From Psychrobacillus sp. FSL H8-0483 (GTDB taxonomy: Bacteria > Bacillota > Bacilli > Bacillales_A > Planococcaceae), in assembly GCF_038637725.1 (NCBI RefSeq), contig NZ_CP152052.1, positions 1,285,501 to 1,349,500 of the forward strand: a DNA stretch of 64,000 nucleotides, written 5' to 3'. Both the position numbers and the translations under genes were made by a program. The notes beneath the pieces were generated by a model, which searched no databases, was not told where the DNA came from, and worked only from the letters and a program-made list of their open reading frames with translations. Positions 1 through 64,000 of the stretch are shown here, piece after piece; the first letter of the stretch is position 1, and every line of letters begins with the position of its first letter.

Positions 1-545
1 AGGTTTTTAAATTTTACATACACATCTTCATCTACTTCAAACTTTTCCTGACTTAGCGCAGCACCAATTTGGACACGTAAATCACTCGGGTTACAATTTT
101 CCACTTGTTTTAGATGTTCAAAAAGTTTCAAGGTAATTTCTTTGACTGTACCTTGCCATCCGGAATGTATAACGCCAATGAGGCCATTCACTTCATTGTA
201 AAAAATCACCGGGACACAATCGGCGGTAAAGCTACATAATAAAAGATTTGGCTCATACGTATATAGGGCGTCTGTATCCGCAATTGCGGTATCCAAACGA
301 TCAGCGCCACGCCCTTTGTCAGCAAGCGTTACGCGTTGGAAATTCGAGCTATGTGTTTGATTGGCACAAACGAAATTATCCAGCTCACAATGCAAGGTAG
401 CAGCTAATTTTTTGCGATTTTTCCTTACATTGTCAGGGTTTTCACAGATGTGGAGAGCCATATTGTTGATTTCAAGTTCGGCTTCATCTTTTACGGTCAT
501 CCCTGCTATAAAATTCTCATTATTTAAGTAAATAGTTGTTTTCAT
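1..545 (-). CDS. pgeF: PgeF/YlmD-like peptidoglycan editing factor (multicopper polyphenol oxidase family), 3' end cut by window edge
   Basis: 181 codons are visible from an ATG at 545; the C-terminus lies outside the window. The start has an AAGGTGAT ribosome site just upstream. Two family metal-site motifs are readable: TADCVPVIF (Cys) and HSGWQGTV (His), matching the G/TADCxP and HxGWxG blocks of the YfiH/YlmD/PgeF family. These proteins are small cytoplasmic enzymes linked to removing wrong residues from peptidoglycan precursors, and earlier annotated as laccases or purine nucleoside-type enzymes. There is no operon partner inside the window. The assignment to family is strong; the choice between PgeF and the paralogue YlmD cannot be made from a partial gene. 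Confidence 0.85.
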   Translation of the reverse strand, partial: MKTTIYLNNENFIAGMTVKDEAELEINNMALHICENPDNVRKNRKKLAATLHCELDNFVCANQTHSSNFQRVTLADKGRGADRLDTAIADTDALYTYEPNLLLCSFTADCVPVIFYNEVNGLIGVIHSGWQGTVKEITLKLFEHLKQVENCNPSDLRVQIGAALSQEKFEVDEDVYVKFKN

Positions 546-857
546 ATCATCACCTTGCTTTAATATATACGAATCTATTGTTGATGTATAGGTCAGTATA
601 CCAATAGTCTATCGAAACTATAATTATTAAGTGTCATTAGTAAATTAAATTATCATCTCATAATATTCTCTTCTTTAGGCAAACGGGTATCAAAGACTCG
701 AGGAAAGGTGATAACATGCATAGCTATGTTAAACTGGAATATTTTTCTTAAAGAGAAAAGAGTTAAGTTTTAAATTATTACTTTTTTCTTAGTTTCCAAT
801 TAAACAAGTTATTAAGATTATTTCGCTCTAGTATGCAATCAAAAGTTAAAGAAAAAA
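546..857. other. Intergenic, no gene seen
   Basis: About 310 AT-rich bases between pgeF and the minus-strand terminator at 858-881. I see no open frame of useful length, no tRNA and no convincing riboswitch. It presumably holds the pgeF promoter. Confidence 0.5.
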
Positions 858-881
858 GACCTCAACATAATTGTTGAGGTC
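858..881 (-). terminator. Rho-independent terminator of the ato operon
   Basis: Perfect 10-bp stem (gacctcaaca / tgttgaggtc) with a 4-base loop. On the minus strand it is followed by a T-rich run, and it lies just past the stop codon of the atoE remnant. Confidence 0.8.
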
Positions 882-900
882 TTCAATAATTTAGTCTTTC

Positions 901-1059
901 TTATATAAAATAAAACACTGCGGAAATAAATATCCCTGTTATTAGCATTATGATCAATCCATACCCCATAATATCTTTTGCTTTTAACCCTGCAATTGCC
1001 AAAGCTGGCAGTGCATAAAACGGTTGAATCATATTCGTCCATGCATCTCCCCAAGCAAA
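901..1059 (-). pseudogene. atoE: C-terminal remnant of short-chain fatty acid transporter AtoE
   Basis: The minus strand reads 52 codons ending in a normal stop, with FAWGDAWTNMIQPFYALPA followed by a final hydrophobic helix. This is the C-terminal end of AtoE-type short-chain fatty acid transporters (normally about 440 residues). Everything upstream is missing: in place of the rest of atoE there are about 55 bases, including a fragment of a GC-rich dispersed repeat, before the atoA stop. The order atoD-atoA-atoE is the usual operon order, so the gene was probably lost by an internal deletion. The terminator just downstream is intact. Confidence 0.8.
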
Positions 1060-1094
1060 CCCCCGGAAAGCGTCCGCCTATAGCGGAAATCAAC
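1060..1094. repeat. Fragment of GC-rich REP-like dispersed repeat
   Basis: Bases resembling ccggaaagcgtccgcc...tagcggaaatcaac, the right-hand portion of a GC-rich repeat common in Bacillaceae. Related text (gaaagcg, gactcctgcggg) occurs at 54260-54715 and 22430-22495 in this window. It sits exactly at the break point of the atoE remnant. Confidence 0.6.
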
Positions 1095-1114
1095 TATACT
1101 TTAGGGAAAAAGCG

Positions 1115-1771
1115 TTATTTCACTTCCACAAGTTCGGGTAAAACTGTAAAACTTGCTTCTGTTTTCTCTTTCACTTCATCTATTGTCACGCCTTCTGTTG
1201 TTTCAATAAGTACCATTCCGTTTTCTGTGAAGTCAAACACTGCTAAATCTGTAATTAGTCGATGAACAACTCCTTTACCTGTAAGAGGTAACGTACATTC
1301 TTTTTTAATTTTTGATTCACCGTTTTTATTTACATGTTCCATCACGACAACAACCCGTTTTGCGCCATTGACGAGATCCATTGCTCCACCCATTCCTTTG
1401 ACCATTTTCCCTGGAATCATCCAATTGGCTAGATCGCCATATTCAGATACTTCCATACCACCAAGAATCGCAAGGTCGATATGTCCACCACGGATCATTG
1501 CAAATGACTCGGCGCTGTCAAAAAATGAAGACCCAGGAACTGTTGTAATTGTTTCTTTACCTGCATTAATTAAATCTGGATCCTCTTCACCTTCTAATGG
1601 GTAAGGACCAATGCCAAGTAACCCGTTTTCTGATTGTAATAAAACGTTAAAATCAGTCGGAATCTCATTGGCGACAAGCGTTGGAATCCCAATTCCTAAA
1701 TTTACATTCATACCGTCTTTTATTTCGTGTACAGCTCGTTTCACTATTGATAAACGTGTATTCCTCATCAT
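1115..1771 (-). CDS. scoB: 3-oxoacid CoA-transferase subunit B
   Basis: 218 residues from the ATG at 1771; this start has AAGGAGCG seven bases upstream, whereas the longer frame to 1837 overlaps the upstream gene and has no ribosome site. The family glutamate is visible in [12 protein letters not shown] (the ENGLLG catalytic motif), and [11 protein letters not shown] and VVVVMEH are typical family I CoA-transferase text. It pairs with subunit A (13 bases upstream) to move CoA between succinyl-CoA or acetyl-CoA and acetoacetate, for ketone body or short-chain acid use. Symbol could equally be atoA. The downstream transporter gene has been deleted. Confidence 0.92.
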
Positions 1772-1784
1772 AATTCGCTCCTTT

Positions 1785-2480
1785 TTACGCCTTGACAACT
1801 GTTCTGCGTTCAATTCGTTTTTGATAATCTTTTCCAACTAAAAGTCGCTGCACATAAATACCTGGTGTGTGTATTTCATCGGGATTCAGTTCACCTGGTT
1901 CGACAATTTCTTCTACCTCTGCAATAGTTATTTTCCCAGCCATTGCCGCAAGGGGATTAAAGTTGCGAGACGTTTTCCGGTATATGAGGTTGCCTAGTGT
2001 ATCTGCTTTCCACGCTTTTACTAATGCAAAATCGGCCACAATACCTTCTTCAAGTAAATATGTTTTTCCATTAAATTCTTTCGTTTCTTTGCCTTCTGCA
2101 ATTAATGTACCTACACCCGTCGCGGTATAAAAACCTGGAATACCAGCTCCACCAGCTCTCATTCGTTCGGCAAGCGTGCCTTGTGGTGTCAGTTCTACTT
2201 CTAGTTCCCCACTTAAATATTGCTGTTCGAAAATTTTATTTTCACCGACATAAGAGGAGATCATCTTCTTAATTTGTTTATTCGCTAACAATAGCCCTAG
2301 ACCCCAATCATCGACACCGCAGTTGTTACTATAGATAGTAAGATTCTTCGTACCTTGTTCGCGAAGTGCTTGAATTGTTATCTCTGGTATACCACAAAGC
2401 CCAAAACCACCAACAATAAGTGATGAGCCGTCTTGAATATCTGAAACCGCTTCCAAAATTGAATTCATTACCTTACTCAT
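1785..2480 (-). CDS. scoA: 3-oxoacid CoA-transferase subunit A
   Basis: 231 residues starting at an ATG with AGGAGG seven bases upstream. The N-terminal glycine-rich CoA-binding loop reads [12 protein letters not shown], followed by [15 protein letters not shown] and the [15 protein letters not shown] block characteristic of the alpha subunit. It is the first gene of the operon scoA-scoB-(atoE remnant). The divergent LysR gene starts 118 bases away and is the likely regulator. Length and motifs are normal for the family, so the pair should be active even though the transporter is gone. Confidence 0.93.
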
Positions 2481-2598
2481 ATAACTACCTCCTAATTCTT
2501 CCTCATAAGAGAAAGTTTACAACTAGTCGGAATATAAGTAAAATTCATAAATAGAATAGAATTTATTCCAAAAGAGAATAAAAGAGGGGGGTATAGGA
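2481..2598. promoter_or_regulatory. Divergent promoter region with candidate LysR operator
   Basis: 118 AT-rich bases between scoA and the LysR gene. It contains an imperfect inverted repeat (gaatagaatttattc near 2553-2567) compatible with a LysR T-N11-A type box. The assignment rests on position and symmetry only. Confidence 0.4.
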
Positions 2599-3486
2599 AT
2601 GGAGCTGCGTGACATCAAGTCTTTTATAGAAGTAGCTAATCACCGTAGCTTTACGAAGGCCACAGAATACTCGTATCTCTCTCAACCTTCATTGAGCAAG
2701 GCGGTCAAAAAGTTGGAAGAAGAATTACATGTGAAACTTTTCGATCGTTCAACACGCCATCTTGAATTGACTGATGCTGGAAAAATTGTATATAGACAAG
2801 GGCAACAGGCACTTAATTTGCTAAATGAGTTACCGAATTTACTAAATGAGTTAATCGAAATCGATACCGGCGAGATTAAAATAGGAATCCCACCACTTAT
2901 CGGCACCCTATTCTTTCCATACATTGCTCGTACTTTCCACGACCAATACCCTAATGTGAAGCTAGAACTCGTGGAACTTGGGGCAAAGTTAATTGAACAG
3001 CTTGTGGAGGAGGGTAAGATCGACCTGGGATTAATTGTTCTGCCAATTGATGAATTGGTATTCAATGTTTATCCTTTTATTAATGACGAATTTGTTCTGT
3101 ATATTAATCAAGATCACCCGCTTGCTAAACATACATCTATAGCTCTATCGGAACTAAAAGACGAGCAATTTATTATTTTTACGAAAGACTTTGCTTTGCA
3201 TGATTTTATTATAAATACATGTAAAGAAGCAGGATTTACCCCTACTATTTCATATAAGAGCTCACAATGGGATTTGATTTTGGAATTGGTTGCTTCCAAT
3301 CTGGGGATTACTTTATTACCAAAATCAATTTTTGAAAAACAAAACAATCCAATAATCAAAACCATTTCATTGCAAAAACCATCTCTTCTTTGGCAACTAG
3401 CCATTGTTACGAAAAAAGACGCATATCAATCTTTTGCGTTGAGAAAGTTTCTGAAAATGTTTACGAAAGACAGAAAATTCATTTGA
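2599..3486 (+). CDS. LysR-family transcriptional regulator, probably of the CoA-transferase operon
   Basis: 295 residues, normal LysR length. The N-terminal winged helix-turn-helix is clear (SFTKATEYSYLSQPSLSKAV, then LFDRSTRHLELTDAG), followed by a periplasmic-binding-fold effector domain (IKIGIPPLIGTLFFP onward). A GAGGGGGG ribosome site precedes the ATG. It is divergent from scoAB, the classic position of a LysR activator of the neighbouring operon, so an effector from acetoacetate or short-chain acid metabolism is a reasonable guess. No terminator is specific to it; the bidirectional hairpin at 3623-3656 serves both this gene and the next. Confidence 0.9.
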   Translation: MELRDIKSFIEVANHRSFTKATEYSYLSQPSLSKAVKKLEEELHVKLFDRSTRHLELTDAGKIVYRQGQQALNLLNELPNLLNELIEIDTGEIKIGIPPLIGTLFFPYIARTFHDQYPNVKLELVELGAKLIEQLVEEGKIDLGLIVLPIDELVFNVYPFINDEFVLYINQDHPLAKHTSIALSELKDEQFIIFTKDFALHDFIINTCKEAGFTPTISYKSSQWDLILELVASNLGITLLPKSIFEKQNNPIIKTISLQKPSLLWQLAIVTKKDAYQSFALRKFLKMFTKDRKFI

Positions 3487-3622
3487 TGTTATTAGTTAAA
3501 TTCGTTTACATAGGATAAGGTTTTATAAAGGCTGTCAAATTGGTTTATTTAAAGTTTCGCATTAATCATTTTTTCACATGATTCCGCTGCAAATTCTCCG
3601 AAACATATTGTGAAATAAAAAA

Positions 3623-3656
3623 ATGACTCCCTCTCCAGTGACGAAGGGGGAGTCAT
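3623..3656. terminator. Bidirectional terminator
   Basis: Nine-bp stem atgactccc/gggagtcat, with A-rich sequence on the left and T-rich sequence on the right, between the convergent LysR gene and the DUF899-VOC gene. Confidence 0.75.
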
Positions 3657-3659
3657 TGC

Positions 3660-4562
3660 TCATTTTTCTATTTCAAACATATGAAACTTCAATCCATATG
3701 GATCATCAAACATCACGCTCTTTTTTGCGTATTCCTTTGTAATGACGCACCCATGTTTTAATAAGACATCCAAAGCAGTTTCAAAATCCTCTACTGCAAA
3801 TTCAAAGAATGTATTGTTTTCCGAGCTTTCTTCAAGGAAGAAGTTGGTGCCACTCATGGAAAACTTTGTTCCCTTTTCCGAGATCTGTACTTTTTTCATT
3901 CCTAAAACATGCTCATAAAATTCAAGCGCATTAGGATAATCCGTAACACCTACTGCAATATTATTTGTTAATTGGAAGGGAGAGCGATTGTTTAATTTCT
4001 GTTTGGCAACGACATCATTTGAACCGGATGGAAGTAAATCGAACAATGGCCAAGTCACACAAAAATCATCGCCTGGCCCAAGAGGTGACTGTGCAATTTG
4101 ATAAATATTTCCCTCGTTATCCTTACGGAATGTGGACACGCCAGGAAGGTGATGCTTCCCATTTTGGAAGCCCATATCCTTCGTAAAAGTACTACCTTGA
4201 GTGGAAACCATAGGAAATTGCCATTTACGACTTGCAGCAAAGTCCTCTTGCACTTCTGGTGTGTCTGGTGAAGCAATAACAAAACCTGCTTTGGCGTTTA
4301 AATGATGAAACACACCATTAAAACCATCCGCCCACATCGTGCAATACGAACAACCTTTACCCATATTATGAATAACAATTAATTCATTCTTGTTACCAAA
4401 CAACTCACCTAAGGTAGTTTGTTGATGAAAGGATGTTGTAAATTCGTAGTTTTGAACAAGGATTTCAGGCACTGACATTTTTAGCTCAGTTAGTTGTCTT
4501 TTCTTTTCAAGAATTTCATTTTGAAGCACTTCAATTTGAGATAATAAATGGGAAGTTGACAT
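3660..4562 (-). CDS. DUF899 thioredoxin-like domain fused to a VOC (glyoxalase-like) domain
   Basis: 300 residues. Residues about 1-25 form a short coiled coil. Residues 40-190 match the DUF899 thioredoxin-like family: HNMGKGCSYCTMWADGF holds a CxxC pair, followed by VIASPDTPEVQEDFAASRKW. Residues 200-300 form a VOC domain (IAVGVTDYPNALEFYEHVLG ... SVMFDDPYGLKFHMFE). A strong AAGGAGC site lies nine bases before the ATG. DUF899 proteins are usually stand-alone, so the fusion suggests a redox-linked or thiol-dependent detoxification enzyme, but no substrate can be named. It is a single-gene unit ending at the bidirectional terminator. Confidence 0.8.
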   Translation of the reverse strand: MSTSHLLSQIEVLQNEILEKKRQLTELKMSVPEILVQNYEFTTSFHQQTTLGELFGNKNELIVIHNMGKGCSYCTMWADGFNGVFHHLNAKAGFVIASPDTPEVQEDFAASRKWQFPMVSTQGSTFTKDMGFQNGKHHLPGVSTFRKDNEGNIYQIAQSPLGPGDDFCVTWPLFDLLPSGSNDVVAKQKLNNRSPFQLTNNIAVGVTDYPNALEFYEHVLGMKKVQISEKGTKFSMSGTNFFLEESSENNTFFEFAVEDFETALDVLLKHGCVITKEYAKKSVMFDDPYGLKFHMFEIEK

Positions 4563-4812
4563 ATGATTTCAGCTCCTTTTCGAATACTTTATTCATTCAA
4601 CAACACAGCACCTTTTTCCTTCACAACTTCATATTATCTATTCATTCTTAAGCCTCTTAAACTGTATTAGAAACTAGTACTTTTTAAGCTTTAACATCTA
4701 TAATCAATTTAAGTTGAGATTTGCTCACGGGTAAATTAGGCTAAACGTGCACCAATCCGATTATCCGTTTCTAATCATGCAGATTATGCGAAAGTAAAGA
4801 GCGTTTTTTAAC
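4563..4812. other. Intergenic, no gene seen
   Basis: Non-coding AT-rich sequence between the DUF899-VOC start and the integrase remnant. A string near 4770-4800 (aatcatgcagattatgcg) partly repeats the start of the integrase remnant at 4819, suggesting a scrambled edge of the same relic. Confidence 0.4.
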
Positions 4813-4908
4813 GACTTTAACCATGCAGATCAATCGACAACAAAACGGTATATCGGTATCACTGACGAAGAAGAGGCCAACACACTGAATGACTTCCGAC
4901 TATTTTAA
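4813..4908 (+). pseudogene. C-terminal remnant of a tyrosine recombinase (integrase)
   Basis: 31 codons plus stop read DFNHADQSTTKRYIGITDEEEANTLNDFRLF in pieces: FNHADQSTTKRYIGIT, then DEEEANTLNDFRLF. This resembles the end of XerC/D-like phage or ICE integrases, where the tyrosine of the T-x-R-Y-I-G segment is the nucleophile. The rest of the gene is absent. It lies immediately upstream of the GC-rich PadR/DUF1048/ABC block, which may have arrived with the element. The match is from pattern recognition of a short segment. Confidence 0.55.
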
Positions 4909-5029
4909 TAAAACAATTCGAGGACGGTTGCGATAAGAATGCTGCCATTCAAGATTGATCTTGAATTTTAATTGAAATCAGCTGTATCCAATGGGGGTTG
5001 CTGGTTTTAAAAATATTTAGAAAATCCAG

Positions 5030-5058
5030 TTGACATTCCATCTACTACGTGTTACGGT
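5030..5058 (+). promoter_or_regulatory. SigA-type promoter, distal copy, upstream of padR
   Basis: TTGACA (5030-5035), 17-base spacer, TACGGT (5053-5058). The surrounding sequence is repeated 104 bases downstream at the proximal promoter, with the same spacer length and a shared gttacg core. Confidence 0.6.
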
Positions 5059-5133
5059 CTACCTGTAGTAAGTCACACTGGATATCGACACCACTTAATA
5101 GTGGAGTTGCAAAAGTATTTTCAAGGAAAATAG

Positions 5134-5162
5134 TTGACATCTCTGCTACTCGGTGTTACGAT
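5134..5162 (+). promoter_or_regulatory. SigA-type promoter, proximal copy, upstream of padR
   Basis: TTGACA (5134-5139), 17-base spacer, TACGAT (5157-5162). It is overlapped and followed by acttgtaataagtaatactg, a semi-palindromic sequence that recurs in varied form at 5063-5080, 5222-5246, 6088-6110 and 6761-6783 and is a candidate PadR operator. Confidence 0.65.
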
Positions 5163-5180
5163 ATACTTGTAATAAGTAAT

Positions 5181-5212
5181 ACTGAATAGCTGTTTCCCAA
5201 AAGCTATTCAGT
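5181..5212 (+). promoter_or_regulatory. Leader hairpin before padR
   Basis: Inverted repeat actgaatagc ... gctattcagt with a short loop, lying between the promoter and padR. The same stem recurs before the second padR fragment (6029-6075) and before the ABC genes (6702-6748), so it is a shared element, possibly an attenuator or a regulator site. Confidence 0.55.
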
Positions 5213-5277
5213 AAAAATTTCCGTCAGTACTAAGTTATACTGAATACAAGTCAGACAAAATAGAGGAGGCTCTGAAC

Positions 5278-5598
5278 ATGGAAAATTTAACTGAAATGCT
5301 GAAGGGTTCGCTGGAAGGTTGCGTGCTGGAAATCATCAGCCGCCATGAAACCTATGGCTACGAGATTACCCGCCGCCTGAACGAGCTTGGGTTTACTGAA
5401 GTCGTGGATGGGACGGTCTACACCATCCTCGTGCGATTAGAAAAGAAAAAACTGGTGAACATAGAAAAGAAACCGTCAGATATGGGGCCGCCCCGCAAGT
5501 TTTACTCACTTAATGAGGCTGGCCGCCAGGAACTTGAATTGTTTTGGAAAAAATGGGATTTTGTATCATCAAAAATCAACGTCTTAAAGTCAATCTAG
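5278..5598 (+). CDS. PadR-family transcriptional regulator
   Basis: 106 residues with the PadR winged helix: LEGCVLEIISRHETYGYEI, then VVDGTVYTILVRLEKKKLV and GPPRKFYSLNEAGRQEL (the wing). An AGAGGAGG ribosome site precedes the ATG. PadR proteins of this size commonly repress a neighbouring drug exporter and often sit with a DUF1048 gene, which is the arrangement here: padR, DUF1048, (duplicate), ABC ATPase, ABC permease. The repeated sequences around the promoters at 5030-5250 are likely its operators, implying autoregulation. Codon and base composition is richer in G+C than the flanking chromosome. Confidence 0.9.
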   Translation: MENLTEMLKGSLEGCVLEIISRHETYGYEITRRLNELGFTEVVDGTVYTILVRLEKKKLVNIEKKPSDMGPPRKFYSLNEAGRQELELFWKKWDFVSSKINVLKSI

Positions 5599-5669
5599 CT
5601 TCATAAGATATTCCGTACGATATTTTTGGAGTGTCTTGTTTAGCCTATTAAAAAAGGAGGAAAAATAAC

Positions 5670-6023
5670 ATGATGGAAATGTTCAAAAAAATAATTGGTG
5701 ATAAAAAAGAATACAAGATGATGATGGCACGAGTTGAAGCCCTGCCAGAGGACTATCAGTTTGTATTTAAGAAAATTCAAAACTACATGTGGAATTTCTC
5801 AGCGGGCAGCGGGATGGATATGCTGCACATGCAGTATGAATTAATCGAGTTGTTCGAAGTCGGTGCGGCGGAAGGCAGACAAGTGCTGGAAATCACTGGG
5901 GACGACGTGGCGTCCTTTGCCGACGAACTAGTGGCAAACGCTAAAACCTATATTGCCAAGTATCGTGAAGATTTGAATCAGAGTATCATGACGCGATTGG
6001 AAAAAAATAAATTCAATAGATAA
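5670..6023 (+). CDS. DUF1048 family protein, copy 1
   Basis: 117 residues, all-helical, no membrane segment. Begins MMEMFKKIIGDKKEYKMMM after a strong AAAGGAGG site. DUF1048 proteins are small cytoplasmic proteins of unknown function typically encoded between a PadR regulator and an ABC exporter. A second copy at 6343 differs at six residues (Ile10Met, Gln31Arg, Asn88His and three near the C-terminus), both copies being intact. The gene lies in the left unit of an exact tandem duplication. Confidence 0.85.
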   Translation: MMEMFKKIIGDKKEYKMMMARVEALPEDYQFVFKKIQNYMWNFSAGSGMDMLHMQYELIELFEVGAAEGRQVLEITGDDVASFADELVANAKTYIAKYREDLNQSIMTRLEKNKFNR

Positions 6024-6028
6024 TACCG

Positions 6029-6075
6029 ACTGAATAGCTGGTTACAAGTATGAATTATCACCTTCGCTATTCAGT
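6029..6075 (+). promoter_or_regulatory. Second copy of actgaatagc hairpin
   Basis: Inverted repeat actgaatagc/gctattcagt with a 27-base loop, after DUF1048 copy 1 and followed by tagtaagttgtacagattat, a variant of the candidate PadR operator. Confidence 0.5.
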
Positions 6076-6145
6076 TATATTTTCACCCGGTAGTAAGTTG
6101 TACAGATTATCAGTCAGACTAAATAGAAGAGTATAGGCAATCTAG

Positions 6146-6271
6146 CCGTCAGATATGGGGCCGCCCCGCAAGTTTTACTCACTTAATAAGGATGGCCGCC
6201 AGGAACTTGAATTGTTTTGGAAAAAATGGGATTTTGTATCATCAAAAATCAACGTCTTAAAGTCAATCTAG
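6146..6271 (+). pseudogene. Duplicated C-terminal fragment of padR
   Basis: 41 codons plus stop repeat residues 66-106 of the intact PadR (PSDMGPPRKFYSLNKDGRQE...). It has no start codon or helix-turn-helix and is a by-product of the 673-bp tandem duplication. Confidence 0.9.
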
Positions 6272-6342
6272 CTTCATAAGAAACTCCGTACGATATTTTT
6301 GGAGTATCTTGTTCAGCTTAATAAAAAAGGAGGAAAAATAAC

Positions 6343-6696
6343 ATGATGGAAATGTTCAAAAAAATGATTGGTGATAAAAAAGAATACAAGATGATGATGG
6401 CACGGGTTGAAGCCCTACCAGAGGACTACCGGTTTGTATTTAAGAAAATTCAAAACTACATGTGGAATTTCTCAGCGGGCAGCGGGATGGATATGCTGCA
6501 CATGCAGTATGAATTAATCGAGTTGTTCGAAGTCGGTGCGGCTGAAGGCCGACAAGTGCTGGAAATCACTGGGGACGACGTGGCGTCCTTTGCCGACGAA
6601 CTAGTGGCACACGCTAAAACCTATGTCGCCAAGTATCGTGAAGATTTGAATCAGAGTATCATGAAGCGATTGGGAAAAAATAAATTCAATAGATAA
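6343..6696 (+). CDS. DUF1048 family protein, copy 2
   Basis: 117 residues, about 95 percent identical to copy 1 at 5670, with its own AAAGGAGG site and identical length. Both copies keep the frame, so selection has probably retained both or the duplication is young enough that no lesion has appeared. Function of the family is unknown; the neighbourhood (PadR upstream, ABC exporter 157 bases downstream) points to a role in drug or envelope stress export or in its control. Confidence 0.85.
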   Translation: MMEMFKKMIGDKKEYKMMMARVEALPEDYRFVFKKIQNYMWNFSAGSGMDMLHMQYELIELFEVGAAEGRQVLEITGDDVASFADELVAHAKTYVAKYREDLNQSIMKRLGKNKFNR

Positions 6697-6701
6697 TACC
6701 G

Positions 6702-6748
6702 ACTGAATAGCTGGTAACAAACATGAATTACCAACTTCGCTATTCAGT
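6702..6748 (+). promoter_or_regulatory. Third copy of actgaatagc hairpin, before the ABC exporter
   Basis: Same stem as 5181 and 6029, followed at 6761-6783 by aataagtcatacagattat, a variant of the candidate PadR operator. Suggests common control of padR, DUF1048 and the ABC genes. Confidence 0.5.
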
Positions 6749-6853
6749 TATATTTTCACCCAGTAATAAGTCATACAGATTATCAGTCAGACTAAATAGA
6801 AGAGTATAGGCAATCTAGCTCCGCAAGGCGCTTATTATAAGGAGGAAAAAAGT

Positions 6854-7615
6854 ATGAGCAATGCAGCGATTTCTGTAAAAGGGTTAAAAAAATCCTTTAA
6901 AGACAAGGAAGTTTTAAAGGGGGTGGATTTTGAGGTGCGGCGTGGCGAAATTTTCGCACTGCTGGGCTCAAATGGAGCAGGCAAGACGACGATAGTCAAC
7001 ATCCTCTCGACACTGATGAAGGCTGATGGCGGCGAAGTAGGTATTTGCGGCTTTGACGTCCAGCGTCAACCGGATCGTGTTCGCCAGAGCATCAGCCTGA
7101 CAGGGCAGTTCGCAGCTTTAGACGGCATGCTCACCGGGCGGGAAAACCTGATGATGATCGCCAAGTTGTGGGGAGTTTCCAATCCCGCTCAAGTCGCCGA
7201 CAATCTGCTTGCAAGATTCAGCCTGACCGATGCGGCCAAACGCCGGGCAGACAAATATTCCGGCGGGATGAAGCGCCGGCTTGACATCGCCATGAGCCTG
7301 ATCGGGACGCCAGCAGTTATTTTTCTCGACGAACCGACGACAGGGCTTGACCCCGAAGCGCGGATTGAAGTCTGGGATACCGTCAAGGAGCTTGCCGGCG
7401 GCGGCACGACCATCTTGCTGACGACCCAGTACTTGGAGGAAGCCGAACAACTGGCGGACCGTATCGCCATCCTGCATGGCGGAAAAATCATCACGACTGG
7501 TACTCTTACCGAACTCAAGGAGATGTTCCCGCCAGCGAAAGTGGAGTACATCGAGAAGCAGCCGACATTGGAGGAAATTTTCCTCGCGATCATCGGCAAA
7601 AAGGAGGAGATGTAA
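6854..7615 (+). CDS. ABC exporter ATP-binding protein (DrrA-like)
   Basis: 253 residues. Walker A GSNGAGKTT (about residues 38-46), Q-loop ISLTGQFAALD, signature YSGGMKRRLDIAMSLIG and Walker B AVIFLDEPTTGLDP are all intact. The subfamily (DrrA/CcmA type) drives ABC-2 exporters of antibiotics and lipids. AAGGAGG precedes the ATG, and the permease gene starts directly after the stop codon. It is shorter than classic DrrA (about 310-330), lacking most of the C-terminal extension. Base composition is clearly above the neighbourhood: 34 of 60 bases at 7321-7380 are G or C, which suggests transfer. Confidence 0.92.
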   Translation: MSNAAISVKGLKKSFKDKEVLKGVDFEVRRGEIFALLGSNGAGKTTIVNILSTLMKADGGEVGICGFDVQRQPDRVRQSISLTGQFAALDGMLTGRENLMMIAKLWGVSNPAQVADNLLARFSLTDAAKRRADKYSGGMKRRLDIAMSLIGTPAVIFLDEPTTGLDPEARIEVWDTVKELAGGGTTILLTTQYLEEAEQLADRIAILHGGKIITTGTLTELKEMFPPAKVEYIEKQPTLEEIFLAIIGKKEEM

Positions 7616-8365
7616 ATGAAAAGCAAAACAGGGGTATTACTAGGGCGTTTAATGCGGAACATCATACGCAGCCCGGATACGATTATCACGGTGGCGATTA
7701 CGCCGATTATGATGCTGCTACTGTTTGTCTACGTATTTGGCGGCGCCATAGAGACAGGCACGGACAACTACGTCAATTATTTATTGCCGGGAATCTTGCT
7801 GATGGCTATCGCATCCGGCGTCGCTTACACTTCCGTGCGGCTGTTTACGGATGTAAAGAGCGGGCTGATGGCGCGTTTCATTACCATGCCCATCAAGCGC
7901 TCATCGGTATTGTGGGCTCACGTGTTGACCTCGCTTGTTTCCAATGCGCTTACGATCGTGGTGGTTATCCTCGTCGCGCTCTTGATGGGCTTCCGTTCCA
8001 GCGCTGATATCCTGGATTGGCTCGCGGTTGCTGGGATACTCGGGCTGTTTACGCTGGCGCTGACATGGCTGGCGGTCATTCCCGGATTGACAGCGGGGTC
8101 TATGGAAGGGGCGACAGCCTACTCGTACCCGCTGATTTTCCTGCCGTTTATCAGTTCGGCCTTTGTCCCCACCGAAACCATGCCTAAAATTGTCCGTGCG
8201 TTCGCTGAGAACCAGCCCGTGACTTCAATCGTGAATGCGATTCGTGCCCTCTTGTATGAAGGGTCTGTAGGCAACGATATCTGGATCGCGCTTGCCTGGT
8301 GCGTCGGCATCATGGTCATCGCTTACTTCTTCGCCATTAAAGTATTTAAACGCCAGTTAGGGTAA
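7616..8365 (+). CDS. ABC-2 type permease (DrrB-like)
   Basis: 249 residues with about six membrane segments and the ABC-2 pattern: cytoplasmic start, TPIMMLLLFVYVFGGAI, a long loop with YVNYLLPGILLMAIASG, then PLIFLPFISSAFVPTETMP and a final helix ending FKRQLG. It begins at the base after the ATPase stop, with the ribosome site AAGGAGG inside the end of that gene. It forms the membrane half of the exporter; the substrate is unknown, though DrrAB-like pairs under PadR control often export antibiotics or lipophilic cations. Also GC-rich. Confidence 0.9.
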   Translation: MKSKTGVLLGRLMRNIIRSPDTIITVAITPIMMLLLFVYVFGGAIETGTDNYVNYLLPGILLMAIASGVAYTSVRLFTDVKSGLMARFITMPIKRSSVLWAHVLTSLVSNALTIVVVILVALLMGFRSSADILDWLAVAGILGLFTLALTWLAVIPGLTAGSMEGATAYSYPLIFLPFISSAFVPTETMPKIVRAFAENQPVTSIVNAIRALLYEGSVGNDIWIALAWCVGIMVIAYFFAIKVFKRQLG

Positions 8366-8375
8366 GTACACCATT

Positions 8376-8471
8376 ATGGGATTAGCCATATCAATAGTCA
8401 GCCACTGCGATGAATGCATTTGCTATCACATGGAAGGCTGCGTTAAGTTGAAAGAGAAAATCCATTTTTAA
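8376..8471 (+). pseudogene. Possible fragment of a carboxymuconolactone decarboxylase/AhpD-like protein
   Basis: A 31-codon frame reads GLAISIVSHCDECICYHMEGC. The CxxCxxxH spacing (CDECICYH) resembles the redox site of AhpD/CMD proteins, here without the rest of the domain. It directly follows the exporter and ends in the terminator hairpin. It could also be chance; the call rests on one motif. Confidence 0.35.
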
Positions 8472-8490
8472 TAAAAATGGGTTTTTTTTT
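8462..8490 (+). terminator. Terminator of the PadR/ABC block
   Basis: Stem ccattttt/aaaaatgg followed by a run of ten T residues. Confidence 0.75.
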
Positions 8491-8582
8491 ATCCGTTAAT
8501 TGTCCCTATTGACAAGAGGGGATTATCACCAAAGGAAAAGTGTGATGAAAAATGAAATAAGGAAATGGGGGGCAACCTGTAA

Positions 8583-8619
8583 TACGGAGAACCGTATCAG
8601 AAGTAAATGAGGTTTTTTT
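8583..8619. repeat. Dispersed short repeat, copy 1 of 4
   Basis: Contains gagaaccgtatcagaagtaa followed by atgaggtttt. Near-identical strings occur at 10984-11015 and 13263-13297, and a diverged one at 19322-19352. None lies in an intact gene. Confidence 0.6.
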
Positions 8620-8632
8620 AGAAAAATAAAAA

Positions 8633-8677
8633 GCCAAAAATGAACAAGGTATAAATAGAACCTTGATTATTTTTGGC
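8633..8677 (-). terminator. Terminator of the 8721-9968 gene
   Basis: Interrupted stem gccaaaaat...accttg...atttttggc; on the minus strand it is followed by a T-rich run. Confidence 0.65.
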
Positions 8678-8720
8678 GTTTATAAGGAAAATCAGCATCC
8701 GTTACATTAATAAAGCCTTT

Positions 8721-9968
8721 CTAATTAAAAATGAAAGGAAAAGTAAATATAACGAAAGCCGCCCAAAGTCCGTAGACTGGTAAATACTTAGTAACCGCAT
8801 CTTGGATTGGTGAAGGTCCGGTCTTGTTTTGTAGAAAACGCATATAAGAGACCATAATCCAAATAAGATTTCCCCAGATAAGTATGTTTACACCTAAAAC
8901 AGCAAGTCTGTTTGGTGTAATCCCATAAGAAGAAAGTCTGAACACTATGGCTGACAAAGCCACACTGTCAATGATAAGAGCAAGAACAATTAGGGCAAAA
9001 TTTATATAATCAGAAATGTTCTTTTTCTCGTCTGAGTCGCTTTCGGTAATTGAAAATATGGTAACGGCCAATACACCAAGGAGTATTCCGTTGAAGGCTA
9101 TCAGGAAATTGCGGTCCAAGAATGGATTTTTTCCTACCCATATAACTGTTATAAGATAGACCAACAATGTGACCAGGACAAGAGGACTAAAAATTTTAGC
9201 TATATATGGTGTAATATTCTTAGCAAGTTTAAGATTCATTGATACCAGGTATGCAGCCACAATAGCGAGAGCGGCAGCACCAAATAAAACGATATTACTA
9301 AAATAGAATTCTTCTATATCCAAGCCAACAAAGCTAAATAACTGCATGGTTAATGCCGCTAGCACCATTCCGCTAACTGCCATGCTGGCGTAGAGAATAC
9401 AAAATTCCAAATTAAATTTAATATAGGCTAATCTTGTACTGCCTTTTGAATATTCATTTCCTGTAAATGCAAGCCCTACCAATACCCATAAGAATATGGG
9501 AAGGTGTAAATAAGCAAGGATAATACTGTCTTTATAATTTAATGGTAGCGTATTAAGATAAAACCCGGAAATTAGAAACAACGCTGCAAGGGAATAAATA
9601 ACACTTTTTTTCGGAGTATTATTGTAAACAAAATAGGCAGCAATAAAGGGAATAATACCAAAAGCCAGGTTAATTGGAGCAATTGCTTCCTGTTCGACAA
9701 AATGAAAAATGATTCTGGTACTTATCCCGGCCAGAATGGCTAAAATGCCCATGAATAAGAAACCTTTTTGAAGAAAGGAAGCTTTTTCTGAATGTGAAGT
9801 TTCCTTGAAATGCAATCTTTCATACCAAATGCCAAGAACCTGAGAATCAGGATTTTGTTCCCATGCGTCTGAGAATGACTTTTTAAAGGCATGGGGGTCA
9901 TTTCTAAACATTCTTTCTAGCTCATGGGGATTAGAAATATTTTCAATAATTAAATTTTTGCTGTCCAT
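8721..9968 (-). CDS. Polytopic membrane protein, DUF4153-like
   Basis: 415 residues: a charged cytoplasmic N-terminus of about 70 residues (HELERMFRNDPHAFKKSF) followed by some ten to eleven hydrophobic helices. The C-terminal block YGITPNRLAVLGVNILIWG resembles DUF4153-type proteins, in which Y/F-G-I/L-T-x-N-R is a common marker; I am not certain of the family. No catalytic motif can be named. It is preceded by an AGGGAGG site and follows the XRE regulator gene at 33 bases on the same strand, so the three minus-strand genes 10707-8721 probably form one unit. Confidence 0.6.
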   Translation of the reverse strand: MDSKNLIIENISNPHELERMFRNDPHAFKKSFSDAWEQNPDSQVLGIWYERLHFKETSHSEKASFLQKGFLFMGILAILAGISTRIIFHFVEQEAIAPINLAFGIIPFIAAYFVYNNTPKKSVIYSLAALFLISGFYLNTLPLNYKDSIILAYLHLPIFLWVLVGLAFTGNEYSKGSTRLAYIKFNLEFCILYASMAVSGMVLAALTMQLFSFVGLDIEEFYFSNIVLFGAAALAIVAAYLVSMNLKLAKNITPYIAKIFSPLVLVTLLVYLITVIWVGKNPFLDRNFLIAFNGILLGVLAVTIFSITESDSDEKKNISDYINFALIVLALIIDSVALSAIVFRLSSYGITPNRLAVLGVNILIWGNLIWIMVSYMRFLQNKTGPSPIQDAVTKYLPVYGLWAAFVIFTFPFIFN

Positions 9969-10001
9969 GATTATACCTCCCTAATAATTGTCAAATTATC
10001 T

Positions 10002-10217
10002 TTAAATGTCTTCATCACTTTTGTATTCTAAAACATCCCCAGGCTGACATTCTAATGCCTTACAAATCGCATCTAGAGTTGATAATCGAATCGCTTTTGC
10101 CTTTCCATTTTTCAATATAGAAAGATTCGCCATCGTGATTCCAACCTTTTCAGAAAGTTCTGTTACGCTCATTTTCCTTTTCGCCAACATCACATCAATA
10201 TTGATAATAATTGCCAT
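10002..10217 (-). CDS. Small Cro/CI-type (XRE, YozG-like) DNA-binding protein
   Basis: 71 residues, nearly all helix-turn-helix: MSVTELSEKVGITMANLSIL followed by KAKAIRLSTLDAICKALECQPGDVLEY, the typical YozG/HTH_26 form. I choose the ATG at 10217 because GAGGTG lies six to seven bases upstream; a GTG nine bases earlier has no site. The gene sits directly downstream of a DUF2975 gene (stop at 10228), a pairing widely seen in Firmicutes (B. subtilis yoaS/yozG). Probably regulates its own operon. Confidence 0.88.
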   Translation of the reverse strand: MAIIINIDVMLAKRKMSVTELSEKVGITMANLSILKNGKAKAIRLSTLDAICKALECQPGDVLEYKSDEDI

Positions 10218-10227
10218 TGGTTTCACC

Positions 10228-10707
10228 TCATATCGTTAAATCATTTTCGGATTTTATATCGATGGCATTTTTTAATAGCATTTGAAGAACAGCAGCAAAG
10301 ACTGCAATCACTATTGAAGCAAAAGGAACAATCAATCCAACAAAGATGACACCTGGGGCATCGTCTTTCTCCGCAAAGAGATAAAAGAGCGGCAAGAGTA
10401 GCACATGCAAACTACTGATTGTGATGGCACAGAATTTGATATTTCTCAAAGCATTTACAGATAATTGTGAGAAAGCTTTATTTTTGTCAATATAGCGTAA
10501 AAGTTTAAACGCCTGATACAAAGCAAAGTAAAAAGGAATCGCCGATGCATCAAAGACAATAGAAACGAGGTATTTAATCAAATCAAACTCTGGAAGCAAT
10601 TTTGCTGCAATATTACCTAACTCAGGTACCAAAAAGATACATAAAGCAAGAACTGGAAAGCCCATAAGAACAACAGCTATCTTTAAAAATAGTGTTTCTG
10701 GTTTCAT
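10228..10707 (-). CDS. DUF2975 membrane protein (YoaS-like)
   Basis: 159 residues from the ATG at 10707, chosen for its GAGAGGTG site six bases upstream. Four membrane helices, with the DUF2975 central stretch (YFALYQAFKLLRYIDKNKAF) and the C-terminal LQMLLKNAIDIKSEN leading into the XRE gene. Members of this family are always found beside a YozG-like regulator, suggesting a membrane-controlled one-component regulator pair, but the signal and function are unknown. Confidence 0.85.
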   Translation of the reverse strand: MKPETLFLKIAVVLMGFPVLALCIFLVPELGNIAAKLLPEFDLIKYLVSIVFDASAIPFYFALYQAFKLLRYIDKNKAFSQLSVNALRNIKFCAITISSLHVLLLPLFYLFAEKDDAPGVIFVGLIVPFASIVIAVFAAVLQMLLKNAIDIKSENDLTI

Positions 10708-10930
10708 GAAAAGCACCTCTCTTAAGTATTGTTTATTAGATATTAACATGTTATTTATCGATAAACAATTAGTTTTTATTGATTATTATAATATTTTTGT
10801 TGTTAAAAAGTTAATTTGAACAAAAATATAAAGCATTCCTCTTTAAAAAGAAATGTTCTAAATGGTGTATCTCATGAGCCTCAATTGAATTACTGTTAGT
10901 CCACTAATAAAAAAAACTTTATGTATAAAA

Positions 10931-10975
10931 AAATGAGGCGCAAATGAGCCAAATATAAATGGAAGCACCTCATTT
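10931..10975. repeat. Inverted repeat aaatgaggcgc/gcacctcattt
   Basis: Eleven-bp arms with one G-T type mismatch and a 23-base loop, directly left of dispersed repeat copy 2. No T run, so not an obvious terminator. Confidence 0.45.
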
Positions 10976-10983
10976 AGATGTGT

Positions 10984-11015
10984 CACGGTGAACCGTATCG
11001 TAAGAAAATGAGGTT
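10984..11015. repeat. Dispersed short repeat, copy 2 of 4
   Basis: gtgaaccgtatcgtaagaaa followed by atgaggtt; see copy 1 at 8583. Confidence 0.6.
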
Positions 11016-11109
11016 CTAACACGGGGGATTTATGCAAGTATGGAGCCAGCGTGCAATTTCAAAATCTATATAAACAGCCATGACGAAACAAACATATATA
11101 TATAATAAG

Positions 11110-11154
11110 AGGTAGTTCCTACAAGTGTATTTGTAATAAGGGACTGCCTTTTTT
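11110..11154 (+). terminator. Orphan rightward terminator-like hairpin
   Basis: Stem aggtagttcct/agggactgcct (one mismatch) followed by six T. No gene ends just upstream, so it may be a leader terminator of the AlbA_2 gene or a relic of a lost gene. Confidence 0.55.
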
Positions 11155-11221
11155 GTATCAGCATTAGTTAACGTATTTGCAAGGTATATAGATCGATTTT
11201 GCTGGAAAGGAGGATATTCTT

Positions 11222-11677
11222 ATGAAGAATAAAAGCGAAATCATGGAGATCATTCAGCAATTGGATCATCATATTGCAGATGATTTTGAGGCACAGGACC
11301 TAGACTTTAAACAATGGAATTTTAGTGCTGTGGAGGAAAACGTCAATAAAATGATTAAATACGCTGTTTGTATGGCAAATGGCGGCGGGGGCAGCGTTGT
11401 TTTCGGCGTGGCCGACAAAATGCAGGGAATAGACAATGTTTTAATAGGGATTCCATTTGATGTAGACATAGAAGAATTACAAAAAAGGATATTTGAAAAT
11501 ACGGATCCACACATAACCCCTTCATTTGATGAAATATTTTATAAAGATCATTCAATCCGGCTCTTGGTTATGAACGTTTTGCCGGAAACACCGCCTTATA
11601 CAACAACGAAGGGTACAGCAACCATTAGGCAAGGAAAAGAGTGTCTGCCGTACATGGAGACGAATCGAATAATTTAA
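11222..11677 (+). CDS. AlbA_2 (Schlafen-type) ATP-binding domain protein, short form
   Basis: 151 residues, covering one AlbA_2 domain: VEENVNKMIKYAVCMANGGGGSVVFG (read in pieces), then VLIGIPFDVDIEELQ and TTTKGTATIRQGKE. Most proteins with this domain are 350-500 residues with a C-terminal DNA-binding part; here translation stops right after the RQGKECLPYME block, and a terminator follows within 25 bases. A good AAAGGAGG site suggests it is still expressed. Could be a natural stand-alone domain or a truncated regulator. Predicted role: nucleotide or nucleic-acid binding regulator; no target known. Confidence 0.8.
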   Translation: MKNKSEIMEIIQQLDHHIADDFEAQDLDFKQWNFSAVEENVNKMIKYAVCMANGGGGSVVFGVADKMQGIDNVLIGIPFDVDIEELQKRIFENTDPHITPSFDEIFYKDHSIRLLVMNVLPETPPYTTTKGTATIRQGKECLPYMETNRII

Positions 11678-11701
11678 TTCCTTTTGAAATTTCGAATATA
11701 A

Positions 11702-11748
11702 AAAGAAGTATCAAAGAACAACTAAACGTCCTTGATACTTCTTTTTTT
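11702..11748 (+). terminator. Terminator after the AlbA_2 gene
   Basis: Stem aagaagtatcaa/ttgatacttctt followed by a run of T. Confidence 0.8.
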
Positions 11749-11856
11749 CAATTTTATATAAAGGGATTACTGTTATATCATTAATGATGGCATGGAAAGA
11801 TTTTGGTTCTTCTGGAGATACCATAGGAAGCATGCCGAGCGATTGTTGCTTCCCTT

Positions 11857-13047
11857 TTATGCTGATTTCTTTTGTTTTTGATCTAAACGATGGCTAAAGA
11901 AAGTTAGCAGACTTGCGCAGACTGTAACTATCCCACCGACCCATGTTACATTCATTAAATTCCCTTGATGGTATACAATTCCGCCTAATGCAGAACCGAA
12001 AGCGATACCTACGTTGCTTGCCACTGGCATAAGTGAAGCAGCAAGACCTGTTGCTTTTGGCTGATAAATTCCGGCAAGGTCTATTAAATAAAGCTGAGTA
12101 GATGTTGTTAAGAGGATGCCCATTAACGACATCAAGCCAAGGTTAGCAAGTCCTAAAATAAAATGATTTGTCGTCCAAAATAAACTTGTCAGAACAACAG
12201 CCTGCACGAGAAAAACAAACCGAAGTCGCCCGATTGCATTGTGGCTCGCAATTTTTCCGGCGAGGATGTTACTGAAAATCGAGATAAATCCGTAACCAAA
12301 TAAGATTAAACTAATTGAATGATTTGGTACTTCCATTCCCTTCAAGATAGGAACAAGGTACGTAAAGACAGTATAAGTTGCGCCAAATCCGAGAGCAGGA
12401 ATGAAAAAAGCCATCAAAATTCTTGGATTGGTCATTAAAGAAAACTGATCCCGTATCGAACTGCGTATTTGGCTGAGTCTAGTAGGCAAGACGAAAAAGG
12501 ATGCCAAAAACGCCAATCCTCCTAGGAAAGTAGTTAACATGAAAGTGGCATTCCAGCCGTACGAATCGGCAATGACAACACCAATTGGCACTCCAACGAC
12601 ATTTGCAAGTGTGAAACCACCGAAAACGAATGATATAGCAATTCCGCGTTTATTAATCGGCATGGTTTCACTTGCAACTATCATGGCTAGAGAGATTAAT
12701 ACTCCTGTTACAATCGCTGTCATAATCCGAAGTGCAAGGAGCATGATGTAGCTCGTCGAGATTACACACAAAGCATTCAGGACGATGAAAGTTCCTATCA
12801 AAAACAACATCCATTTTCGCTTTGGAAAATGACTTGTTGATGACATCACTAGTGGTGTGGCGATGGCAAACGTAATTGCAAACGCAGAAACGAGTGTGCC
12901 TGCTTTTGCATTTGTTATATGAAGGCTTGAGGAAATATCGGTTAAGATTCCGACAATAACAAATTCGCTTGTCCCGAGAACAAATGTTAATAATGTAAGT
13001 GTTGAGATGAGCAACCAATGTCGCTTGGATAATTTTGTGGAGTGCAT
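11857..13047 (-). CDS. MFS transporter, DHA1/AraJ-like exporter
   Basis: 396 residues with 12 predicted membrane helices. The start carries LTFVLGTSEFVIVGILTDIS, the usual first helix of the AraJ/PbuE/YdhP group, and RGIAISFVFGGFTLANVVGVP is the motif-C-like helix 5 of exporters. A GAGGT site lies before the ATG. These proteins export sugars, purines or drugs by proton antiport; the sequence does not show which. Single-gene unit. Confidence 0.88.
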   Translation of the reverse strand: MHSTKLSKRHWLLISTLTLLTFVLGTSEFVIVGILTDISSSLHITNAKAGTLVSAFAITFAIATPLVMSSTSHFPKRKWMLFLIGTFIVLNALCVISTSYIMLLALRIMTAIVTGVLISLAMIVASETMPINKRGIAISFVFGGFTLANVVGVPIGVVIADSYGWNATFMLTTFLGGLAFLASFFVLPTRLSQIRSSIRDQFSLMTNPRILMAFFIPALGFGATYTVFTYLVPILKGMEVPNHSISLILFGYGFISIFSNILAGKIASHNAIGRLRFVFLVQAVVLTSLFWTTNHFILGLANLGLMSLMGILLTTSTQLYLIDLAGIYQPKATGLAASLMPVASNVGIAFGSALGGIVYHQGNLMNVTWVGGIVTVCASLLTFFSHRLDQKQKKSA

Positions 13048-13390
13048 AAATACCTCTTTTCTTAGATGAATGTAAATGTGTCACATAGTAGAAAAACGAC
13101 CTAAACATCATACCATAAAATATTTTTGCAAGAAAAACCCTTTCTTATCAAATAGAGGTCAAGAGATTACCAGGATCGACAATGCAACGGGAGTTAGCAG
13201 AAAACTATTTAAGAAAACACATTTCTGTTGATAATGCTATTGGTGACTCATTTAGTTACAATATGGTGAACCGTATCATAAGTAAATAAGTTTTTTGTGA
13301 GAAAAAAGGTCTATCCCACCGTGTGCTAAAGTTTTAACTTACTGGGGGTCATCTTGGCTTTTACCTTTGTTATCGAAATTATCTGCTAAA
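13048..13390. other. Intergenic with dispersed repeat
   Basis: Between the divergent MFS and met genes. Contains dispersed repeat copy 3 (13263-13297). I looked for an S-box or T-box leader for the met genes and saw neither. Confidence 0.5.
13263..13297. repeat. Dispersed short repeat, copy 3 of 4
   Basis: gtgaaccgtatcataagtaa followed by ataagttttttg; see copy 1 at 8583. Confidence 0.6.
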
Positions 13391-13419
13391 ATGACACCCA
13401 AAGTATATTAGGCTATAAT
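13391..13419 (+). promoter_or_regulatory. SigA-type promoter of the met-like ABC operon
   Basis: ATGACA (13391-13396), 17-base spacer, perfect TATAAT (13414-13419), 47 bases before the ATG. Confidence 0.7.
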
Positions 13420-13465
13420 TAGAGCTATTGTAATCACCCTTCAACTACTAGAAAGGGGTTTTTTT

Positions 13466-14215
13466 ATGATTAAATTACATAATGTCGGTAAAAGTTTTTC
13501 ACAGTTTCAGGCCATTAAATCCTTGTCTTTAACGATCAATAAAGGAGAAATTCACGGAATTATAGGAGCTAGTGGAGCAGGTAAATCAACCTTGCTGCGG
13601 CTAATGAATTTGTTGGAGATCCCTGACGAAGGTGAAGTGGAAGTGAATGGTCAAAAGTTAACCGATTTGAGCAGCAAAGAACTTCGACAAGCACGGAAAT
13701 CAATAGGGATGATTTTTCAACATTTTAATCTTGTGGCGAATAAAACGGTTTACGATAATGTAGCCGTATCGTTAGAGTTGGCAAACTTTCCAAGGAAAGA
13801 ACGACGGAGCCGCGTGGTGGAGTGTCTTCAATTTGTTGGGTTGGAGAGTTTCATGAAAAAATATCCTGCACAATTAAGTGGCGGACAAAAGCAGCGCGTT
13901 GCAATTGCAAGAGCATTAGCGAATAATCCGCAAGTTTTGTTATGTGATGAACCGACCTCTTCCCTTGATCCTAATACAACTGCTGAAATATTAGAGGTAT
14001 TAGAAAATATAAATAAAAGACTCGGTGTTACTATTGTCATTGTAAGTCATGAGATGGAAGTAATTAAAAGTATCTGTAATCGAGTAACTGTAATGGAAGC
14101 TGGAGAAATCTATGACACCGTATTAATTGAACCAAAAAAGATTCAACATATAGACGGTAGCCCAAGATACTTTGTAGAACAATTAACAAAGGATGGTGAG
14201 ATGGACCATGCCTGA
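13466..14215 (+). CDS. Methionine-type ABC transporter ATP-binding protein (MetN-like, short)
   Basis: 249 residues. Walker A GASGAGKSTLLRLMN, signature LSGGQKQRVAIARAL and Walker B VLLCDEPTSSLDP are intact. The ATPase domain matches MetN, and the following genes are MetI and MetQ types. MetN is normally about 340 residues with a C-terminal NIL/ACT-like regulatory domain that gives inhibition by internal methionine; here that domain is absent and the protein ends shortly after the ATPase core. Substrate may therefore be methionine or another amino acid taken up by this family. A SigA promoter lies upstream, and the stop overlaps the metI start. Confidence 0.85.
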   Translation: MIKLHNVGKSFSQFQAIKSLSLTINKGEIHGIIGASGAGKSTLLRLMNLLEIPDEGEVEVNGQKLTDLSSKELRQARKSIGMIFQHFNLVANKTVYDNVAVSLELANFPRKERRSRVVECLQFVGLESFMKKYPAQLSGGQKQRVAIARALANNPQVLLCDEPTSSLDPNTTAEILEVLENINKRLGVTIVIVSHEMEVIKSICNRVTVMEAGEIYDTVLIEPKKIQHIDGSPRYFVEQLTKDGEMDHA

Positions 14216-14870
14216 TATATTAGTTCAATATGAAGCTGAAATTTGGGCGTCTATTGGAGAGACCTTTGTAATGGTGGGTGTTTCTATTTTAGCTGCAATC
14301 CTTCTAGGCCTCCCAGTTGGGACGTTACTTTACCTTTGCAAGAAGGGACAAGTACTTGAGAACCGTTTTGTTTTTTTTACTTTAAATTTATTGGTAAATA
14401 TTACTCGTTCTTTTCCTTTTTTATTATTAGTAGTTTTTCTAATTCCATTTACACGATTAATCATTGGGACAGCCATTGGTACAGCGGCCGCAACTGTTCC
14501 ATTATCAATAATCGCTATTGCTCATTATTCGCGATTAGTCGAGCAGTCTTTATTAGACGTACCAAGAGGTGTAATGGAAGCAGCCATTTCAATGGGTGCT
14601 TCTGTTAAGGAAGTTATTTTTAAATTTCTTTATGTTGAGGCCCGTTCTGGACTTGTTCTCGGATTAACAACATCGATTATTAGTTTTATTTCCTATTCGA
14701 CAATTATGGGAGTAGTCGGAGGCGGTGGTATAGGAGACTTTGCCATTCGGTACGGATATCAACAATTTAAAACAGAATTAATGATGTACATGATTATTAT
14801 TATGATCATACTGGTACAGATCATCCAATTTACTGGAACAACTGTATCAAGAATGATTGATAAAAGATAG
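14208..14870 (+). CDS. MetI-like ABC permease
   Basis: 220 residues with five predicted membrane helices. I choose the ATG at 14208, which overlaps the metN stop (ATGCCTGA) and has GGTGAG seven bases upstream; the ATG at 14193 lacks spacing for a ribosome site. The family motif is clear: ARSGLVLGLTTSIISFISYS and the EAA-type loop GVMEAAISMGASVKEVIFKF. It follows metN and precedes the broken metQ by nine bases. Confidence 0.88.
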   Translation: MPDILVQYEAEIWASIGETFVMVGVSILAAILLGLPVGTLLYLCKKGQVLENRFVFFTLNLLVNITRSFPFLLLVVFLIPFTRLIIGTAIGTAAATVPLSIIAIAHYSRLVEQSLLDVPRGVMEAAISMGASVKEVIFKFLYVEARSGLVLGLTTSIISFISYSTIMGVVGGGGIGDFAIRYGYQQFKTELMMYMIIIMIILVQIIQFTGTTVSRMIDKR

Positions 14871-14879
14871 GAGAAAAAA

Positions 14880-15706
14880 ATGAAAAAAATACTTATTTTT
14901 ATTACGATGTCACTATTGATTTTAGCTGGTTGTAGCCAGAAAAATGAGGCAAATGATAAGGGGAATGTGCAAAGTAATGAGCAGGAAGAAGTGACATTGA
15001 AAGTAGCTTCTTTAATTCCTCCAATGACGGAAATGCTGGAGCTTGTTAAACCAAAACTAGCAGAGGAAGGGATTAATCTCGAAATTGTTGTATTAAGTGA
15101 TAATGTTCAGCCTAACAGCGCGCTTGCACAGGAGAAGTAGATGCAAACTTCTTCCAACATGTACCTTATATGGAGGAATTCAATAGAAACAATGATGCAG
15201 AACTAGTTCCAATTGTACCGATCTATTTTGCGAATTATGGCGTATATTCTAAACAATACAATTCGATGGACGAATTACCGGAGGGTGCAGTAATCGCTAT
15301 TGCGAATGACGTTTCCAATATAGATCGTTCATTGGCATTGTTAGCTCAACACGATGTCATTACTTTACAAGAAAAAACGGGACCATATTATACGAAAGCT
15401 GATATTGTTGACAACCCAAAAAACTATAAGTTTGAAGAAGTAGATTTGTTAATGTTAGCGAGAATGTATGATGATGCAGATGCAGTATTCTTGTACCCTG
15501 CATACGCTGCACCTCTTGGATTGACACCAAAAAGTGATGCTATCCTTACTGAAGGAATTGAAAATGACTTTGCGATTACTCTAGTAGCGCGCAAAGATAA
15601 TGCTGAATCAGAGTCGATTCAAAAGCTAGCTGAAGCTATGACGAGTCCAGAAGTACGCAAGTTTTTAGAAGAAAATTATGATGAAACTGCTATTCCGGCA
15701 TTCTAA
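14880..15706 (+). pseudogene. MetQ-like substrate-binding lipoprotein, broken by a one-base deletion
   Basis: Starts MKKILIFITMSLLILAGCSQ with a clear lipobox (LAGC), then TLKVASLIPPMTEMLELVK. The frame stops at 15138-15140 (SALAQEK, stop), yet a second frame continues at once with the expected MetQ sequence (EVDANFFQHVPYMEEFN) to 15706. Restoring one G in caggagaag near 15131 (GG to GGG) would give SALAQGEVDANFF and one frame of about 275 residues. So this is either a recent frameshift or a base-calling error. Without it, the transporter has no receptor. A terminator follows at 15721. Confidence 0.85.
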
Positions 15707-15720
15707 TACAGATATAAAAA

Positions 15721-15766
15721 AAGGACTATTCTAGTTGTTTTTACAACAGAGAATGGCCCTTTTTTA
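15721..15766 (+). terminator. Terminator of the met-like operon
   Basis: Imperfect stem aaggactattct/agaatggccctt followed by six T. Confidence 0.7.
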
Positions 15767-15931
15767 TTTAAAACTAAGTAACATCGAAATGATCCCCACA
15801 ACATTTTGAACGATATTTCCAGGTAGTAGAAGCCACCGGTATAATCCAACTACCATATAGAACCCTTTCACAAATATCACTTATGTTATTACCAATTGCT
15901 AATTAGCAATACTATGCATGCACTACTAAAT

Positions 15932-15972
15932 AAAAAGCGCAAACCCGTGTAGTTCAATGGTTTGCGCTTTTT
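15932..15972. terminator. Strong bidirectional terminator
   Basis: Fourteen-bp perfect stem aaaaagcgcaaacc/ggtttgcgcttttt; terminates gltS on the minus strand. Confidence 0.85.
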
Positions 15973-15996
15973 GACTTGTGTTAGTGCCTAGCACTT

Positions 15997-17175
15997 CTAT
16001 TTAAAGAGATTAATTGTTGTAATAATAATTGGCATACCGAAAACGTCAATTAAGAAGGCTCCTACGATCGGTACGATTAGGAATGCTTTACGTGATGGGC
16101 CAAATTTTGAAACAACTGCAGACATATTTGCCATTGCGTTGGGCGTTGCACCAAGACCATGACCAAGGAAACCCGATACCATAATCGCTGCATCGTAGTT
16201 TTTACCGAGTAAGCGGAAAAGAACGAACACTGCGAATAATACGATGAAGAGTACTTGAGCTAAGATGATGATGAATAATGGTAAGGCTAAGTCTGCGACT
16301 TCCCATAGTTTAATGCTCATCAATGCCATTGATAAGAAAATACCAAGGGAAATATCACCGATTAAGTTGATTTCTTTCATGTTGATTAATTCAGGTTTGA
16401 AGCGATCAACGATATTACGAACGATTACTGCTATGAACATGGCACCTACATAACCCGGTAATACAAATCCTGTCAGTGTAGAGAACCATTCTCCAGCATA
16501 TGTACCAGCAGCCATACAGAATGTGATTAAGAAAACTTGCAGCATGAATGATTTTTCTGTAATCGGATGTTGTGATTTTTCAACGTATGCTTCTGTTTCT
16601 TCAGAAGATGGCTTTAAGTTAAATTTGCGAATTAAGTATTGAATCACAGGACCACCAACAAGTCCACCAGCTACTAATCCACATGTAGCTGCAGCCATCC
16701 CAATTGTTAGGGCAGAAGGTACACCTAAGCCTTCAATTGTTTCCCCAAAAGCGGCAGCAGCACCATGTCCTCCTTCCATCGATACGGCTCCAGCCATTAC
16801 GCCGATTAATGGATGAATACCCATTACTTTTGCTAAAGAAACGCCAATCACATTTTGCATTAAGGCTAAGAAACCACAAGCTAACCAATAGATTACTAGC
16901 AGTTTGCCGCCTAATTTAACAAGTTTGAAACTTGCACCGAGTCCAATCGTTGTAAAAAATGTGATCATGAAGATGGATTGTAGTGAGGTGTCTAAAGTAA
17001 TTTCGAGAATGTCGAACCCTTTTAAAATCGTTGCTAAAATAGCGAACAGCAAGCCCCCCACAACAGGTGCCGGAATACAAAATCGATTTAAAAAACCAAC
17101 CCTTTTAACTAAAAATGATCCGATTAAAAATAATGTTACTGCTAGGCATAGTGTTGTAATTTGATTTAAAGCCAT
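15997..17175 (-). CDS. gltS: Sodium/glutamate symporter GltS
   Basis: 392 residues with about ten membrane helices. GltS hallmarks are two inverted pore-loop regions: MEGGHGAAAAFGE in the first half and GFLGHGLGATPNAMANM in the second. I use the ATG at 17175, which lies seven bases after AAGGGGG; the one at 17181 is directly against it. The gene follows hutG by 16 bases in the same direction, so uptake of glutamate is coupled to the last step of histidine breakdown, which releases glutamate. Likely controlled by the LysR protein divergent from hutG. Confidence 0.92.
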   Translation of the reverse strand: MALNQITTLCLAVTLFLIGSFLVKRVGFLNRFCIPAPVVGGLLFAILATILKGFDILEITLDTSLQSIFMITFFTTIGLGASFKLVKLGGKLLVIYWLACGFLALMQNVIGVSLAKVMGIHPLIGVMAGAVSMEGGHGAAAAFGETIEGLGVPSALTIGMAAATCGLVAGGLVGGPVIQYLIRKFNLKPSSEETEAYVEKSQHPITEKSFMLQVFLITFCMAAGTYAGEWFSTLTGFVLPGYVGAMFIAVIVRNIVDRFKPELINMKEINLIGDISLGIFLSMALMSIKLWEVADLALPLFIIILAQVLFIVLFAVFVLFRLLGKNYDAAIMVSGFLGHGLGATPNAMANMSAVVSKFGPSRKAFLIVPIVGAFLIDVFGMPIIITTINLFK

Positions 17176-17191
17176 ATACATCCCCCTTTGT

Positions 17192-18121
17192 TTATTCGAA
17201 ACTGTTCATAATTACTTCGTTGATAAAGTAAGCCCCCAATTTTGCGGTTTGATTATTTACATCAAGTGAAGGGTTTACTTCACAAATGCTGAAACTTACA
17301 GTGTTTTTGTGCGAAACCATTTGGCGCAAAATGTCCCGTACCTTTAAAGCGGATAAACCGAATGGTGATGGTGCACTGACACCCGGAGCTTCAGCAGCAT
17401 TTATAACATCCATACAAAGAGTAACAAGTAAAACATCATGTGCATTCATGAAGTCATGTAAATCTTTAGTGAACTGAGATGAATCCAATTGTTCATCTAA
17501 AAAGTATTGCACATCATATTGAGCGGCTGTATCGAATAATGCAGTCGTGTTCCCATATTGTTGGATGCCACATACGAAATAATGTGCATTTGGATCCTCG
17601 TCTAAAATTTGTTTAAACATTGTACCTGACGAGGTTTGTTTATCATACGAACGCATATCAAAGTGTGCATCAATATTAAGCAAACCAATGGAAGAGTCCG
17701 GACCCACTGCTTTACGAACCCCTAAATATTGTCCGTATAATGTTTCATGACCGCCACCAAGTACAATAGCCTTTCCGTTTGTTAAAATGTCAGAAACTTT
17801 ATCCCCTAGTTCTCGTTGTGCCTGCTCTAATTCATGACCTTCACAAATGATATCCCCCAAATCAATTAGAGAATTTACATGAACATCATTACGCCATGGC
17901 AACGTTGATAACTGCTTACGTAACGCAAGTGGAGCATCTTTTGCACCAACACGACCATTGTTACGGCGGACGCCTTCATCGCAAACAAAGCCTATTAATC
18001 CAACCATTCCTGGCATTGTTTTAGTTGCCAATTGAACAGTTTGATGATAACGGAAGTAAGAGTGATCCGTATCATGATCGATGCGACCTTGCCAAACTTT
18101 TGAATCTGTTTTTTTATACAA
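17192..18121 (-). CDS. hutG: Formimidoylglutamase
   Basis: 309 residues of the ureohydrolase (arginase/agmatinase) fold. Metal-binding motifs are LGGGHETLYG and LLNIDAHFDMR; the third site reads TLCMDVINAAEAPGVSAPSP, where one Asp of the usual D-x-D is Cys. It hydrolyses N-formimino-L-glutamate to glutamate and formamide. I prefer the TTG at 18121 (MYKKTDSKVWQGR), eight bases after AAGGAGG, over a GTG at 18130 that touches the site. No other hut gene is in the window: the gene is linked to gltS and a LysR gene instead of hutPHUI. Confidence 0.9.
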   Translation of the reverse strand: MYKKTDSKVWQGRIDHDTDHSYFRYHQTVQLATKTMPGMVGLIGFVCDEGVRRNNGRVGAKDAPLALRKQLSTLPWRNDVHVNSLIDLGDIICEGHELEQAQRELGDKVSDILTNGKAIVLGGGHETLYGQYLGVRKAVGPDSSIGLLNIDAHFDMRSYDKQTSSGTMFKQILDEDPNAHYFVCGIQQYGNTTALFDTAAQYDVQYFLDEQLDSSQFTKDLHDFMNAHDVLLVTLCMDVINAAEAPGVSAPSPFGLSALKVRDILRQMVSHKNTVSFSICEVNPSLDVNNQTAKLGAYFINEVIMNSFE

Positions 18122-18130
18122 TACGTTCAC

Positions 18131-18238
18131 CTCCTTAAAGACTGAAAAAACATATTTTTATTATATTTATAAATATTTATAATAACAAATATCATTTTTT
18201 TATATTATAATAGTTTAAAACTATAAATGAGGTGCGAA
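18131..18238. promoter_or_regulatory. Divergent hutG/LysR promoter region with palindrome
   Basis: Very AT-rich. A 15-base palindrome ATAGTTT-A-AAACTAT lies at 18210-18224, just before the regulator's ribosome site, with a TATAAT-like string at its left. Candidate LysR autoregulatory site. Confidence 0.5.
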
Positions 18239-19117
18239 ATGGATTTACGGAAGATGTATTATTTCAATGCAACCGTAAAATATCAAAGTTTTTCAAGGGC
18301 CGCAAAAGCCTTACATATTTCACAGCCTTCATTAAGCAATGCGATAAAAACTCTGGAACTAGAAATCAATGCATCGCTAATAGAACGTACAACCAAACAA
18401 TTTCAATTAACGGAATTAGGACAGCAATTTTATGAACGTTCGAAAAGTTTAATTGCTCAATTTGAAGTAATGGATACCGAGTTAAAAGAGTTAGCAAAAG
18501 GGGAGCAGTTAGAAATTCGATTAGGCATGATTGAATCAGCAAATTACTGGTTTTCACAAGTAATTATTGCATATCAAAAACGATACCCACAAAATCAAAT
18601 TACTCTAATTGATACATTGTATAATCAAACTGTGCGCCAAGCTTTATTAGATTTAAATGTGCATGGAGTAATTACGAACCAACATATTGTTGATCATGAA
18701 ATAAAAAGTGAATTATTGTATACCGAACCGTATGTCGTGGTAACAAAAAAAGATCATCCATTTGCTGCGAAAGAGAAAATAACGCTAGTAGACTTTACCA
18801 AAGAAGCCTTGATAATAGGTATGCCAGCATTTCAAACGAGTGCACAAATATTAAAAGCGTTTGAACAGGAAGATGTCACACCGAATATTCAATATAAAAT
18901 AGAACGATTTGAAATGATAAAAGTATTGGTAGAAGAAGGGTTAGGAATTGCCATCTTACCTCAACACTATGTCAAACATCATTTATCAGAATGCTTACTA
19001 ACAAGCCCAGTGCACAGTGAGTTTCTAAATCGCAATGTATACTTAAGCACCATGAAGGACCGTACATTCCCAAAGAGTATATTAGAGCTATTTGAGCTCA
19101 TAAAGACAATGCATTAA
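18239..19117 (+). CDS. LysR-family regulator, probably of hutG-gltS
   Basis: 292 residues from the ATG at 18239, which follows GAGGTG; the longer frame starting at 18227 would include that ribosome site. N-terminal helix-turn-helix SFSRAAKALHISQPSLSNAI and TTKQFQLTELGQQF, then an effector-binding domain (LEIRLGMIESANYW). It is divergent from hutG with a 100-base shared promoter region, so control of hutG-gltS is likely. Effector unknown; formiminoglutamate or glutamate are reasonable candidates by position. Confidence 0.9.
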   Translation: MDLRKMYYFNATVKYQSFSRAAKALHISQPSLSNAIKTLELEINASLIERTTKQFQLTELGQQFYERSKSLIAQFEVMDTELKELAKGEQLEIRLGMIESANYWFSQVIIAYQKRYPQNQITLIDTLYNQTVRQALLDLNVHGVITNQHIVDHEIKSELLYTEPYVVVTKKDHPFAAKEKITLVDFTKEALIIGMPAFQTSAQILKAFEQEDVTPNIQYKIERFEMIKVLVEEGLGIAILPQHYVKHHLSECLLTSPVHSEFLNRNVYLSTMKDRTFPKSILELFELIKTMH

Positions 19118-19400
19118 ATAGGTACTAGGCACAACTGTAATATTCTAAATACATCCGTTATAGTAAGGGGGCCTCCTTTTCGGATTTCCTTCAGACGTGA
19201 AAAATGACCTGGAATTGTTAGATTCTAGGTCATTTAGTCTGCAGTCTTTGATATTTTAATAGCGCACATTAATCAAAAATTTTGTAAGGATTCATAAGCA
19301 AAAAAACATGGTGAGGAACTGTCAACGATACCATAATTAATTGAGGTTTTTGTATCAACATGACACTTCATTAGTAAAGAAGTTCAGTCGTACAGACTCC
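19118..19400. other. Intergenic with hairpin and diverged repeat
   Basis: Inverted repeat aaatgacct.../aggtcattt at 19202-19235 (probable weak terminator of the LysR gene) and dispersed repeat copy 4 at 19322-19352 (aacgataccataattaatt then gaggtttttgt). No gene seen. Confidence 0.5.
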
Positions 19401-20615
19401 TCATTTATTTGATGGAAAGCGGATTGTAACTGTTGTCCCTTCATCAATTGTACTTTGGAAATCAATTCTACCATTAAATTTTTCAACGATATGATAGCAA
19501 ATCATTAAACCTAAACCTGTCCCGTTACTTTTTAAAGAGTAGAAAGGAGTACCGAGAGACTCAACTTCCGCTTTTGACATTCCACAACCAGTATCGATGA
19601 CTTTCATTTCAACGAAATGATTCTTTCTATTCACCTGAACAATAACGGAGTCACCACTTTTGGAGGCCTCAATTGCATTTTTGATAATATTGATCATTAA
19701 TTGTTTATACTCTATCGCGTTAGCGTAGATATAGCAATCTTCATCCACATTTAATTCAATCGTATTATCACGTACAAGCCCATATGATTTAAGTAAATCA
19801 GTTACACTTTGAAGAACAGCCTGAACGTTTACTATTTCCATTTTTTTCTCTTTATCTGGCTTTGCTATGCATAAAAATTGAGAAATTACTTGTTCTGCCG
19901 TATTTAATTCATCAATCATCAAAGTAAAATGATCTTTTACATCCTTACTAGATAGAGTGTCCTTTTCGCTGTAAAACTGCAAAAAACCTTTAACAGCTGT
20001 CAAAGGATTTCTAATTTCATGTGCAACTGCAGCTGCTAGTTGTCCAGTAGTCTTTAATCGTTCGGAGTGTTGTAATTGTTCATAATATAATTGCTGTTTC
20101 TTTATACGTAACTGGTATAAATGATAAATACAATATATTATCACTTGACTTCCTATAAAGTTACTAACATTTCCTATTAAATCTGATTTCATATGAGCGT
20201 ATCTATTTTCTTGATCCATTAGCATGATATAGCTATATGTAACTGTTATTAATAGTCCGTTTAAAATTAAAGAAAAATAAAACAGCTTTGAATCAAAAAA
20301 TAAAATAGAAATTGCAGGAATAAAGCAGAGAAGTATAAAGGTAGACCAAGTGTCTGGATATAAAAAGAAAATAGTATAGAGATAAGCGGATCCAACGATA
20401 ATAATGATAATTCTGGATTGATAATTCCGATACCTAGGATAAAGCAATAAACATGCAACGAGAGCTAATATAAGAACACTATGTAAAATGTAACCTATCT
20501 TAAGTTCACCAAAACGTGGATTATCTAATAACAAACCCATCATCATTAGTGTCGTCATGATGATCACTAACGTATAATATACTTTGTTATTGATATGCGT
20601 ATAAAATTCCTTCAT
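19401..20615 (-). CDS. Membrane sensor histidine kinase (KinB/sporulation-kinase type)
   Basis: 404 residues: about six membrane helices in residues 15-170, no PAS domain, then a HisKA domain with H-box AVAHEIRNPLTAVKGFLQ and an HATPase domain with N-box MINIIKNAIEAS, G1 VIDTGCGMS and G2 NGTGLGLMICYHI. The H-box form and membrane-only sensor resemble KinB-type kinases that feed the Spo0F phosphorelay. No response regulator gene is next to it, which fits an orphan phosphorelay kinase. An AGGAGT site precedes the ATG. Confidence 0.85.
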   Translation of the reverse strand: MKEFYTHINNKVYYTLVIIMTTLMMMGLLLDNPRFGELKIGYILHSVLILALVACLLLYPRYRNYQSRIIIIIVGSAYLYTIFFLYPDTWSTFILLCFIPAISILFFDSKLFYFSLILNGLLITVTYSYIMLMDQENRYAHMKSDLIGNVSNFIGSQVIIYCIYHLYQLRIKKQQLYYEQLQHSERLKTTGQLAAAVAHEIRNPLTAVKGFLQFYSEKDTLSSKDVKDHFTLMIDELNTAEQVISQFLCIAKPDKEKKMEIVNVQAVLQSVTDLLKSYGLVRDNTIELNVDEDCYIYANAIEYKQLMINIIKNAIEASKSGDSVIVQVNRKNHFVEMKVIDTGCGMSKAEVESLGTPFYSLKSNGTGLGLMICYHIVEKFNGRIDFQSTIDEGTTVTIRFPSNK

Positions 20616-20949
20616 ATGTACTCCTTTCGTTGTTTTAAGTTTTGAGTCAATAATTTTTCAATGTATGCTTGAAACTACAAATGGTGTGATTTAACCATAA
20701 TAACATAAATGATGAAAATTATTAGAGAGGATTTCTAATATACAGCTAGTAATACATAGAGAGGCATGGATGGTAAAGGTACTGATGCTAATGAAAAGAT
20801 CATCCGTTGGTCAAAATGGAAGAGTTCCGTTTTCTTTATAATAAAAGAGTATATAGATATAAAAAAGGGGCTGTCCAATAAGCCCATAAATTGAAGCGGT
20901 GTAGAAAAACGAGTCTTTGATCTGACCCAAAAAAGTTAGACATATATAG

Positions 20950-21759
20950 TTAAGCAACTTCTAAGACCTTAGTTCGGTACTCCACCGGGCTTAGGTCTTT
21001 TAATTTTTCCTTCATTCGTTTGTGATTGTAATAGTGAATATAGTCTTTGAGTTCCTGTTCAAAATGTGCCATGGATTCAAACTCTTGTAGATACAGGAGT
21101 TCAGATTTTAATAAGCCAAAGAAATTTTCAATGACTGCGTTGTCCAAACAATTGCCCTTACGGGACATACTCTGCATTATCCCATGTTGTTTTAATGTTT
21201 GTCGATACTTTTTCATTTGATAGTGCCAACCTTGATCCGAATGAAGAATGACTTGATCACTTGATTGAAGGCGCTCCAATGCTTGTTCTAGCATATCATG
21301 GACTAGTTTGTACACTGGACGACTCATTACTGTGTATGCAATGATTTCGCCATTGCATAAATCAAGGACGGGTGATAAATAGCGTTTCTCACCAAATAGA
21401 TGGAACTCTGTCACGTCTGTTACCCATTTCTCGTTCATTTTTTTCGCTGTAAAATCGCGTTGCAACATGTTTGGGGCAATTTTTCCGACGTTTCCTTTAT
21501 ACGAACGGTATTTCTTCATGCGGACTTCACATTTTATGCCAATGGCATTCATCAAATAATTAATCGTTTTAGGATCATAATGAAAGCCGTATTTTTTCAG
21601 TTCTTTGGCAATCCTACGATAACCATAACGTCCCTTATGTTCAAGATAAATGGACTGAATTGCGACTTTCACTTCAGCGTATTTATCAGTACGATTCAAA
21701 CGCTTTTCCCAGTAATAATACGTACTACGTGGAATATCAGCGACTTTGATTAATTCCAC
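20950..21759 (-). CDS. IS3-family transposase, OrfB (DDE integrase part)
   Basis: 269 residues from a GTG at 21759. DDE residues are visible in [23 protein letters not shown] and [14 protein letters not shown]; the C-terminal [20 protein letters not shown] is the standard OrfB end. The open frame continues upstream of 21759 into orfA, and a slippery stretch TTAAAAAAG near 21856-21864 (minus strand) would join KKLN of orfA to KVEYF of orfB by a -1 shift, giving the active OrfAB fusion. So the GTG start may not be used. Confidence 0.93.
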
Positions 21760-21788
21760 TACTTCATAGATTTCCTTTAGTTCATAAA

Positions 21789-22307
21789 TTACTTGCGCTT
21801 TGATTTGATTGGTAATTTTTCTTGCATTTGAACTAAAGTATTCAACTTTTTTAAGTACGCATTCTCCATTTCTAATTGTTTAATACGTACCTCTAATGCC
21901 TCAACAGATCCTTCAATTGGTGTTGGTTTCGTTGTTCTTTTTGTTTCTTTTTTCATGGATGGACGCCCCTTTTTCTTAGAAACAAGGGCATCATAACCAC
22001 CAACCTCAAACTTCATTTTCCAATTCCGAATCATGCCAGGAGATGAAATATTAAATAATGCAGCTGTATTAATCGAAGATGTACCTGTCTCGTTCATATA
22101 ATTAAGTACATTCATTTTATAGTCAGCTGAATATTTTGTATAGGACTTTAAGAAAGTCTCTACACCATTTTTTTGATAACGGCGAACCCATTCATTTACA
22201 ACCCGATCTGTCACTCCGATATCTTTTGCGATTTCAATCATAGATTCATTTCCATATAAGTATCGTTGAACTGCTTGAATACGTTGTTCAGCCCTTACTT
22301 TTGCCAT
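21789..22307 (-). CDS. IS3-family transposase, OrfA
   Basis: 172 residues with two helix-turn-helix segments ([20 protein letters not shown] and [17 protein letters not shown]) and a C-terminal leucine-zipper-like helix ([20 protein letters not shown]). This is the IS150-type OrfA that binds the ends; alone it acts as a regulator. Frame ends 30 bases before the OrfB GTG, with the frameshift window inside. Confidence 0.92.
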
Positions 22308-22541
22308 AAAAAACCCCCGTAAAAGTTAGATTGGTGTCTAACTTTTACGGGGCAGTTCACTTTTTCTACACCTGTTTTTTTTATATTTTTATTAATCTAC
22401 TATTTTTTGTAGGCAATTGATTGTAGTGGAAGACGGCGACTCCAGCGGGAATAGCAGATGTTTTCTGCACCGAAAGCGAAGCTCCCAGTCACTATATGCT
22501 TTAGAGACAGCCCCATCCTTTTGATTTTTTTCGGTATTATT

Positions 22542-22844
22542 TTATTTTTTATATAAAGCAACACGATATGGAAAGAGTTGAGCTTCCATAATTCCTTCTT
22601 TTACAGCAGGATCATTGTTCATCAGTTCCATTGCTTCTTCCTCGGTATTAACTTCTAAAATGACAATTCCCATTGGGTCTGTATTCAAAGTTCTACCCGC
22701 TAAGATGAGCTTTCCTTCTTCCTGCAGTTTTTGTAACACCTCGAAATGATGTTGGACGATTGCATTTTCTTTACTAGTCCAGTTATCTTCATCTAATAGA
22801 GATGGAATGAGTTGGAGTTGATATAAAAACTGTAATTTTTCCAT
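22542..22844 (-). CDS. YciI-family protein
   Basis: 100 residues with a ferredoxin-like YciI fold: TSKENAIVQHHFEVLQKLQE (the conserved His), GKLILAGRTLNTDPMGIVIL and PAVKEGIMEAQLFPY. AAGGAGG precedes the ATG. Family members are small cytoplasmic proteins, some with muconolactone isomerase-like or hydrolytic activity on chlorinated aromatics; the physiological role is generally unknown. Single gene next to the MITE/IS cluster. Confidence 0.85.
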   Translation of the reverse strand: MEKLQFLYQLQLIPSLLDEDNWTSKENAIVQHHFEVLQKLQEEGKLILAGRTLNTDPMGIVILEVNTEEEAMELMNNDPAVKEGIMEAQLFPYRVALYKK

Positions 22845-23278
22845 TATGAAGCCTCCTTAGTGTTGTGATGCTTTGTTCGAAGCAATTCGGAATTGTATCA
22901 GAATTGTTTGTGACAAGGGGAAATGGTTATACTTATTTAATCTTTTATTCTTCCATATAGTTTGAAGTGATCTATTTCGACGATTTAAAAAATACAACGA
23001 CGGCTATCGTAGTAAAAAGTGTCGAGGAGTATGTACATTATTATAACAATATTGTATATAAATAAAATAAAATATCAGTCAACGATATTAACATTGATCG
23101 TTTGATGTACAAATATCAGACTGTTTTTTTTAGTATAGGAATACCCTTAGCAGAAGACATTGTGCACTTAACCTGCATTACAAATGAGCAAGTTAAGAAT
23201 GCTGCGCCATTAACATTTCATACTGTTTTCCTGTCAAATTTTCTACTATCCCCTAAACAAACAGAGCCAAGAATTAAA
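22845..23278. other. Intergenic, no gene accepted
   Basis: About 430 AT-rich bases. A 69-codon frame at 23102-23311 runs into the terminator hairpin, has no ribosome site and no recognisable family, so I do not accept it. Confidence 0.5.
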
Positions 23279-23309
23279 AACATGTCACCGCAATTTGCAG
23301 TGACATGTT
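23279..23309 (-). terminator. Terminator of the DUF2892 gene
   Basis: Stem aacatgtcac/gtgacatgtt, followed on the minus strand by five T. Confidence 0.8.
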
Positions 23310-23315
23310 AGATGA

Positions 23316-24200
23316 TTATTGCAGAATATTTGGTGTTGATGCATTTTTGTTTGAGGTTGATGCATTTATTGCAGCTACATTTGATAAATTAGCATTATTA
23401 GCGGCACCGTCCATTTTTGTTTTTGTTGCACCTGCTTTTGGCATGTTGTTACCATTTGTGGAAGCAGCTTGCTTACCATTTGAGGTTCCGTTTGCGGCAT
23501 TCTTCGTGTTAGCGTTTCCGTTCGCCGTTGCATTCGTGTTTGTTGCTCCACTCGTTGCAGACGCTTGCTTCCCACCATTATTCGTTCCAGCAGCATTTTG
23601 TGATCCGGTCATGCTCGCCACGTCATTCATCATTTGCCCAACTTGTGGGGCTACTGTTTGAGCAATGTTACCAATTGATTGAGCAGCAGTACCACTCGTC
23701 AATTGTTGGGCTACATTCCCAATCGTCTGAGCAAGGTTGCTACCTGCAGCATTTTGTCCAGCTCCGCCACTCTTGTTTTGTGTACCACTCGCACTTTGAG
23801 AACTAGCCGTACTTTGAGATGGATTTCCTCCAGCTAATTTTTGTGCAATATTCCCTACCATCTGCATAATACTTCCACCCATTTGACCAGCGTTGCTACT
23901 AGAAGCACTTTGACCGGACTGAGTTGCGCTATTCATCGCTGCTCCAGCACTAGCTAATGAACCTTGTGAAGCGTTTGCACTCATCAATTTTTGCTCCAAC
24001 AGTGAATTCATCGCTTTTCTTGGACAAAACCTTGTTGCGCCTTCCGCTGCTTTCATTGAACCAAACAAGACAAGCATTCGACCGCTTCTGCTTTTAGGAT
24101 CACGCATAAGTCGTGTCGTACCATATGCAGTCATCACTGAGCCCAACACGAAACGAGAGTATGCATCACTCGTACTGATATTTTGTTGATTATTTGTCAT
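23316..24200 (-). CDS. DUF2892-like domain with long low-complexity Asn/Ala/Ser/Gly tail
   Basis: 294 residues. Residues 15-62 (YSRFVLGSVMTAYGTTRLMR ... GATRFCP) match the short DUF2892/YgaP-like membrane hairpin, with the conserved RFCP ending. Residues 75-294 are low complexity, rich in Ala, Asn, Ser, Gly, Gln and Thr, with four spaced copies of a (V/S)GN(I/V)AQ motif. An AGGAGG site precedes the ATG. The neighbour is a SASP gene and the composition recalls spore coat or extracellular matrix proteins, but there is no direct evidence of sporulation control. Function unknown. Confidence 0.75.
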   Translation of the reverse strand: MTNNQQNISTSDAYSRFVLGSVMTAYGTTRLMRDPKSRSGRMLVLFGSMKAAEGATRFCPRKAMNSLLEQKLMSANASQGSLASAGAAMNSATQSGQSASSSNAGQMGGSIMQMVGNIAQKLAGGNPSQSTASSQSASGTQNKSGGAGQNAAGSNLAQTIGNVAQQLTSGTAAQSIGNIAQTVAPQVGQMMNDVASMTGSQNAAGTNNGGKQASATSGATNTNATANGNANTKNAANGTSNGKQAASTNGNNMPKAGATKTKMDGAANNANLSNVAAINASTSNKNASTPNILQ

Positions 24201-24705
24201 CTGTGTGGAACCTCCTATCTGAATTTGGAAAAAGAGCCGAAATCCTCTATTATTTCTATCTTACCGGGGCTTTGCTACTAGGAGTTACAAATACAACGAA
24301 AGGAAAATGGATGACGTGGAATTGCTGGTTTGGAAAATAGGGGGAATCGAGGCTCGAAAAAAGTCAAGGATGGAAAGGGGGCATCGCATCGGACTATTTT
24401 TACAAACACCACGAATAAGCACGGAAGTTGCAAGGTAACATTTGGATTTCTGGTGATCGTATAGTTTAGGCAAGAATGGAAATTCCTAAAGAATGGAAGG
24501 CGCAGAAACAGTAAATGAAAGCTTACAGGTAATTACTCCAGGCTATTATTTTCTAACCACATGGTCATCCATTTCAACTTTATAATCCCCAAATATTCGT
24601 TAATTATGCGAACTAAATTGAGACGACTACTATCCTATCAGATTCCAAAATGGTAACGTTTGCTGGAAAAGGCGGAGAGATTATTTCTTTTTGAATGTAC
24701 AATAG
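24201..24705. other. Intergenic, no gene accepted
   Basis: About 500 bases between the DUF2892 gene and the SASP terminator. A 62-codon minus-strand frame (24285-24473) has no family resemblance or ribosome site. Nothing else seen. Confidence 0.5.
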
Positions 24706-24743
24706 TAGCCACTGATCCATCCGAATATTGGGATCAGCGGCTA
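24706..24743 (-). terminator. Terminator of the SASP gene
   Basis: Stem tagccactgatcc/gggatcagcggcta (one mismatch) just past the SASP stop. Confidence 0.75.
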
Positions 24744-24745
24744 TT

Positions 24746-25018
24746 TCATTTCCTCATCATTTGCTCTTGAGCCATTTTTATCATTTCTTTAACCATATTA
24801 CCGCCAATAGGTCCGCCTATTTTCCCGGCCTGTTCAGATGTAAGCTTACCATTATAACCTTTATTCAATGGAATATTTAGTTCATCGGCAATTTCGTATT
24901 TTACATCATTTGGATTGTTGATATCTACGTTATAACCTTGTTCTTTCATAACTCGAGCCTTGAGTTTGTCTAATTCATCCCGAGCAGAGGGTACTAATAT
25001 TTTATTTCTATTAGCCAT
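24746..25018 (-). CDS. Alpha/beta-type small acid-soluble spore protein
   Basis: 90 residues, slightly longer than the usual 60-75. The family core is clear: NKILVPSARDELDKLKARVM, the germination-protease site KYEIADELNIPL and the second DNA-binding block GKLTSEQAGKIGGPIGGNMV with KEMIKMAQEQ. These proteins coat DNA in the spore core and protect it from heat and UV. Made in the forespore under SigG in other Bacillales; I could not place a convincing SigG promoter here. Its presence shows the host is a spore former. Confidence 0.93.
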   Translation of the reverse strand: MANRNKILVPSARDELDKLKARVMKEQGYNVDINNPNDVKYEIADELNIPLNKGYNGKLTSEQAGKIGGPIGGNMVKEMIKMAQEQMMRK

Positions 25019-25149
25019 TTTTCTTCACTCCTTCATCCATTAGTGTTTCCCAAAAATGAAACTTCACTCCTCTTAATGAGAAAATGTAACGGAATTTATT
25101 TTCGTTCGTGTCTAATTAGGCGAGAACTAGAAAAGAAGGAAGGGAGATT

Positions 25150-25935
25150 TCAGTTATTGCATTCTAAATTAGGTGCTGATTGGTTCAAGTATTCTTCGTA
25201 GAGTAATTTCATAGCATCTATAATCTTCTCATCGGAGGATTGATAATTAGATCGATTAGGTAAATTTTTCGCACCCAAAACGTATAATAATGGGTTATGA
25301 TTTAAATCTCCTAATATACCAATATCAATTACAACATTATCTAAGCCACCAGACATATGATTTAAAAAATGAGTAGGTATTCCATCTATATCGCCTCTTT
25401 GTCTAACCAATCCATTTATTATTGGAGCCCATAAATCAGGACTTAATCGATATCCTTCAAAGATCAATAGCAGTAATTCGAACACTTGACTTAAGTTACC
25501 ACTGTTTTCTAAATTACGTGGATTTTGAGTAATATTTATATTTTGAAAGTAAGCCTTAATTTTATTATTTACTTTTTCCCATCCTCCACACTTTTGCACT
25601 ATACTATTTGCCACTAAACTATCATGACAGGCAATCATAACTTCTACAGCCTCTCGTAGTGATAGCGTACTCCTTTGTTGAAAGTGAGGATATAATTCTT
25701 TGCTATCTTCATTTGGATTAAAGTTAACATCTTCTACAATGTCATTCCATGTATATAATTTATCTTCTACACATTTAGCAATGCTAAACCCAACCGCTAC
25801 TTTTGCTGCTGAAGCAAGTGGGAATGACATTTCACAATTATACTCAGAAACTATTTTTTGCTTTTCACTGGAATAAATTATGATCCCAATGGTTCCAGAC
25901 TCTATTTCCTTTAATTTTTCAATTACGTTCTGCAT
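25150..25935 (-). CDS. Serine hydrolase of the class A beta-lactamase fold, no signal peptide
   Basis: 261 residues. SxxK motif FPLASAAKVAVGFSI (Ser about 42), an SxN-like IACHDSLVANSIV (Ser/Asn pair), and a possible third motif MSGGLDNV replacing KTG. This matches the beta-lactamase2 family (class A-like). There is no signal peptide or lipobox: the protein starts MQNVIEKLKEIESGTIG, so it should be cytoplasmic, and penicillin resistance is not supported. May hydrolyse a cytosolic amide or ester. Single gene with a GGGAGG-type site upstream. Confidence 0.75.
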   Translation of the reverse strand: MQNVIEKLKEIESGTIGIIIYSSEKQKIVSEYNCEMSFPLASAAKVAVGFSIAKCVEDKLYTWNDIVEDVNFNPNEDSKELYPHFQQRSTLSLREAVEVMIACHDSLVANSIVQKCGGWEKVNNKIKAYFQNINITQNPRNLENSGNLSQVFELLLLIFEGYRLSPDLWAPIINGLVRQRGDIDGIPTHFLNHMSGGLDNVVIDIGILGDLNHNPLLYVLGAKNLPNRSNYQSSDEKIIDAMKLLYEEYLNQSAPNLECNN

Positions 25936-26138
25936 TTTAAACCTCCCAATTTACTTTTTTGTATTTAATAGTAAATTCTGATATTTCAAGATTACCATAC
26001 GAAGAGCGGAAGATGTTGAGATTTATATTATTTTAAAGGTTTACCACTAGAAATAAAGTAATTGAATGGATCTTATTTTTGAAGGGATAAACAGGAGTAA
26101 TATAGAATTAATAGAAGCTAAGAAGTTTTGGTAATTTG

Positions 26139-26285
26139 ATGAGAACGATCGGTATCTCAGAGCTAAAAAATAGAATAGATGATGTTACTATAATAGCAAT
26201 GGAAGGTGTTACGCACATGCTACAGTGGGATGAAACGGGTCGAACAGCTTATGAAATGAAGAAATGGATAAAGCATAAAGAATAG
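26139..26285 (+). pseudogene. Short frame, possible C-terminal fragment of an alpha/beta hydrolase
   Basis: 48 codons; the segment VTIIAMEGVTHMLQWDETGRT resembles the end of alpha/beta hydrolases, where the His of G-x-T-H is catalytic. No nucleophile elbow is present and there is no ribosome site. Could be a chance frame. Confidence 0.3.
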
Positions 26286-26357
26286 CGAAATGTACAAGGT
26301 TCATAGTCTTTATGGAGTAGCAAAATATATTCAAATACCTATGAAGGAGATCGAATT

Positions 26358-27296
26358 ATGACAAAAACTACTTTTGCATTAATTGGAACAGGGATTGTTG
26401 GGGAGCGTATCATTAATCAAATTTTGGCTCATCCTAACTGCGAAATTGTGTCTGTTTTCGATGAAAATAAAACAAGGCTTATGGAAATTTCGACAAAATA
26501 TTAACTTCCGGTTGCTGGGACGTTAGAAGAGCTCTTGGAATCAAAACCAAATTGGGTGTATATCGGAACTCCTCCTGTAAGTCATGCTCCTCTGGCAGAA
26601 CAAATAGCTGCACATGGCTTAAATATACTTTCAGAAAAGCCACTAGCACATGATACGCAAGATGGCATGATAATGGTAAGAGCAGCAACTGAAGCAAATG
26701 TTCAAACAGCAATGCATTTTCCGTTAATGTATAGTCCAGTTGTACATAGACTTCAACATGCAATACAAACAGCTTCACTCGGAGACGTTGTTCGCATTGA
26801 ATTACATACCTATTTCCCACATTGGCCAAGAAAATGGCAGCAAAATCCATGGATTGGTACAAGAGAGCAAGGTGGATTTATAAGAGAGGTATTTCCACAT
26901 TATCTGCAACTTATCTATCATCTATTCGGTCATTTTACGATTTCTTCACACGAGACAACTTATCCAGTAAATGAAAATCTATGCGAAACAGGTGTGTCAG
27001 CTTTGGCTAAAACAGAAAGTGGGATACCAATTGTTCTAAATGGTTTGTCAGGAATTGGGCAGGAAGAGTGTCTAGAATTTAAAGTGTTTGGAACAGATAA
27101 AGTGATGACGATTCGAAATTGGTCAGAGCTTTGGATAAGCGAAGTGGATCAGGTGGCTGTTCATGTAATTCCGGACAATAAGCCAATGAGTCTTATGGAT
27201 GCTTGTCATGGAGCGGTAACGGGTAAGGAGTCATTGATTGTATCGTTTGAAGAAGGCATGAAGGTGCAAGAGTGGATTGATCAGTTGTTAAAATAG
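26358..27296 (+). pseudogene. Gfo/Idh/MocA-family oxidoreductase interrupted by a stop codon
   Basis: From ATG 26358 (GAAGGAG upstream) the frame reads MTKTTFALIGTGIVGERIIN, an N-terminal NAD(P)-binding Rossmann motif, then meets TAA at 26502-26504 (codon 49). The same frame continues to 27296 with VYIGTPPVSHAPLAEQIAAH and ILSEKPLAHDTQDG, the EKP motif of the family. Total 312 codons with one stop, so a single substitution (for example CAA to TAA) explains it. Two partial products could arise but the Rossmann fold would be split. Sugar or inositol dehydrogenase-like; substrate unknown. Confidence 0.85.
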
Positions 27297-27449
27297 GGAA
27301 GAGGTTTCCTTTTTCAGATCGAACTGAGTTGTATTTCTCTAGATATTTTACTTCCATACAACGTTAGTGGATATTGTCGTAAGGTAAAAGAATATTGGTA
27401 TAACACAGAAATTTTATGGCATCCTATTGATGAATAGGAGGAGATTCAG

Positions 27450-27650
27450 TTGGCTAATTCTGAAGACAAAGAAAAGAAATTTATGGATCCATACGGGTAC
27501 GTTACTGAAAAAAGCGGAAATCCAACAGCGACAGAAGCGAAATTAAAAGGACAAAATTTTGATCCAGCAGAACCCCATCAAAGTAAGGAAAGTGCTAGCG
27601 GTTCTAACAGGAAAGACACTGCTGATGAAGGTTTCGAATATCTCGAATAA
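27450..27650 (+). CDS. Small hydrophilic protein, unknown
   Basis: 66 residues, highly charged and Pro/Asn/Ser-rich, no hydrophobic segment (MDPYGYVTEKSGNPTATEAK). A TTG start has AGGAGGAG at good distance, and a terminator follows at 27675. I do not recognise a family. Small hydrophilic proteins of this type are frequent in spore formers, and the neighbouring gene cluster is sporulation-related, but no function can be assigned. Confidence 0.6.
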   Translation: MANSEDKEKKFMDPYGYVTEKSGNPTATEAKLKGQNFDPAEPHQSKESASGSNRKDTADEGFEYLE

Positions 27651-27674
27651 ATAAAGAAACTATAAAGAAACAGT

Positions 27675-27702
27675 GAGTTCTCCAGAATAAAAAGGAGAGC
27701 TC
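27675..27702 (+). terminator. Terminator
   Basis: Stem gagttctcc/ggagagctc followed by attttctttg. Confidence 0.7.
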
Positions 27703-28257
27703 ATTTTCTTTGTAATATACCTCAAAGTTAAAATCTCTACTAAACGGACTGGAAATCCTCCATTAAGCTAAGTACTCTAAATTCATTGTTTAGTTTTTAT
27801 TACTAGATTTGCTTGGATGACTTAATTAAGGGCATCAAACAATCGATCTACAAAAACTTGTAAGTAAGTTTAAATTATAAAATATAAACCGCCTGACTTA
27901 ATCAAAATATATGATTAAAGACAGGCGGTTTTATTTAAGTAGGCAAAAAATATTGATCCGACAGATGGACAAGCTTTCCTCTGAACCTTTACCACTAGTG
28001 AAAATACCCGTTGCTTTAATCAGTAGTACTAAGATAAAAATGATAAAGATAACTGACCGCCATACCCTCCAAGAATATTCCAAACACTTGTAATGGTTGC
28101 ATAAGTAAGTTTTAGAACAGTTATTATCAGCAGTATAAACTGGTAAAGAAATGGGCAAAATATCCAAGGATTCATTTGGGCCAATTGATAAATAAAAATT
28201 GGAAATGAGTACATTCTTTAGAGTTTAGAACTCAAAAGATATAAGGAGGTGTTATTC
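27703..28257. other. Intergenic before the spoVA-type operon
   Basis: Holds a strong hairpin (27886-27931) and about 325 bases before the operon. Two overlapping minus-strand frames (27931-28214) encode hydrophobic stretches in different frames and may be a decayed small membrane-protein gene. CATTCTTTA at 28212 is a possible SigG/SigF -10 of the operon, but no good -35 was found at the right spacing. Confidence 0.4.
27886..27931. terminator. Strong hairpin, bidirectional terminator-like
   Basis: Stem aaaccgcctg(a)ctt.../...(a)caggcggttt with inner aatca/tgatt pairing, flanked by A-rich and T-rich runs. Confidence 0.7.
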
Positions 28258-28464
28258 ATGACAGTAGTTAACGATATTAAGACTGTTCTAGCAGGATTGA
28301 AGACTGCTCAAGCTAGCTTTGAAACATTTGCTTTAAGTACAGATAATCAACAAGCGAAGGCGCTTTATCAAGATGCTGCTATCAAAACCCAAGCTATTGT
28401 AGACAGTGTTGAACCACGTCTTCAAGAAATTCAACAAGAAGAACCTCAGTACAGACAGGAATAA
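28258..28464 (+). CDS. DUF1657 protein, first gene of the spoVA2mob-like operon
   Basis: 68 residues from ATG 28258 (AAGGAGG eight bases upstream). Helical DUF1657: LAGLKTAQASFETFALSTDN, then KALYQDAAIKTQAIVDSVEP. Related sequence occurs twice more in this operon: as a separate gene at 30893 and as the C-terminal domain of the gene at 31122. The order DUF1657, YhcN-like lipoprotein, spoVAC, spoVAD, spoVAEb, DUF1657, DUF421-DUF1657 is the order I know from the spoVA2mob operon described in heat-resistant Bacillus strains. Confidence 0.88.
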   Translation: MTVVNDIKTVLAGLKTAQASFETFALSTDNQQAKALYQDAAIKTQAIVDSVEPRLQEIQQEEPQYRQE

Positions 28465-28541
28465 TTAAAAAGGAGACAAAGGTTGGTTGAATTAACCAAC
28501 CTTTATTTCTAACAATAATGATAAAACACAGGGGTGAAATC

Positions 28542-29015
28542 ATGATATCCAAAATAAAAAATTTGAAAGTTGGTCTTTTAATATTAATGGTTATCGGATT
28601 ATGCACAGGTTGTAATGGAAATCAGGATCAGAATACTGATTCCAATGAGGATTTGAATGTTTCGCAGGTGAAAATAAGTAAGCCAATCAGTCAATCCGTT
28701 GCCAATCAAGCAACTGAAAATGTCAGCATGGAAGATGAAATTTCGGATGTAATGGCTGTGAATACAGATAAAGAGCTATTAGTAGCCATAAAAGTAAAAC
28801 AATTTGATCGTTTTCAATTAAAAAAAGTTGAGAAGAACATAAAATCAAATCTGGAAAAACTGTATCCTAATTATAAAATTTTAGTTTCGGCAGATCAAAA
28901 AATGTATGTTGAACTTGTCAAGCTGCAAGGAAAACTCCAAAAGAATACCTTGAGTATGAAAGATTTAGAAAAAGATATTAAAAAAATCAAAAGTCTCATG
29001 AAAGAACAATCATAG
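28542..29015 (+). CDS. YhcN/YlaJ-family sporulation lipoprotein
   Basis: 157 residues from ATG 28542 (AGGGGTG site). A lipoprotein signal with lipobox IGLCTGC precedes a charged domain (ISDVMAVNTDKELLVAIKVK ... KKVEKNIKSNLEKLYPNYKI), which matches the YhcN/YlaJ fold of spore inner-membrane lipoproteins. Second gene of the spoVA2mob-like operon. Expected to sit on the outer face of the spore inner membrane. Confidence 0.85.
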   Translation: MISKIKNLKVGLLILMVIGLCTGCNGNQDQNTDSNEDLNVSQVKISKPISQSVANQATENVSMEDEISDVMAVNTDKELLVAIKVKQFDRFQLKKVEKNIKSNLEKLYPNYKILVSADQKMYVELVKLQGKLQKNTLSMKDLEKDIKKIKSLMKEQS

Positions 29016-29034
29016 AGAAAGAGAGGCTTGCTAA

Positions 29035-29514
29035 ATGTCGAATAATAAAAAGAAACAATTAACACCAGTGCAACAGGAATACCAAGAACTTCAAAAAAAA
29101 CACGAAACAAAAAGACCAGTAGTTAAAAATTGCATAAAAGCTTTTTTAGTCGGTGGTCTTATCTGTCTAATCGGTCAGCTAATTTCAACATTTTATATTT
29201 ATTATTTTGATTTTACAGATCAAACGGTAGGTAATCCAACGGTGGGAACTTTAGTTTTTATTGCAATGCTTCTTACGGGATTTGGTGTTTATGATAGAAT
29301 CGCCCAATTTGGAGGGGCGGGGACTGCTGTTCCAGTTACTGGATTTGGAAATGCTATTATATCTGCCGCAATTGAACACAGAACAGAAGGATTTGTGTTA
29401 GGGGTAGGTGGTAACATGTTTAAACTTGCCGGTTCCGTGATTTTATTTGGCGTATTTTCCGCATTTATCATATCTTTGATCAAAACAATTTTTATACAGT
29501 GGGGTGGTTTGTAA
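29035..29514 (+). CDS. spoVAC: Stage V sporulation protein AC
   Basis: 159 residues with a charged start (KKKQLTPVQQEYQELQKKHE) and four to five membrane helices; VTGFGNAIISAAIEHRTEGF is the SpoVAC/SpoVAE family signature. SpoVAC forms a mechanosensitive channel that releases dipicolinic acid during germination and loads it in sporulation. The stop codon overlaps the start of spoVAD (TAATG). It belongs to the mobile-type operon, so a second chromosomal spoVA operon should exist elsewhere. Confidence 0.93.
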   Translation: MSNNKKKQLTPVQQEYQELQKKHETKRPVVKNCIKAFLVGGLICLIGQLISTFYIYYFDFTDQTVGNPTVGTLVFIAMLLTGFGVYDRIAQFGGAGTAVPVTGFGNAIISAAIEHRTEGFVLGVGGNMFKLAGSVILFGVFSAFIISLIKTIFIQWGGL

Positions 29515-30527
29515 TGTTAGCAGGTCATCGTACTTGGATTTTTGATCAAAAACCTGTGATTATATCCACTGGAACAGTTGGAGGGCCATTTGAAGCAGAT
29601 GGAGCTATAGCAGATGATTTTGATCTCCTGCATTCCGATTTATGGCTCGCGCAAGATTCCTATGAAAAAGCACATAAAATTCTTTTTGAGGAAGCTTGTC
29701 AAAAAGCACTCGAAAAAGGAGAAATCCAAAAGGAACAAGTTCAATTTCTTCTAGCAGGTGACCTGATTAACCAGATTACCCCTACAAGTTTCGCAAGTCG
29801 AACCATTGGAGCTCCCTATTTCGGTTTGTTTGGTGCCTGTTCAACATCTATGGAAGGATTGGCTCTAGGGGCCTATATTATTAACACAAATGGGGCCAAA
29901 TATTTATTAACAGGAGCTTCAAGCCATAACACTGCCGTTGAAAAACAGTTTCGCTATCCAACTGAATATGGTGGACAAAAACCACCGACTGCACAATGGA
30001 CAGTGACAGGTGCTGGTGCGGCTTTGTTAAGTAAAACCGGAGAAGGACCACGTGTAACTTCTGCCACGATAGGTCGCGTCATTGATATGGGGTTAACTGA
30101 TCCTTTTAATATGGGAGGGGCTATGGCACCAGCTGCGGTTGATACCATCGAGGCGCATTTAAAGGAACGAAACGTTGATCCCTCTTATTACGATTTAATT
30201 GTAACAGGTGACCTCGGCAAAATAGGACATGAAGCTTCATTGGATATATTCAAAAAGCATGGAATCCCTATCACGGAAGAACAATACCAAGATTGTGGAC
30301 TCATGATTTATCGGGAAGGACAACCGGTATTAGCAGGAGCTAGCGGTGCGGGGTGCTCAGCAACGGTAGTATATGGTCATTTATTAAATCGTATGAAAAA
30401 AGGTGAATTTAAGAGAATGTTAGTAGTAGCTACGGGAGCTTTATTATCACCCCTAACTTTCCAGCAACAAGAAACAATTCCTTGTATTGCACATGCGGTA
30501 TCGATTGAATACGGGGGTGAAGAATAG
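29514..30527 (+). CDS. spoVAD: Stage V sporulation protein AD
   Basis: 337 residues from the ATG overlapping the spoVAC stop, with GGGGTGG seven bases upstream. Thiolase-like fold: [40 protein letters not shown] and [14 protein letters not shown] are family text. SpoVAD binds dipicolinic acid on the spore inner membrane. Normal family length. Translationally coupled with spoVAC and followed by spoVAEb after two bases. Confidence 0.94.
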
Positions 30528-30529
30528 AT

Positions 30530-30880
30530 ATGATCTTTTTTTGGGCTTTTGTTGTTGGTGGCTTGATTTGTGTAATTGGTCAAATTATGTTTGATGTGTT
30601 TAAACTTACACCAGCACATACGTTAAGTACCCTTGTAGTAGTTGGTGCCATTTTAGATGGGGTAGGTTTATATGAACCATTGATTGATTTTGCTGGTGCA
30701 GGAGCTACAGTGCCTATTACAAGCTTTGGTAATTCACTGGTACATGGGGCGATGGCAGAAGCTGATAAACACGGCTTAGTTGGTATCCTTACAGGGATGT
30801 TCGAAGTAACAAGTTCGGGTATTTCATCTGCCATTGTTTTTGGCATGATAGGTGCTTTGATATTCAAACCTAAGGGATGA
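30530..30880 (+). CDS. spoVAEb: Stage V sporulation protein AEb
   Basis: 116 residues, three to four membrane helices; [20 protein letters not shown] and [20 protein letters not shown] are the SpoVAEb signature, homologous to SpoVAC. Partner of the DPA channel. Begins two bases after spoVAD. No spoVAA, AB, AEa or AF is present, as expected for spoVA2mob operons. Confidence 0.93.
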
Positions 30881-30892
30881 GGAGGATGGAAG

Positions 30893-31099
30893 ATGACGGT
30901 AGTTTCGGATGTCAAACAATGTCTAGCTAGTCTCAAAGGAGTAGAAGGTAGCCTATCCAATTTAGCAGAACGGACACAAGATAATGAATCTAAACAAATC
31001 CTACATGAAACAATGATGGTAGTGAGCGAAATAGTAGCAGATTTGAAAAAAAGGGTTGGAGAATTGGAAAATGAAGAATATCAATATAAAGGATATTAA
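30893..31099 (+). CDS. DUF1657 protein, second copy
   Basis: 68 residues, helical, resembling the 28258 product (LASLKGVEGSLSNLAERTQD). AGGAGG site directly upstream. Sixth gene of the spoVA2mob-like operon; role unknown. Confidence 0.85.
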   Translation: MTVVSDVKQCLASLKGVEGSLSNLAERTQDNESKQILHETMMVVSEIVADLKKRVGELENEEYQYKGY

Positions 31100-31121
31100 G
31101 TAAAAAGGAGGTCTTTTAATC

Positions 31122-31982
31122 ATGCCTGAATGGCTAGATGTCGTGGTTCGATCAGTATTGTTTGTCACTTTTCTTTTTTTCGTTACCAAGGCACTAGGTA
31201 AAAAACAAATAGCTCAACTTTCTCTCTTTGAATATATAACCGGAATAACCATTGGAAGCATAGCAGGAGAAAGTATTATGGGATTAGATGGAGACATATA
31301 TTTAGGGTTGTTAGGGATTGGAATAGTTGCATTTATCCCATTTTTAGGTGGTCTCATTTCTTTGAAAAGTAAAAATTTTCGCGATTTTACAGAAGGCAAG
31401 GGGACTATATTCATCAAAGACGGAAAAGTTATGGAAGATAATTTGAAGAAGGAAAGATATACAGTGGACGAAATGTTAGCATTACTTCGAGATAAGGATG
31501 TCTTTCAGGTGTCTGATGTGGAATATGCGGTTTTAGAAGCAACAGGTAATTTATCTGTCATGCTGAAAAAAGAAAATCAACCTTTAACACCAAAGGATTT
31601 AAACATGAAAGTAGCTTCAATAAAGGAGCCTCAGACTGTCATTATGGATGGCAAGATTTTAGATGAGCCTCTTTCAACCATAGGGTATAGTCGAGGATGG
31701 TTAAAGACAGAAATAGAAAAACTAGGGGTTACAATTGAAAACGTATTTATTGGACAAGTAAACTCTTATGGGGAATTAACGGTTGATGTTTTTGATGATA
31801 AGCTTCAAGTTCCATCTCCGCAGGAAAGGCCATTAATGCTTTCGACGATGAAAAAATGCCAAGCGGACTTAGAATTATTTGCTCTTGCAACTGAAAATAA
31901 AGATGCTAAGCAACTATATGCAAAAAATAGTGAAAAACTACAAAATGCTATTGATAAAGTTACCCATATATTAAAAAGTTAA
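31122..31982 (+). CDS. DUF421 (YetF-type) membrane protein with C-terminal DUF1657 domain ('2Duf')
   Basis: 286 residues. Residues 1-80: three membrane helices with LFEYITGITIGSIAGESIM. Residues 80-220: DUF421 soluble part (GKGTIFIKDGKVMEDNLKKE, GQVNSYGELTVDVFDD). Residues about 235-285: a DUF1657-like helical domain (MKKCQADLELFALATENKDA). This DUF421-DUF1657 fusion is the last gene of spoVA2mob operons and, from published work as I recall it, is the main factor tightening the spore inner membrane and raising wet-heat resistance. It is followed by no gene of the same operon. Confidence 0.88.
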   Translation: MPEWLDVVVRSVLFVTFLFFVTKALGKKQIAQLSLFEYITGITIGSIAGESIMGLDGDIYLGLLGIGIVAFIPFLGGLISLKSKNFRDFTEGKGTIFIKDGKVMEDNLKKERYTVDEMLALLRDKDVFQVSDVEYAVLEATGNLSVMLKKENQPLTPKDLNMKVASIKEPQTVIMDGKILDEPLSTIGYSRGWLKTEIEKLGVTIENVFIGQVNSYGELTVDVFDDKLQVPSPQERPLMLSTMKKCQADLELFALATENKDAKQLYAKNSEKLQNAIDKVTHILKS

Positions 31983-32211
31983 TTGTATCGGATAATGTCA
32001 CTCCTTGTTTAGTAATTCCTACTCACAACCTATTCTATATGTATTAGTTGTAATTAATGGTGAGACACTATCCAAAAAAGCAACGCTTCATTCATTAAAA
32101 ACCTTGAGTTTTGAAATGCTTTGTACCCAAATTTACAGTTTATATAAATGCAAAATAGCAGCCGAAATTGTATCTCCAGCTGCTTACTTTATGAGATGAA
32201 TCTCTCACATT
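31983..32211. other. Intergenic, convergent ends
   Basis: 229 bases with a weak hairpin (agcagc.../...gctgct at 32158-32187). A 64-codon frame at 32005-32199 overlaps it and has no family resemblance, so no gene is called. Confidence 0.4.
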
Positions 32212-32565
32212 TTAAATAATAGGATTCTCCACAGTTACAACATCTCTTTCAGAAATATAGGGTGATTTAACAAAAAGGGCCTTAAAATTACTATCTGATG
32301 TGTTTATCAAATAGTGTGTATCTTTTGGCGCGCACTGTATCATATCTCCAGGTTTTACTTTTACTCTTTCATTATTAATATAGAAGTCAATTTCGCCTTC
32401 CAGAATATAAAAGATTTCTTCACAGGTAGTATGGTAGTGATTTTGGAAGTCTTGCCCAGGCTTTAAAACGACGATTCCAATATCTACGTTAGGGCCTCTA
32501 GTTAGATATTTCGGACCATGGTCTTTAAAACGATATTCAAAATCGTTTTCATGCACTTTTTTCAT
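32212..32565 (-). CDS. Cupin-domain protein in the AI-2 gene cluster
   Basis: 117 residues, single cupin barrel: motif 1 GQDFQNHYHTTCEEIFYILEG (His, His, Glu), motif 2 PGDMIQCAPKDTHYLINTS (His). I choose the ATG at 32565 with AGAGGA upstream; the GTG at 32574 is too close to that site. It follows lsrK by 15 bases in the same operon. Small metal cupins often act as isomerases or sugar-binding enzymes; in the absence of lsrG here it could process phospho-AI-2. That role is inferred from position only. Confidence 0.85.
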   Translation of the reverse strand: MKKVHENDFEYRFKDHGPKYLTRGPNVDIGIVVLKPGQDFQNHYHTTCEEIFYILEGEIDFYINNERVKVKPGDMIQCAPKDTHYLINTSDSNFKALFVKSPYISERDVVTVENPII

Positions 32566-32580
32566 TGAAAACACTTCCTC

Positions 32581-34146
32581 TCAAATAGTTATACCTGGAG
32601 CTTTCCACATATGCTCGGTTATTTTTCTATCTGCCAATTTTAACTGCTCGATATACACGCTACGCCAAGTTTTGTAAAGTTCCTGATATATTTGGTGGTG
32701 TTCCATATTTGGTTCATATTTCTTTTCAAATTTGACAACCTTTCGAACTACATCAGAAATGTTATCAAATATACATGCGCCCACACCGGCATATAATGCT
32801 GTTCCAAGAGCAGCTGCTTCCTTGATTTCTGGAACTTTCACGGGCACGCCTAACATATCTGCGAGAATTTGAGACCATAACTTGCTATTAGATGCTCCAC
32901 CTGCAAAAATGATTTCTTTTGGATAATGCCCGGTCACTTCTTCAATAATTTTCAAATTCCCTAAAGTCACCATCGCTGCATTTTCCTGCAGTGATCTAAA
33001 TAGCACATGTTTACCAGACTTTTCAGGATCCAAACTTAAATTGATAAACGAAGGAGCTGCGTGTCTCCATGAAATAAAATTCATTATATCCGAAAAAATT
33101 GGAATAACTCCATATGATCCAACAGGTACATTCTTCGTTTTTTCGTCCATTACTTCATAAAAATTTTTCCCTATTTTTGTTGCTTCCTCTACTTCTTTGT
33201 CACAGAAACTATCCCTAAACCATTTGATAACAATGCCAGGAAAAAAAGCAATTGTTTCTATTTGCCACAAGTCTTGAATCGCATGACAATTAATTCGGAT
33301 TCGACAGTTTGGATCCACAATCGGCTTATCGATATTTAATTCTTGTTGCCAAAAGGATCCTCCAGAAACAATAGCTTGCCCTTTTTCAATTGCTCCTACG
33401 CCAACTGATGCTAATTGAGCGTCTCCGCCCCCAGCTACAACGAGCGTTTCTTCGCTCAATCCTGTTAACTCTGCTACCTCCAGATTAATGTGACCGATAA
33501 CTGTTCCTGCTTCATTCACACTAGTGAAAATCTCTTTATCTATGTCGTATAATTCCGTTATTTCCTCAGACCAATTTCTTCGTGTTAAATCGAACAATCC
33601 AGTTGTACAACCATTGGAAGGATCAGCCTGCAGTACTCCGGACAATTTATACAAAATCCAATCATTAAGCATCGTAATCGCAGAGACTTTCTCGTATATT
33701 TCTGGCTGATGATTTTTCAACCACATTAATCTTGGAACCGCGCCTAAAGCAAAAGTCTGGCCGGATAATTTGTAATTAATAGTCTCCAGATCGCTATTTT
33801 GACGTTTAAGTGCTTCGACTTCTCCACCCGCACGCGCATCTACATTCGCACACGCCCATATTTCGCAACCCTTTTCATCATAAAGTACAAATCCTTCTCG
33901 CATACTTGTTGCACTAACTGCTTTTATCGATTTTGGATTGATCTCTGCTTTTGTTAATACTTCTTTTATACACAGAATGATTAAATTCCAGTTATTAATG
34001 TAGTCAAAATTCATGGAACCTGGATAATTCGAGTCGGGAAGATGTGTCCATTCTTGTTGCGAGACACAAACTTGCTCGCCATTTTCATTAAATAAAACAG
34101 CTCTAATACTACCGGTCCCTGCGTCAAATGCTAGAAGAAAATTCAT
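32581..34146 (-). CDS. lsrK: Autoinducer-2 kinase (LsrK), FGGY family
   Basis: 521 residues from the ATG at 34146, nine bases after AGGAGG. FGGY kinase with sequence closely matching E. coli LsrK as I remember it: FDAGTGSIRAVLFNENG, SATSMREGFVLYDEKG, IWACANVDARA, the substrate region WHHAAPSF-like SWRHAAPSFINLSLDPEKS, and the ATP loop IIFAGGASNSKLWSQILADM. It phosphorylates imported AI-2 (DPD) to phospho-DPD. It is divergent from lsrACDB and followed by the cupin gene. Confidence 0.92.
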   Translation of the reverse strand: MNFLLAFDAGTGSIRAVLFNENGEQVCVSQQEWTHLPDSNYPGSMNFDYINNWNLIILCIKEVLTKAEINPKSIKAVSATSMREGFVLYDEKGCEIWACANVDARAGGEVEALKRQNSDLETINYKLSGQTFALGAVPRLMWLKNHQPEIYEKVSAITMLNDWILYKLSGVLQADPSNGCTTGLFDLTRRNWSEEITELYDIDKEIFTSVNEAGTVIGHINLEVAELTGLSEETLVVAGGGDAQLASVGVGAIEKGQAIVSGGSFWQQELNIDKPIVDPNCRIRINCHAIQDLWQIETIAFFPGIVIKWFRDSFCDKEVEEATKIGKNFYEVMDEKTKNVPVGSYGVIPIFSDIMNFISWRHAAPSFINLSLDPEKSGKHVLFRSLQENAAMVTLGNLKIIEEVTGHYPKEIIFAGGASNSKLWSQILADMLGVPVKVPEIKEAAALGTALYAGVGACIFDNISDVVRKVVKFEKKYEPNMEHHQIYQELYKTWRSVYIEQLKLADRKITEHMWKAPGITI

Positions 34147-34677
34147 TTCGTTCATTCCTCCTAAAAAGTCAGTATATGTGAAGCTGTTTCTGCATGAGTA
34201 ATTAAATTTGATCTATATCCCCCTTTCAGGTTGGTCGAACTTTTTCTTTCCTCCAGTACCATTGGTTATGTATGTCATATTATTAAGTGTTAGTTTATTT
34301 AGTGGTTCATTTTTGGATGAAACCCAAATACCTATTTTGAAAGGAATGCAAGTCCACGGGTTTTTGTAGCGGAAGATTTGGATAGAAATTGCTCTTCAAT
34401 TTTTCAGTAGAAGTGATAAAGGGGGAGGAAATCGCATAAATTAGAGCAGCAAAAGTCCTGACCACTCTCGTTATTCAACATATTCAACTATTCCTATAAA
34501 TATTTTCTAAATGAAGAATTCCCCCAAAAAATTGTTTGGATTCTAATGAATGTAAGCGCTTTATATAAAATATAATCCAAATATATAATTCACATTTTCG
34601 CGATTCAGAAATTGGTCAAATTGTAATGATGTATTTGATTTTGTTCGATTTTTTGAATTCGAAGGAGGGGACCTACC
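34147..34677. promoter_or_regulatory. Divergent lsrK / lsrA promoter region
   Basis: 531 bases. Contains the cre-like site at 34551-34564. A 34-codon frame near 34270-34371 (VILLSVSLFSGSFLDE) looks like a fragment of a membrane protein gene but cannot be assigned. No LsrR gene is present. Confidence 0.5.
34551..34564 (+). promoter_or_regulatory. Candidate catabolite-responsive element (cre) before lsrA
   Basis: tgtaagcgctttat matches the CcpA consensus TGWAARCGYTTWN well at its core. Located about 115 bases before lsrA, suggesting carbon catabolite control of AI-2 uptake. Confidence 0.65.
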
Positions 34678-36213
34678 TTGTCGGAAGTGTATTTATTAGA
34701 AATAGAAGATTTGCATAAACAATTTAATGGGAATCATGTCTTATTGGGGATTAACTTTACGCTGAAAAAAGGCGAAATATATGCAGTTGTTGGTGGAAAT
34801 GGTGCTGGTAAATCGACATTAATGAAAATCATTACAGGCCTTTATAAAGCCGATAGTGGGGAACTGAAAATTAATGGAAAAATAGTACGTTTTGCAAATC
34901 CTAGTGATGCCCATAAACATGGGATCTATTTAGTACCACAGGAGCCTTTAATTTTCCCGAATATGACGATTGAAGAAAATATTACGATGGGGCTCAAAGG
35001 AAATGGTAAACAAAAAGACCTGAGAAAGAAAATCCTACAAGTAATCGACCGAGTGGGATGGAATCTAGATATTAACCGATTAGGGTTAACACTATCAATT
35101 GCTGAACAGCAGCTTGTTGAAATTTTACGAGGACTTGTTCGGGAGGCTCAGATATTAATCCTAGATGAACCGACTTCAACCTTGACGCACAATGAGATTA
35201 ACTCGCTTTTCGATACGATTAAGCAGCTTTCCGATAACGGGATTGGAATTATTTATATTACGCATCGATTCTCTGAAATTTTTGAGTTATCCCACTCAGT
35301 TGCAGTCCTAAGAGATGGAAGGATTTCTGCCCAAGGACCTATATCTGAATTTTCCTACGAACGCTTGTTAGATGGTCTAGTGCCTGCAAATATGAAAAAA
35401 AGTTTACTGAAAAAAAGTGAACGAGACAGCCTCACTAACAATATAAAGGCGATCCAGCCTTCTATAGAAAAAATGGGAGAAACCGTTTTACAAATAGATT
35501 CTCTCTACGGAAAAAAATTTAGGAATATATCATTTTCGGTACGAGAGGGAGAAATACTGGGGATTGCGGGTGTTGTTGGAGCTGGTAGAACAGAGATAGC
35601 TGAAGCGATTTTTGGTATGGAAAAATTCGATTCTGGCACAATTATATTGAACGGTAAAAAAATTAAAAATGTTTCCATTCGAAAAGTAATGGATCTTGGG
35701 TTGGCTTATGTTCCGGAAGATCGTCACGCGCATGGAATTTTTAAAATTACATCTGTTCGAAAAAATATCACCTCGACCTTATTAAATCGGTTACATGGAT
35801 TATTTATTCCGATTAAGAAAGAAAATGCAATCACGAGTAAATATGTGGAAGACTTAAAAATTAAAACAGAAGGTACAAATCAAGAATTAAGCGATTTATC
35901 AGGTGGCAATCAGCAAAAAGTTGTACTCGCAAAATATTTAGCTACTAATCCAAAAGTAATTATGCTCGATGAACCTACTCGGGGAATAGATGCAAGTGCT
36001 AGAGCGGATATCTACCATATTATCAATCAGTTGAAAGAAAGAGGATTAGCCGTTTTACTGATTTCATCGAACACAGAAGAAATTGTAGAACTAAGTGACC
36101 GAGTACTTGTCATGCATGAGGGAAAAATCGAGATGGAAATAGAGAAAGAAAAACTTACGGTCGATAGCATCACTTCGGCAGCCTTTGGCGTAAAAAAGGA
36201 TGTGATTGCGTGA
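34678..36213 (+). CDS. lsrA: AI-2 import ATP-binding protein LsrA
   Basis: 511 residues with two ABC domains, as in sugar importers of the RbsA type. Domain 1: Walker A GGNGAGKSTLMKIITGL, LVPQEPLIFPNMTIEENI (an LsrA-like block), Walker B ILILDEPTSTLTHNE; its signature motif is degenerate (LSIAEQQ). Domain 2: GVVGAGRTEIAEAIFG, LSGGNQQKVVLAKYL, VIMLDEPTRGIDA. TTG start with AAGGAGGGG. First gene of lsrACDB-aldolase; its stop overlaps the lsrC GTG start. Confidence 0.9.
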   Translation: MSEVYLLEIEDLHKQFNGNHVLLGINFTLKKGEIYAVVGGNGAGKSTLMKIITGLYKADSGELKINGKIVRFANPSDAHKHGIYLVPQEPLIFPNMTIEENITMGLKGNGKQKDLRKKILQVIDRVGWNLDINRLGLTLSIAEQQLVEILRGLVREAQILILDEPTSTLTHNEINSLFDTIKQLSDNGIGIIYITHRFSEIFELSHSVAVLRDGRISAQGPISEFSYERLLDGLVPANMKKSLLKKSERDSLTNNIKAIQPSIEKMGETVLQIDSLYGKKFRNISFSVREGEILGIAGVVGAGRTEIAEAIFGMEKFDSGTIILNGKKIKNVSIRKVMDLGLAYVPEDRHAHGIFKITSVRKNITSTLLNRLHGLFIPIKKENAITSKYVEDLKIKTEGTNQELSDLSGGNQQKVVLAKYLATNPKVIMLDEPTRGIDASARADIYHIINQLKERGLAVLLISSNTEEIVELSDRVLVMHEGKIEMEIEKEKLTVDSITSAAFGVKKDVIA

Positions 36214-37229
36214 AATCACTCCTGTATCAAATAATGAAAGTAAGAGAATTATCCATCATCCTTTTAATGATAGTTTACTTCGTTTTCGTTGGATCTATAA
36301 ATAGTCAGTTCACGGATATAGATTCGATTATATTGATCGTAAATGGAAGCGTTATATTATTGGTAATGGCTATTGGTCAGTCGTTTGTTCTTCTTACTTC
36401 CAATATTGATGTTTCGGTTGGTTCTATATTGGGTTTGTCAGCGGCAGTCTGTGGAACACTACTCGCAAGTGGTGCGAATTTAGGCGTAGTGGTTTTTTCA
36501 GTCATATGTATCGGCGCCGTCATCGGGTTCGTAAATGGAATCGGTGTATCTTATTTAAAAATTCCTGCCATTATCATGACATTGGGAATGTTAGGAGTAG
36601 TTCGAGGTCTCATGCTCCTCTATACAAAAGGAATGTGGATTGAAAATATACCGAATTACTACAAAAAAATTGCGAGAATGGAAATGCTAGGTGTCCCTTA
36701 TCCTGTGTGGATAGGTGCCTTTTTAGTATTCATCTCGTACCTTTTCTTATCAAAAACAAAATTTGGTCGATACTTTTATGCGGTTGGTGATAATACAGAC
36801 GGTGCACAATTAGTAGGTTTGCCAGTGAACTTCGTAAAAGTTCTTGCGTTTATGTTGTCGGGTATATCTGCATCGATCGCCGCTCTTATCTTTGTTATGA
36901 ATATTGGATTCGTTTCAAATCAAACCGGCAGCGGAATTGAACTTCAAGTAATTGCAGCCGCAGTGTTAGGGGGAGTTGCTCTTACTGGCGGAGTGGGTAG
37001 CGTCGCAGGAGCTGGATTAGGAGCTATTTTCTTCACAGTCATTAATAGTTCACTAGTATTCATGAAAATTCCAGCTTATTGGAATAGTGCCATTTCAGGT
37101 TTATTACTTATTGTTATCGTTGTTGGGGATTCAAGGTTTCAAAAATATTTAAATGAACGATCCAGTAAAAATCCAAAAAATAGTTTGGAGGAAACTGAAC
37201 GTGAAAAGCAAACTAAGGCTATTACTTAA
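36210..37229 (+). CDS. lsrC: AI-2 import permease LsrC
   Basis: 339 residues, about nine membrane helices, of the RbsC/LsrC permease family: SVGSILGLSAAVCGTLLASG, PAIIMTLGMLGVVRGLMLLY and the cytoplasmic loop GRYFYAVGDNTDGAQLVGLP. The GTG start overlaps the lsrA stop by four bases (GTGA). The last 29 bases overlap lsrD. Confidence 0.88.
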   Translation: MKSLLYQIMKVRELSIILLMIVYFVFVGSINSQFTDIDSIILIVNGSVILLVMAIGQSFVLLTSNIDVSVGSILGLSAAVCGTLLASGANLGVVVFSVICIGAVIGFVNGIGVSYLKIPAIIMTLGMLGVVRGLMLLYTKGMWIENIPNYYKKIARMEMLGVPYPVWIGAFLVFISYLFLSKTKFGRYFYAVGDNTDGAQLVGLPVNFVKVLAFMLSGISASIAALIFVMNIGFVSNQTGSGIELQVIAAAVLGGVALTGGVGSVAGAGLGAIFFTVINSSLVFMKIPAYWNSAISGLLLIVIVVGDSRFQKYLNERSSKNPKNSLEETEREKQTKAIT

Positions 37230-38205
37230 ATGGGAGCTTTTCCTGTTTATGTTTTTAGTAGGGGAATTAATCTTTTTCGGTCTGCTGACGCCTGGTTTCT
37301 TAAATGTACAAAATCTACTATTTAGTATGAATGACTTCGCTTATATTGGACTCGCTGCAATTCCGATGACCTTTGTTATCATTACTGGCGGGATTGATGT
37401 TTCTGTGGGTTCTACTATGGGGCTTTCTTCCATTACTGTTGGAGTTCTATGGATGGGTGGCCTCAATATTTGGCTTGCGCTTCTTGTAGCTTTAATTGTC
37501 TGTACTTTAGCTGGCTTACTCAATGGCTTAATTGTAGCATTTACCGATGTGCAACCGCTCGTTGTGACTTTGGGTACTATGTTTTTGTTCGCAGGAATAG
37601 CTTTGGTGATTTCGGGTGGTTCCAGTGCTACTGGATTTGAAGGGATTAGTGGATTTCCGAATTCCTTTGTTCAAATTGCAAATGGAATTACATTAGGACT
37701 TCCCAATTCAATATGGCTAATTCTATTTATATTAATCGTTTTTGGCGCTTTACTTCACTTCACCAAATATGGCCGTAATGTATATTTAGTCGGCATCAAT
37801 AGTAAAGCTGCTAAATATAGCGGCATAGCGACGAGATGGATTGTCATGAGCACCTATATGCTAGCCGGTTTAGGGGGTGGTATAAGCGGCATAATATTAA
37901 CTTCCTATTTCAGTTCTGCAAGATCTGATTTAGGGGCACAAGCAATTTTGCCAGTCATAACGGCAGTCGTGCTTGGTGGAACAAGTATATTGGGGGGAAG
38001 GGGTACAGTTTTAGGAACTGTAATTGCGAGCATAGTGGTTGGTATGATGAACTACGGCCTCCAACTTTCTGGTATGTCCAGTGAACAAACAACGATTATT
38101 GTTGGAGTTATGCTAATTGTAGCTGTTGTAATGAGACGTTTTAATATAAATCATGTGAAAAAGTGGTTTCCAAAGAACCAAAGCTCTACTACAAAGGCTA
38201 CTTGA
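37201..38205 (+). CDS. lsrD: AI-2 import permease LsrD
   Basis: 334 residues from the GTG at 37201, nine bases after GGAGG inside the end of lsrC; the ATG at 37153 has no site. Second RbsC-like permease: [61 protein letters not shown] pair of unequal permeases between LsrA and LsrB is the hallmark of the Lsr importer. Confidence 0.88.
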
Positions 38206-38237
38206 TTGAAGATTATACTAGAGGAGGAGTTTATGTT

Positions 38238-39287
38238 ATGAAGAACAATAAACTGTTTTTGGTATTCATCTTCGCTCTAATTCTTGTAATTGTGTCTGCT
38301 TGTAGTAATAAGGAAAAAGAAGCTGTTAATAAAGAAGATGTAAAATTAGCCTTCATTCCGAAATTGACAGGTGTAGGATTTTTTACTTCTGGAGGATTAG
38401 GAGCAGAAGAAATGGCAGATTCATTGGGTGTTGAATTCAAATACGATGGCCCTAGTGAAGCGTCGGTTGCTGAGCAAGTAAAGTATATTAATAATTTTGT
38501 TAATCAAGGATACGATGCATTAATGGTTTCTTCTACATCGGTGGATGGGTTGAATCAGGCTTTAGATCGTGCAAAAGAACGTGGCGTCAAAATTCTTACA
38601 TGGGATTCCGACGTGAGTCCAGAACATAGATCTTTTTATATCAACCAAGGAACTCCTACTCAATTGGGAGAACTATTGGTCAATATGGCTGCTGATCAAT
38701 TAGACAAGGAAAATGCAAAAGTAGCCTTTTTCTATTCAAGTCCGACGGTTACAGACCAAAACCAGTGGGTTGAAAAAGCAAAGGAATATATTGCTGAAAA
38801 ACATCCGGGCTGGGAAATTGTCACCACACAATATGGTGAAAATGATGCACAAAAATCATTAACAATTGGAGAAAGTATTTTAACAACATATCCTGATATT
38901 GATGCAATCTTAGCTCCAGACGCAACTGCTTTACCGGCGATGGCGCAGGCTGCTGAAAATCTAGATAAAGCGGGAGAAGTAATTATTACAGGATTTTCCA
39001 CTCCTAATGTTATGAGAGACTATGTAAAACGGGATACAGTTAAACAATTTGGCTTATGGGATGTCAAACAACAAGGGGCTATTGCTACTTATGTAGCTTA
39101 CTTGATGACAGTAGAAGGAAAAGAATTAAAAGTAGGAGATTCATTTGATGTACCTGGAATTGGTGAAGTTACGATTGAACCAAACACCATTCAAGGTTAT
39201 GAATATACTGCGGATGATAGCGGAATTATTTTACTACCAGAACGAGTTACATTTACGAAAGAGAATATTGATAACTACGATTTCTAA
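38238..39287 (+). CDS. lsrB: AI-2-binding lipoprotein LsrB
   Basis: 349 residues from ATG 38238 (GGAGGAG upstream). Lipobox VSAC after a hydrophobic signal. The mature protein tracks LsrB closely: [72 protein letters not shown]. The residues I know to contact AI-2 in Salmonella LsrB (Lys, Asp, the Asp-Gln of TDQ, and Pro/Ala of APDA) all have counterparts here, which supports true AI-2 binding instead of ribose. Acts outside the membrane as the receptor of LsrACD. Confidence 0.92.
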
Positions 39288-39404
39288 TTGAATTTCCATC
39301 ATAGGGTAGAAATAGTCCTGTACTCATTTCTACCCTATGATTATGATTCATTTTCTTTGGGTTAAAGCTGTTTTGTTAATTAAGAAGGAGAAGGAGGGGG
39401 TTTC

Positions 39405-41048
39405 ATGGTCAATCAACCTTTTACAATTCCAGGGGAAAGTAATATTAGTAAGTTAGTTAATCGATCTAAACTATTGGGGATAGATCCTAACCTTGTTTTA
39501 TATGGAGGAGGAAATACCTCCAGTAAGATGGAGGAAATAGACCACTTAGGGAGAAGACGCACGATTCTTCGTATTAAAGGAAGCGGTTGTGATTTAAAGA
39601 CAATTACAGAACAAGATTTTTCTGGACTTTATTTGGAAGAATTACTTCCTTTATTAGAGTTAGAAAACATGTCAGATGAAGATATGGTGGATTATCTCGC
39701 TAATTGTATGGTAAGTGCTGCAGAACGAAGACCTTCCATTGAAACATTACTTCACGCATTTATCGACGCATTACATGTCGACCATGTACACTCTGATGCA
39801 ATCTGCACATTAACCAATCATGAAAATGCGGAAGAAATCATACATGAAATATTAGGTAAAGACGTTGCTTTTGTTCCTTACTATCGACCTGGATTTAAGC
39901 TTTCTAAAGTAGTACAACAATTTTCAACTAGTTATGCGGTTGTATTGGAGCATCATGGGCTTGTTACTTGGGGAAATACACATGAAGAATCCTATTTAAA
40001 AACAATTGAATTAGAAGAGAAAGCAAAAGCATATATTAACAGCCATAAATCCAAAAAAGAAACAGAAAGTCAAGAGAAATTAACGACTGATAAGATCACG
40101 AAACTCCTTCTGCGTTTACGTGGACAACTCTCTCAAAAGCAGAAACAAATTATTACGATTGATGAGAATCAGCTGAATATCGCAAATCGAAAAGATGTGG
40201 AACAAATCGCAACTGGTGGAAGATCCACACTTGAGCATATTTTAAGAATAGGAAAAGACTCACTGGTGATTTCGGAAAATGATGATTGTAAACATGCCAT
40301 TCAATCCTACCGAGAAAGGTATACAAATTTTTTCATTAAGTTTAAAAGCAGACTACCAAAAGGTTATGATATGCATGATAATATTGATCCTAAAGTAGGT
40401 CTAATACCTGCTGTAGGCTGTTTCGGTGCAGGAATCTCTCTAGATAATGCAAAAAGAAATATAGAAATCGCAAGGCATTCGCATGAAGCGACTGCGAATG
40501 TTCTCGACATATTTCACTCGTCAAAAAACCTGACAGAAGAAGAAGCTTTCGACATTGATTATTGGCCGCTTGAATTATATAAGCTAACGCTTTCACCAGC
40601 AGTTCCAAATTTGGCAGGATACATTTTTATCGTCATTGGCATAAATAATCATCATGAAGAACTAATGTTGAAAAAACTACTAAAAAAAGGCGCACATATT
40701 GTAGCGGTAGCCGATTACACGGAAAACCTTAGCGTTATGTTAGATACTTATAAAAATCAAATCAAGTTAATGGATGGTAATCATGTGGAACAAGCAATTC
40801 AAAAAGCAATCTTACATTACGGTGGGTTAGATGGTGTAATTTTAGGGGAAAATGCAGCGTTATCCAAGGATCACGTTATTAAATTAAATGAAGTATTTGA
40901 CATGCAAGAAATGACAGGTTTCATTCTGAAAACAGATGAAAGTACCCTAAATTTGGATGAACATCATGCGTTGAATGCCACTAGTATTATTAATGCAACA
41001 GCAAATCAAACTGCATTAGAAGGGATTCTTTCTTTATTGGGAAATTGA
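39405..41048 (+). CDS. Class II aldolase/adducin domain fused to a degenerate short-chain dehydrogenase domain
   Basis: 547 residues, last gene of the lsr operon (117 bases after lsrB). Residues 15-215: class II aldolase with VLYGGGNTSSKM, the metal-site HVDHVHSDA and LEHHGLVTWGNTHEES. Residues 240-370 form a linker with a CFGAGISLDNAKR block as in bifunctional aldolase/dehydrogenase proteins (RhaD-ADH type, normally about 680-700 residues). Residues 405-545 align with an SDR domain but the NAD motif (TGxxxGxG) reads VIGINNHHEELMLKKLL and no YxxxK is present. So the aldolase half may work and the dehydrogenase half should not. A candidate for phospho-AI-2 cleavage. Confidence 0.85.
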   Translation: MVNQPFTIPGESNISKLVNRSKLLGIDPNLVLYGGGNTSSKMEEIDHLGRRRTILRIKGSGCDLKTITEQDFSGLYLEELLPLLELENMSDEDMVDYLANCMVSAAERRPSIETLLHAFIDALHVDHVHSDAICTLTNHENAEEIIHEILGKDVAFVPYYRPGFKLSKVVQQFSTSYAVVLEHHGLVTWGNTHEESYLKTIELEEKAKAYINSHKSKKETESQEKLTTDKITKLLLRLRGQLSQKQKQIITIDENQLNIANRKDVEQIATGGRSTLEHILRIGKDSLVISENDDCKHAIQSYRERYTNFFIKFKSRLPKGYDMHDNIDPKVGLIPAVGCFGAGISLDNAKRNIEIARHSHEATANVLDIFHSSKNLTEEEAFDIDYWPLELYKLTLSPAVPNLAGYIFIVIGINNHHEELMLKKLLKKGAHIVAVADYTENLSVMLDTYKNQIKLMDGNHVEQAIQKAILHYGGLDGVILGENAALSKDHVIKLNEVFDMQEMTGFILKTDESTLNLDEHHALNATSIINATANQTALEGILSLLGN

Positions 41049-41085
41049 TTTTTCCTAACAAGTTGATTCGGAGTATCCATCTAGA

Positions 41086-41226
41086 GGCGAAAGTCCATTG
41101 TCCGAGCCAGGAGCAATTGCGATGGCAGACCTAACAATTAGACGGGATTTTACTCGAGTGCTAGCTTTTCATACGCAAGGAGAAGTTATTTATTGGGGCT
41201 TGAAAACCTCGAAAAGCTCGCCATGA
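41086..41226 (+). pseudogene. Fragment of a LysM-M14-type peptidase gene
   Basis: 46 codons read GESPLSEPGAIAMADLTIRR and VLAFHTQGEVIYWG, nearly the same as residues of the intact M14 peptidase at 44724-45914 on the other strand. It starts and ends abruptly, with no start codon. It is a relic of a paralogue or of a local inverted duplication. Confidence 0.85.
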
Positions 41227-41238
41227 TCATCAGCGAAA

Positions 41239-41282
41239 AATAAACAACTGTTTGCTCAATATAAGCAAACAGTTGTTTATTT
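41239..41282 (+). terminator. Strong terminator
   Basis: Eighteen-bp near-perfect stem aataaacaactgtttgct and its complement, followed by TTTTG. Serves the lsr operon or the lost peptidase copy. Confidence 0.85.
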
Positions 41283-41377
41283 TTGTGAACGAAAGGTATT
41301 TCGTGTGTAACGTTATTTGAATACTTACGTCTAAATACTTTGAAATCCAACATATAGAAAAAGAGGAGTACATAACA

Positions 41378-41860
41378 ATGAAAAAAATAATGGTTCTTAT
41401 GTTAATGCTAGTATTATGCGTGGTCGTGACAGCTTGTTCTAATGATGAGTCAGCTGCAGTAGAGGCGAAGTTGTCTGCGAAAGAGATGACTGACCAAATG
41501 GTAAAGGAAGTCGAGCAACCTTCTCAAATTGAATTGGCACCAGAAGAAGTGAAGGGTTTATACAATATTGATCCTGAGAAGCTTGAGGATTATTCGATTA
41601 GAATACCAATGATGAATGTAAAGACAAATGAAATCGCAATTTTGAAAGTGAAAGACGCTAAAGATGTACCAGATGTGGAGTTAGGAGTAAAAGAAAGAGC
41701 AGAAAGTGTGAAAAAGCAATTCGAACATTACCTTCCGGACCAGTATGAGAACGCCAAAAACTATAAACTAGTGACAAAAGGAAACTATGTATTATTGGTT
41801 ATCTCTGACAAAGCAGACGAGCTTGTAAAAGTTTACGACGGCTTCTTTGATCAAAAATAA
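41378..41860 (+). CDS. DUF4358 lipoprotein
   Basis: 160 residues with lipobox VVVTACSN. The mature part (LYNIDPEKLEDYSIRIPMMN, then EIAILKVKDAKDVPDVELGV and RAESVKKQFEHYLPDQYENA) is the DUF4358 pattern. AAGAGGAG precedes the ATG. DUF4358 lipoproteins are typically encoded with an MBOAT acyltransferase and a DHHW protein, as here; role in that pathway unknown. Confidence 0.87.
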   Translation: MKKIMVLMLMLVLCVVVTACSNDESAAVEAKLSAKEMTDQMVKEVEQPSQIELAPEEVKGLYNIDPEKLEDYSIRIPMMNVKTNEIAILKVKDAKDVPDVELGVKERAESVKKQFEHYLPDQYENAKNYKLVTKGNYVLLVISDKADELVKVYDGFFDQK

Positions 41861-41866
41861 ACAACC

Positions 41867-43252
41867 ATGGTATTTAGCAGCCTGCTTTTCTTATTCTTAT
41901 TCTTACCCATTGTTCTAGCTCTTTACTATTGTTCCTCAAGGAGGATTAGAAATCTCCTATTATTTATAGTGAGTCTTATCTTCTATGCCTGGGGGGAGCC
42001 AGTTTACATTGTAATTATGTTAGTATCAACTCTTACAGATTATAGCTTTGGGTTACTACTTGATAGACCCAATTTGACTAAGGTAAAACGAAAAGGCATT
42101 GTTGTATTTTCCATTATCGTTAACCTTGCACTATTATCTTATTTTAAATATGCAGATTTTCTTATTCAAAATGTAAATGCGATGTTAGGTACGAATATCC
42201 CTTTAATCGAACTTGCACTGCCAATTGGAATATCCTTTTACACGTTTCAATCGATGTCATACATCATAGACGTATATAGAGGAACTGCTAAAGCACAGCG
42301 GAATTGGATTGATTTTGGAACATACGTCGCCTTGTTCCCTCAATTGGTTGCAGGGCCAATCGTGCAATATAACACGATTGCAGAACAGCTCCACAAGCGG
42401 TCAGAAAGTATCAAGATGTTCGCAGAGGGTGTTCAACGATTCACTATCGGACTGGCAAAGAAGGTGCTACTAGCCAATAATATTGGCTTGCTTTGGGACA
42501 CCATCTCGAACTCAAATCCAGATTCTATGCCTGTATTAACGGCTTGGCTTGGCATAATCGCATTTGCCTTCCAAATCTATTTTGATTTTAGCGGTTATTC
42601 CGATATGGCCATTGGACTTGGTCTCATGTTCGGTTTTCGTTTTAATGAGAATTTCAACAAACCGTATATTGCTCAGAGCATTACGGACTTCTGGAGGAGA
42701 TGGCATATATCTCTGGGCAGTTGGTTTCGCGAGTACGTCTACATTCCACTTGGAGGCAATCGCCGCGGTTTAATCATTCAAATGCGTAATATTCTCATCG
42801 TTTGGATCCTAACGGGATTTTGGCATGGAGCTAGTTGGAATTTCATACTGTGGGGATTGTATTTCGGCGTAATTTTACTTATTGAAAAATGGTGGGGATT
42901 AAATCTACTGCTTCGCTTACCACGTTGGGTTAGACACATGTATACACTTATGCTCATCCTCATCGGATGGGTGCTATTCGCCTTTGAACAGCCTTCCGTG
43001 ATTGTTCGTTATTTGAGTGCTATGGTAGGATTTAATGGCCAATTACTTTGGAATAACGACACAGTGTACTTTCTTTATACGAATGCGGTTTTGCTAATAG
43101 TATTGGTTATTGCCTCTTTACCTAAGAAAGAAGCGTCAAAGAATAATGAATTGTCTCTTATTCACCTTGTTTGGTATGGGTTTCTTTTCTTGCTTTCCGT
43201 AGCTTACTTGGTAGACGCGACTTTTAACCCGTTCTTATATTTTCGTTTCTAG
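41867..43252 (+). CDS. MBOAT-family O-acyltransferase (AlgI/PatA-like)
   Basis: 461 residues, about eleven membrane helices. MBOAT features: YCSSRRIRNLLLFIVSLIFY at the start, LALPIGISFYTFQSMSYIID, the DFWRRWHISLGSWFREYVYI block and the active His in TGFWHGASWNFILWG. These enzymes move acyl (usually acetyl) groups across the membrane for transfer to a surface polymer such as alginate, peptidoglycan or a secondary wall polymer. Six bases after the DUF4358 gene without an obvious ribosome site; twelve bases before the DHHW gene. Confidence 0.9.
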   Translation: MVFSSLLFLFLFLPIVLALYYCSSRRIRNLLLFIVSLIFYAWGEPVYIVIMLVSTLTDYSFGLLLDRPNLTKVKRKGIVVFSIIVNLALLSYFKYADFLIQNVNAMLGTNIPLIELALPIGISFYTFQSMSYIIDVYRGTAKAQRNWIDFGTYVALFPQLVAGPIVQYNTIAEQLHKRSESIKMFAEGVQRFTIGLAKKVLLANNIGLLWDTISNSNPDSMPVLTAWLGIIAFAFQIYFDFSGYSDMAIGLGLMFGFRFNENFNKPYIAQSITDFWRRWHISLGSWFREYVYIPLGGNRRGLIIQMRNILIVWILTGFWHGASWNFILWGLYFGVILLIEKWWGLNLLLRLPRWVRHMYTLMLILIGWVLFAFEQPSVIVRYLSAMVGFNGQLLWNNDTVYFLYTNAVLLIVLVIASLPKKEASKNNELSLIHLVWYGFLFLLSVAYLVDATFNPFLYFRF

Positions 43253-43263
43253 GGAGGTAAAAA

Positions 43264-44409
43264 ATGATGAAGCAGAAAGCGGAGCGGTTATTGGTCTTTG
43301 GGTTTGTCGGAACGCTATTTCTATTCGCTCTCTTCTTTTTTATATTGCCCCGGGAACGTTTCTCGGAGCTAGAAAACAGGTATTTACAGGCTTCGCCTCA
43401 TCTAACATGGGATAACTTAATGTCCAAGAAATATGCAGAAGAGGCTGAGAGCTTTGTCACGGACCACTTTCCTTTTCGGGATGAGTGGTTGTGGATAAAA
43501 TCAACTGTGGAACAATTTCGGCTACAACAAGAGAATAACGGTATTTATAAAGGAAAAGATGAATATTTATTGGAAAAGTTCTTAGAGCCTGACTATACGA
43601 AGATTCAGCAATATACAGAGGCGGTAAACCTATTTGCTAGCAACCAACCGCAAGTGGACATGACTTTCATGCTAGTTCCCACATCGATTGGACTTTATCC
43701 TGAACGTTTACCATGGTTAGCGCCATCGTATCCTCAAAAGAAAGTAAACCAATTTATCGAAGATCAACTGCTTAACGAGATAACCTTTATGAATGGATTT
43801 CAATTCCTGGAACCACATGCAACTGATCCAATATATTATCGGACTGACCATCATTGGACGACATACGGGGCTTATTTGGCTTATGTTGCGTATGCCGAGC
43901 AGAAGGGGTGGGATCCCCTTTCTAAGAAGGATTTCCAAATACAAACAGTGAGCAATTCGTTTCTAGGGAGCTATCATACAAGGAGTCAGTTTAATGGAAT
44001 ATTGCCGGATACTATTGAAGCTTATATTCCTCGTGAACCTACTCATACGGAGATGTATATTGCGGATACAAATGAAACGATGACGGGTATGTACGATGCG
44101 AGCTTTCTTGCTAAAAAAGATCAATATTCCTATTTTTTAGGTGGCGTACACGCTTTAATGAAGCTTACTACGGAGCTTGACTCACGTCAGATTGAACAAG
44201 ATAAGTTGCTAATCCTTAAAGATTCGTATGCGCATAGCATGATCCCTTTTCTCACAAGACATGTACCAGAAATCCATGTGATAGACATTCGGTATTATAA
44301 CGGGAGCATTACTGAGTATTTGACCAAAAATGAAATTAATGACGTTTTGTTTTTATTTAACACATCCACTCTAGTGAGCGATTCAGCACTTTTGAAACTG
44401 AATTACTAG
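43264..44409 (+). CDS. DHHW-family protein (AlgJ/AlgX-like acetyltransferase partner)
   Basis: 381 residues: one N-terminal membrane anchor, then an SGNH-hydrolase-like domain with the DHHW motif in YYRTDHHWTTYGAYLAY and a C-terminal ILKDSYAHSMIPFL Ser/His segment. Early motif ENRYLQASPHLTW and FVTDHFPFRDEWLWIKS are typical of the family. It should take acyl groups from the MBOAT partner and transfer them to an extracellular glycan. Third gene of the cassette; AGGGAGG precedes the ATG. Confidence 0.88.
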   Translation: MMKQKAERLLVFGFVGTLFLFALFFFILPRERFSELENRYLQASPHLTWDNLMSKKYAEEAESFVTDHFPFRDEWLWIKSTVEQFRLQQENNGIYKGKDEYLLEKFLEPDYTKIQQYTEAVNLFASNQPQVDMTFMLVPTSIGLYPERLPWLAPSYPQKKVNQFIEDQLLNEITFMNGFQFLEPHATDPIYYRTDHHWTTYGAYLAYVAYAEQKGWDPLSKKDFQIQTVSNSFLGSYHTRSQFNGILPDTIEAYIPREPTHTEMYIADTNETMTGMYDASFLAKKDQYSYFLGGVHALMKLTTELDSRQIEQDKLLILKDSYAHSMIPFLTRHVPEIHVIDIRYYNGSITEYLTKNEINDVLFLFNTSTLVSDSALLKLNY

Positions 44410-44723
44410 AGAATCAACCCCAGTAGTATCTTTCTATTAATCCGTAAAAGAAGCAAAAGAGCGTCCGAAATGGTGACAGTAAAAATCAAAAGAGGAGCCG
44501 AAAATATATCTTCGGCTCCTTACTTATATATAGAAAGAGTCTATTCTTTCCTTGCAATCCCAAAGCGTTTCGCCAAAGCTTACCACATGTATAATAATAA
44601 GGACTCCCCCTAAGCGATTTCATTAATGCATCATATGTAAGGATTAATAAAAAGTGTATTTACCTAGGGGGGAGTGGTGAAAACTAACATTTCATTAGCG
44701 AAATATAAAATATTGTTAAATAG
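44410..44723. other. Intergenic with convergent ends
   Basis: Hairpin aggagccgaa/ttcggctcct at 44493-44520 terminates the acylation cassette. The remaining bases show no gene. Confidence 0.55.
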
Positions 44724-45914
44724 TTATAAATATAATGCTGACAGAAAAATCCCCAATGTCTTTTCATAGATTTCATCAAATTGTGTGAGTGGTAACGGAT
44801 TTATTCCTTTCCCAACCTCAACAGTAAAGCCAGGTCTCCGCCAGTCTTGAATAAACCAATCCTTATATCCTGCGTAACTTTCGATCGATTGAATGGGCTC
44901 GTATCCGCTGACTCTACTAAACACGGTGACAATCGCTTCCGTTTCAGGTGGTTCGAGGTTTTGAAACCCCCAATAAATAACTTCTCCTTGCGTATGAAAA
45001 GCTAGTACTTGAGCAAAATCCCGTCTCCTAGTTAGGTCTGCCATCGCAATGGCTTCTGGCTCGGACAATGGACTTTCGCCTCCATAATCTCTTGGTCCTG
45101 GAGTTTTTGGATTGCGTGCTCGTTCCAATTCCCAGAGTGCAGGAAATTGATCATTCAGATCCACTCCATGTATATTCGCTTTCCATCCTGAAAAGTCCGT
45201 GCTGCCATTATTCCATTTGATAACGTTGCTTCTATAAGGTTCCTCAGAAGGTGGACCATTTATCACTAGATCAACTCCATCCGGATTAACCATCGGAACA
45301 ATGGATAATGTCGAGTGCTCATATAAAGGGGATGTTACAAGACCGCGGATCGTATTCTGGTTCGTTAATGACAGTACATAATCATTTAAGAAGGTCAAAA
45401 GGATAGGAGTAGTAATCCATTCATTCGCATGAAACGAACCATTATAATGGACTCTCTTATTACCATTTCCAATTAAAATTTCAGGTATGTCACGACCTAA
45501 AACGGAATCGCCAATAGAAGAAACCTGCAAGAATGGATAAACAGTCTGTAACTGTCTAATATCTTTCATCATGGTATCGTAATCATAATTTTGTTTCCCA
45601 TTCACAATTCTCCAGGTAACTCTAAGAGGAAGAGTAATTGTCTGCCCTGTTTGCAGGCTATTCGGGTTCACACCAGGGTTAAGAAGCAGAATTGCATCTA
45701 GAGGAAGGTCTCGACTTTCCGCAATTGACCAAAAAGTGTCACCCGGTTGTATTTGATAACTAACCGTAACAAATCCAGGGATTTTAATGAGTTGCCCTAC
45801 CGAGACCGTTTGAGGGTTAATGTTTCGGTTGGAATTGATAATAAGCTGTTGAGGAATCTTAAATAATTGGCTGTAATACCAAAGGGAATCCCCACGTCTA
45901 ACATATACGTCCAT
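44724..45914 (-). CDS. LysM-M14 gamma-D-glutamyl-L-diamino acid endopeptidase
   Basis: 396 residues from the ATG at 45914, six bases after GGAGG. Two LysM repeats (about residues 1-45, DSLWYYSQLFKIPQQLIINS; 50-95, GDTFWSIAESRDLPLDAIL) followed by an M14 carboxypeptidase domain: zinc motif FHANEW, the third ligand in VLAFHTQGEVIYW and catalytic Glu in FTVEVGKG. This is the architecture of endopeptidase I of Lysinibacillus sphaericus, which cuts the gamma-D-Glu-meso-DAP bond in spore or cell wall peptides. No signal peptide, as in that enzyme. A fragment of a paralogue lies at 41086-41226. Confidence 0.93.
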   Translation of the reverse strand: MDVYVRRGDSLWYYSQLFKIPQQLIINSNRNINPQTVSVGQLIKIPGFVTVSYQIQPGDTFWSIAESRDLPLDAILLLNPGVNPNSLQTGQTITLPLRVTWRIVNGKQNYDYDTMMKDIRQLQTVYPFLQVSSIGDSVLGRDIPEILIGNGNKRVHYNGSFHANEWITTPILLTFLNDYVLSLTNQNTIRGLVTSPLYEHSTLSIVPMVNPDGVDLVINGPPSEEPYRSNVIKWNNGSTDFSGWKANIHGVDLNDQFPALWELERARNPKTPGPRDYGGESPLSEPEAIAMADLTRRRDFAQVLAFHTQGEVIYWGFQNLEPPETEAIVTVFSRVSGYEPIQSIESYAGYKDWFIQDWRRPGFTVEVGKGINPLPLTQFDEIYEKTLGIFLSALYL

Positions 45915-46137
45915 GTCGTTCCTCCACTTCATTGAGTACATTATAAAAGTATATGAAAAAATGAAGGGGATTGTGAATTCAAAGATTTCTATACAAATAG
46001 AGACTAAATTCTCTTAAATTGGGTAAACTCTTAGTGAAATAGTGTTTATTCTATAAATTAACGAATATAGTAGTGTAATGCATACAGGTGACCTGATGAA
46101 CAAAAACGTATCAATTTAAACTGAAAGAGGTGAACAA

Positions 46138-46551
46138 ATGAGCTTTAAGATTGCCGTATTTGTTTGTTTAATTTTAATGGGGTTAGTGGCGTGTATTACC
46201 TATTATCTAGGAAAAAAAGTGTCCAATAGTCTAATGAAATATATTCCTGTTTTTTCTTTTGCTATTGGTGTGCTCTTCTTTTATATCAAACTTAACTTTA
46301 TTTCTTATAAACCAAATTCCTTCGATGGCATTTATGATATGATCGCAATTATTATACTTATTATTGTTTGTAGTATTGCTTTTTTAGAAGCGGTCATAAT
46401 TGATATTGTAGAAAACAGAAAATTATTTAAGAGAAGCAATATGGCTGTACGAAAGGCAATAAAATTAATAGATGTAAAGAAAGTATTTAAGATTAAAATG
46501 CCAGGTGGTATTGTCAAGAAAATTAGGGGTTATATAGGAATGATTAGATAA
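46138..46551 (+). CDS. Small membrane protein, unknown
   Basis: 137 residues with three hydrophobic segments in the first 95 residues (IAVFVCLILMGLVACITYYL onward) and a basic C-terminus rich in Lys/Arg/Ile. A GAGGTG site precedes the ATG, and a good terminator follows at 46616. I do not recognise the family, though small YesK-like proteins have a similar layout. Monocistronic. Confidence 0.6.
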   Translation: MSFKIAVFVCLILMGLVACITYYLGKKVSNSLMKYIPVFSFAIGVLFFYIKLNFISYKPNSFDGIYDMIAIIILIIVCSIAFLEAVIIDIVENRKLFKRSNMAVRKAIKLIDVKKVFKIKMPGGIVKKIRGYIGMIR

Positions 46552-46615
46552 AGTAGTTTGGTATTATGTTGGTTGCTTCCTTCAGGACAATTGACATAAT
46601 TTGAGAAAAAAATAT

Positions 46616-46668
46616 AGGCTTATCGATTTAGGTTAATTCTTTTAATCTCAATCGATAAGCCTGTTTTT
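46616..46668 (+). terminator. Terminator
   Basis: Perfect 13-bp stem aggcttatcgatt/aatcgataagcct, followed by TGTTTTTTAT. Confidence 0.85.
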
Positions 46669-46748
46669 TATAGATGTAAAGGAAAAAATTTCTTTATGAT
46701 GAATATATCCCTAAGCAATAATAAAAAATTCAAACAAGGGGGAAAATC

Positions 46749-48206
46749 ATGAAGAAAAAATGGATGACCATGGTGATGGCTTGGATGTTGGTTATGGGCA
46801 TGTTCAGTTTTCACAATGTTGCTCAAGCAGAAGAATCAGTAGAGGAAACGTTAAGCGATTCTATTACTAGAATTGTAGAAGAAAAATTAGCCGGAGCAGA
46901 TGTGAGTATTACGGTAAGAGACCGAATCTCTGGTGAAATGGTATATGACTACAATGCTCAAACAACTATAAAACCAGCATCCAATATGAAACTGTTAACC
47001 ACTGCAGCGGCTTTAGATGTACTAGGAAAGGATTACCGTTTTAATACAAGCCTTTATACTACTGGGAAGATGTCCAATGGGGTTTTAAAAGGTGACGTCT
47101 ATTTAAAAGGAGAAGGTGATCCAACCCTATCCATCGGAGACCTACAACAGTTCGCAGCAGAGTTAAAAGCACAGGGTATTCATAAAATTGATGGCCGGAT
47201 TGTCGGTGATGACAAATGGTTTGATGATGATTTATTAACACCTGGGATTTGGGTTGAGGACGAGTCTTATTATTACGCTGCACCTATTTCAGCTTTAACC
47301 ACTTCTCCAAACACAGACTACGATTCTGGAACGATTATCGTAGAAGCAATTGGGACTGTAGTTGGAGAATTACCTTCCATTAAAGTAACGCCGAACATTG
47401 GTGATTTACAAATAGTAAATGAAGCACAAACTGTAGAATCTGGAAAAAGCAATACAGTAACAATTGAAAGATTATATCAAACAAACCAGATTGTCATTAG
47501 TGGGAATCTTCCTGTCGATAAAACGAAAAAAGAATGGGTGACTGTTCAGCATCCAACGACACATACATTGACAATGTTCCAAGCAGTTTTAGCAGAAGCA
47601 GGAATCGAGTATTCAAAAGAAAAAGTATTTCAAGCTGCAACACCACATAGTGCTCAACTCGTTGCAATGAAGCAATCAATGACACTGGAGCAACTGTTAA
47701 TCCCGTATATGAAACTAAGTAATAATGGTATTGCGGATATTTTAGTAAAAACAATGGGTAAAGTGAAAAATCATCACGGTAGCACAAAGGCTGGTTTAGA
47801 AGTTATAAAAGAATATGGAAACTCAAATAACTTAAATATGGCAGATTGGCAATTTGAAGATGGCTCTGGAATGTCTCATGAAAATAGGGTTTCGAGTTTA
47901 TTAGTGAGTGAATTGTTGTATAAAGTGCAAGGAGAAGATTGGTTTACTACCTATTTTACTAGCTTGCCAGTAGCTGCAAATACGGATCGAATGGTAGGAG
48001 GTACTTTAAGAAACCGATTAAAAGATCCGCTAACGGCAGGAAAAGTCTATGCAAAAACAGGCTCATTAACTGGTGTTAGTACACTAAGTGGTTATTTAGA
48101 GGCAAGCAGCGGGCAATCATATATCTTTAGTGTGTTGGTTCAAAATAAATCGGGGGCATCCACAGCGATTGATGAAATTGTGAAAGAAATAGCGGAAGAA
48201 TTGTAG
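46749..48206 (+). CDS. D-alanyl-D-alanine carboxypeptidase/endopeptidase, PBP4 (peptidase S13) family
   Basis: 485 residues. Signal peptide with cut near AQA-EES (residue 28). All three penicilloyl serine motifs are present: SxxK in KPASNMKLLTTAAAL, SxN in KLSNNGIADI and KTG in YAKTGSLTGVS. A large insert between the first two motifs is typical of S13 enzymes (DacB). It acts outside the membrane on peptidoglycan peptides. Symbol dacB is avoided because B. subtilis uses that name for an S11 sporulation enzyme; the nearest B. subtilis relative is dacC-like. Confidence 0.92.
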   Translation: MKKKWMTMVMAWMLVMGMFSFHNVAQAEESVEETLSDSITRIVEEKLAGADVSITVRDRISGEMVYDYNAQTTIKPASNMKLLTTAAALDVLGKDYRFNTSLYTTGKMSNGVLKGDVYLKGEGDPTLSIGDLQQFAAELKAQGIHKIDGRIVGDDKWFDDDLLTPGIWVEDESYYYAAPISALTTSPNTDYDSGTIIVEAIGTVVGELPSIKVTPNIGDLQIVNEAQTVESGKSNTVTIERLYQTNQIVISGNLPVDKTKKEWVTVQHPTTHTLTMFQAVLAEAGIEYSKEKVFQAATPHSAQLVAMKQSMTLEQLLIPYMKLSNNGIADILVKTMGKVKNHHGSTKAGLEVIKEYGNSNNLNMADWQFEDGSGMSHENRVSSLLVSELLYKVQGEDWFTTYFTSLPVAANTDRMVGGTLRNRLKDPLTAGKVYAKTGSLTGVSTLSGYLEASSGQSYIFSVLVQNKSGASTAIDEIVKEIAEEL

Positions 48207-48662
48207 TGATTTGAGTTAGTGCTACTACTATTCATCATGCATGGGAAGAGGAACAAATAAGAAATAAGCCTGTAAACTTAATTATTTCAACTGAACTAGA
48301 TATTTGATGCGAATAAAAACACCTTTTCGTTGAAACCGGGTATTGTACCTGTAAATACAACGTGGAGGTGTTTTTTCTATTGAGGAAAGAGACTTCTTGT
48401 TTAGAGTAGGGTAAAGATAGATATCTTTAAATCTCGTAGAGATTTTAATTGGTTATTAGACGCTGCTTAGACAAGAGAGGAAGTGAACCAACATGTAATT
48501 GCGGATGCTTTATTAACTTTTCTATTATGAGTAATTAAAACTAACCGTACTAAAGAAAAGTTAATAATAAGTTTTTAATTACAAAACTTTTATATTTTGT
48601 TACTATATACCTGTATTGATATTTCTAACTTGGTTCATTTTTAATGGGGAAGGAGTGCTTTT
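48207..48662. other. Intergenic at the left edge of the AT-rich island
   Basis: Terminator hairpin at 48315-48376 (aaaaacacc/ggtgttttt with inner cgttg/caacg pairing), then about 285 AT-rich bases before the first reverse transcriptase gene. No frame seen. It may hold the promoter and part of the noncoding RNA of the DRT3-like system. Confidence 0.5.
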
Positions 48663-49913
48663 ATGAGAAAAATTATAATGGAAAATTTGTCGGAATTATA
48701 TAATGAAGAAGAAAAAAATATACGTGAAGTTATTAAATTATATAAAATACCAGAAAAATACAAATTAATAAATGTTAAAAGCAGATTAGTAGTGGAGAAG
48801 GGTGAAATTTCAAATAATAATAACATTACGTTAGATTACTTTAAAGAATTATTAAATCGTCTTTATAACATCAGATTTCCAAATAGATCTTTTATTATGA
48901 AAGAATTAATGAATATTATTCCTTATCTTAATAAATATCATCAATATACAATAATTAAAATAGATTTTGAAAAGTTTTTTTATAATGTTAATGTTGGAGA
49001 AATAAAAAAAATATTAATAAATGATGGTTTACTGTATGAAAAAGAATTGAATTTTTTAGTCAAGTATTTAAATAAAAATAGAATTCTTTATCCCGGAGTA
49101 GGTATCCACAATACTTTATTAGAAATACTTGGAGATAAGTTTAACAAAAAGGTAAGAGAGACTTTTAAGGACGATGGGCTAATATTTTTCGCTAGATATG
49201 TAGATGATTCCATTTTAATATTTGATCAACATTTAGATGATCAAGATGTTATGGACAAATTAAAACAAATAACTTCAAAAGTTTTGGGAAAAGATATAAA
49301 AATAAATCAAAATAAATCAAAAGTAATAAAATCCACAGATGGAATCGAAAAGTTTGAATATTTAGGATATTTATTCGAGAAACGACAAAATGGTAAATAT
49401 TGCATAGGTATTGCTAGTTCAAAGTTAAAAAAATACAAAATAAAATTAGAAAAAATTGTGTTGGAATATAAAGGTGACAATAATCTTGAAAAAATGTGTT
49501 TAAAGTTAGAAATTCTTTATAAAAGAACAGTTTATTGGGGAAATACTAGAAAAATAAAATACAAGAGATGGCAAGTGAGGGGGTTAAGTGATTCGTACAA
49601 AGAATTAAGGAGGTTTATGACTAACTTAGAAGATTTCTCTAAAATTACTAAAGAGACTGAAAATTTTTTTGTTAAAGATTTAGAAACTATTTTTAAAAAG
49701 AACTCTCTTAATATTCCACCTGAAATAGAAAGTAAGATTGCAAATAAATCTTATAGTGCTGCATTCTTTAATAATAGAGCTATAATGCTAAATAAAACTA
49801 TCGGATTAAGTCAAAAAGACTTAGTCAAAAGGCTCGATACTTTGGGGGTATCAGTAAAAAATGGTACTAGTTATGAGGAATTGGCCTTATCTTTTCTTAA
49901 GAAAATTCCTTAA
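48663..49913 (+). CDS. drt3a: Reverse transcriptase of the UG/DRT group, Drt3a-like
   Basis: 416 residues, start supported by GGGGAAGGAG. RT palm motifs: A in IIKIDFEKFFYNV (metal Asp), B-like PGVGIHNTLLEIL, C in FFARYVDDSILIFD (YVDD), D/E in KSKVIKSTDGIEKFEYLGYL. The C-terminal third (YKRTVYWGNTRKIKYKRWQV onward) has no maturase X or integrase domain, so this is not a group II intron RT. Followed 169 bases later by a second RT, the layout of the two-RT DRT type 3 phage defence system (UG3 plus UG8). Extremely AT-rich: 8 of 60 bases at 48961-49020 are G or C, unlike the flanks, indicating transfer. Confidence 0.8.
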   Translation: MRKIIMENLSELYNEEEKNIREVIKLYKIPEKYKLINVKSRLVVEKGEISNNNNITLDYFKELLNRLYNIRFPNRSFIMKELMNIIPYLNKYHQYTIIKIDFEKFFYNVNVGEIKKILINDGLLYEKELNFLVKYLNKNRILYPGVGIHNTLLEILGDKFNKKVRETFKDDGLIFFARYVDDSILIFDQHLDDQDVMDKLKQITSKVLGKDIKINQNKSKVIKSTDGIEKFEYLGYLFEKRQNGKYCIGIASSKLKKYKIKLEKIVLEYKGDNNLEKMCLKLEILYKRTVYWGNTRKIKYKRWQVRGLSDSYKELRRFMTNLEDFSKITKETENFFVKDLETIFKKNSLNIPPEIESKIANKSYSAAFFNNRAIMLNKTIGLSQKDLVKRLDTLGVSVKNGTSYEELALSFLKKIP

Positions 49914-50082
49914 AAATAGAAAACCGATGAATATGAAGAAATTCAACGGTTTCTTTAAAAGATAGCTAAATTTTAAGATGAACTTATGTAACTTGTAAAG
50001 CTAAACAGGTTCATCCCAATCAATATTATCTTTTGATATTGTGTATAAATACATTAACAAAAAATAGGAAGAGGTGTCAAGT
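49914..50082 (+). ncRNA. Candidate noncoding RNA or attenuator between the two RT genes
   Basis: Two hairpins: aaaccg(a)tgaat/attca(a)cggttt at 49921-49952 and gatgaac/gttcatc at 49977-50015, followed by the ribosome site of the second RT. DRT3 systems need a noncoding RNA, and this is a structured intergenic candidate. The first hairpin could instead be a plain terminator. The other candidate regions are 48377-48662 and 52050-52290. Confidence 0.3.
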
Positions 50083-52049
50083 ATGAATAAAAAATTCTTG
50101 CGTCTAAAAAGGCAGTCTTTAGATTATTTATTAACAGATCTACTACCTTATGAAAAAGGAAATCATTATACACACCGTTATTTTTATGAATATATTATTT
50201 CAAATAAAAAGACTTTTAATAAAATACTAAAAAACTTAAAATATCAAGTTCCATATTTTGATCCAAAGTGGCACTCATCTCCTTTAAGTTTTAAAGTAAG
50301 TAAAAGGGTTGGGGGTTTTAGAGAAATCTCTTTTGTTAACCCTCTTGGATTAATTCAATCTCTCTTTTTTATTGAATTATTTCAAGACGAAATTTTAACT
50401 GCAATAAGTAATAAAAAAAGTTTTTCTATTAGAAAAGCAACTTATACAAATGAATTATATTATAAAAAAAATAACAAACAAATAGTAACGTACAACTCAC
50501 AAGGAAGTGGGAAGAATCAATTACTTATTTCTTTAGAATCCAGTGGTAGCTATTTTAAACATAAACCTTACAAAACAATAACTAGCTATCTAAATAGTAA
50601 TCACTTTTTTAAAACAAAAGAACGATATAGATTTTTAATGAAACTGGATATACAAAATTGTTTTCCTAGCATATACACTCATTCTTATAAATGGATGATT
50701 ACAAATAAAACATATGATTCAAAAAATTTAAAAGTCACCAATACTATTCATAAAAACATTGATACATATTTACAAAATATTAATGGTTCAAAGACTAATG
50801 GTGTGATTGTAGGACCTGAAATCAGTAGATTATTAGTTGACTATCTATAATCCACCTAGATCAGTTAATTTATGAAGAATTAGAATTAAGAGGCCTAATG
50901 TTAAATAAGGATTATAAAATACATCGATTAGTTGACGATTTCTACATATATACTCAAAAAAAAGATGATGAAGAAATAATATTGGAAGTAATTTCATCTC
51001 GTTTAAACAAGTTTCAACTTTTTTTAAATCAAGGTAAGATTCAAAGATTAAATAGTGAAACACCTATAAATTCATGGGTTTTCAAGGTAGAAGGAATAAT
51101 TAAGAAATTAATGCAACAGTTTGAATTCTATCAAGAGAAAAGTAAAGATGAAAACAATGATGAAGATGATAAATTAAAAGTAAAACAAATAAACCTAAAT
51201 AAACTTCAACAAGAAATACTACTAATAATACAAGAAACAAACGAAAAAGTGTTGGTTAGTTCATATATTTTCTCCACGCTATTAAAATTTATTGAGATGA
51301 ACAAAAATATAAAAATTGATTCTAAGTACTTGGAACCAATATTGAATTTAGCTACCTTTCTTTATGTACAAAACGTAAGTTACGATTCTACCCAAAAAAT
51401 TATAAGATTGTACACTTTAATTATAAATATACAGCCTGAATATATGAAAGAGAATATTAGTTGGAATATAGAAAGATATAGAGAGGCTATATTTGGCAAT
51501 TTCACGAATGATTGGATAGATATCTTGTTATTTATTTCTACTTACAATATACAGTTGAATACAAGTACGCATGAATATATTTTCAATAATTTAGACTTTA
51601 GAGATAACCCGGTGAATTTAGCAGTAAAGCTAATAAATCTTAGTTCTAAAGGTAAACTTCCAAAAAACGAAGTGGAAAAAATAGATAAGATAATAAAAGA
51701 AAAGATAAGTTTAATAAACTGGCAATGCTTTTTTGAAGACCCAAATAGTTGGTGGGTTTTAATATTCTATTCTTTCCCTCATTTAAAGAAGGACACTAAA
51801 GACATTCTTAATATTAAATTGAAATCCATTATAGGAATTGAAGGTGATGAAGATATTTCATACGAAGACAATGATTCTGCTATTTTGTTAGCAAATAAAT
51901 TTATAATAAAATTTATACTTGACAAAAATGCACATTTTATAGAATGGGATTTTGCGACTGACAAATATTTAGAAAAATATTTTTTTTATACCAAGAATAG
52001 GATGCTTTTTAATCCTGGCAACATTGTTGACTTTGATATTTCAAGATAA
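50083..52049 (+). pseudogene. drt3b: Second reverse transcriptase, Drt3b-like, split by a one-base deletion
   Basis: The ATG at 50083 follows GAGGTG. Frame 1 (to 50850) holds GGFREISFVNPLGLIQSLF, motif A RFLMKLDIQNCFPSIYTHS and motif B TNGVIVGPEISRLLVDYL, then stops. Frame 2, open from 50841 and recognised from 50898 to 52049, continues with motif C IHRLVDDFYIYT and the thumb-like C-terminal part. Adding one T in ctataatcc near 50848 joins them as VDYL-LIHLDQLIYEEL in a single frame of about 655 codons, the size I expect for Drt3b. So the gene is broken by a natural frameshift or by a base-calling error in an A/T-rich tract. Same AT-rich composition as drt3a. Confidence 0.78.
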
Positions 52050-52294
52050 CAATTTTTTGCTGTTACAATGATTTACTGACTCACAATGAAATAAGTTCTT
52101 ACAAGATAATTAATTAGTTTTCTAAATTAGTTCTTATAAGAAAGGTTACAAAGCATTCCTTCAAACGACTCTGGATACCTTATTCACCTCTTCATCTGTA
52201 ACACACTTCAAAAAAACTAAAAAACTAAGTGCGCAGTGGTTGCTAGAGTGCGACGGATACACATTTGCCACAGGATTACCGAAAAGAAAAAAAC
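52050..52294. other. Region after the second RT gene, no gene seen
   Basis: Two related strings, agttcttacaagata (52094-) and agttcttataagaaa (52129-), form a direct repeat with internal symmetry. Includes gtaacacacttc (ACACAC at 52201-52206). Possible site of a noncoding RNA for the RT pair; nothing conclusive. Confidence 0.35.
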
Positions 52295-52330
52295 GGCTGG
52301 AAGTGAAGAAGTCAACTTCCAGCCTTTTTT
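52295..52330. terminator. Terminator between drt3b and rqcH
   Basis: Stem ggctggaagt/acttccagcc with T run on the right and A run on the left; works for both strands. Confidence 0.85.
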
Positions 52331-52405
52331 ATCATTCTCTCGTTGAAGGTGTAGTAGATGTGCAATCCAAAGCAAACCGGAACCCATCTTGGCACCATGA
52401 TATTT

Positions 52406-54091
52406 CTATTTCTTCATATGTCTAATCTTCTCTTCATCCGGCGTGACAAACAATGTCGTCTGTTCAAAATAAATCACAAACCCTGGTTTAGCCCCGCTCG
52501 GTTTCTTCACTTGCTTAATCACTGTATAGTCAACCGGCACGGAAGCAGATTCGCGAGCTTTACTAAAATAGGCTGCAAGATTGGCTGCCTCTAATAGTGC
52601 TGTATCAGATGGATTGTCGGAATGTATAACAACATGGGATCCTGGGATATCCTTGGTATGGAGCCATGTGTCTGTTTTTCTTGCTAGTTTGAATGTAACG
52701 AAATCATTTTGTTTGTTGTTTTTGCCGACGGAAATTTCTGTGCCGTCTGAGGCAATGAATTTTTCAGGCGTTGGTTTTGTTGGTTTTTTCTTCTTTTTCG
52801 ACGCTCTTGCTTTCAATAAGCCTTGCTCGGTTAGTTCTTCTCGAATTTCTTCGATGTCGGTTGGCGATGCTTGCATCACTTGTTGTAGTAGTAATTCGAA
52901 ATAAGCAATATCTTCTTTTGTGATTTCGAATTGCTGCTCAATTTTGAGTAATGCTGTTTTTGCTTTTGTGTATCGGTTGTAGTAGCTTTGTGCATTTTGA
53001 GTTGGTGTTTTTCGGTTGTCTAATGGAATAACGACTGTTTTTTCATTTTCGTCGTAGTAGTTCACTAGCTCAACTTCTTTTGCCCCTTTTTCCATTGCGT
53101 AGGCATTTGCCATTAATAGCTCGCCGTATAGTTGGAAAGTATCTAGTTTTTCAGCTTGTTCGAAGTCTTTTTGGAGTTTTTTCATTTTTAGCTTCAATTT
53201 ATTTAATTCGTTTTGAAGCCATCTTTCTAAATCTCCCGCTTGCTGTTTTACACGGTCGCGTTCTGCTTTGGCAAAATACACTCGATCTAGTAAATGTCCT
53301 AGATTTTTTTCCTTATATTTGTCTCCATCTAAATGGCTTAAAGCATTTGGCGAATAAAAAGTCTTCCCATTTAATTCGACTATTTGTCTTGTTGATCCGC
53401 CTTGTTCAAATTCTTTCATATATGCTTTATAAACTTCCACTCTATCAGTTGCTTCATTAAATCGATAAAGTAGTTCTTTTGCATGTAAAGGAGAGAATCC
53501 CGAAATTTGCTCCACAATTTCTTTGGATTCATGGGCTGATTGAATCACATTCAACAGTTCCTCTGAATACTCTAATGGATGGAGTTTATTTTGAGTCGGT
53601 GGGGCAATATAAGGTTGACCCGGCAAAATCGTTCGATAGCTATTCATGGAAGGGGATAAATGCTTGATACATTCCAAAATAAGATTTCGACTAGGGTCCA
53701 CTAATAACAAGTTACTATGACGCCCCATAATTTCCATATGGACTTCTCGAGTAATGTCATCTCCAATTTCGTTTTTACTTTGAATTTGGAAGATGATAAT
53801 ACGATCTGTTTCGTGTTGACGAATGGAAGAAATGATTCCACCTTCTAAATGTTTACGCAAAACCATGCAAAATAATGGAGGTGTTGCAGGATTGTCAATT
53901 GTTTCGTTCGTAATTTGTACACGCGAATAAGAAGGGTGTACAGAAAACAATAATTTATAGTTCTTCCCTTGCGACCGGATTTGCATTAAGATTTCTTGAG
54001 CATTTGGTTGGTGTATTTTAGAAATACGCCCTGTTATTAATTGTTGCAATTCAGTTTTCATTGATATTGTAAATAAACCATCAAAAGCCAT
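52406..54091 (-). CDS. rqcH: Rqc2 homologue RqcH (NFACT protein), formerly fibronectin-binding protein A
   Basis: 561 residues from the ATG at 54091, seven bases after AGAGGA. NFACT-N domain (MAFDGLFTISMKTELQQLIT ... LFSVHPSYSRVQITN, with DR-type residues in MGRHSNLLLVDPSRN), two coiled-coil arms (residues 280-430, RWLQNELNKLKLKMKKLQKD) and NFACT-R domain (VGKNNKQNDFVTFKLARKTD, WLHTKDIPGSHVVI). RqcH binds stalled large ribosomal subunits and adds alanine tails to nascent chains. It is usually near gmk in Bacillales (yloA), here in the opposite direction across a repeat-rich spacer. Confidence 0.93.
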   Translation of the reverse strand: MAFDGLFTISMKTELQQLITGRISKIHQPNAQEILMQIRSQGKNYKLLFSVHPSYSRVQITNETIDNPATPPLFCMVLRKHLEGGIISSIRQHETDRIIIFQIQSKNEIGDDITREVHMEIMGRHSNLLLVDPSRNLILECIKHLSPSMNSYRTILPGQPYIAPPTQNKLHPLEYSEELLNVIQSAHESKEIVEQISGFSPLHAKELLYRFNEATDRVEVYKAYMKEFEQGGSTRQIVELNGKTFYSPNALSHLDGDKYKEKNLGHLLDRVYFAKAERDRVKQQAGDLERWLQNELNKLKLKMKKLQKDFEQAEKLDTFQLYGELLMANAYAMEKGAKEVELVNYYDENEKTVVIPLDNRKTPTQNAQSYYNRYTKAKTALLKIEQQFEITKEDIAYFELLLQQVMQASPTDIEEIREELTEQGLLKARASKKKKKPTKPTPEKFIASDGTEISVGKNNKQNDFVTFKLARKTDTWLHTKDIPGSHVVIHSDNPSDTALLEAANLAAYFSKARESASVPVDYTVIKQVKKPSGAKPGFVIYFEQTTLFVTPDEEKIRHMKK

Positions 54092-54300
54092 AATATTATC
54101 CTCTTTCAAAACGTTATTTTAATCTGGTTCTAGATGCCAGGTACTCTTTTTTAAAACACTTTTTAATCAGTTATCCAGTCTCATCTCCTTGCCAGTACAT
54201 TGAATAACTCTAAATTGGTTTTTTAGAAACTATTCGCCTAATCTTATCTTCATATGAAAGGATTTAGCGCGGCGGCATGAGACTCCTGCGGGATCAGCGA

Positions 54301-54550
54301 TAGGGCACTGAAAAACTCTATTACAGAATTTTTTATGATAAATATTCGATGTGACGATACTCTGTACTATAGGATTTAGCACGGCGGCGTGAGACTCCTG
54401 TGGGAAAGCGAGACAGCCGAGACCCCGCACGAAGCGTAGCGTAGGAGGAGGCTTGGCGCTCGCCCACGGAAAGCGAACAGAGCCGTGCTAAATCCAATTA
54501 GCGGATGTTTATTAGGAATTTTATTAGAATACCATTTTTTCAGTGCCCTC
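54301..54550. mobile_element. MITE-like element, 250 bp, with 8-bp target duplication
   Basis: Terminal inverted repeat AGGGCACTGAAAAA (54302-54315, and as complement at 54536-54549). Flanked by the direct repeat atcagcga at 54293-54300 and 54551-54558. It has split an older GC-rich repeat. Inside lies another repeat copy at 54372-54495 whose ends pair (ggatttagcacggc/gccgtgctaaatcc). No transposase; a mobilising IS is not in the window. Confidence 0.75.
54372..54495. repeat. REP-like palindromic repeat inside the MITE-like element
   Basis: 124 bases, GC-rich, with 14-bp complementary ends (ggatttagcacggc). Contains gactcctgtgggaaagcg, gagaccccgcacgaagcg and gcgctcgcccacggaaagcg, all matching parts of the outer copy at 54260-54715. 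Confidence 0.8.
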
Positions 54551-54754
54551 ATCAGCGAGAAAGACGAGACCCCGCACGTAGCGTAAAAATAGGAAGGAAG
54601 GCTAATGGCGCCTCCTCCTGAGGCAACGCCTTCATGACCAACATCGTGTTGGCCCAGGAGGCTCGGCGCTCGCCCCGCGGAAAGCGAATGCCAGAGCGAT
54701 AAATCTGAGTAGTACACGCATTTAATGAAACTAGATAATGCTTTTCTTATTATC

Positions 54755-55474
<720 letters not shown>

Positions 55475-55699
55475 ATGTTATATCCATCAGTAGATTCATT
55501 AAAAAATAAAATCGATTCAAAATATTCACTAGTGAGTGTAGCTTCTAAAAGAGCTCGTCAGTTACAAGAAGAAGGCGGCGAGCGTTTACATTCATACGTA
55601 TCAGCTAAACAAGTTGGGAGAGCGTTAGAAGAAGTAGCAGCTGGTGAGCTTACAATCGAATTTGCCAACGAAGATGCGGTTTACGAGGACGAAGTATAA
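55475..55699 (+). CDS. rpoZ: DNA-directed RNA polymerase omega subunit
   Basis: 74 residues beginning at the base after the gmk stop, with AAGGGG in the gmk end. Omega motif LVSVASKRARQLQEEGG and YVSAKQVGRALEEVAAGE. Small subunit that helps assembly of RNA polymerase. The gmk-rpoZ order is universal in Bacillales. Confidence 0.96.
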   Translation: MLYPSVDSLKNKIDSKYSLVSVASKRARQLQEEGGERLHSYVSAKQVGRALEEVAAGELTIEFANEDAVYEDEV

Positions 55700-55813
55700 T
55701 ATAACTTCCTTCAGTAGATCGTTCATAACGCTACTGAATAAAGCTATAGCCTCCGGCAGATGCCAAATCTGGACTCAAATACGCCAAGGCGAATTTGATT
55801 AAGAAACTATCAC

Positions 55814-55842
55814 CTCCCAAAGAATGAACAGTTCTTTGGGAG
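55814..55842 (+). terminator. Terminator/attenuator before coaBC
   Basis: Perfect 11-bp stem ctcccaaagaa/ttctttgggag followed by TTTGTTGTTT, 27 bases before the coaBC start. Confidence 0.8.
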
Positions 55843-55868
55843 TTTGTTGTTTAGAGAGGAGAATAACC

Positions 55869-57077
55869 ATGTTAACTTCTAAAAAAATTGTGGTCTGTGT
55901 GACAGGTGGTATTGCCGTATATAAAGCCGTTGCACTTGTAAGTAAATTAACGCAGGATGGAGCAGATGTGAAAGTCATGATGACGAAGTCTGCGATGGAA
56001 TTTGTACAGCCTTTAAGCTTTCAAGTAATGTCTCGTAATGATGTGTATTTTGATACATTTGATGAAAAAGATTCGAGCGTGATTGCGCATATCAATCTAG
56101 CGGACTGGGCAGATTTAGTCATTGTTGCACCGGCAACAGCTAATGTCATTGGCAAGCTTGCAAACGGGATTGCAGATGATATGGTGACGACGACTTTACT
56201 AGCAACAACTGCGAAGGTATGGATTGCACCGGCAATGAATGTACATATGTATGATAATGCTGCAGTAAAACGAAATATACATCGACTTTCCGAAGATGGA
56301 TATTCATTCATTGAGCCTTCTGAAGGTTTTTTAGCATGTGGGTATGTAGGGAAAGGTCGACTAGAGGAACCAGAAAATATTGTGAAGCTAGTAGAAGATT
56401 ATTTTTCTCCAAAGGAATTACCTTTAAAAGGACAAAAAGTAGTAGTGACTGCAGGTCCTACAAGAGAAAGAATAGATCCAGTTCGTTTTCTAACGAATTT
56501 TTCTAGCGGAAAGATGGGCTATGCAATGGCAGAAGCAGCAGCTAATTTAGGGGCTGACACCGTGCTTATTTCTGGCCCAGTTGGTATAGATCCTCCTTCT
56601 AATATAACGTTTGTCTCGGTAGAAAGTGCGCAGGACATGTACGAGGCAGTGCTAGCGCAGTTCGATACAGCTTCGATTGTGATTAAAACAGCAGCAGTTG
56701 CAGACTACAAACCAAAAGTAGTACAAGCTCAAAAAATGAAAAAACAACCTGGGGAAGCGACCATTGCTTTAGAGCGAACAACCGATATTCTTGCTGAGCT
56801 TGGGACTAGAAAAACAAATCAATTATTAATTGGATTTGCAGCAGAAACGAATGATGTTGTTCATTATGCAAAAGGGAAACTGGTAAAGAAAAATGCGGAT
56901 TATATTATTGCCAATGACGTAACAGAAGCGGGTTCAGGTTTTGGAACGGATACAAATTCCGTCACGTTAGTTGGACATAATGGGGTAGAAATGCATTTTC
57001 CTCATTTAACTAAAAAGGAGCTTGCGCTTCAATTACTTCAAACTATTATCCAGCTAGAAAAAGATGAGTCTCAATGA
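55869..57077 (+). CDS. coaBC: Bifunctional phosphopantothenoylcysteine decarboxylase/phosphopantothenate-cysteine ligase
   Basis: 402 residues from ATG 55869 (GAGAGGAG upstream); a longer frame from 55824 would cover the terminator. CoaC half: VVCVTGGIAVYKAVALVSK with FMN-binding, ATANVIGKLANGIADD, the APAMNVHMYDN motif and the Cys of FLACGYVGKGRLEEP. CoaB half: VTAGPTRERIDPVRFLTNFS, SSGKMGYAMAEAA and KKNADYIIANDV. Makes 4-phosphopantetheine from phosphopantothenate and cysteine. Its stop overlaps the priA start by four bases (ATGA). Confidence 0.96.
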   Translation: MLTSKKIVVCVTGGIAVYKAVALVSKLTQDGADVKVMMTKSAMEFVQPLSFQVMSRNDVYFDTFDEKDSSVIAHINLADWADLVIVAPATANVIGKLANGIADDMVTTTLLATTAKVWIAPAMNVHMYDNAAVKRNIHRLSEDGYSFIEPSEGFLACGYVGKGRLEEPENIVKLVEDYFSPKELPLKGQKVVVTAGPTRERIDPVRFLTNFSSGKMGYAMAEAAANLGADTVLISGPVGIDPPSNITFVSVESAQDMYEAVLAQFDTASIVIKTAAVADYKPKVVQAQKMKKQPGEATIALERTTDILAELGTRKTNQLLIGFAAETNDVVHYAKGKLVKKNADYIIANDVTEAGSGFGTDTNSVTLVGHNGVEMHFPHLTKKELALQLLQTIIQLEKDESQ

Positions 57078-59485
57078 TAGTAGAAGTAATTGTAGATGTA
57101 TCAGCCTATCCAATTGACCGACCATTCGACTATATCGTACCTGAGCATTTAGAAGAACTAGTGGAACGTGGAAGCCGCGTTCATGTCCCTTTTGGAAATC
57201 GTAAAGTACAAGGCTTTATTACGAATATTAAACAGCGTACTGATTTAGATATGTCTAAGCTAAAAGAAGTGCAATCGATCATTGACGTGGAGCCCGTTGT
57301 CACGGAAGAGCTTCTGCAATTGTCCAAATGGCTGACGAAAAAAACGCTATGCTATGAGATTGATGCACTTCAAGTTATGCTTCCAGCTGCGCTACGTGCT
57401 TCGTATAAGAAAAACATTAAACTCATAAATCCTGTTGGTCTGGATGATGCCTTTTTAGACCTGTTTGGCAAAAAAGATATCGTCTCCTATGAGGCTATAG
57501 AAAAAGCGGATTTATTACGTCCGATGAAAAAGTACTTAACTGCAGGTAACGTGCAACTAGAAACAGTCATCAAACAACAAGCAAAAGCAAAAACAATTGT
57601 GAAGTATAAGCTTGTGGAAGATAAAGAATATATTGCTGAGCAGTTAAATAAGATAACGAAACAAGCAAGGAAACAAAAAGAACTGATCGAATGGTTGTTA
57701 CTGCAAGAGCAAAGTGCTTTTACGATGCAGGAACTAGTAGAATCTACAAATGTCAGCACTGCTACCGTCAAAGCATTGTTAGATAAGCATGTGATACAAA
57801 AAGGTACCAAAGAAGTGTATCGTGAAATTACATCACTCGAGTATAACGATAAAGATCAACGGTTTCAGCTGACAGAAGAACAATCGAATGCATTAACCAA
57901 GATTACTCATTCACAAGACCATGCAGAAAACACGACATTTCTTCTGCACGGCGTAACAGGTAGTGGGAAAACAGAAATCTACTTACATGCTATAGAAAAT
58001 GCGATTTCTAAAGGGAAGCAAGCGATTATGCTTGTGCCTGAAATTTCCTTAACCCCTCAAATGACGCGTCGTTTTAAACTACGCTTTGGCGATCAAGTAG
58101 CTGTGATGCATAGTGGCTTATCGATCGGTGAAAAGTACGATGAATGGCGTAAAATTTGGCGCGGCGAAGTAAAAGTAGTGGTAGGAGCAAGATCAGCTGT
58201 TTTTGCACCTTTTAAAGATTTAGGTGTCATCATTTTAGATGAAGAACATGAATCTACCTATAAGCAAGAAGATACTCCAAGGTATCATGCAAGAGAGGTA
58301 GCGATTTGGCGTAGCGAATTTCATCAATGCCCGGTTATTTTAGGAAGTGCTACTCCTTCTCTAGAATCCTTTGCCCGGGCTTCTAAAGATGTGTATTCCT
58401 TGCAAACGTTACGTTTGCGTGCGAAAGAGCAAGCCTTACCTACCGTGAAGGTTGTCGATATGCGTGCAGAGCTTAAAAATGGTAATCGTTCCATGTTCAG
58501 CGTAGATCTTGCCGATGCGGTGAAGGAAAAGCTTGAAAAGAAAGAACAAATTGTGCTGTTTTTAAATAAAAGAGGATTTTCGTCCTTCGTTTTATGTAGA
58601 GATTGTGGAACGGTTGTGGAATGTAAGCAATGTGATATTTCCCTAACGTATCATCGTGCGGGAGAGCAGCTTAAATGTCATTACTGTGGACACGAAGAAC
58701 CAGTTCCAACGAAATGTCCAGAATGTACAAGTGACCATATTCGATTTTTTGGGACTGGTACGCAAAAAGTAGAAGAAGAAATTGCAAAGTTGTTTCCAAA
58801 TGCTCGAGTACTTCGCATGGATGTAGATACAACTAGAACAAAAGGGTCTCATGAACGCATATTGAAGCAGTTTGGAGACGGAGAAGCGGATATCTTACTT
58901 GGTACTCAAATGATTGCAAAAGGGTTAGATTTTCCGAATATAACGCTTGTTGGCGTGTTAAATGCAGACACGACCCTACATTTAGCAGATTTCCGAGCTG
59001 CTGAAAAAACATTTCAGTTGATGACGCAAGTAAGTGGACGAGCTGGAAGGCATGATAAAGAAGGCGTCGTGTATATTCAAACATATACGCCGGAGCATTA
59101 TGCCATTGAGCTTTCCAAGTCCCAAATGTATGAACCTTTTTATCATAGTGAAATGCTAGTTAGGAAACAATACGAATATCCACCTTTTTATTATTTAACG
59201 CTTGTGCAAGTGACGCATGAAAATGTCCTGCTTGCTGCCGAATATGCGAAGCTTGCGACCGATTGGTTAAGAGGGAATCTTTCCTCTAGCACGATGGTCG
59301 TTGGTCCGACAGCATGTGCAATTAGTAAAATCCAAAATAGATATCGTTACCAATGTTTGATAAAATACAAAAAAGAACCACTATTAATTGAAAAACTACA
59401 GCAACTAATTAAAATATACCGTACGGAGTGGATGAAAAAAGGGATTATATTAACCGTCGACTTAGATCCATCCACTATTTTATAA
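57074..59485 (+). CDS. priA: Primosomal protein N' (replication restart helicase)
   Basis: 803 residues. N-terminal 3'-DNA-end-binding domain (VDVSAYPIDRPFDYIVPEHL), helicase Walker A LLHGVTGSGKTEIYLHA, DEEH box VIILDEEHESTYKQED, motif III LGSATPSLES and eight zinc cysteines (CRDCGTVVECKQCDISLTY ... CHYCGHEEPVPTKCPEC). Reloads the replisome at stalled forks. Translationally coupled to coaBC. Confidence 0.97.
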   Translation: MIVEVIVDVSAYPIDRPFDYIVPEHLEELVERGSRVHVPFGNRKVQGFITNIKQRTDLDMSKLKEVQSIIDVEPVVTEELLQLSKWLTKKTLCYEIDALQVMLPAALRASYKKNIKLINPVGLDDAFLDLFGKKDIVSYEAIEKADLLRPMKKYLTAGNVQLETVIKQQAKAKTIVKYKLVEDKEYIAEQLNKITKQARKQKELIEWLLLQEQSAFTMQELVESTNVSTATVKALLDKHVIQKGTKEVYREITSLEYNDKDQRFQLTEEQSNALTKITHSQDHAENTTFLLHGVTGSGKTEIYLHAIENAISKGKQAIMLVPEISLTPQMTRRFKLRFGDQVAVMHSGLSIGEKYDEWRKIWRGEVKVVVGARSAVFAPFKDLGVIILDEEHESTYKQEDTPRYHAREVAIWRSEFHQCPVILGSATPSLESFARASKDVYSLQTLRLRAKEQALPTVKVVDMRAELKNGNRSMFSVDLADAVKEKLEKKEQIVLFLNKRGFSSFVLCRDCGTVVECKQCDISLTYHRAGEQLKCHYCGHEEPVPTKCPECTSDHIRFFGTGTQKVEEEIAKLFPNARVLRMDVDTTRTKGSHERILKQFGDGEADILLGTQMIAKGLDFPNITLVGVLNADTTLHLADFRAAEKTFQLMTQVSGRAGRHDKEGVVYIQTYTPEHYAIELSKSQMYEPFYHSEMLVRKQYEYPPFYYLTLVQVTHENVLLAAEYAKLATDWLRGNLSSSTMVVGPTACAISKIQNRYRYQCLIKYKKEPLLIEKLQQLIKIYRTEWMKKGIILTVDLDPSTIL

Positions 59486-59508
59486 GCTGTTTGAAATGAG
59501 GAAAAGAG

Positions 59509-60000
59509 ATGGCAATTCTAGAAATAATCACACACCCAAATGATGTCCTAACGACAAAATGTAAGGAAGTAAAAGTATTTGATAAAAAGCTAGCAGCCCT
59601 TCTAGACGATATGTACGATACAATGGTCGCAGCTGATGGTATTGGACTTGCAGCACCCCAAATTGGTGAAACGATTCAAGTTGCTATTGTCGATCTAGGA
59701 GAAGGACAAGAAGTGATTGAAATGATTAATCCGGAAGTCGTTGAAATTGGTGGCTCTGAAATTGAAGTAGAAGGTTGCTTAAGCTTTCCAGACATATACG
59801 GCGAGGTAGAGCGTCCGTTTTATGTGAAAGTAGAAGCACAAGATCGCGATGGTGCCTTATATGAATTAGAAGCAGAAGATTATGAGGCAAGAGCCATCTT
59901 ACATGAAATCGACCATTTACAAGGTGTATTATTCACATCTAAAATCATTCGTTACATAGACTTGGAAGAACTTGAGAATGCGGAGGAGGAAGAAGCATGA
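59509..60000 (+). CDS. def: Peptide deformylase
   Basis: 163 residues with the three family motifs: GIGLAAPQIG, EGCLSFPDIYG (Cys ligand) and HEIDHLQGVLF (HExxH). Removes the formyl group from nascent N-terminal methionine. GAGGAAAAGAG site before ATG; stop overlaps fmt start (ATGA). C-terminus ends in an acidic EELENAEEEEA run. Confidence 0.97.
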   Translation: MAILEIITHPNDVLTTKCKEVKVFDKKLAALLDDMYDTMVAADGIGLAAPQIGETIQVAIVDLGEGQEVIEMINPEVVEIGGSEIEVEGCLSFPDIYGEVERPFYVKVEAQDRDGALYELEAEDYEARAILHEIDHLQGVLFTSKIIRYIDLEELENAEEEEA

Positions 60001-60938
60001 CATCTATCGTTTTCATGGGGACACCTGCATTCTCCGCTCCGATACTACGTATGCTCGTAGAGGAAGGCTATCAAGTGTTAGCTGTTGTAACGCAGCCAGA
60101 TCGTCCTGTAGGGAGAAAAAAAGTATTAACTCCACCGCCTGTAAAGGAAGAGGCACTTAAACTTGGTTTGCCAGTAATTCAACCGACAAAACTAAAAGGT
60201 TCAGAAGAACTTCAGCAAATTATCGCTTTAAATGCTGATTTAATCGTGACGGCTGCATTTGGGCAGTTACTACCAAAAGAATTGCTGGACGCTCCTACGC
60301 TTGGATGTATTAATGTCCATGCATCCTTGTTACCAGCATATCGTGGAGGTGCACCAATCCATCAGGCTATTATCGATGGGCAAGATAAAACGGGTGTAAC
60401 GATTATGTATATGGAAGAAAAGCTGGATGCAGGTGATATAATCGCCCAAAGTGAAATTGGCATTGAGCATGCAGATGATACAGGATTGCTGTTTGATAGG
60501 CTAAGTAAAGTTGGCTCTGACTTATTAAAAGAAACGTTACCTGCGATTATTGCTAAAACAAATGATCGTGTGAAGCAAGATGAATCATTGGTGACGTTTG
60601 CAAGAAATATTTCCAGAGAGCAGGAAAGACTCGATTGGAACAAATCCGCATTACAGTTACACAATCAAATTCGAGGACTTCATCCTTGGCCAGTCGCATA
60701 TACAACGTTGGAAGATCAAACGGTTAAAATTTGGAAAGCAGATACGATACAAATAAATACAAAAGAACAACCAGGAACTGTTGTGAAAATAGAGTCGGAT
60801 TATTTTGTTATTCAAACAGGCTTTGAAGAAGCAATTCGAATAAACGAATTACAACCATCTGGAAAAAAGAAAATGTCCGCAGAAGATTATTTGCGTGGCG
60901 TTGGTTCGAAATTGCGAATAGGGGATAAATTTGAATGA
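59997..60938 (+). CDS. fmt: Methionyl-tRNA formyltransferase
   Basis: 313 residues. Formyl-THF site VHASLLPAYRGGAPIHQAII with the Asn-His-Asp set (INVHASLLP, MEEKLDAGDII), and a C-terminal OB-like tRNA-binding domain starting near LEDQTVKIWKAD. Adds formyl to initiator Met-tRNA. Overlaps def and rsmB by four bases at each end. Confidence 0.97.
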   Translation: MTSIVFMGTPAFSAPILRMLVEEGYQVLAVVTQPDRPVGRKKVLTPPPVKEEALKLGLPVIQPTKLKGSEELQQIIALNADLIVTAAFGQLLPKELLDAPTLGCINVHASLLPAYRGGAPIHQAIIDGQDKTGVTIMYMEEKLDAGDIIAQSEIGIEHADDTGLLFDRLSKVGSDLLKETLPAIIAKTNDRVKQDESLVTFARNISREQERLDWNKSALQLHNQIRGLHPWPVAYTTLEDQTVKIWKADTIQINTKEQPGTVVKIESDYFVIQTGFEEAIRINELQPSGKKKMSAEDYLRGVGSKLRIGDKFE

Positions 60939-62287
60939 CGAAAAAAACAGAAAAAATCTGGACAGGTAATGTTCGAGATGCAGCACTAACTATTTTAATG
61001 GCCGTAGAAAAACAACAAGCGTACAGTAACTTGCTTTTACATCAAACCATTGAAAAATATACTATCGAGCCTAAAGACCGTGCATTACTTACCGAACTAA
61101 CTTATGGAACTCTCCAATACAAAATGACATTAGATTACTATTTGCAGCCATTCATTAAAGGAAAACTAGATGATTGGGTGAAACAATTACTACGTCTATC
61201 TTTATATCAAATTCATTATTTATCCAGAATTCCAGATCATGCAGCAGTAAATGAAGCGGTGAATATTGCCAAAAGAAGAGGACATAAAGGTATTTCGGGA
61301 GCCGTAAACGGAATATTACGTTCTATATTAAGAGAAGGTGTACGTTCTATGGAAGAAATTAAAGATGAAGTGGAACGACTATCGATTGAAACAAGTCACC
61401 CATTGTGGATGGTGAAGCGTTTTATATCTCAATATGGTTTTGAAACGACCGAAAAAATGCTAAAAGAAAATAATGAAGCACCCGTTACAACGCTACGAGT
61501 GAATTTATTCAAACGAACAGTAGAACAAGTACTTCATTTATTAACACAAGAAGGATATGTCGTGGCACAAAGCGAAGTTATTCCTGAGTGTATTTATTTG
61601 TTTAATGCTCAAGCAGCAAAAACAACTGCTTTCCAGAATGGCTTTGTAACGATTCAAGACGAAAGTTCCATGATTCCTGCTTATGCGCTTCAAGTGGAGC
61701 CTGGCATGACTGTATTGGATATGTGTTCTGCTCCTGGTGGAAAAACAACGCATATTGCAGAAAAAATGAAAAACACTGGGAAGCTAGTTGCAATGGATAT
61801 TCATCAGCACAAATTAAAGCTAGTGAAAGAAAATGCAGAGAGACTTGGATTTAGCTTTATCGAAACCGTCGAAATGGATGGTCGTAAAGCATCGGAAGCT
61901 TATCCAGAACAATCATTTGACCGCATTTTAGTCGATGCACCATGTAGTGGTCTTGGGGTGATGAAGCGTAAGCCAGATATTAAATACACGAAAAACGAAA
62001 AAGATTTTGCTACCCTTAAGCCGATTCAAATGAATCTATTAGACGAGGCATATAAGCTATTAAAACCAAATGGCCTATTAGTTTATAGTACTTGTACCGT
62101 GGATCGTGAAGAAAATGAAGGAACATCACAATTGTTTTTAGAATCTCATCCAGATATGCACCTTCAACATTTTCCAGACGTTGTAAAAAATATTAAAGAA
62201 CAAGAGCAAGAGGGAATGCTACAGCTTTTCCCACATGATTTAAGAAGTGATGGATTCTTTGTAGCGGTCTTTCAAAAGAAGAGCTAA
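60935..62287 (+). CDS. rsmB: 16S rRNA m5C967 methyltransferase
   Basis: 450 residues: NusB-like N-terminal domain (RDAALTILMAVEKQQAYSNL) and a SAM methyltransferase domain with VLDMCSAPGGKTTHIAEKM, VDAPCSGLGVMKRKPDI (catalytic Cys) and LVYSTCTVDREENEG. Methylates C967 of 16S rRNA. In B. subtilis rlmN follows, but here the next gene is the PP2C phosphatase after a 40-base gap. Confidence 0.95.
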   Translation: MTKKTEKIWTGNVRDAALTILMAVEKQQAYSNLLLHQTIEKYTIEPKDRALLTELTYGTLQYKMTLDYYLQPFIKGKLDDWVKQLLRLSLYQIHYLSRIPDHAAVNEAVNIAKRRGHKGISGAVNGILRSILREGVRSMEEIKDEVERLSIETSHPLWMVKRFISQYGFETTEKMLKENNEAPVTTLRVNLFKRTVEQVLHLLTQEGYVVAQSEVIPECIYLFNAQAAKTTAFQNGFVTIQDESSMIPAYALQVEPGMTVLDMCSAPGGKTTHIAEKMKNTGKLVAMDIHQHKLKLVKENAERLGFSFIETVEMDGRKASEAYPEQSFDRILVDAPCSGLGVMKRKPDIKYTKNEKDFATLKPIQMNLLDEAYKLLKPNGLLVYSTCTVDREENEGTSQLFLESHPDMHLQHFPDVVKNIKEQEQEGMLQLFPHDLRSDGFFVAVFQKKS

Positions 62288-62327
62288 TTGCAACGTTGTT
62301 CTAAACCAATAAGAGGTGAATGAATAG

Positions 62328-63065
62328 ATGAAGTTCGTTGTTAAAACTGATGTAGGTATGAAAAGGACGGTAAATGAAGATCGTGTAGATGTGTTTGTTC
62401 GCAAAGATCATCGAATACTAGCTGTTGTTGCAGATGGTATGGGCGGTCATAACGCTGGAGATGTAGCAAGTGAAATAGCTATTTCCGAATTTCAAAAGTA
62501 TTTTCATGCTTACAATCCTTCTATTGTAAAAGCAAAAGATTGGTTAACGTATACATTTCAATCTATTAATCAGTCAATTGTTAGGCACTCATCCATCACG
62601 GCAGGCTGTGAAGGAATGGGTACTACGTTAATCGCTGGTCTGTTTGAAAATAATAAAGGTCTCATCGCACATGTAGGAGATAGCCGTGTGTATCACGTTA
62701 CGAAAGAAATGGTTCAACAAATTACACGTGACCATTCTTACGTAAATGTCTTAATTGATTCTGGGGAAATTAGTGAAGAGCAAGCAAAAACGCATCCTAA
62801 GAAAAATGTATTGATGAAAGCAGTTGGAACGGAACGAACGATTCACCCGGATTTTTTTGAAGTAGAATTTCCCCAAAATTCTTATTTTCTTTTTTGCACG
62901 GACGGATTAAGTAACAAATTAAGTGAATCCTTTATACAGAACATACTTTTTTCGAATAAATCTCTCGAACAAAAAGGAGAGGATTTAGTGGAGGAAGCAA
63001 ACAAATCTGGTGGAGAAGATAATATTTCATTAATCTTGTTATCAAACAACGCTGAGGAGGTGTAA
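62328..63065 (+). CDS. prpC: PP2C-type serine/threonine phosphatase (Stp/PrpC)
   Basis: 245 residues. PP2C metal motifs: [52 protein letters not shown] (read in parts), [14 protein letters not shown] and [13 protein letters not shown]. Partner of the PASTA kinase encoded three bases downstream, opposing it in control of cell wall growth and spore germination. GAGGTGA site before the ATG. Confidence 0.95.
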
Positions 63066-63067
63066 GG

Positions 63068-64000
63068 ATGTTAATAGGTAAAAGAATTAGTGGCAGATAT
63101 AAGCTACTCGATATGATTGGTGGAGGCGGCATGTCAAATGTGTATTTAGCGCATGACATGATTTTAGACCGTGATGTAGCGATTAAAGTATTGCGCTATG
63201 ATTTTTCAAATGAAGAAGAATTACGTCGACGTTTTCAACGTGAAGCACTATCTGCAACGAGCCTTACACACCCACATATTGTGAACATATATGATGTAGG
63301 AGAAGATGAGGATATTCACTATATCGTCATGGAATATGTCAAAGGTGAAACATTAAAACAATACATACAACAAAAAGCTCCTATTTCACCGGTTAAATCT
63401 GTCTCTATTATGAAACAGCTTACTTCAGCAATTTCAACTGCTCATAATAATCACATTATTCACCGTGATATTAAGCCGCAGAACATTTTGCTGGACGAGC
63501 AAGAAAATGTAAAGATTACAGATTTCGGTATTGCGATGGCGCTAAGTGCGACATCCTATACGCAAACCAATTCCGTATTAGGGACAGTTCATTATTTATC
63601 ACCCGAGCAAGCGCGCGGAGGAACAGCTACGAAGCAATCAGACATTTATGCATTAGGGATTGTATTGTTTGAACTTCTTACGGGGCAACTCCCGTTTTCA
63701 GGAGAATCAGCAGTTTCGATTGCATTAAAGCATCTCCAATCAGAAACACCTTCCATTCGAGCAATCATTCCGACTATACCGCAAAGTTTGGAAAATGTTG
63801 TGCTAAAAGCCACAGCGAAGGATGCGAAGAATAGATATCGTTCTGCAGAGGAAATGGAAGCGGATTTAGCGACTGCTTTATCACCAGAAAGAGCAAGCGA
63901 GAAAAAGTTTGTTGTAGCTATTGACGAGGATGCAACAAAAGTTTTACCAATAATTAAAGAACCTGTTTCTTTTGAAGAAGTTTCTGAAACGAAAAAAATG
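63068..64000 (+). CDS. prkC: Serine/threonine protein kinase PrkC, 3' end beyond window
   Basis: 311 codons visible from ATG 63068 (GAGGAGG upstream); no stop is reached. Kinase domain: glycine loop [26 protein letters not shown] lysine, catalytic [36 protein letters not shown] activation loop. The transmembrane segment and PASTA repeats that sense muropeptides must lie outside the window. The last visible residues belong to the juxtamembrane linker. Confidence 0.96.

What the first reader, a model, noticed from the sequence alone, without database searches (positions are those of the whole stretch)
48663..52049. Two-reverse-transcriptase locus resembling DRT type 3 phage defence, on an extreme AT-rich island
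Seen: two adjacent RT genes of about 416 and 655 codons, with palm motifs (YVDD in the first; LVDDF in the second), no intron-maturase or integrase domains, and strongly lower G+C than flanking genes. Known: DRT type 3 pairs a UG3 RT (Drt3a) with a UG8 RT (Drt3b) plus a noncoding RNA. Inference: this is a DRT3 system acquired horizontally and inserted between a PBP4-type gene and rqcH.
Basis: partly seen in the sequence, partly recalled or inferred. Interest (0 to 1): 0.8.

Follow-up and report, generated by a model that had tools for sequence, protein, structure and literature searches.

The report
Two-enzyme phage defence with mini-template RNA
A bacterium carries a two-polymerase anti-phage system of a known kind (DRT3), one gene of which is broken here; its relatives share an unusual, very short guide RNA, read backwards between the two genes, whose copied template seems to sit at the RNA's very first base.

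Summary
The locus is real and is a DRT3-type (Drt3a + Drt3b) anti-phage reverse transcriptase locus. It lies on an AT-rich segment (48,382-52,223; GC 0.254 against 0.369) at a site that holds other genes in a relative. The new part is the RNA. The E. coli DRT3 RNA lies downstream of drt3b on the same strand. In six of six loci of this Bacillota clade the drt3a-drt3b gap instead encodes, on the opposite strand, an extended sigmaA-type promoter, exactly 6 nt later 5'-ACACAAUAUC, a stem-loop and a terminator-like hairpin. The predicted transcript starts at the first base of the ACACA template. In two sister loci a helix ends exactly at that base, so the RNA's 5' end may have replaced a boundary helix. 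Drt3b keeps the residues that select A and C, but the primer tyrosine of E. coli is replaced by a penultimate serine (48 of 49 complete C-termini). Verdict: a new variant of DRT3, probably making poly(GT)/poly(AC); this copy may be inactive.

The parts
48382..52223 (.). AT-rich segment absent from the same site of a relative; holds the whole DRT3 locus
   Evidence: blastn of the window against L231 (G142): homology ends at 48381 and resumes at 52224; GC 0.254
48663..49913 (+). drt3a, intact reverse transcriptase, 416 aa, YVDD
   Evidence: PDLC03768 1.9e-35; family profile to 9z6y_A 1.5e-16; model pLDDT 91.3; nearest folds DRT9; DRT2 at rank 8
49908..50044 (-). predicted antisense DRT3 ncRNA (129-137 nt), 5'-ACACAAUAUC...terminator-like hairpin
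   Evidence: 49916-50044 folds at -34.2 kcal/mol, z -5.8; coordinates; same design in 6 of 6 clade loci
50075..50080 (-). -35 element TTGACA of the ncRNA promoter (just before the drt3b start codon)
50051..50059 (-). extended -10 element TGT-TAATGT of the ncRNA promoter
   Evidence: the hexamer matches only 3 of 6, so the simple scan does not list it
50035..50044 (-). conserved 5' leader ACACAATATC; ACACA (50044-50040) is the presumed poly(TG) template
   Evidence: identical in 6 of 6 loci; unpaired in all six folds
49957..50034 (-). stem-loop 1: outer stem 50034-50027 with 49964-49957, inner stem 50015-50009 with 49983-49977
49908..49952 (-). stem-loop 2 (49952-49941 with 49932-49921) and T-rich tail, terminator-like
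   Evidence: not found by the strict scan
50083..50850 (+). drt3b, 5' piece (RT motifs up to GPEISR; E24 and R249, counted by me, align with the E22 and R241 positions of the E. coli enzyme)
50898..52049 (+). drt3b, 3' piece (LVDD, helical-repeat part, C-terminus ...DISR); homology in this frame starts at 50853
52041..52043 (+). codon of the penultimate serine, candidate primer residue
   Evidence: penultimate Ser in 48 of 49 complete C-termini of the clade; window piece ends DISR
46749..48206 (+). left flank: PBP4-type D-Ala-D-Ala carboxypeptidase
52406..54109 (-). right flank: RqcH/NFACT-type gene

Best explanation
This is a locus of a Bacillota subtype of the DRT3 anti-phage system. Shown by computation: an intact Drt3a, a Drt3b interrupted once, and between them, on the opposite strand, the signals of a small RNA gene with its own promoter. 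Inferred: the RNA starts at or within a base or two of 5'-ACACA, binds Drt3a, and ACACA is copied over and over into poly(TG); the RNA's own 5' end is the template boundary, so synthesis runs off and resets, where DRT10 uses a stem-loop. [quoted passage not shown] The strands pair; build-up of the duplex when phage blocks the host nuclease (here AddAB in place of RecBCD) would stop growth. In this genome drt3b is out of frame, so this copy is probably inactive unless the break is a sequencing error.
For: Family; the Drt3b tree places the window in a clade of 12 rows, support 100/99, within a joint group of 16 rows, 100/100. Catalytic and base-selecting residues E, R, D, R, DD are present in every clade row that covers them; the window N-piece has E, R, D, R. 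RNA: 6 of 6 clade loci have TTGAC[A/C], a 17 or 18 nt spacer with TG before the -10, TAnnnT, 6 nt, ACACAATATC on the minus strand of the gap; 0 of 3000 shuffles of each gap hold promoter plus ACACA, 0-2 the promoter alone; the longer motif occurs in 1 of 398 genomes drawn from the phylum, the window's own, and in one viral contig, the one that holds L057. Folds z -5.4 to -11.2, first 10 bases unpaired in all six. Sister loci L234 and L235: a helix ends exactly at the base where ACACA begins, 0 of 300 shuffles each. Penultimate Ser in 48 of 49; Tyr within 4 of the end in 41 of 42 rows outside the joint group. AddA present, RecC not over cut-off.
Against: No transcript, cDNA or phage data. The composite motif was written after seeing the six loci. 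The window's -10 hexamer matches only 3 of 6; the consensus scan of the region found no more promoters than shuffles (26 against 25.9) and no terminator. Covariation is thin: 4 sequences, 4 pairs with both-sided changes, 12 of 500 shuffles as high; further pair types reach 86 of 500; stem-loop 2 is only 65% paired in that alignment. The template is 5 nt, not 6. In L235 a second promoter candidate of equal score would start 3 nt before ACACA, which weakens the contrast with the sister group. The helix test is strong in 2 of 4 sister loci and, of the nine loci of the other branch, only L236 (0.02) and L004 (0.05) come near. The C-terminal tail is unplaced in the structure model (pLDDT under 50), so serine priming rests on conservation alone. 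Drt3b is broken here.
Confidence: 0.72

Rival explanations
1. The hairpins belong to the plus strand: a drt3a terminator and a leader of drt3b (attenuator or stability element), and no antisense RNA is made.
For: The hairpins fold on either strand; the whole gap folds more stably on the plus strand in 3 of 6 loci, L032, L033 and L057.
Against: The promoter pattern lies on the minus strand in 6 of 6 gaps and on the plus strand in 0 of 6; the ACACA motif known as DRT3 template reads on the minus strand; sister loci L198 and L199 have minus-strand promoters of 11 and 12 of 12 matches.
Confidence: 0.1
2. The ncRNA is of the E. coli kind, downstream of drt3b on the plus strand (ACACAC at 52201-52206), and the gap element is regulatory.
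For: ACACAC occurs downstream of drt3b in the window and in L005 (2 of 6 loci); the four canonical loci examined with an unbroken drt3b have it there (L196, L197, L200, L201).
Against: 4 of 6 clade loci lack it within 600 bp, and the downstream regions share no sequence beyond one 14-nt match between two loci; in the window it lies 17 bp from the end of the inserted segment.
Confidence: 0.06
3. The window copy is a dead relic: with Drt3b broken, only Drt3a and its RNA remain and give no defence.
For: Frame change between the GPEISR motif and LVDD; both RT active sites are needed for defence in the E. coli system (PMC13174585).
Against: Only one break; the rest of both frames is open over 255 and 383 codons and active-site residues are kept, so the break is recent or a sequencing error; raw reads were not available.
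Confidence: 0.55
4. Drt3b of this clade is primed by an upstream tyrosine (the FYT position, 20 residues from the end) or by a free nucleotide, and the terminal serine has another role.
For: 43 of 49 complete clade C-termini keep a Tyr at -20; the tail is unplaced in the model; in the remaining 43 rows of the joint group 24 have a Tyr in the last 6.
Against: That position is Phe in 6 of 49 (P0036, P0037, P0054, P0056, P0062, L034), while the penultimate Ser is kept in 48 of 49.
Confidence: 0.35

Closest known systems
DRT3 of E. coli and relatives (Wang et al. 2026, PMC13174585; Deng et al. 2026 known to me only through PMC13174585, PMC13213688 and PMC13314766)
   Same: Two RTs (Drt3a, Drt3b) adjacent; ACAC-type template; Drt3b Glu and Arg that select A and C; catalytic VDD in both
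   Different: Predicted ncRNA antisense between the genes, not downstream; 64-133 nt as folded here; ACACA not ACACAC; template at the predicted 5' end; no C-terminal Tyr in Drt3b; host has AddA and no RecC over cut-off
Sister DRT3 loci: Erysipelothrix phage SE-1, Bacteriophage sp. MT836158, genomes G851 and G858
   Same: ACACA-type motif also antisense in the drt3a-drt3b gap with a promoter at the drt3b start
   Different: By the promoter nearest the drt3b start the template lies 31-117 nt inside the transcript, longer RNA; three of the four Drt3b end in Tyr
DRT10 and telomerase (PMC12632851, passages)
   Same: Repeat synthesis on a short RNA template that is reused
   Different: They set the 5' template edge with a stem-loop (SL5 or TBE); here the RNA end itself would do it. 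A like case, mouse telomerase RNA, is recalled and was not looked up

Membership tests
DRT3 | Drt3a (UG3-type) RT | tested here: met
   PDLC03768 1.9e-35; family profile to 9z6y_A 1.5e-16, next best 1.5e-9. Below the NCBIfam equivalog cut-off, 88 of 200 bits
DRT3 | Adjacent Drt3b (UG8-type) RT | tested here: met
   PDLC03784 1.6e-64 and 3.1e-29 for the two pieces; 9z6y_H 4.6e-27 for the 5' piece, no solved chain at E up to 1 for the 3' piece; not one intact frame, and pieces below the NCBIfam cut-off of 350
DRT3 | Residues that select dATP and dCTP (E22, R241; R71) | tested here: met
   E, R and R at the aligned positions in the window N-piece and the clade
DRT3 | ncRNA with an ACACAC template | tested here: inconclusive
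   ACACA on the antisense strand of the gap in 6 of 6 loci; transcript not shown
DRT3 | ncRNA downstream of drt3b, same strand (position in the E. coli system; I do not take it as part of the family definition) | tested here: not met
   no shared downstream element; ACACAC in 2 of 6
DRT3 | C-terminal priming tyrosine (called invariant in PMC13174585; I do not take it as part of the family definition) | tested here: not met
   Window ends DISR; 48 of 49 clade C-termini have a penultimate Ser, 1 of 49 a Tyr in the last 15
DRT3 | Anti-phage activity and poly(GT)/poly(AC) product | not testable with these tools
   needs cells or enzyme
Group II intron RT or retron RT | Family model above its cut-off | tested here: not met
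   Drt3a: TIGR04416 44.7 of 300 bits, retron St85 25.7 of 235; Drt3b 3' piece: TIGR04416 20.4 of 300; Rfam gave no match in 48200-52400 at E up to 1

The most novel reading that the evidence does not exclude
A DRT3 subtype in which transcription itself sets the template edge: the promoter of a tiny antisense RNA has moved so that the first transcribed base is the first base of the ACACA template, replacing the boundary helix seen in two sister loci, and in which the partner enzyme starts poly(CA) synthesis on a serine instead of a tyrosine.
Probability: 0.38. Interest if true: 0.78.

Novelty: new variant of a known kind. Interest (0 to 1): 0.62.

Why it matters
How repeat-making reverse transcriptases, telomerase included, know where their template ends is a central mechanistic question. 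A natural RNA of 64-133 nt whose template ends because the RNA ends would be a very small system in which to test it. The missing primer tyrosine, in a clade that keeps the nucleotide-selecting residues, makes the chemistry of protein priming testable by single-residue changes. It also suggests that an RNA model seeded downstream of the operon in close E. coli relatives can miss the RNA in a Bacillota branch of DRT3.

Tried and rejected
Overlap of the RNA with the drt3b reading frame: synonymous sites at the 5' end of drt3b are hardly more conserved (0.58-0.61 against 0.54 overall), so rejected. A downstream RNA of the E. coli kind: rejected. Rfam: the only match in the window at gathering threshold is Bacillaceae-1 RNA at 54586-54652; nothing in 48200-52400 at E up to 1. 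Structure models: Drt3a good (pLDDT 91.3), but the Drt3b relative P0017 has an unplaced tail and no coordinates are returned, so the distance of the serine to the active site could not be measured. Foldseek put DRT9 first and DRT2 eighth for Drt3a, and DRT4, DRT6 and AbiK first for the Drt3b relative; 9z6y was not among the 50 rows shown in either, so this is class-level support only. Genome searches: family of G361, 1 of 38 (itself); family of G621, 2 of 159 (itself and G751, an architecture with divergent drt3a); family of G620, 3 of 80 (itself and two sister loci). The name of the host was not obtained from any call. A programmed frameshift in drt3b was considered and not tested; the complete clade proteins are single ORFs.
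Full report
WHAT IS THERE. The window lies in a single-contig genome of 4.14 Mb; no call named the host. At 48663-49913 (+) is an intact RT gene of 416 codons with YVDD. The second RT gene is not one ORF of 655 codons: it is 50083-50850 and 50898-52049. A Drt3b profile runs to position 235 in the first frame (to 50835) and resumes at 242 in another frame (from 50853), so the frame changes once near 50,850 and almost nothing else is lost. Both pieces keep their motifs. The two genes and the gap lie on a segment of GC 0.254 in a window of 0.369.

FAMILY. PADLOC: Drt3a 1.9e-35; Drt3b 1.6e-64 and 3.1e-29 for the two pieces; other RT models, among them retron and CRISPR-associated ones, score lower. 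NCBIfam names Drt3a and Drt3b first but below the equivalog cut-offs: 88.2 of 200, 160.5 and 46.5 of 350 bits. A profile of 13 Drt3a sequences finds the solved Drt3a of 9z6y first (1.5e-16; next 1.5e-9); the window's Drt3a alone does not find it at E up to 1e-3 and hits a group II intron RT at 3e-5. The Drt3b 5' piece finds 9z6y Drt3b (4.6e-27) and 26cz (1.4e-24) first; the 3' piece finds no solved chain at E up to 1. Of 13 Drt3a relatives found, the nearest is 45% identical, so this is a divergent branch. Among 398 genomes drawn from the class, 20 had any match to the clade profile; only the window's genome and G361 were below 1e-100, and three more (other branch) lay at 1e-41 to 1e-52.

TREE AND RELATIVES. 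A maximum-likelihood tree of 25 Drt3b rows puts the window in a clade of 12 rows with support 100/99. DNA was held for six of its loci: the window, L005 (G220), L032 (Bacillus altitudinis), L033 (Sediminibacillus halophilus), L034 (G361) and L057 (a viral contig). Its sister group (own support 94/90; joint group 100/100) holds L234 and L235 (genomes G858, G851), L199 (Erysipelothrix phage SE-1) and L198 (Bacteriophage sp. MT836158). The other half of the tree holds the published kind (Vibrio L196, Enterobacter L197, Novosphingobium L201, Bacteroides L200) and a third arrangement in which drt3a and drt3b diverge (L003, L004, L038, L202, L236); in those the ACACA motif lies in the divergent gap on the drt3a strand.

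WHERE THE RNA IS. Of PMC13174585 I read parts 1-3 of 13 of the text, the Discussion, two methods sections, figure legends part 1 and found passages. There the RNA of the E. coli system lies downstream of drt3b, with ACACAC in a loop; the RNA model was seeded with 250 nt downstream of closely related operons and then searched within 1 kb on either side of drt3b homologs, giving 32 unique hits. The four canonical loci with unbroken drt3b fetched here have ACACAC 50-222 nt after drt3b, which checks the method. In the window clade nothing is shared downstream (ACACAC in 2 of 6 loci). Instead the drt3a-drt3b gap holds, on the minus strand in 6 of 6 loci: TTGAC[A/C], a 17-18 nt spacer ending in TGN, TAnnnT, exactly 6 nt, ACACAATATC, a stem-loop, and a second hairpin with a T-rich tail near the drt3a stop. 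By the usual spacing the first transcribed base is the first A of ACACA; this is inferred from distance, not shown. The promoter pattern is present on the plus strand in 0 of 6 gaps; promoter plus ACACA appears in 0 of 3000 shuffles of each gap (promoter alone in 0-2), and outside these loci nowhere in 1.79 Mb of held sequence. With the longer motif there is one match in 398 genomes drawn from the phylum, the window's own, and one viral contig, that of L057. The pattern was written after seeing the loci, so these are tests of specificity, not blind predictions. The folds have z-scores of -5.4 to -11.2 and leave the first 10 bases free in all six. Covariation on the four alignable sequences is modest: stem-loop 1 is 95% and stem-loop 2 65% paired; 4 pairs change on both sides, 12 of 500 shuffles as high; cells paired 11 of 500; further pair types 86 of 500; every slid version is lower on cells paired and on the covariation score. 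The consensus scan of the region lists neither this promoter nor this terminator; the window's -10 is the weakest part.

BOUNDARY. In E. coli DRT3 the authors link truncated products to read-through into a stem-loop next to the template (PMC13174585), and in DRT10 a stem-loop 5' of the template is proposed to set the boundary (PMC12632851, passages). In L234 and L235 a helix of 11 and 9 pairs ends exactly at the base where ACACA begins (0 of 300 shuffles each), followed by ACACATTATCGG and ACACAATATCGG. The window clade has the same ACACAATATC, but the DNA before it is the promoter; none of the six stood out in the same test, though for L032 the script anchored on a wrong ACACA. So the helix may have been replaced by the transcription start. 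The helix test was strong in 2 of 13 loci outside the clade; L236 gave 0.02 and L004 0.05; the other nine did not stand out. Promoters at the drt3b start, pointing the same way, match consensus in 12 of 12 (L199), 11 (L198), 9 (L234) and 8 (L235) positions; L235 has a second candidate of 8 that would start 3 nt before ACACA.

PRIMER RESIDUE. PMC13174585 reports Tyr666, in a C-terminal tail of residues 622-667, as primer and invariant. In 120 listed relatives plus 18 loci, 138 rows, Tyr lies within the last 4 residues in 41 of 42 rows outside the joint group (the exception, P0118, looks cut). In the window clade 4 of 53 rows are partial; of 49 complete C-termini 48 have a penultimate Ser (P0060 ends ITS), and 1 (P0045) has a Tyr in the last 15. 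Some rows look like the same protein from two sources. In the remaining 43 rows of the joint group the end is mixed: 24 have a Tyr in the last 6. The window's own 3' piece, not among these rows, ends DISR. The E, R, D, R, DD set is kept in every clade row that covers it. Serine priming is therefore an inference from conservation; the model of P0017 leaves the tail unplaced.

HOST SIDE AND SITE. The host has AddA (1334 bits, cut-off 708) and no RecC over cut-off (17.9 of 583 bits), so if the published RecBCD guard logic holds it must run through another nuclease, AddAB by inference. Nineteen genomes of the genus were searched with the PBP4 gene; 14, the window's own included, have a copy at 71% identity or more. 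Three were followed further: in one (L231) the flanks match to 48381 and from 52224 with 6 kb of other genes between, including an LXG-domain protein; in the other two the rqcH side did not follow within the 11 kb taken. The site is thus variable and the segment most likely acquired.

PRIOR PRINT. Five searches of the paper library bear on this; by the listings three papers centre on DRT3 (PMC13174585, PMC13314766, PMC13213688). The words antisense, Gram-positive, Bacillus and serine have no occurrence in the main text of PMC13174585; in PMC13314766 antisense occurs only for oligonucleotide drugs, and Gram-positive, Bacillus and serine do not occur; antisense does not occur in PMC13213688. Of the last two I saw passages only. 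The Science paper of Deng et al. and Mestre et al. 2022 were not seen, and supplements were not open, so an earlier mention there cannot be excluded.

VERDICT.

Noticed in passing
L006 (G136, same genus) 1501-2817: A shortened Drt3b-like ORF (profile 91-501) lies between two inverted copies of the same 170-codon ORF, as if trapped by insertion elements.
   Followed up: partly
L231 2690-8181 (G142): At the same PBP4-rqcH site a relative carries an LXG-domain protein, an SseB-domain protein and a sulfatase-domain protein: the site looks like an exchange spot; none of the three matches PADLOC.
   Followed up: partly
L199 1374-4881 (Erysipelothrix phage SE-1, KR816341): A DRT3 pair with an antisense ACACA element sits in a phage genome, annotated as hypothetical protein and DNA binding protein.
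   Followed up: yes
P0129-P0136 (Maribacter, Algibacter, Polaribacter and unnamed): Eight Drt3b-like proteins with Lys (Asn in P0136) and Phe or Leu at the aligned R71 and R241 positions; they may select other nucleotides, but at this distance the alignment may be off.
   Followed up: no
L195 (E. coli plasmid CP083496) 2956-4999: Another broken drt3b, annotated as two hypothetical proteins.
   Followed up: no
P0001 (Drt3a of the window): The same Drt3a is listed on two contigs, the 3' Drt3b piece on one: a second assembly may hold this locus; it could not be fetched.
   Followed up: no
window 54586-54652: Bacillaceae-1 RNA (RF01690), the only Rfam match in the window at gathering threshold; pieces of 54305-54495 match L231 in more than one place.
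   Followed up: no
window 46138-46551: ORF of 137 codons with no Pfam or NCBIfam match at E up to 1e-3, in a low-GC stretch left of the PBP4 gene.
   Followed up: no
window 48510-48567: Perfect 14-bp inverted repeat in the AT-rich stretch before drt3a, and an 18-bp one (83%) at 48315-48375 by the left edge of the segment.
   Followed up: no
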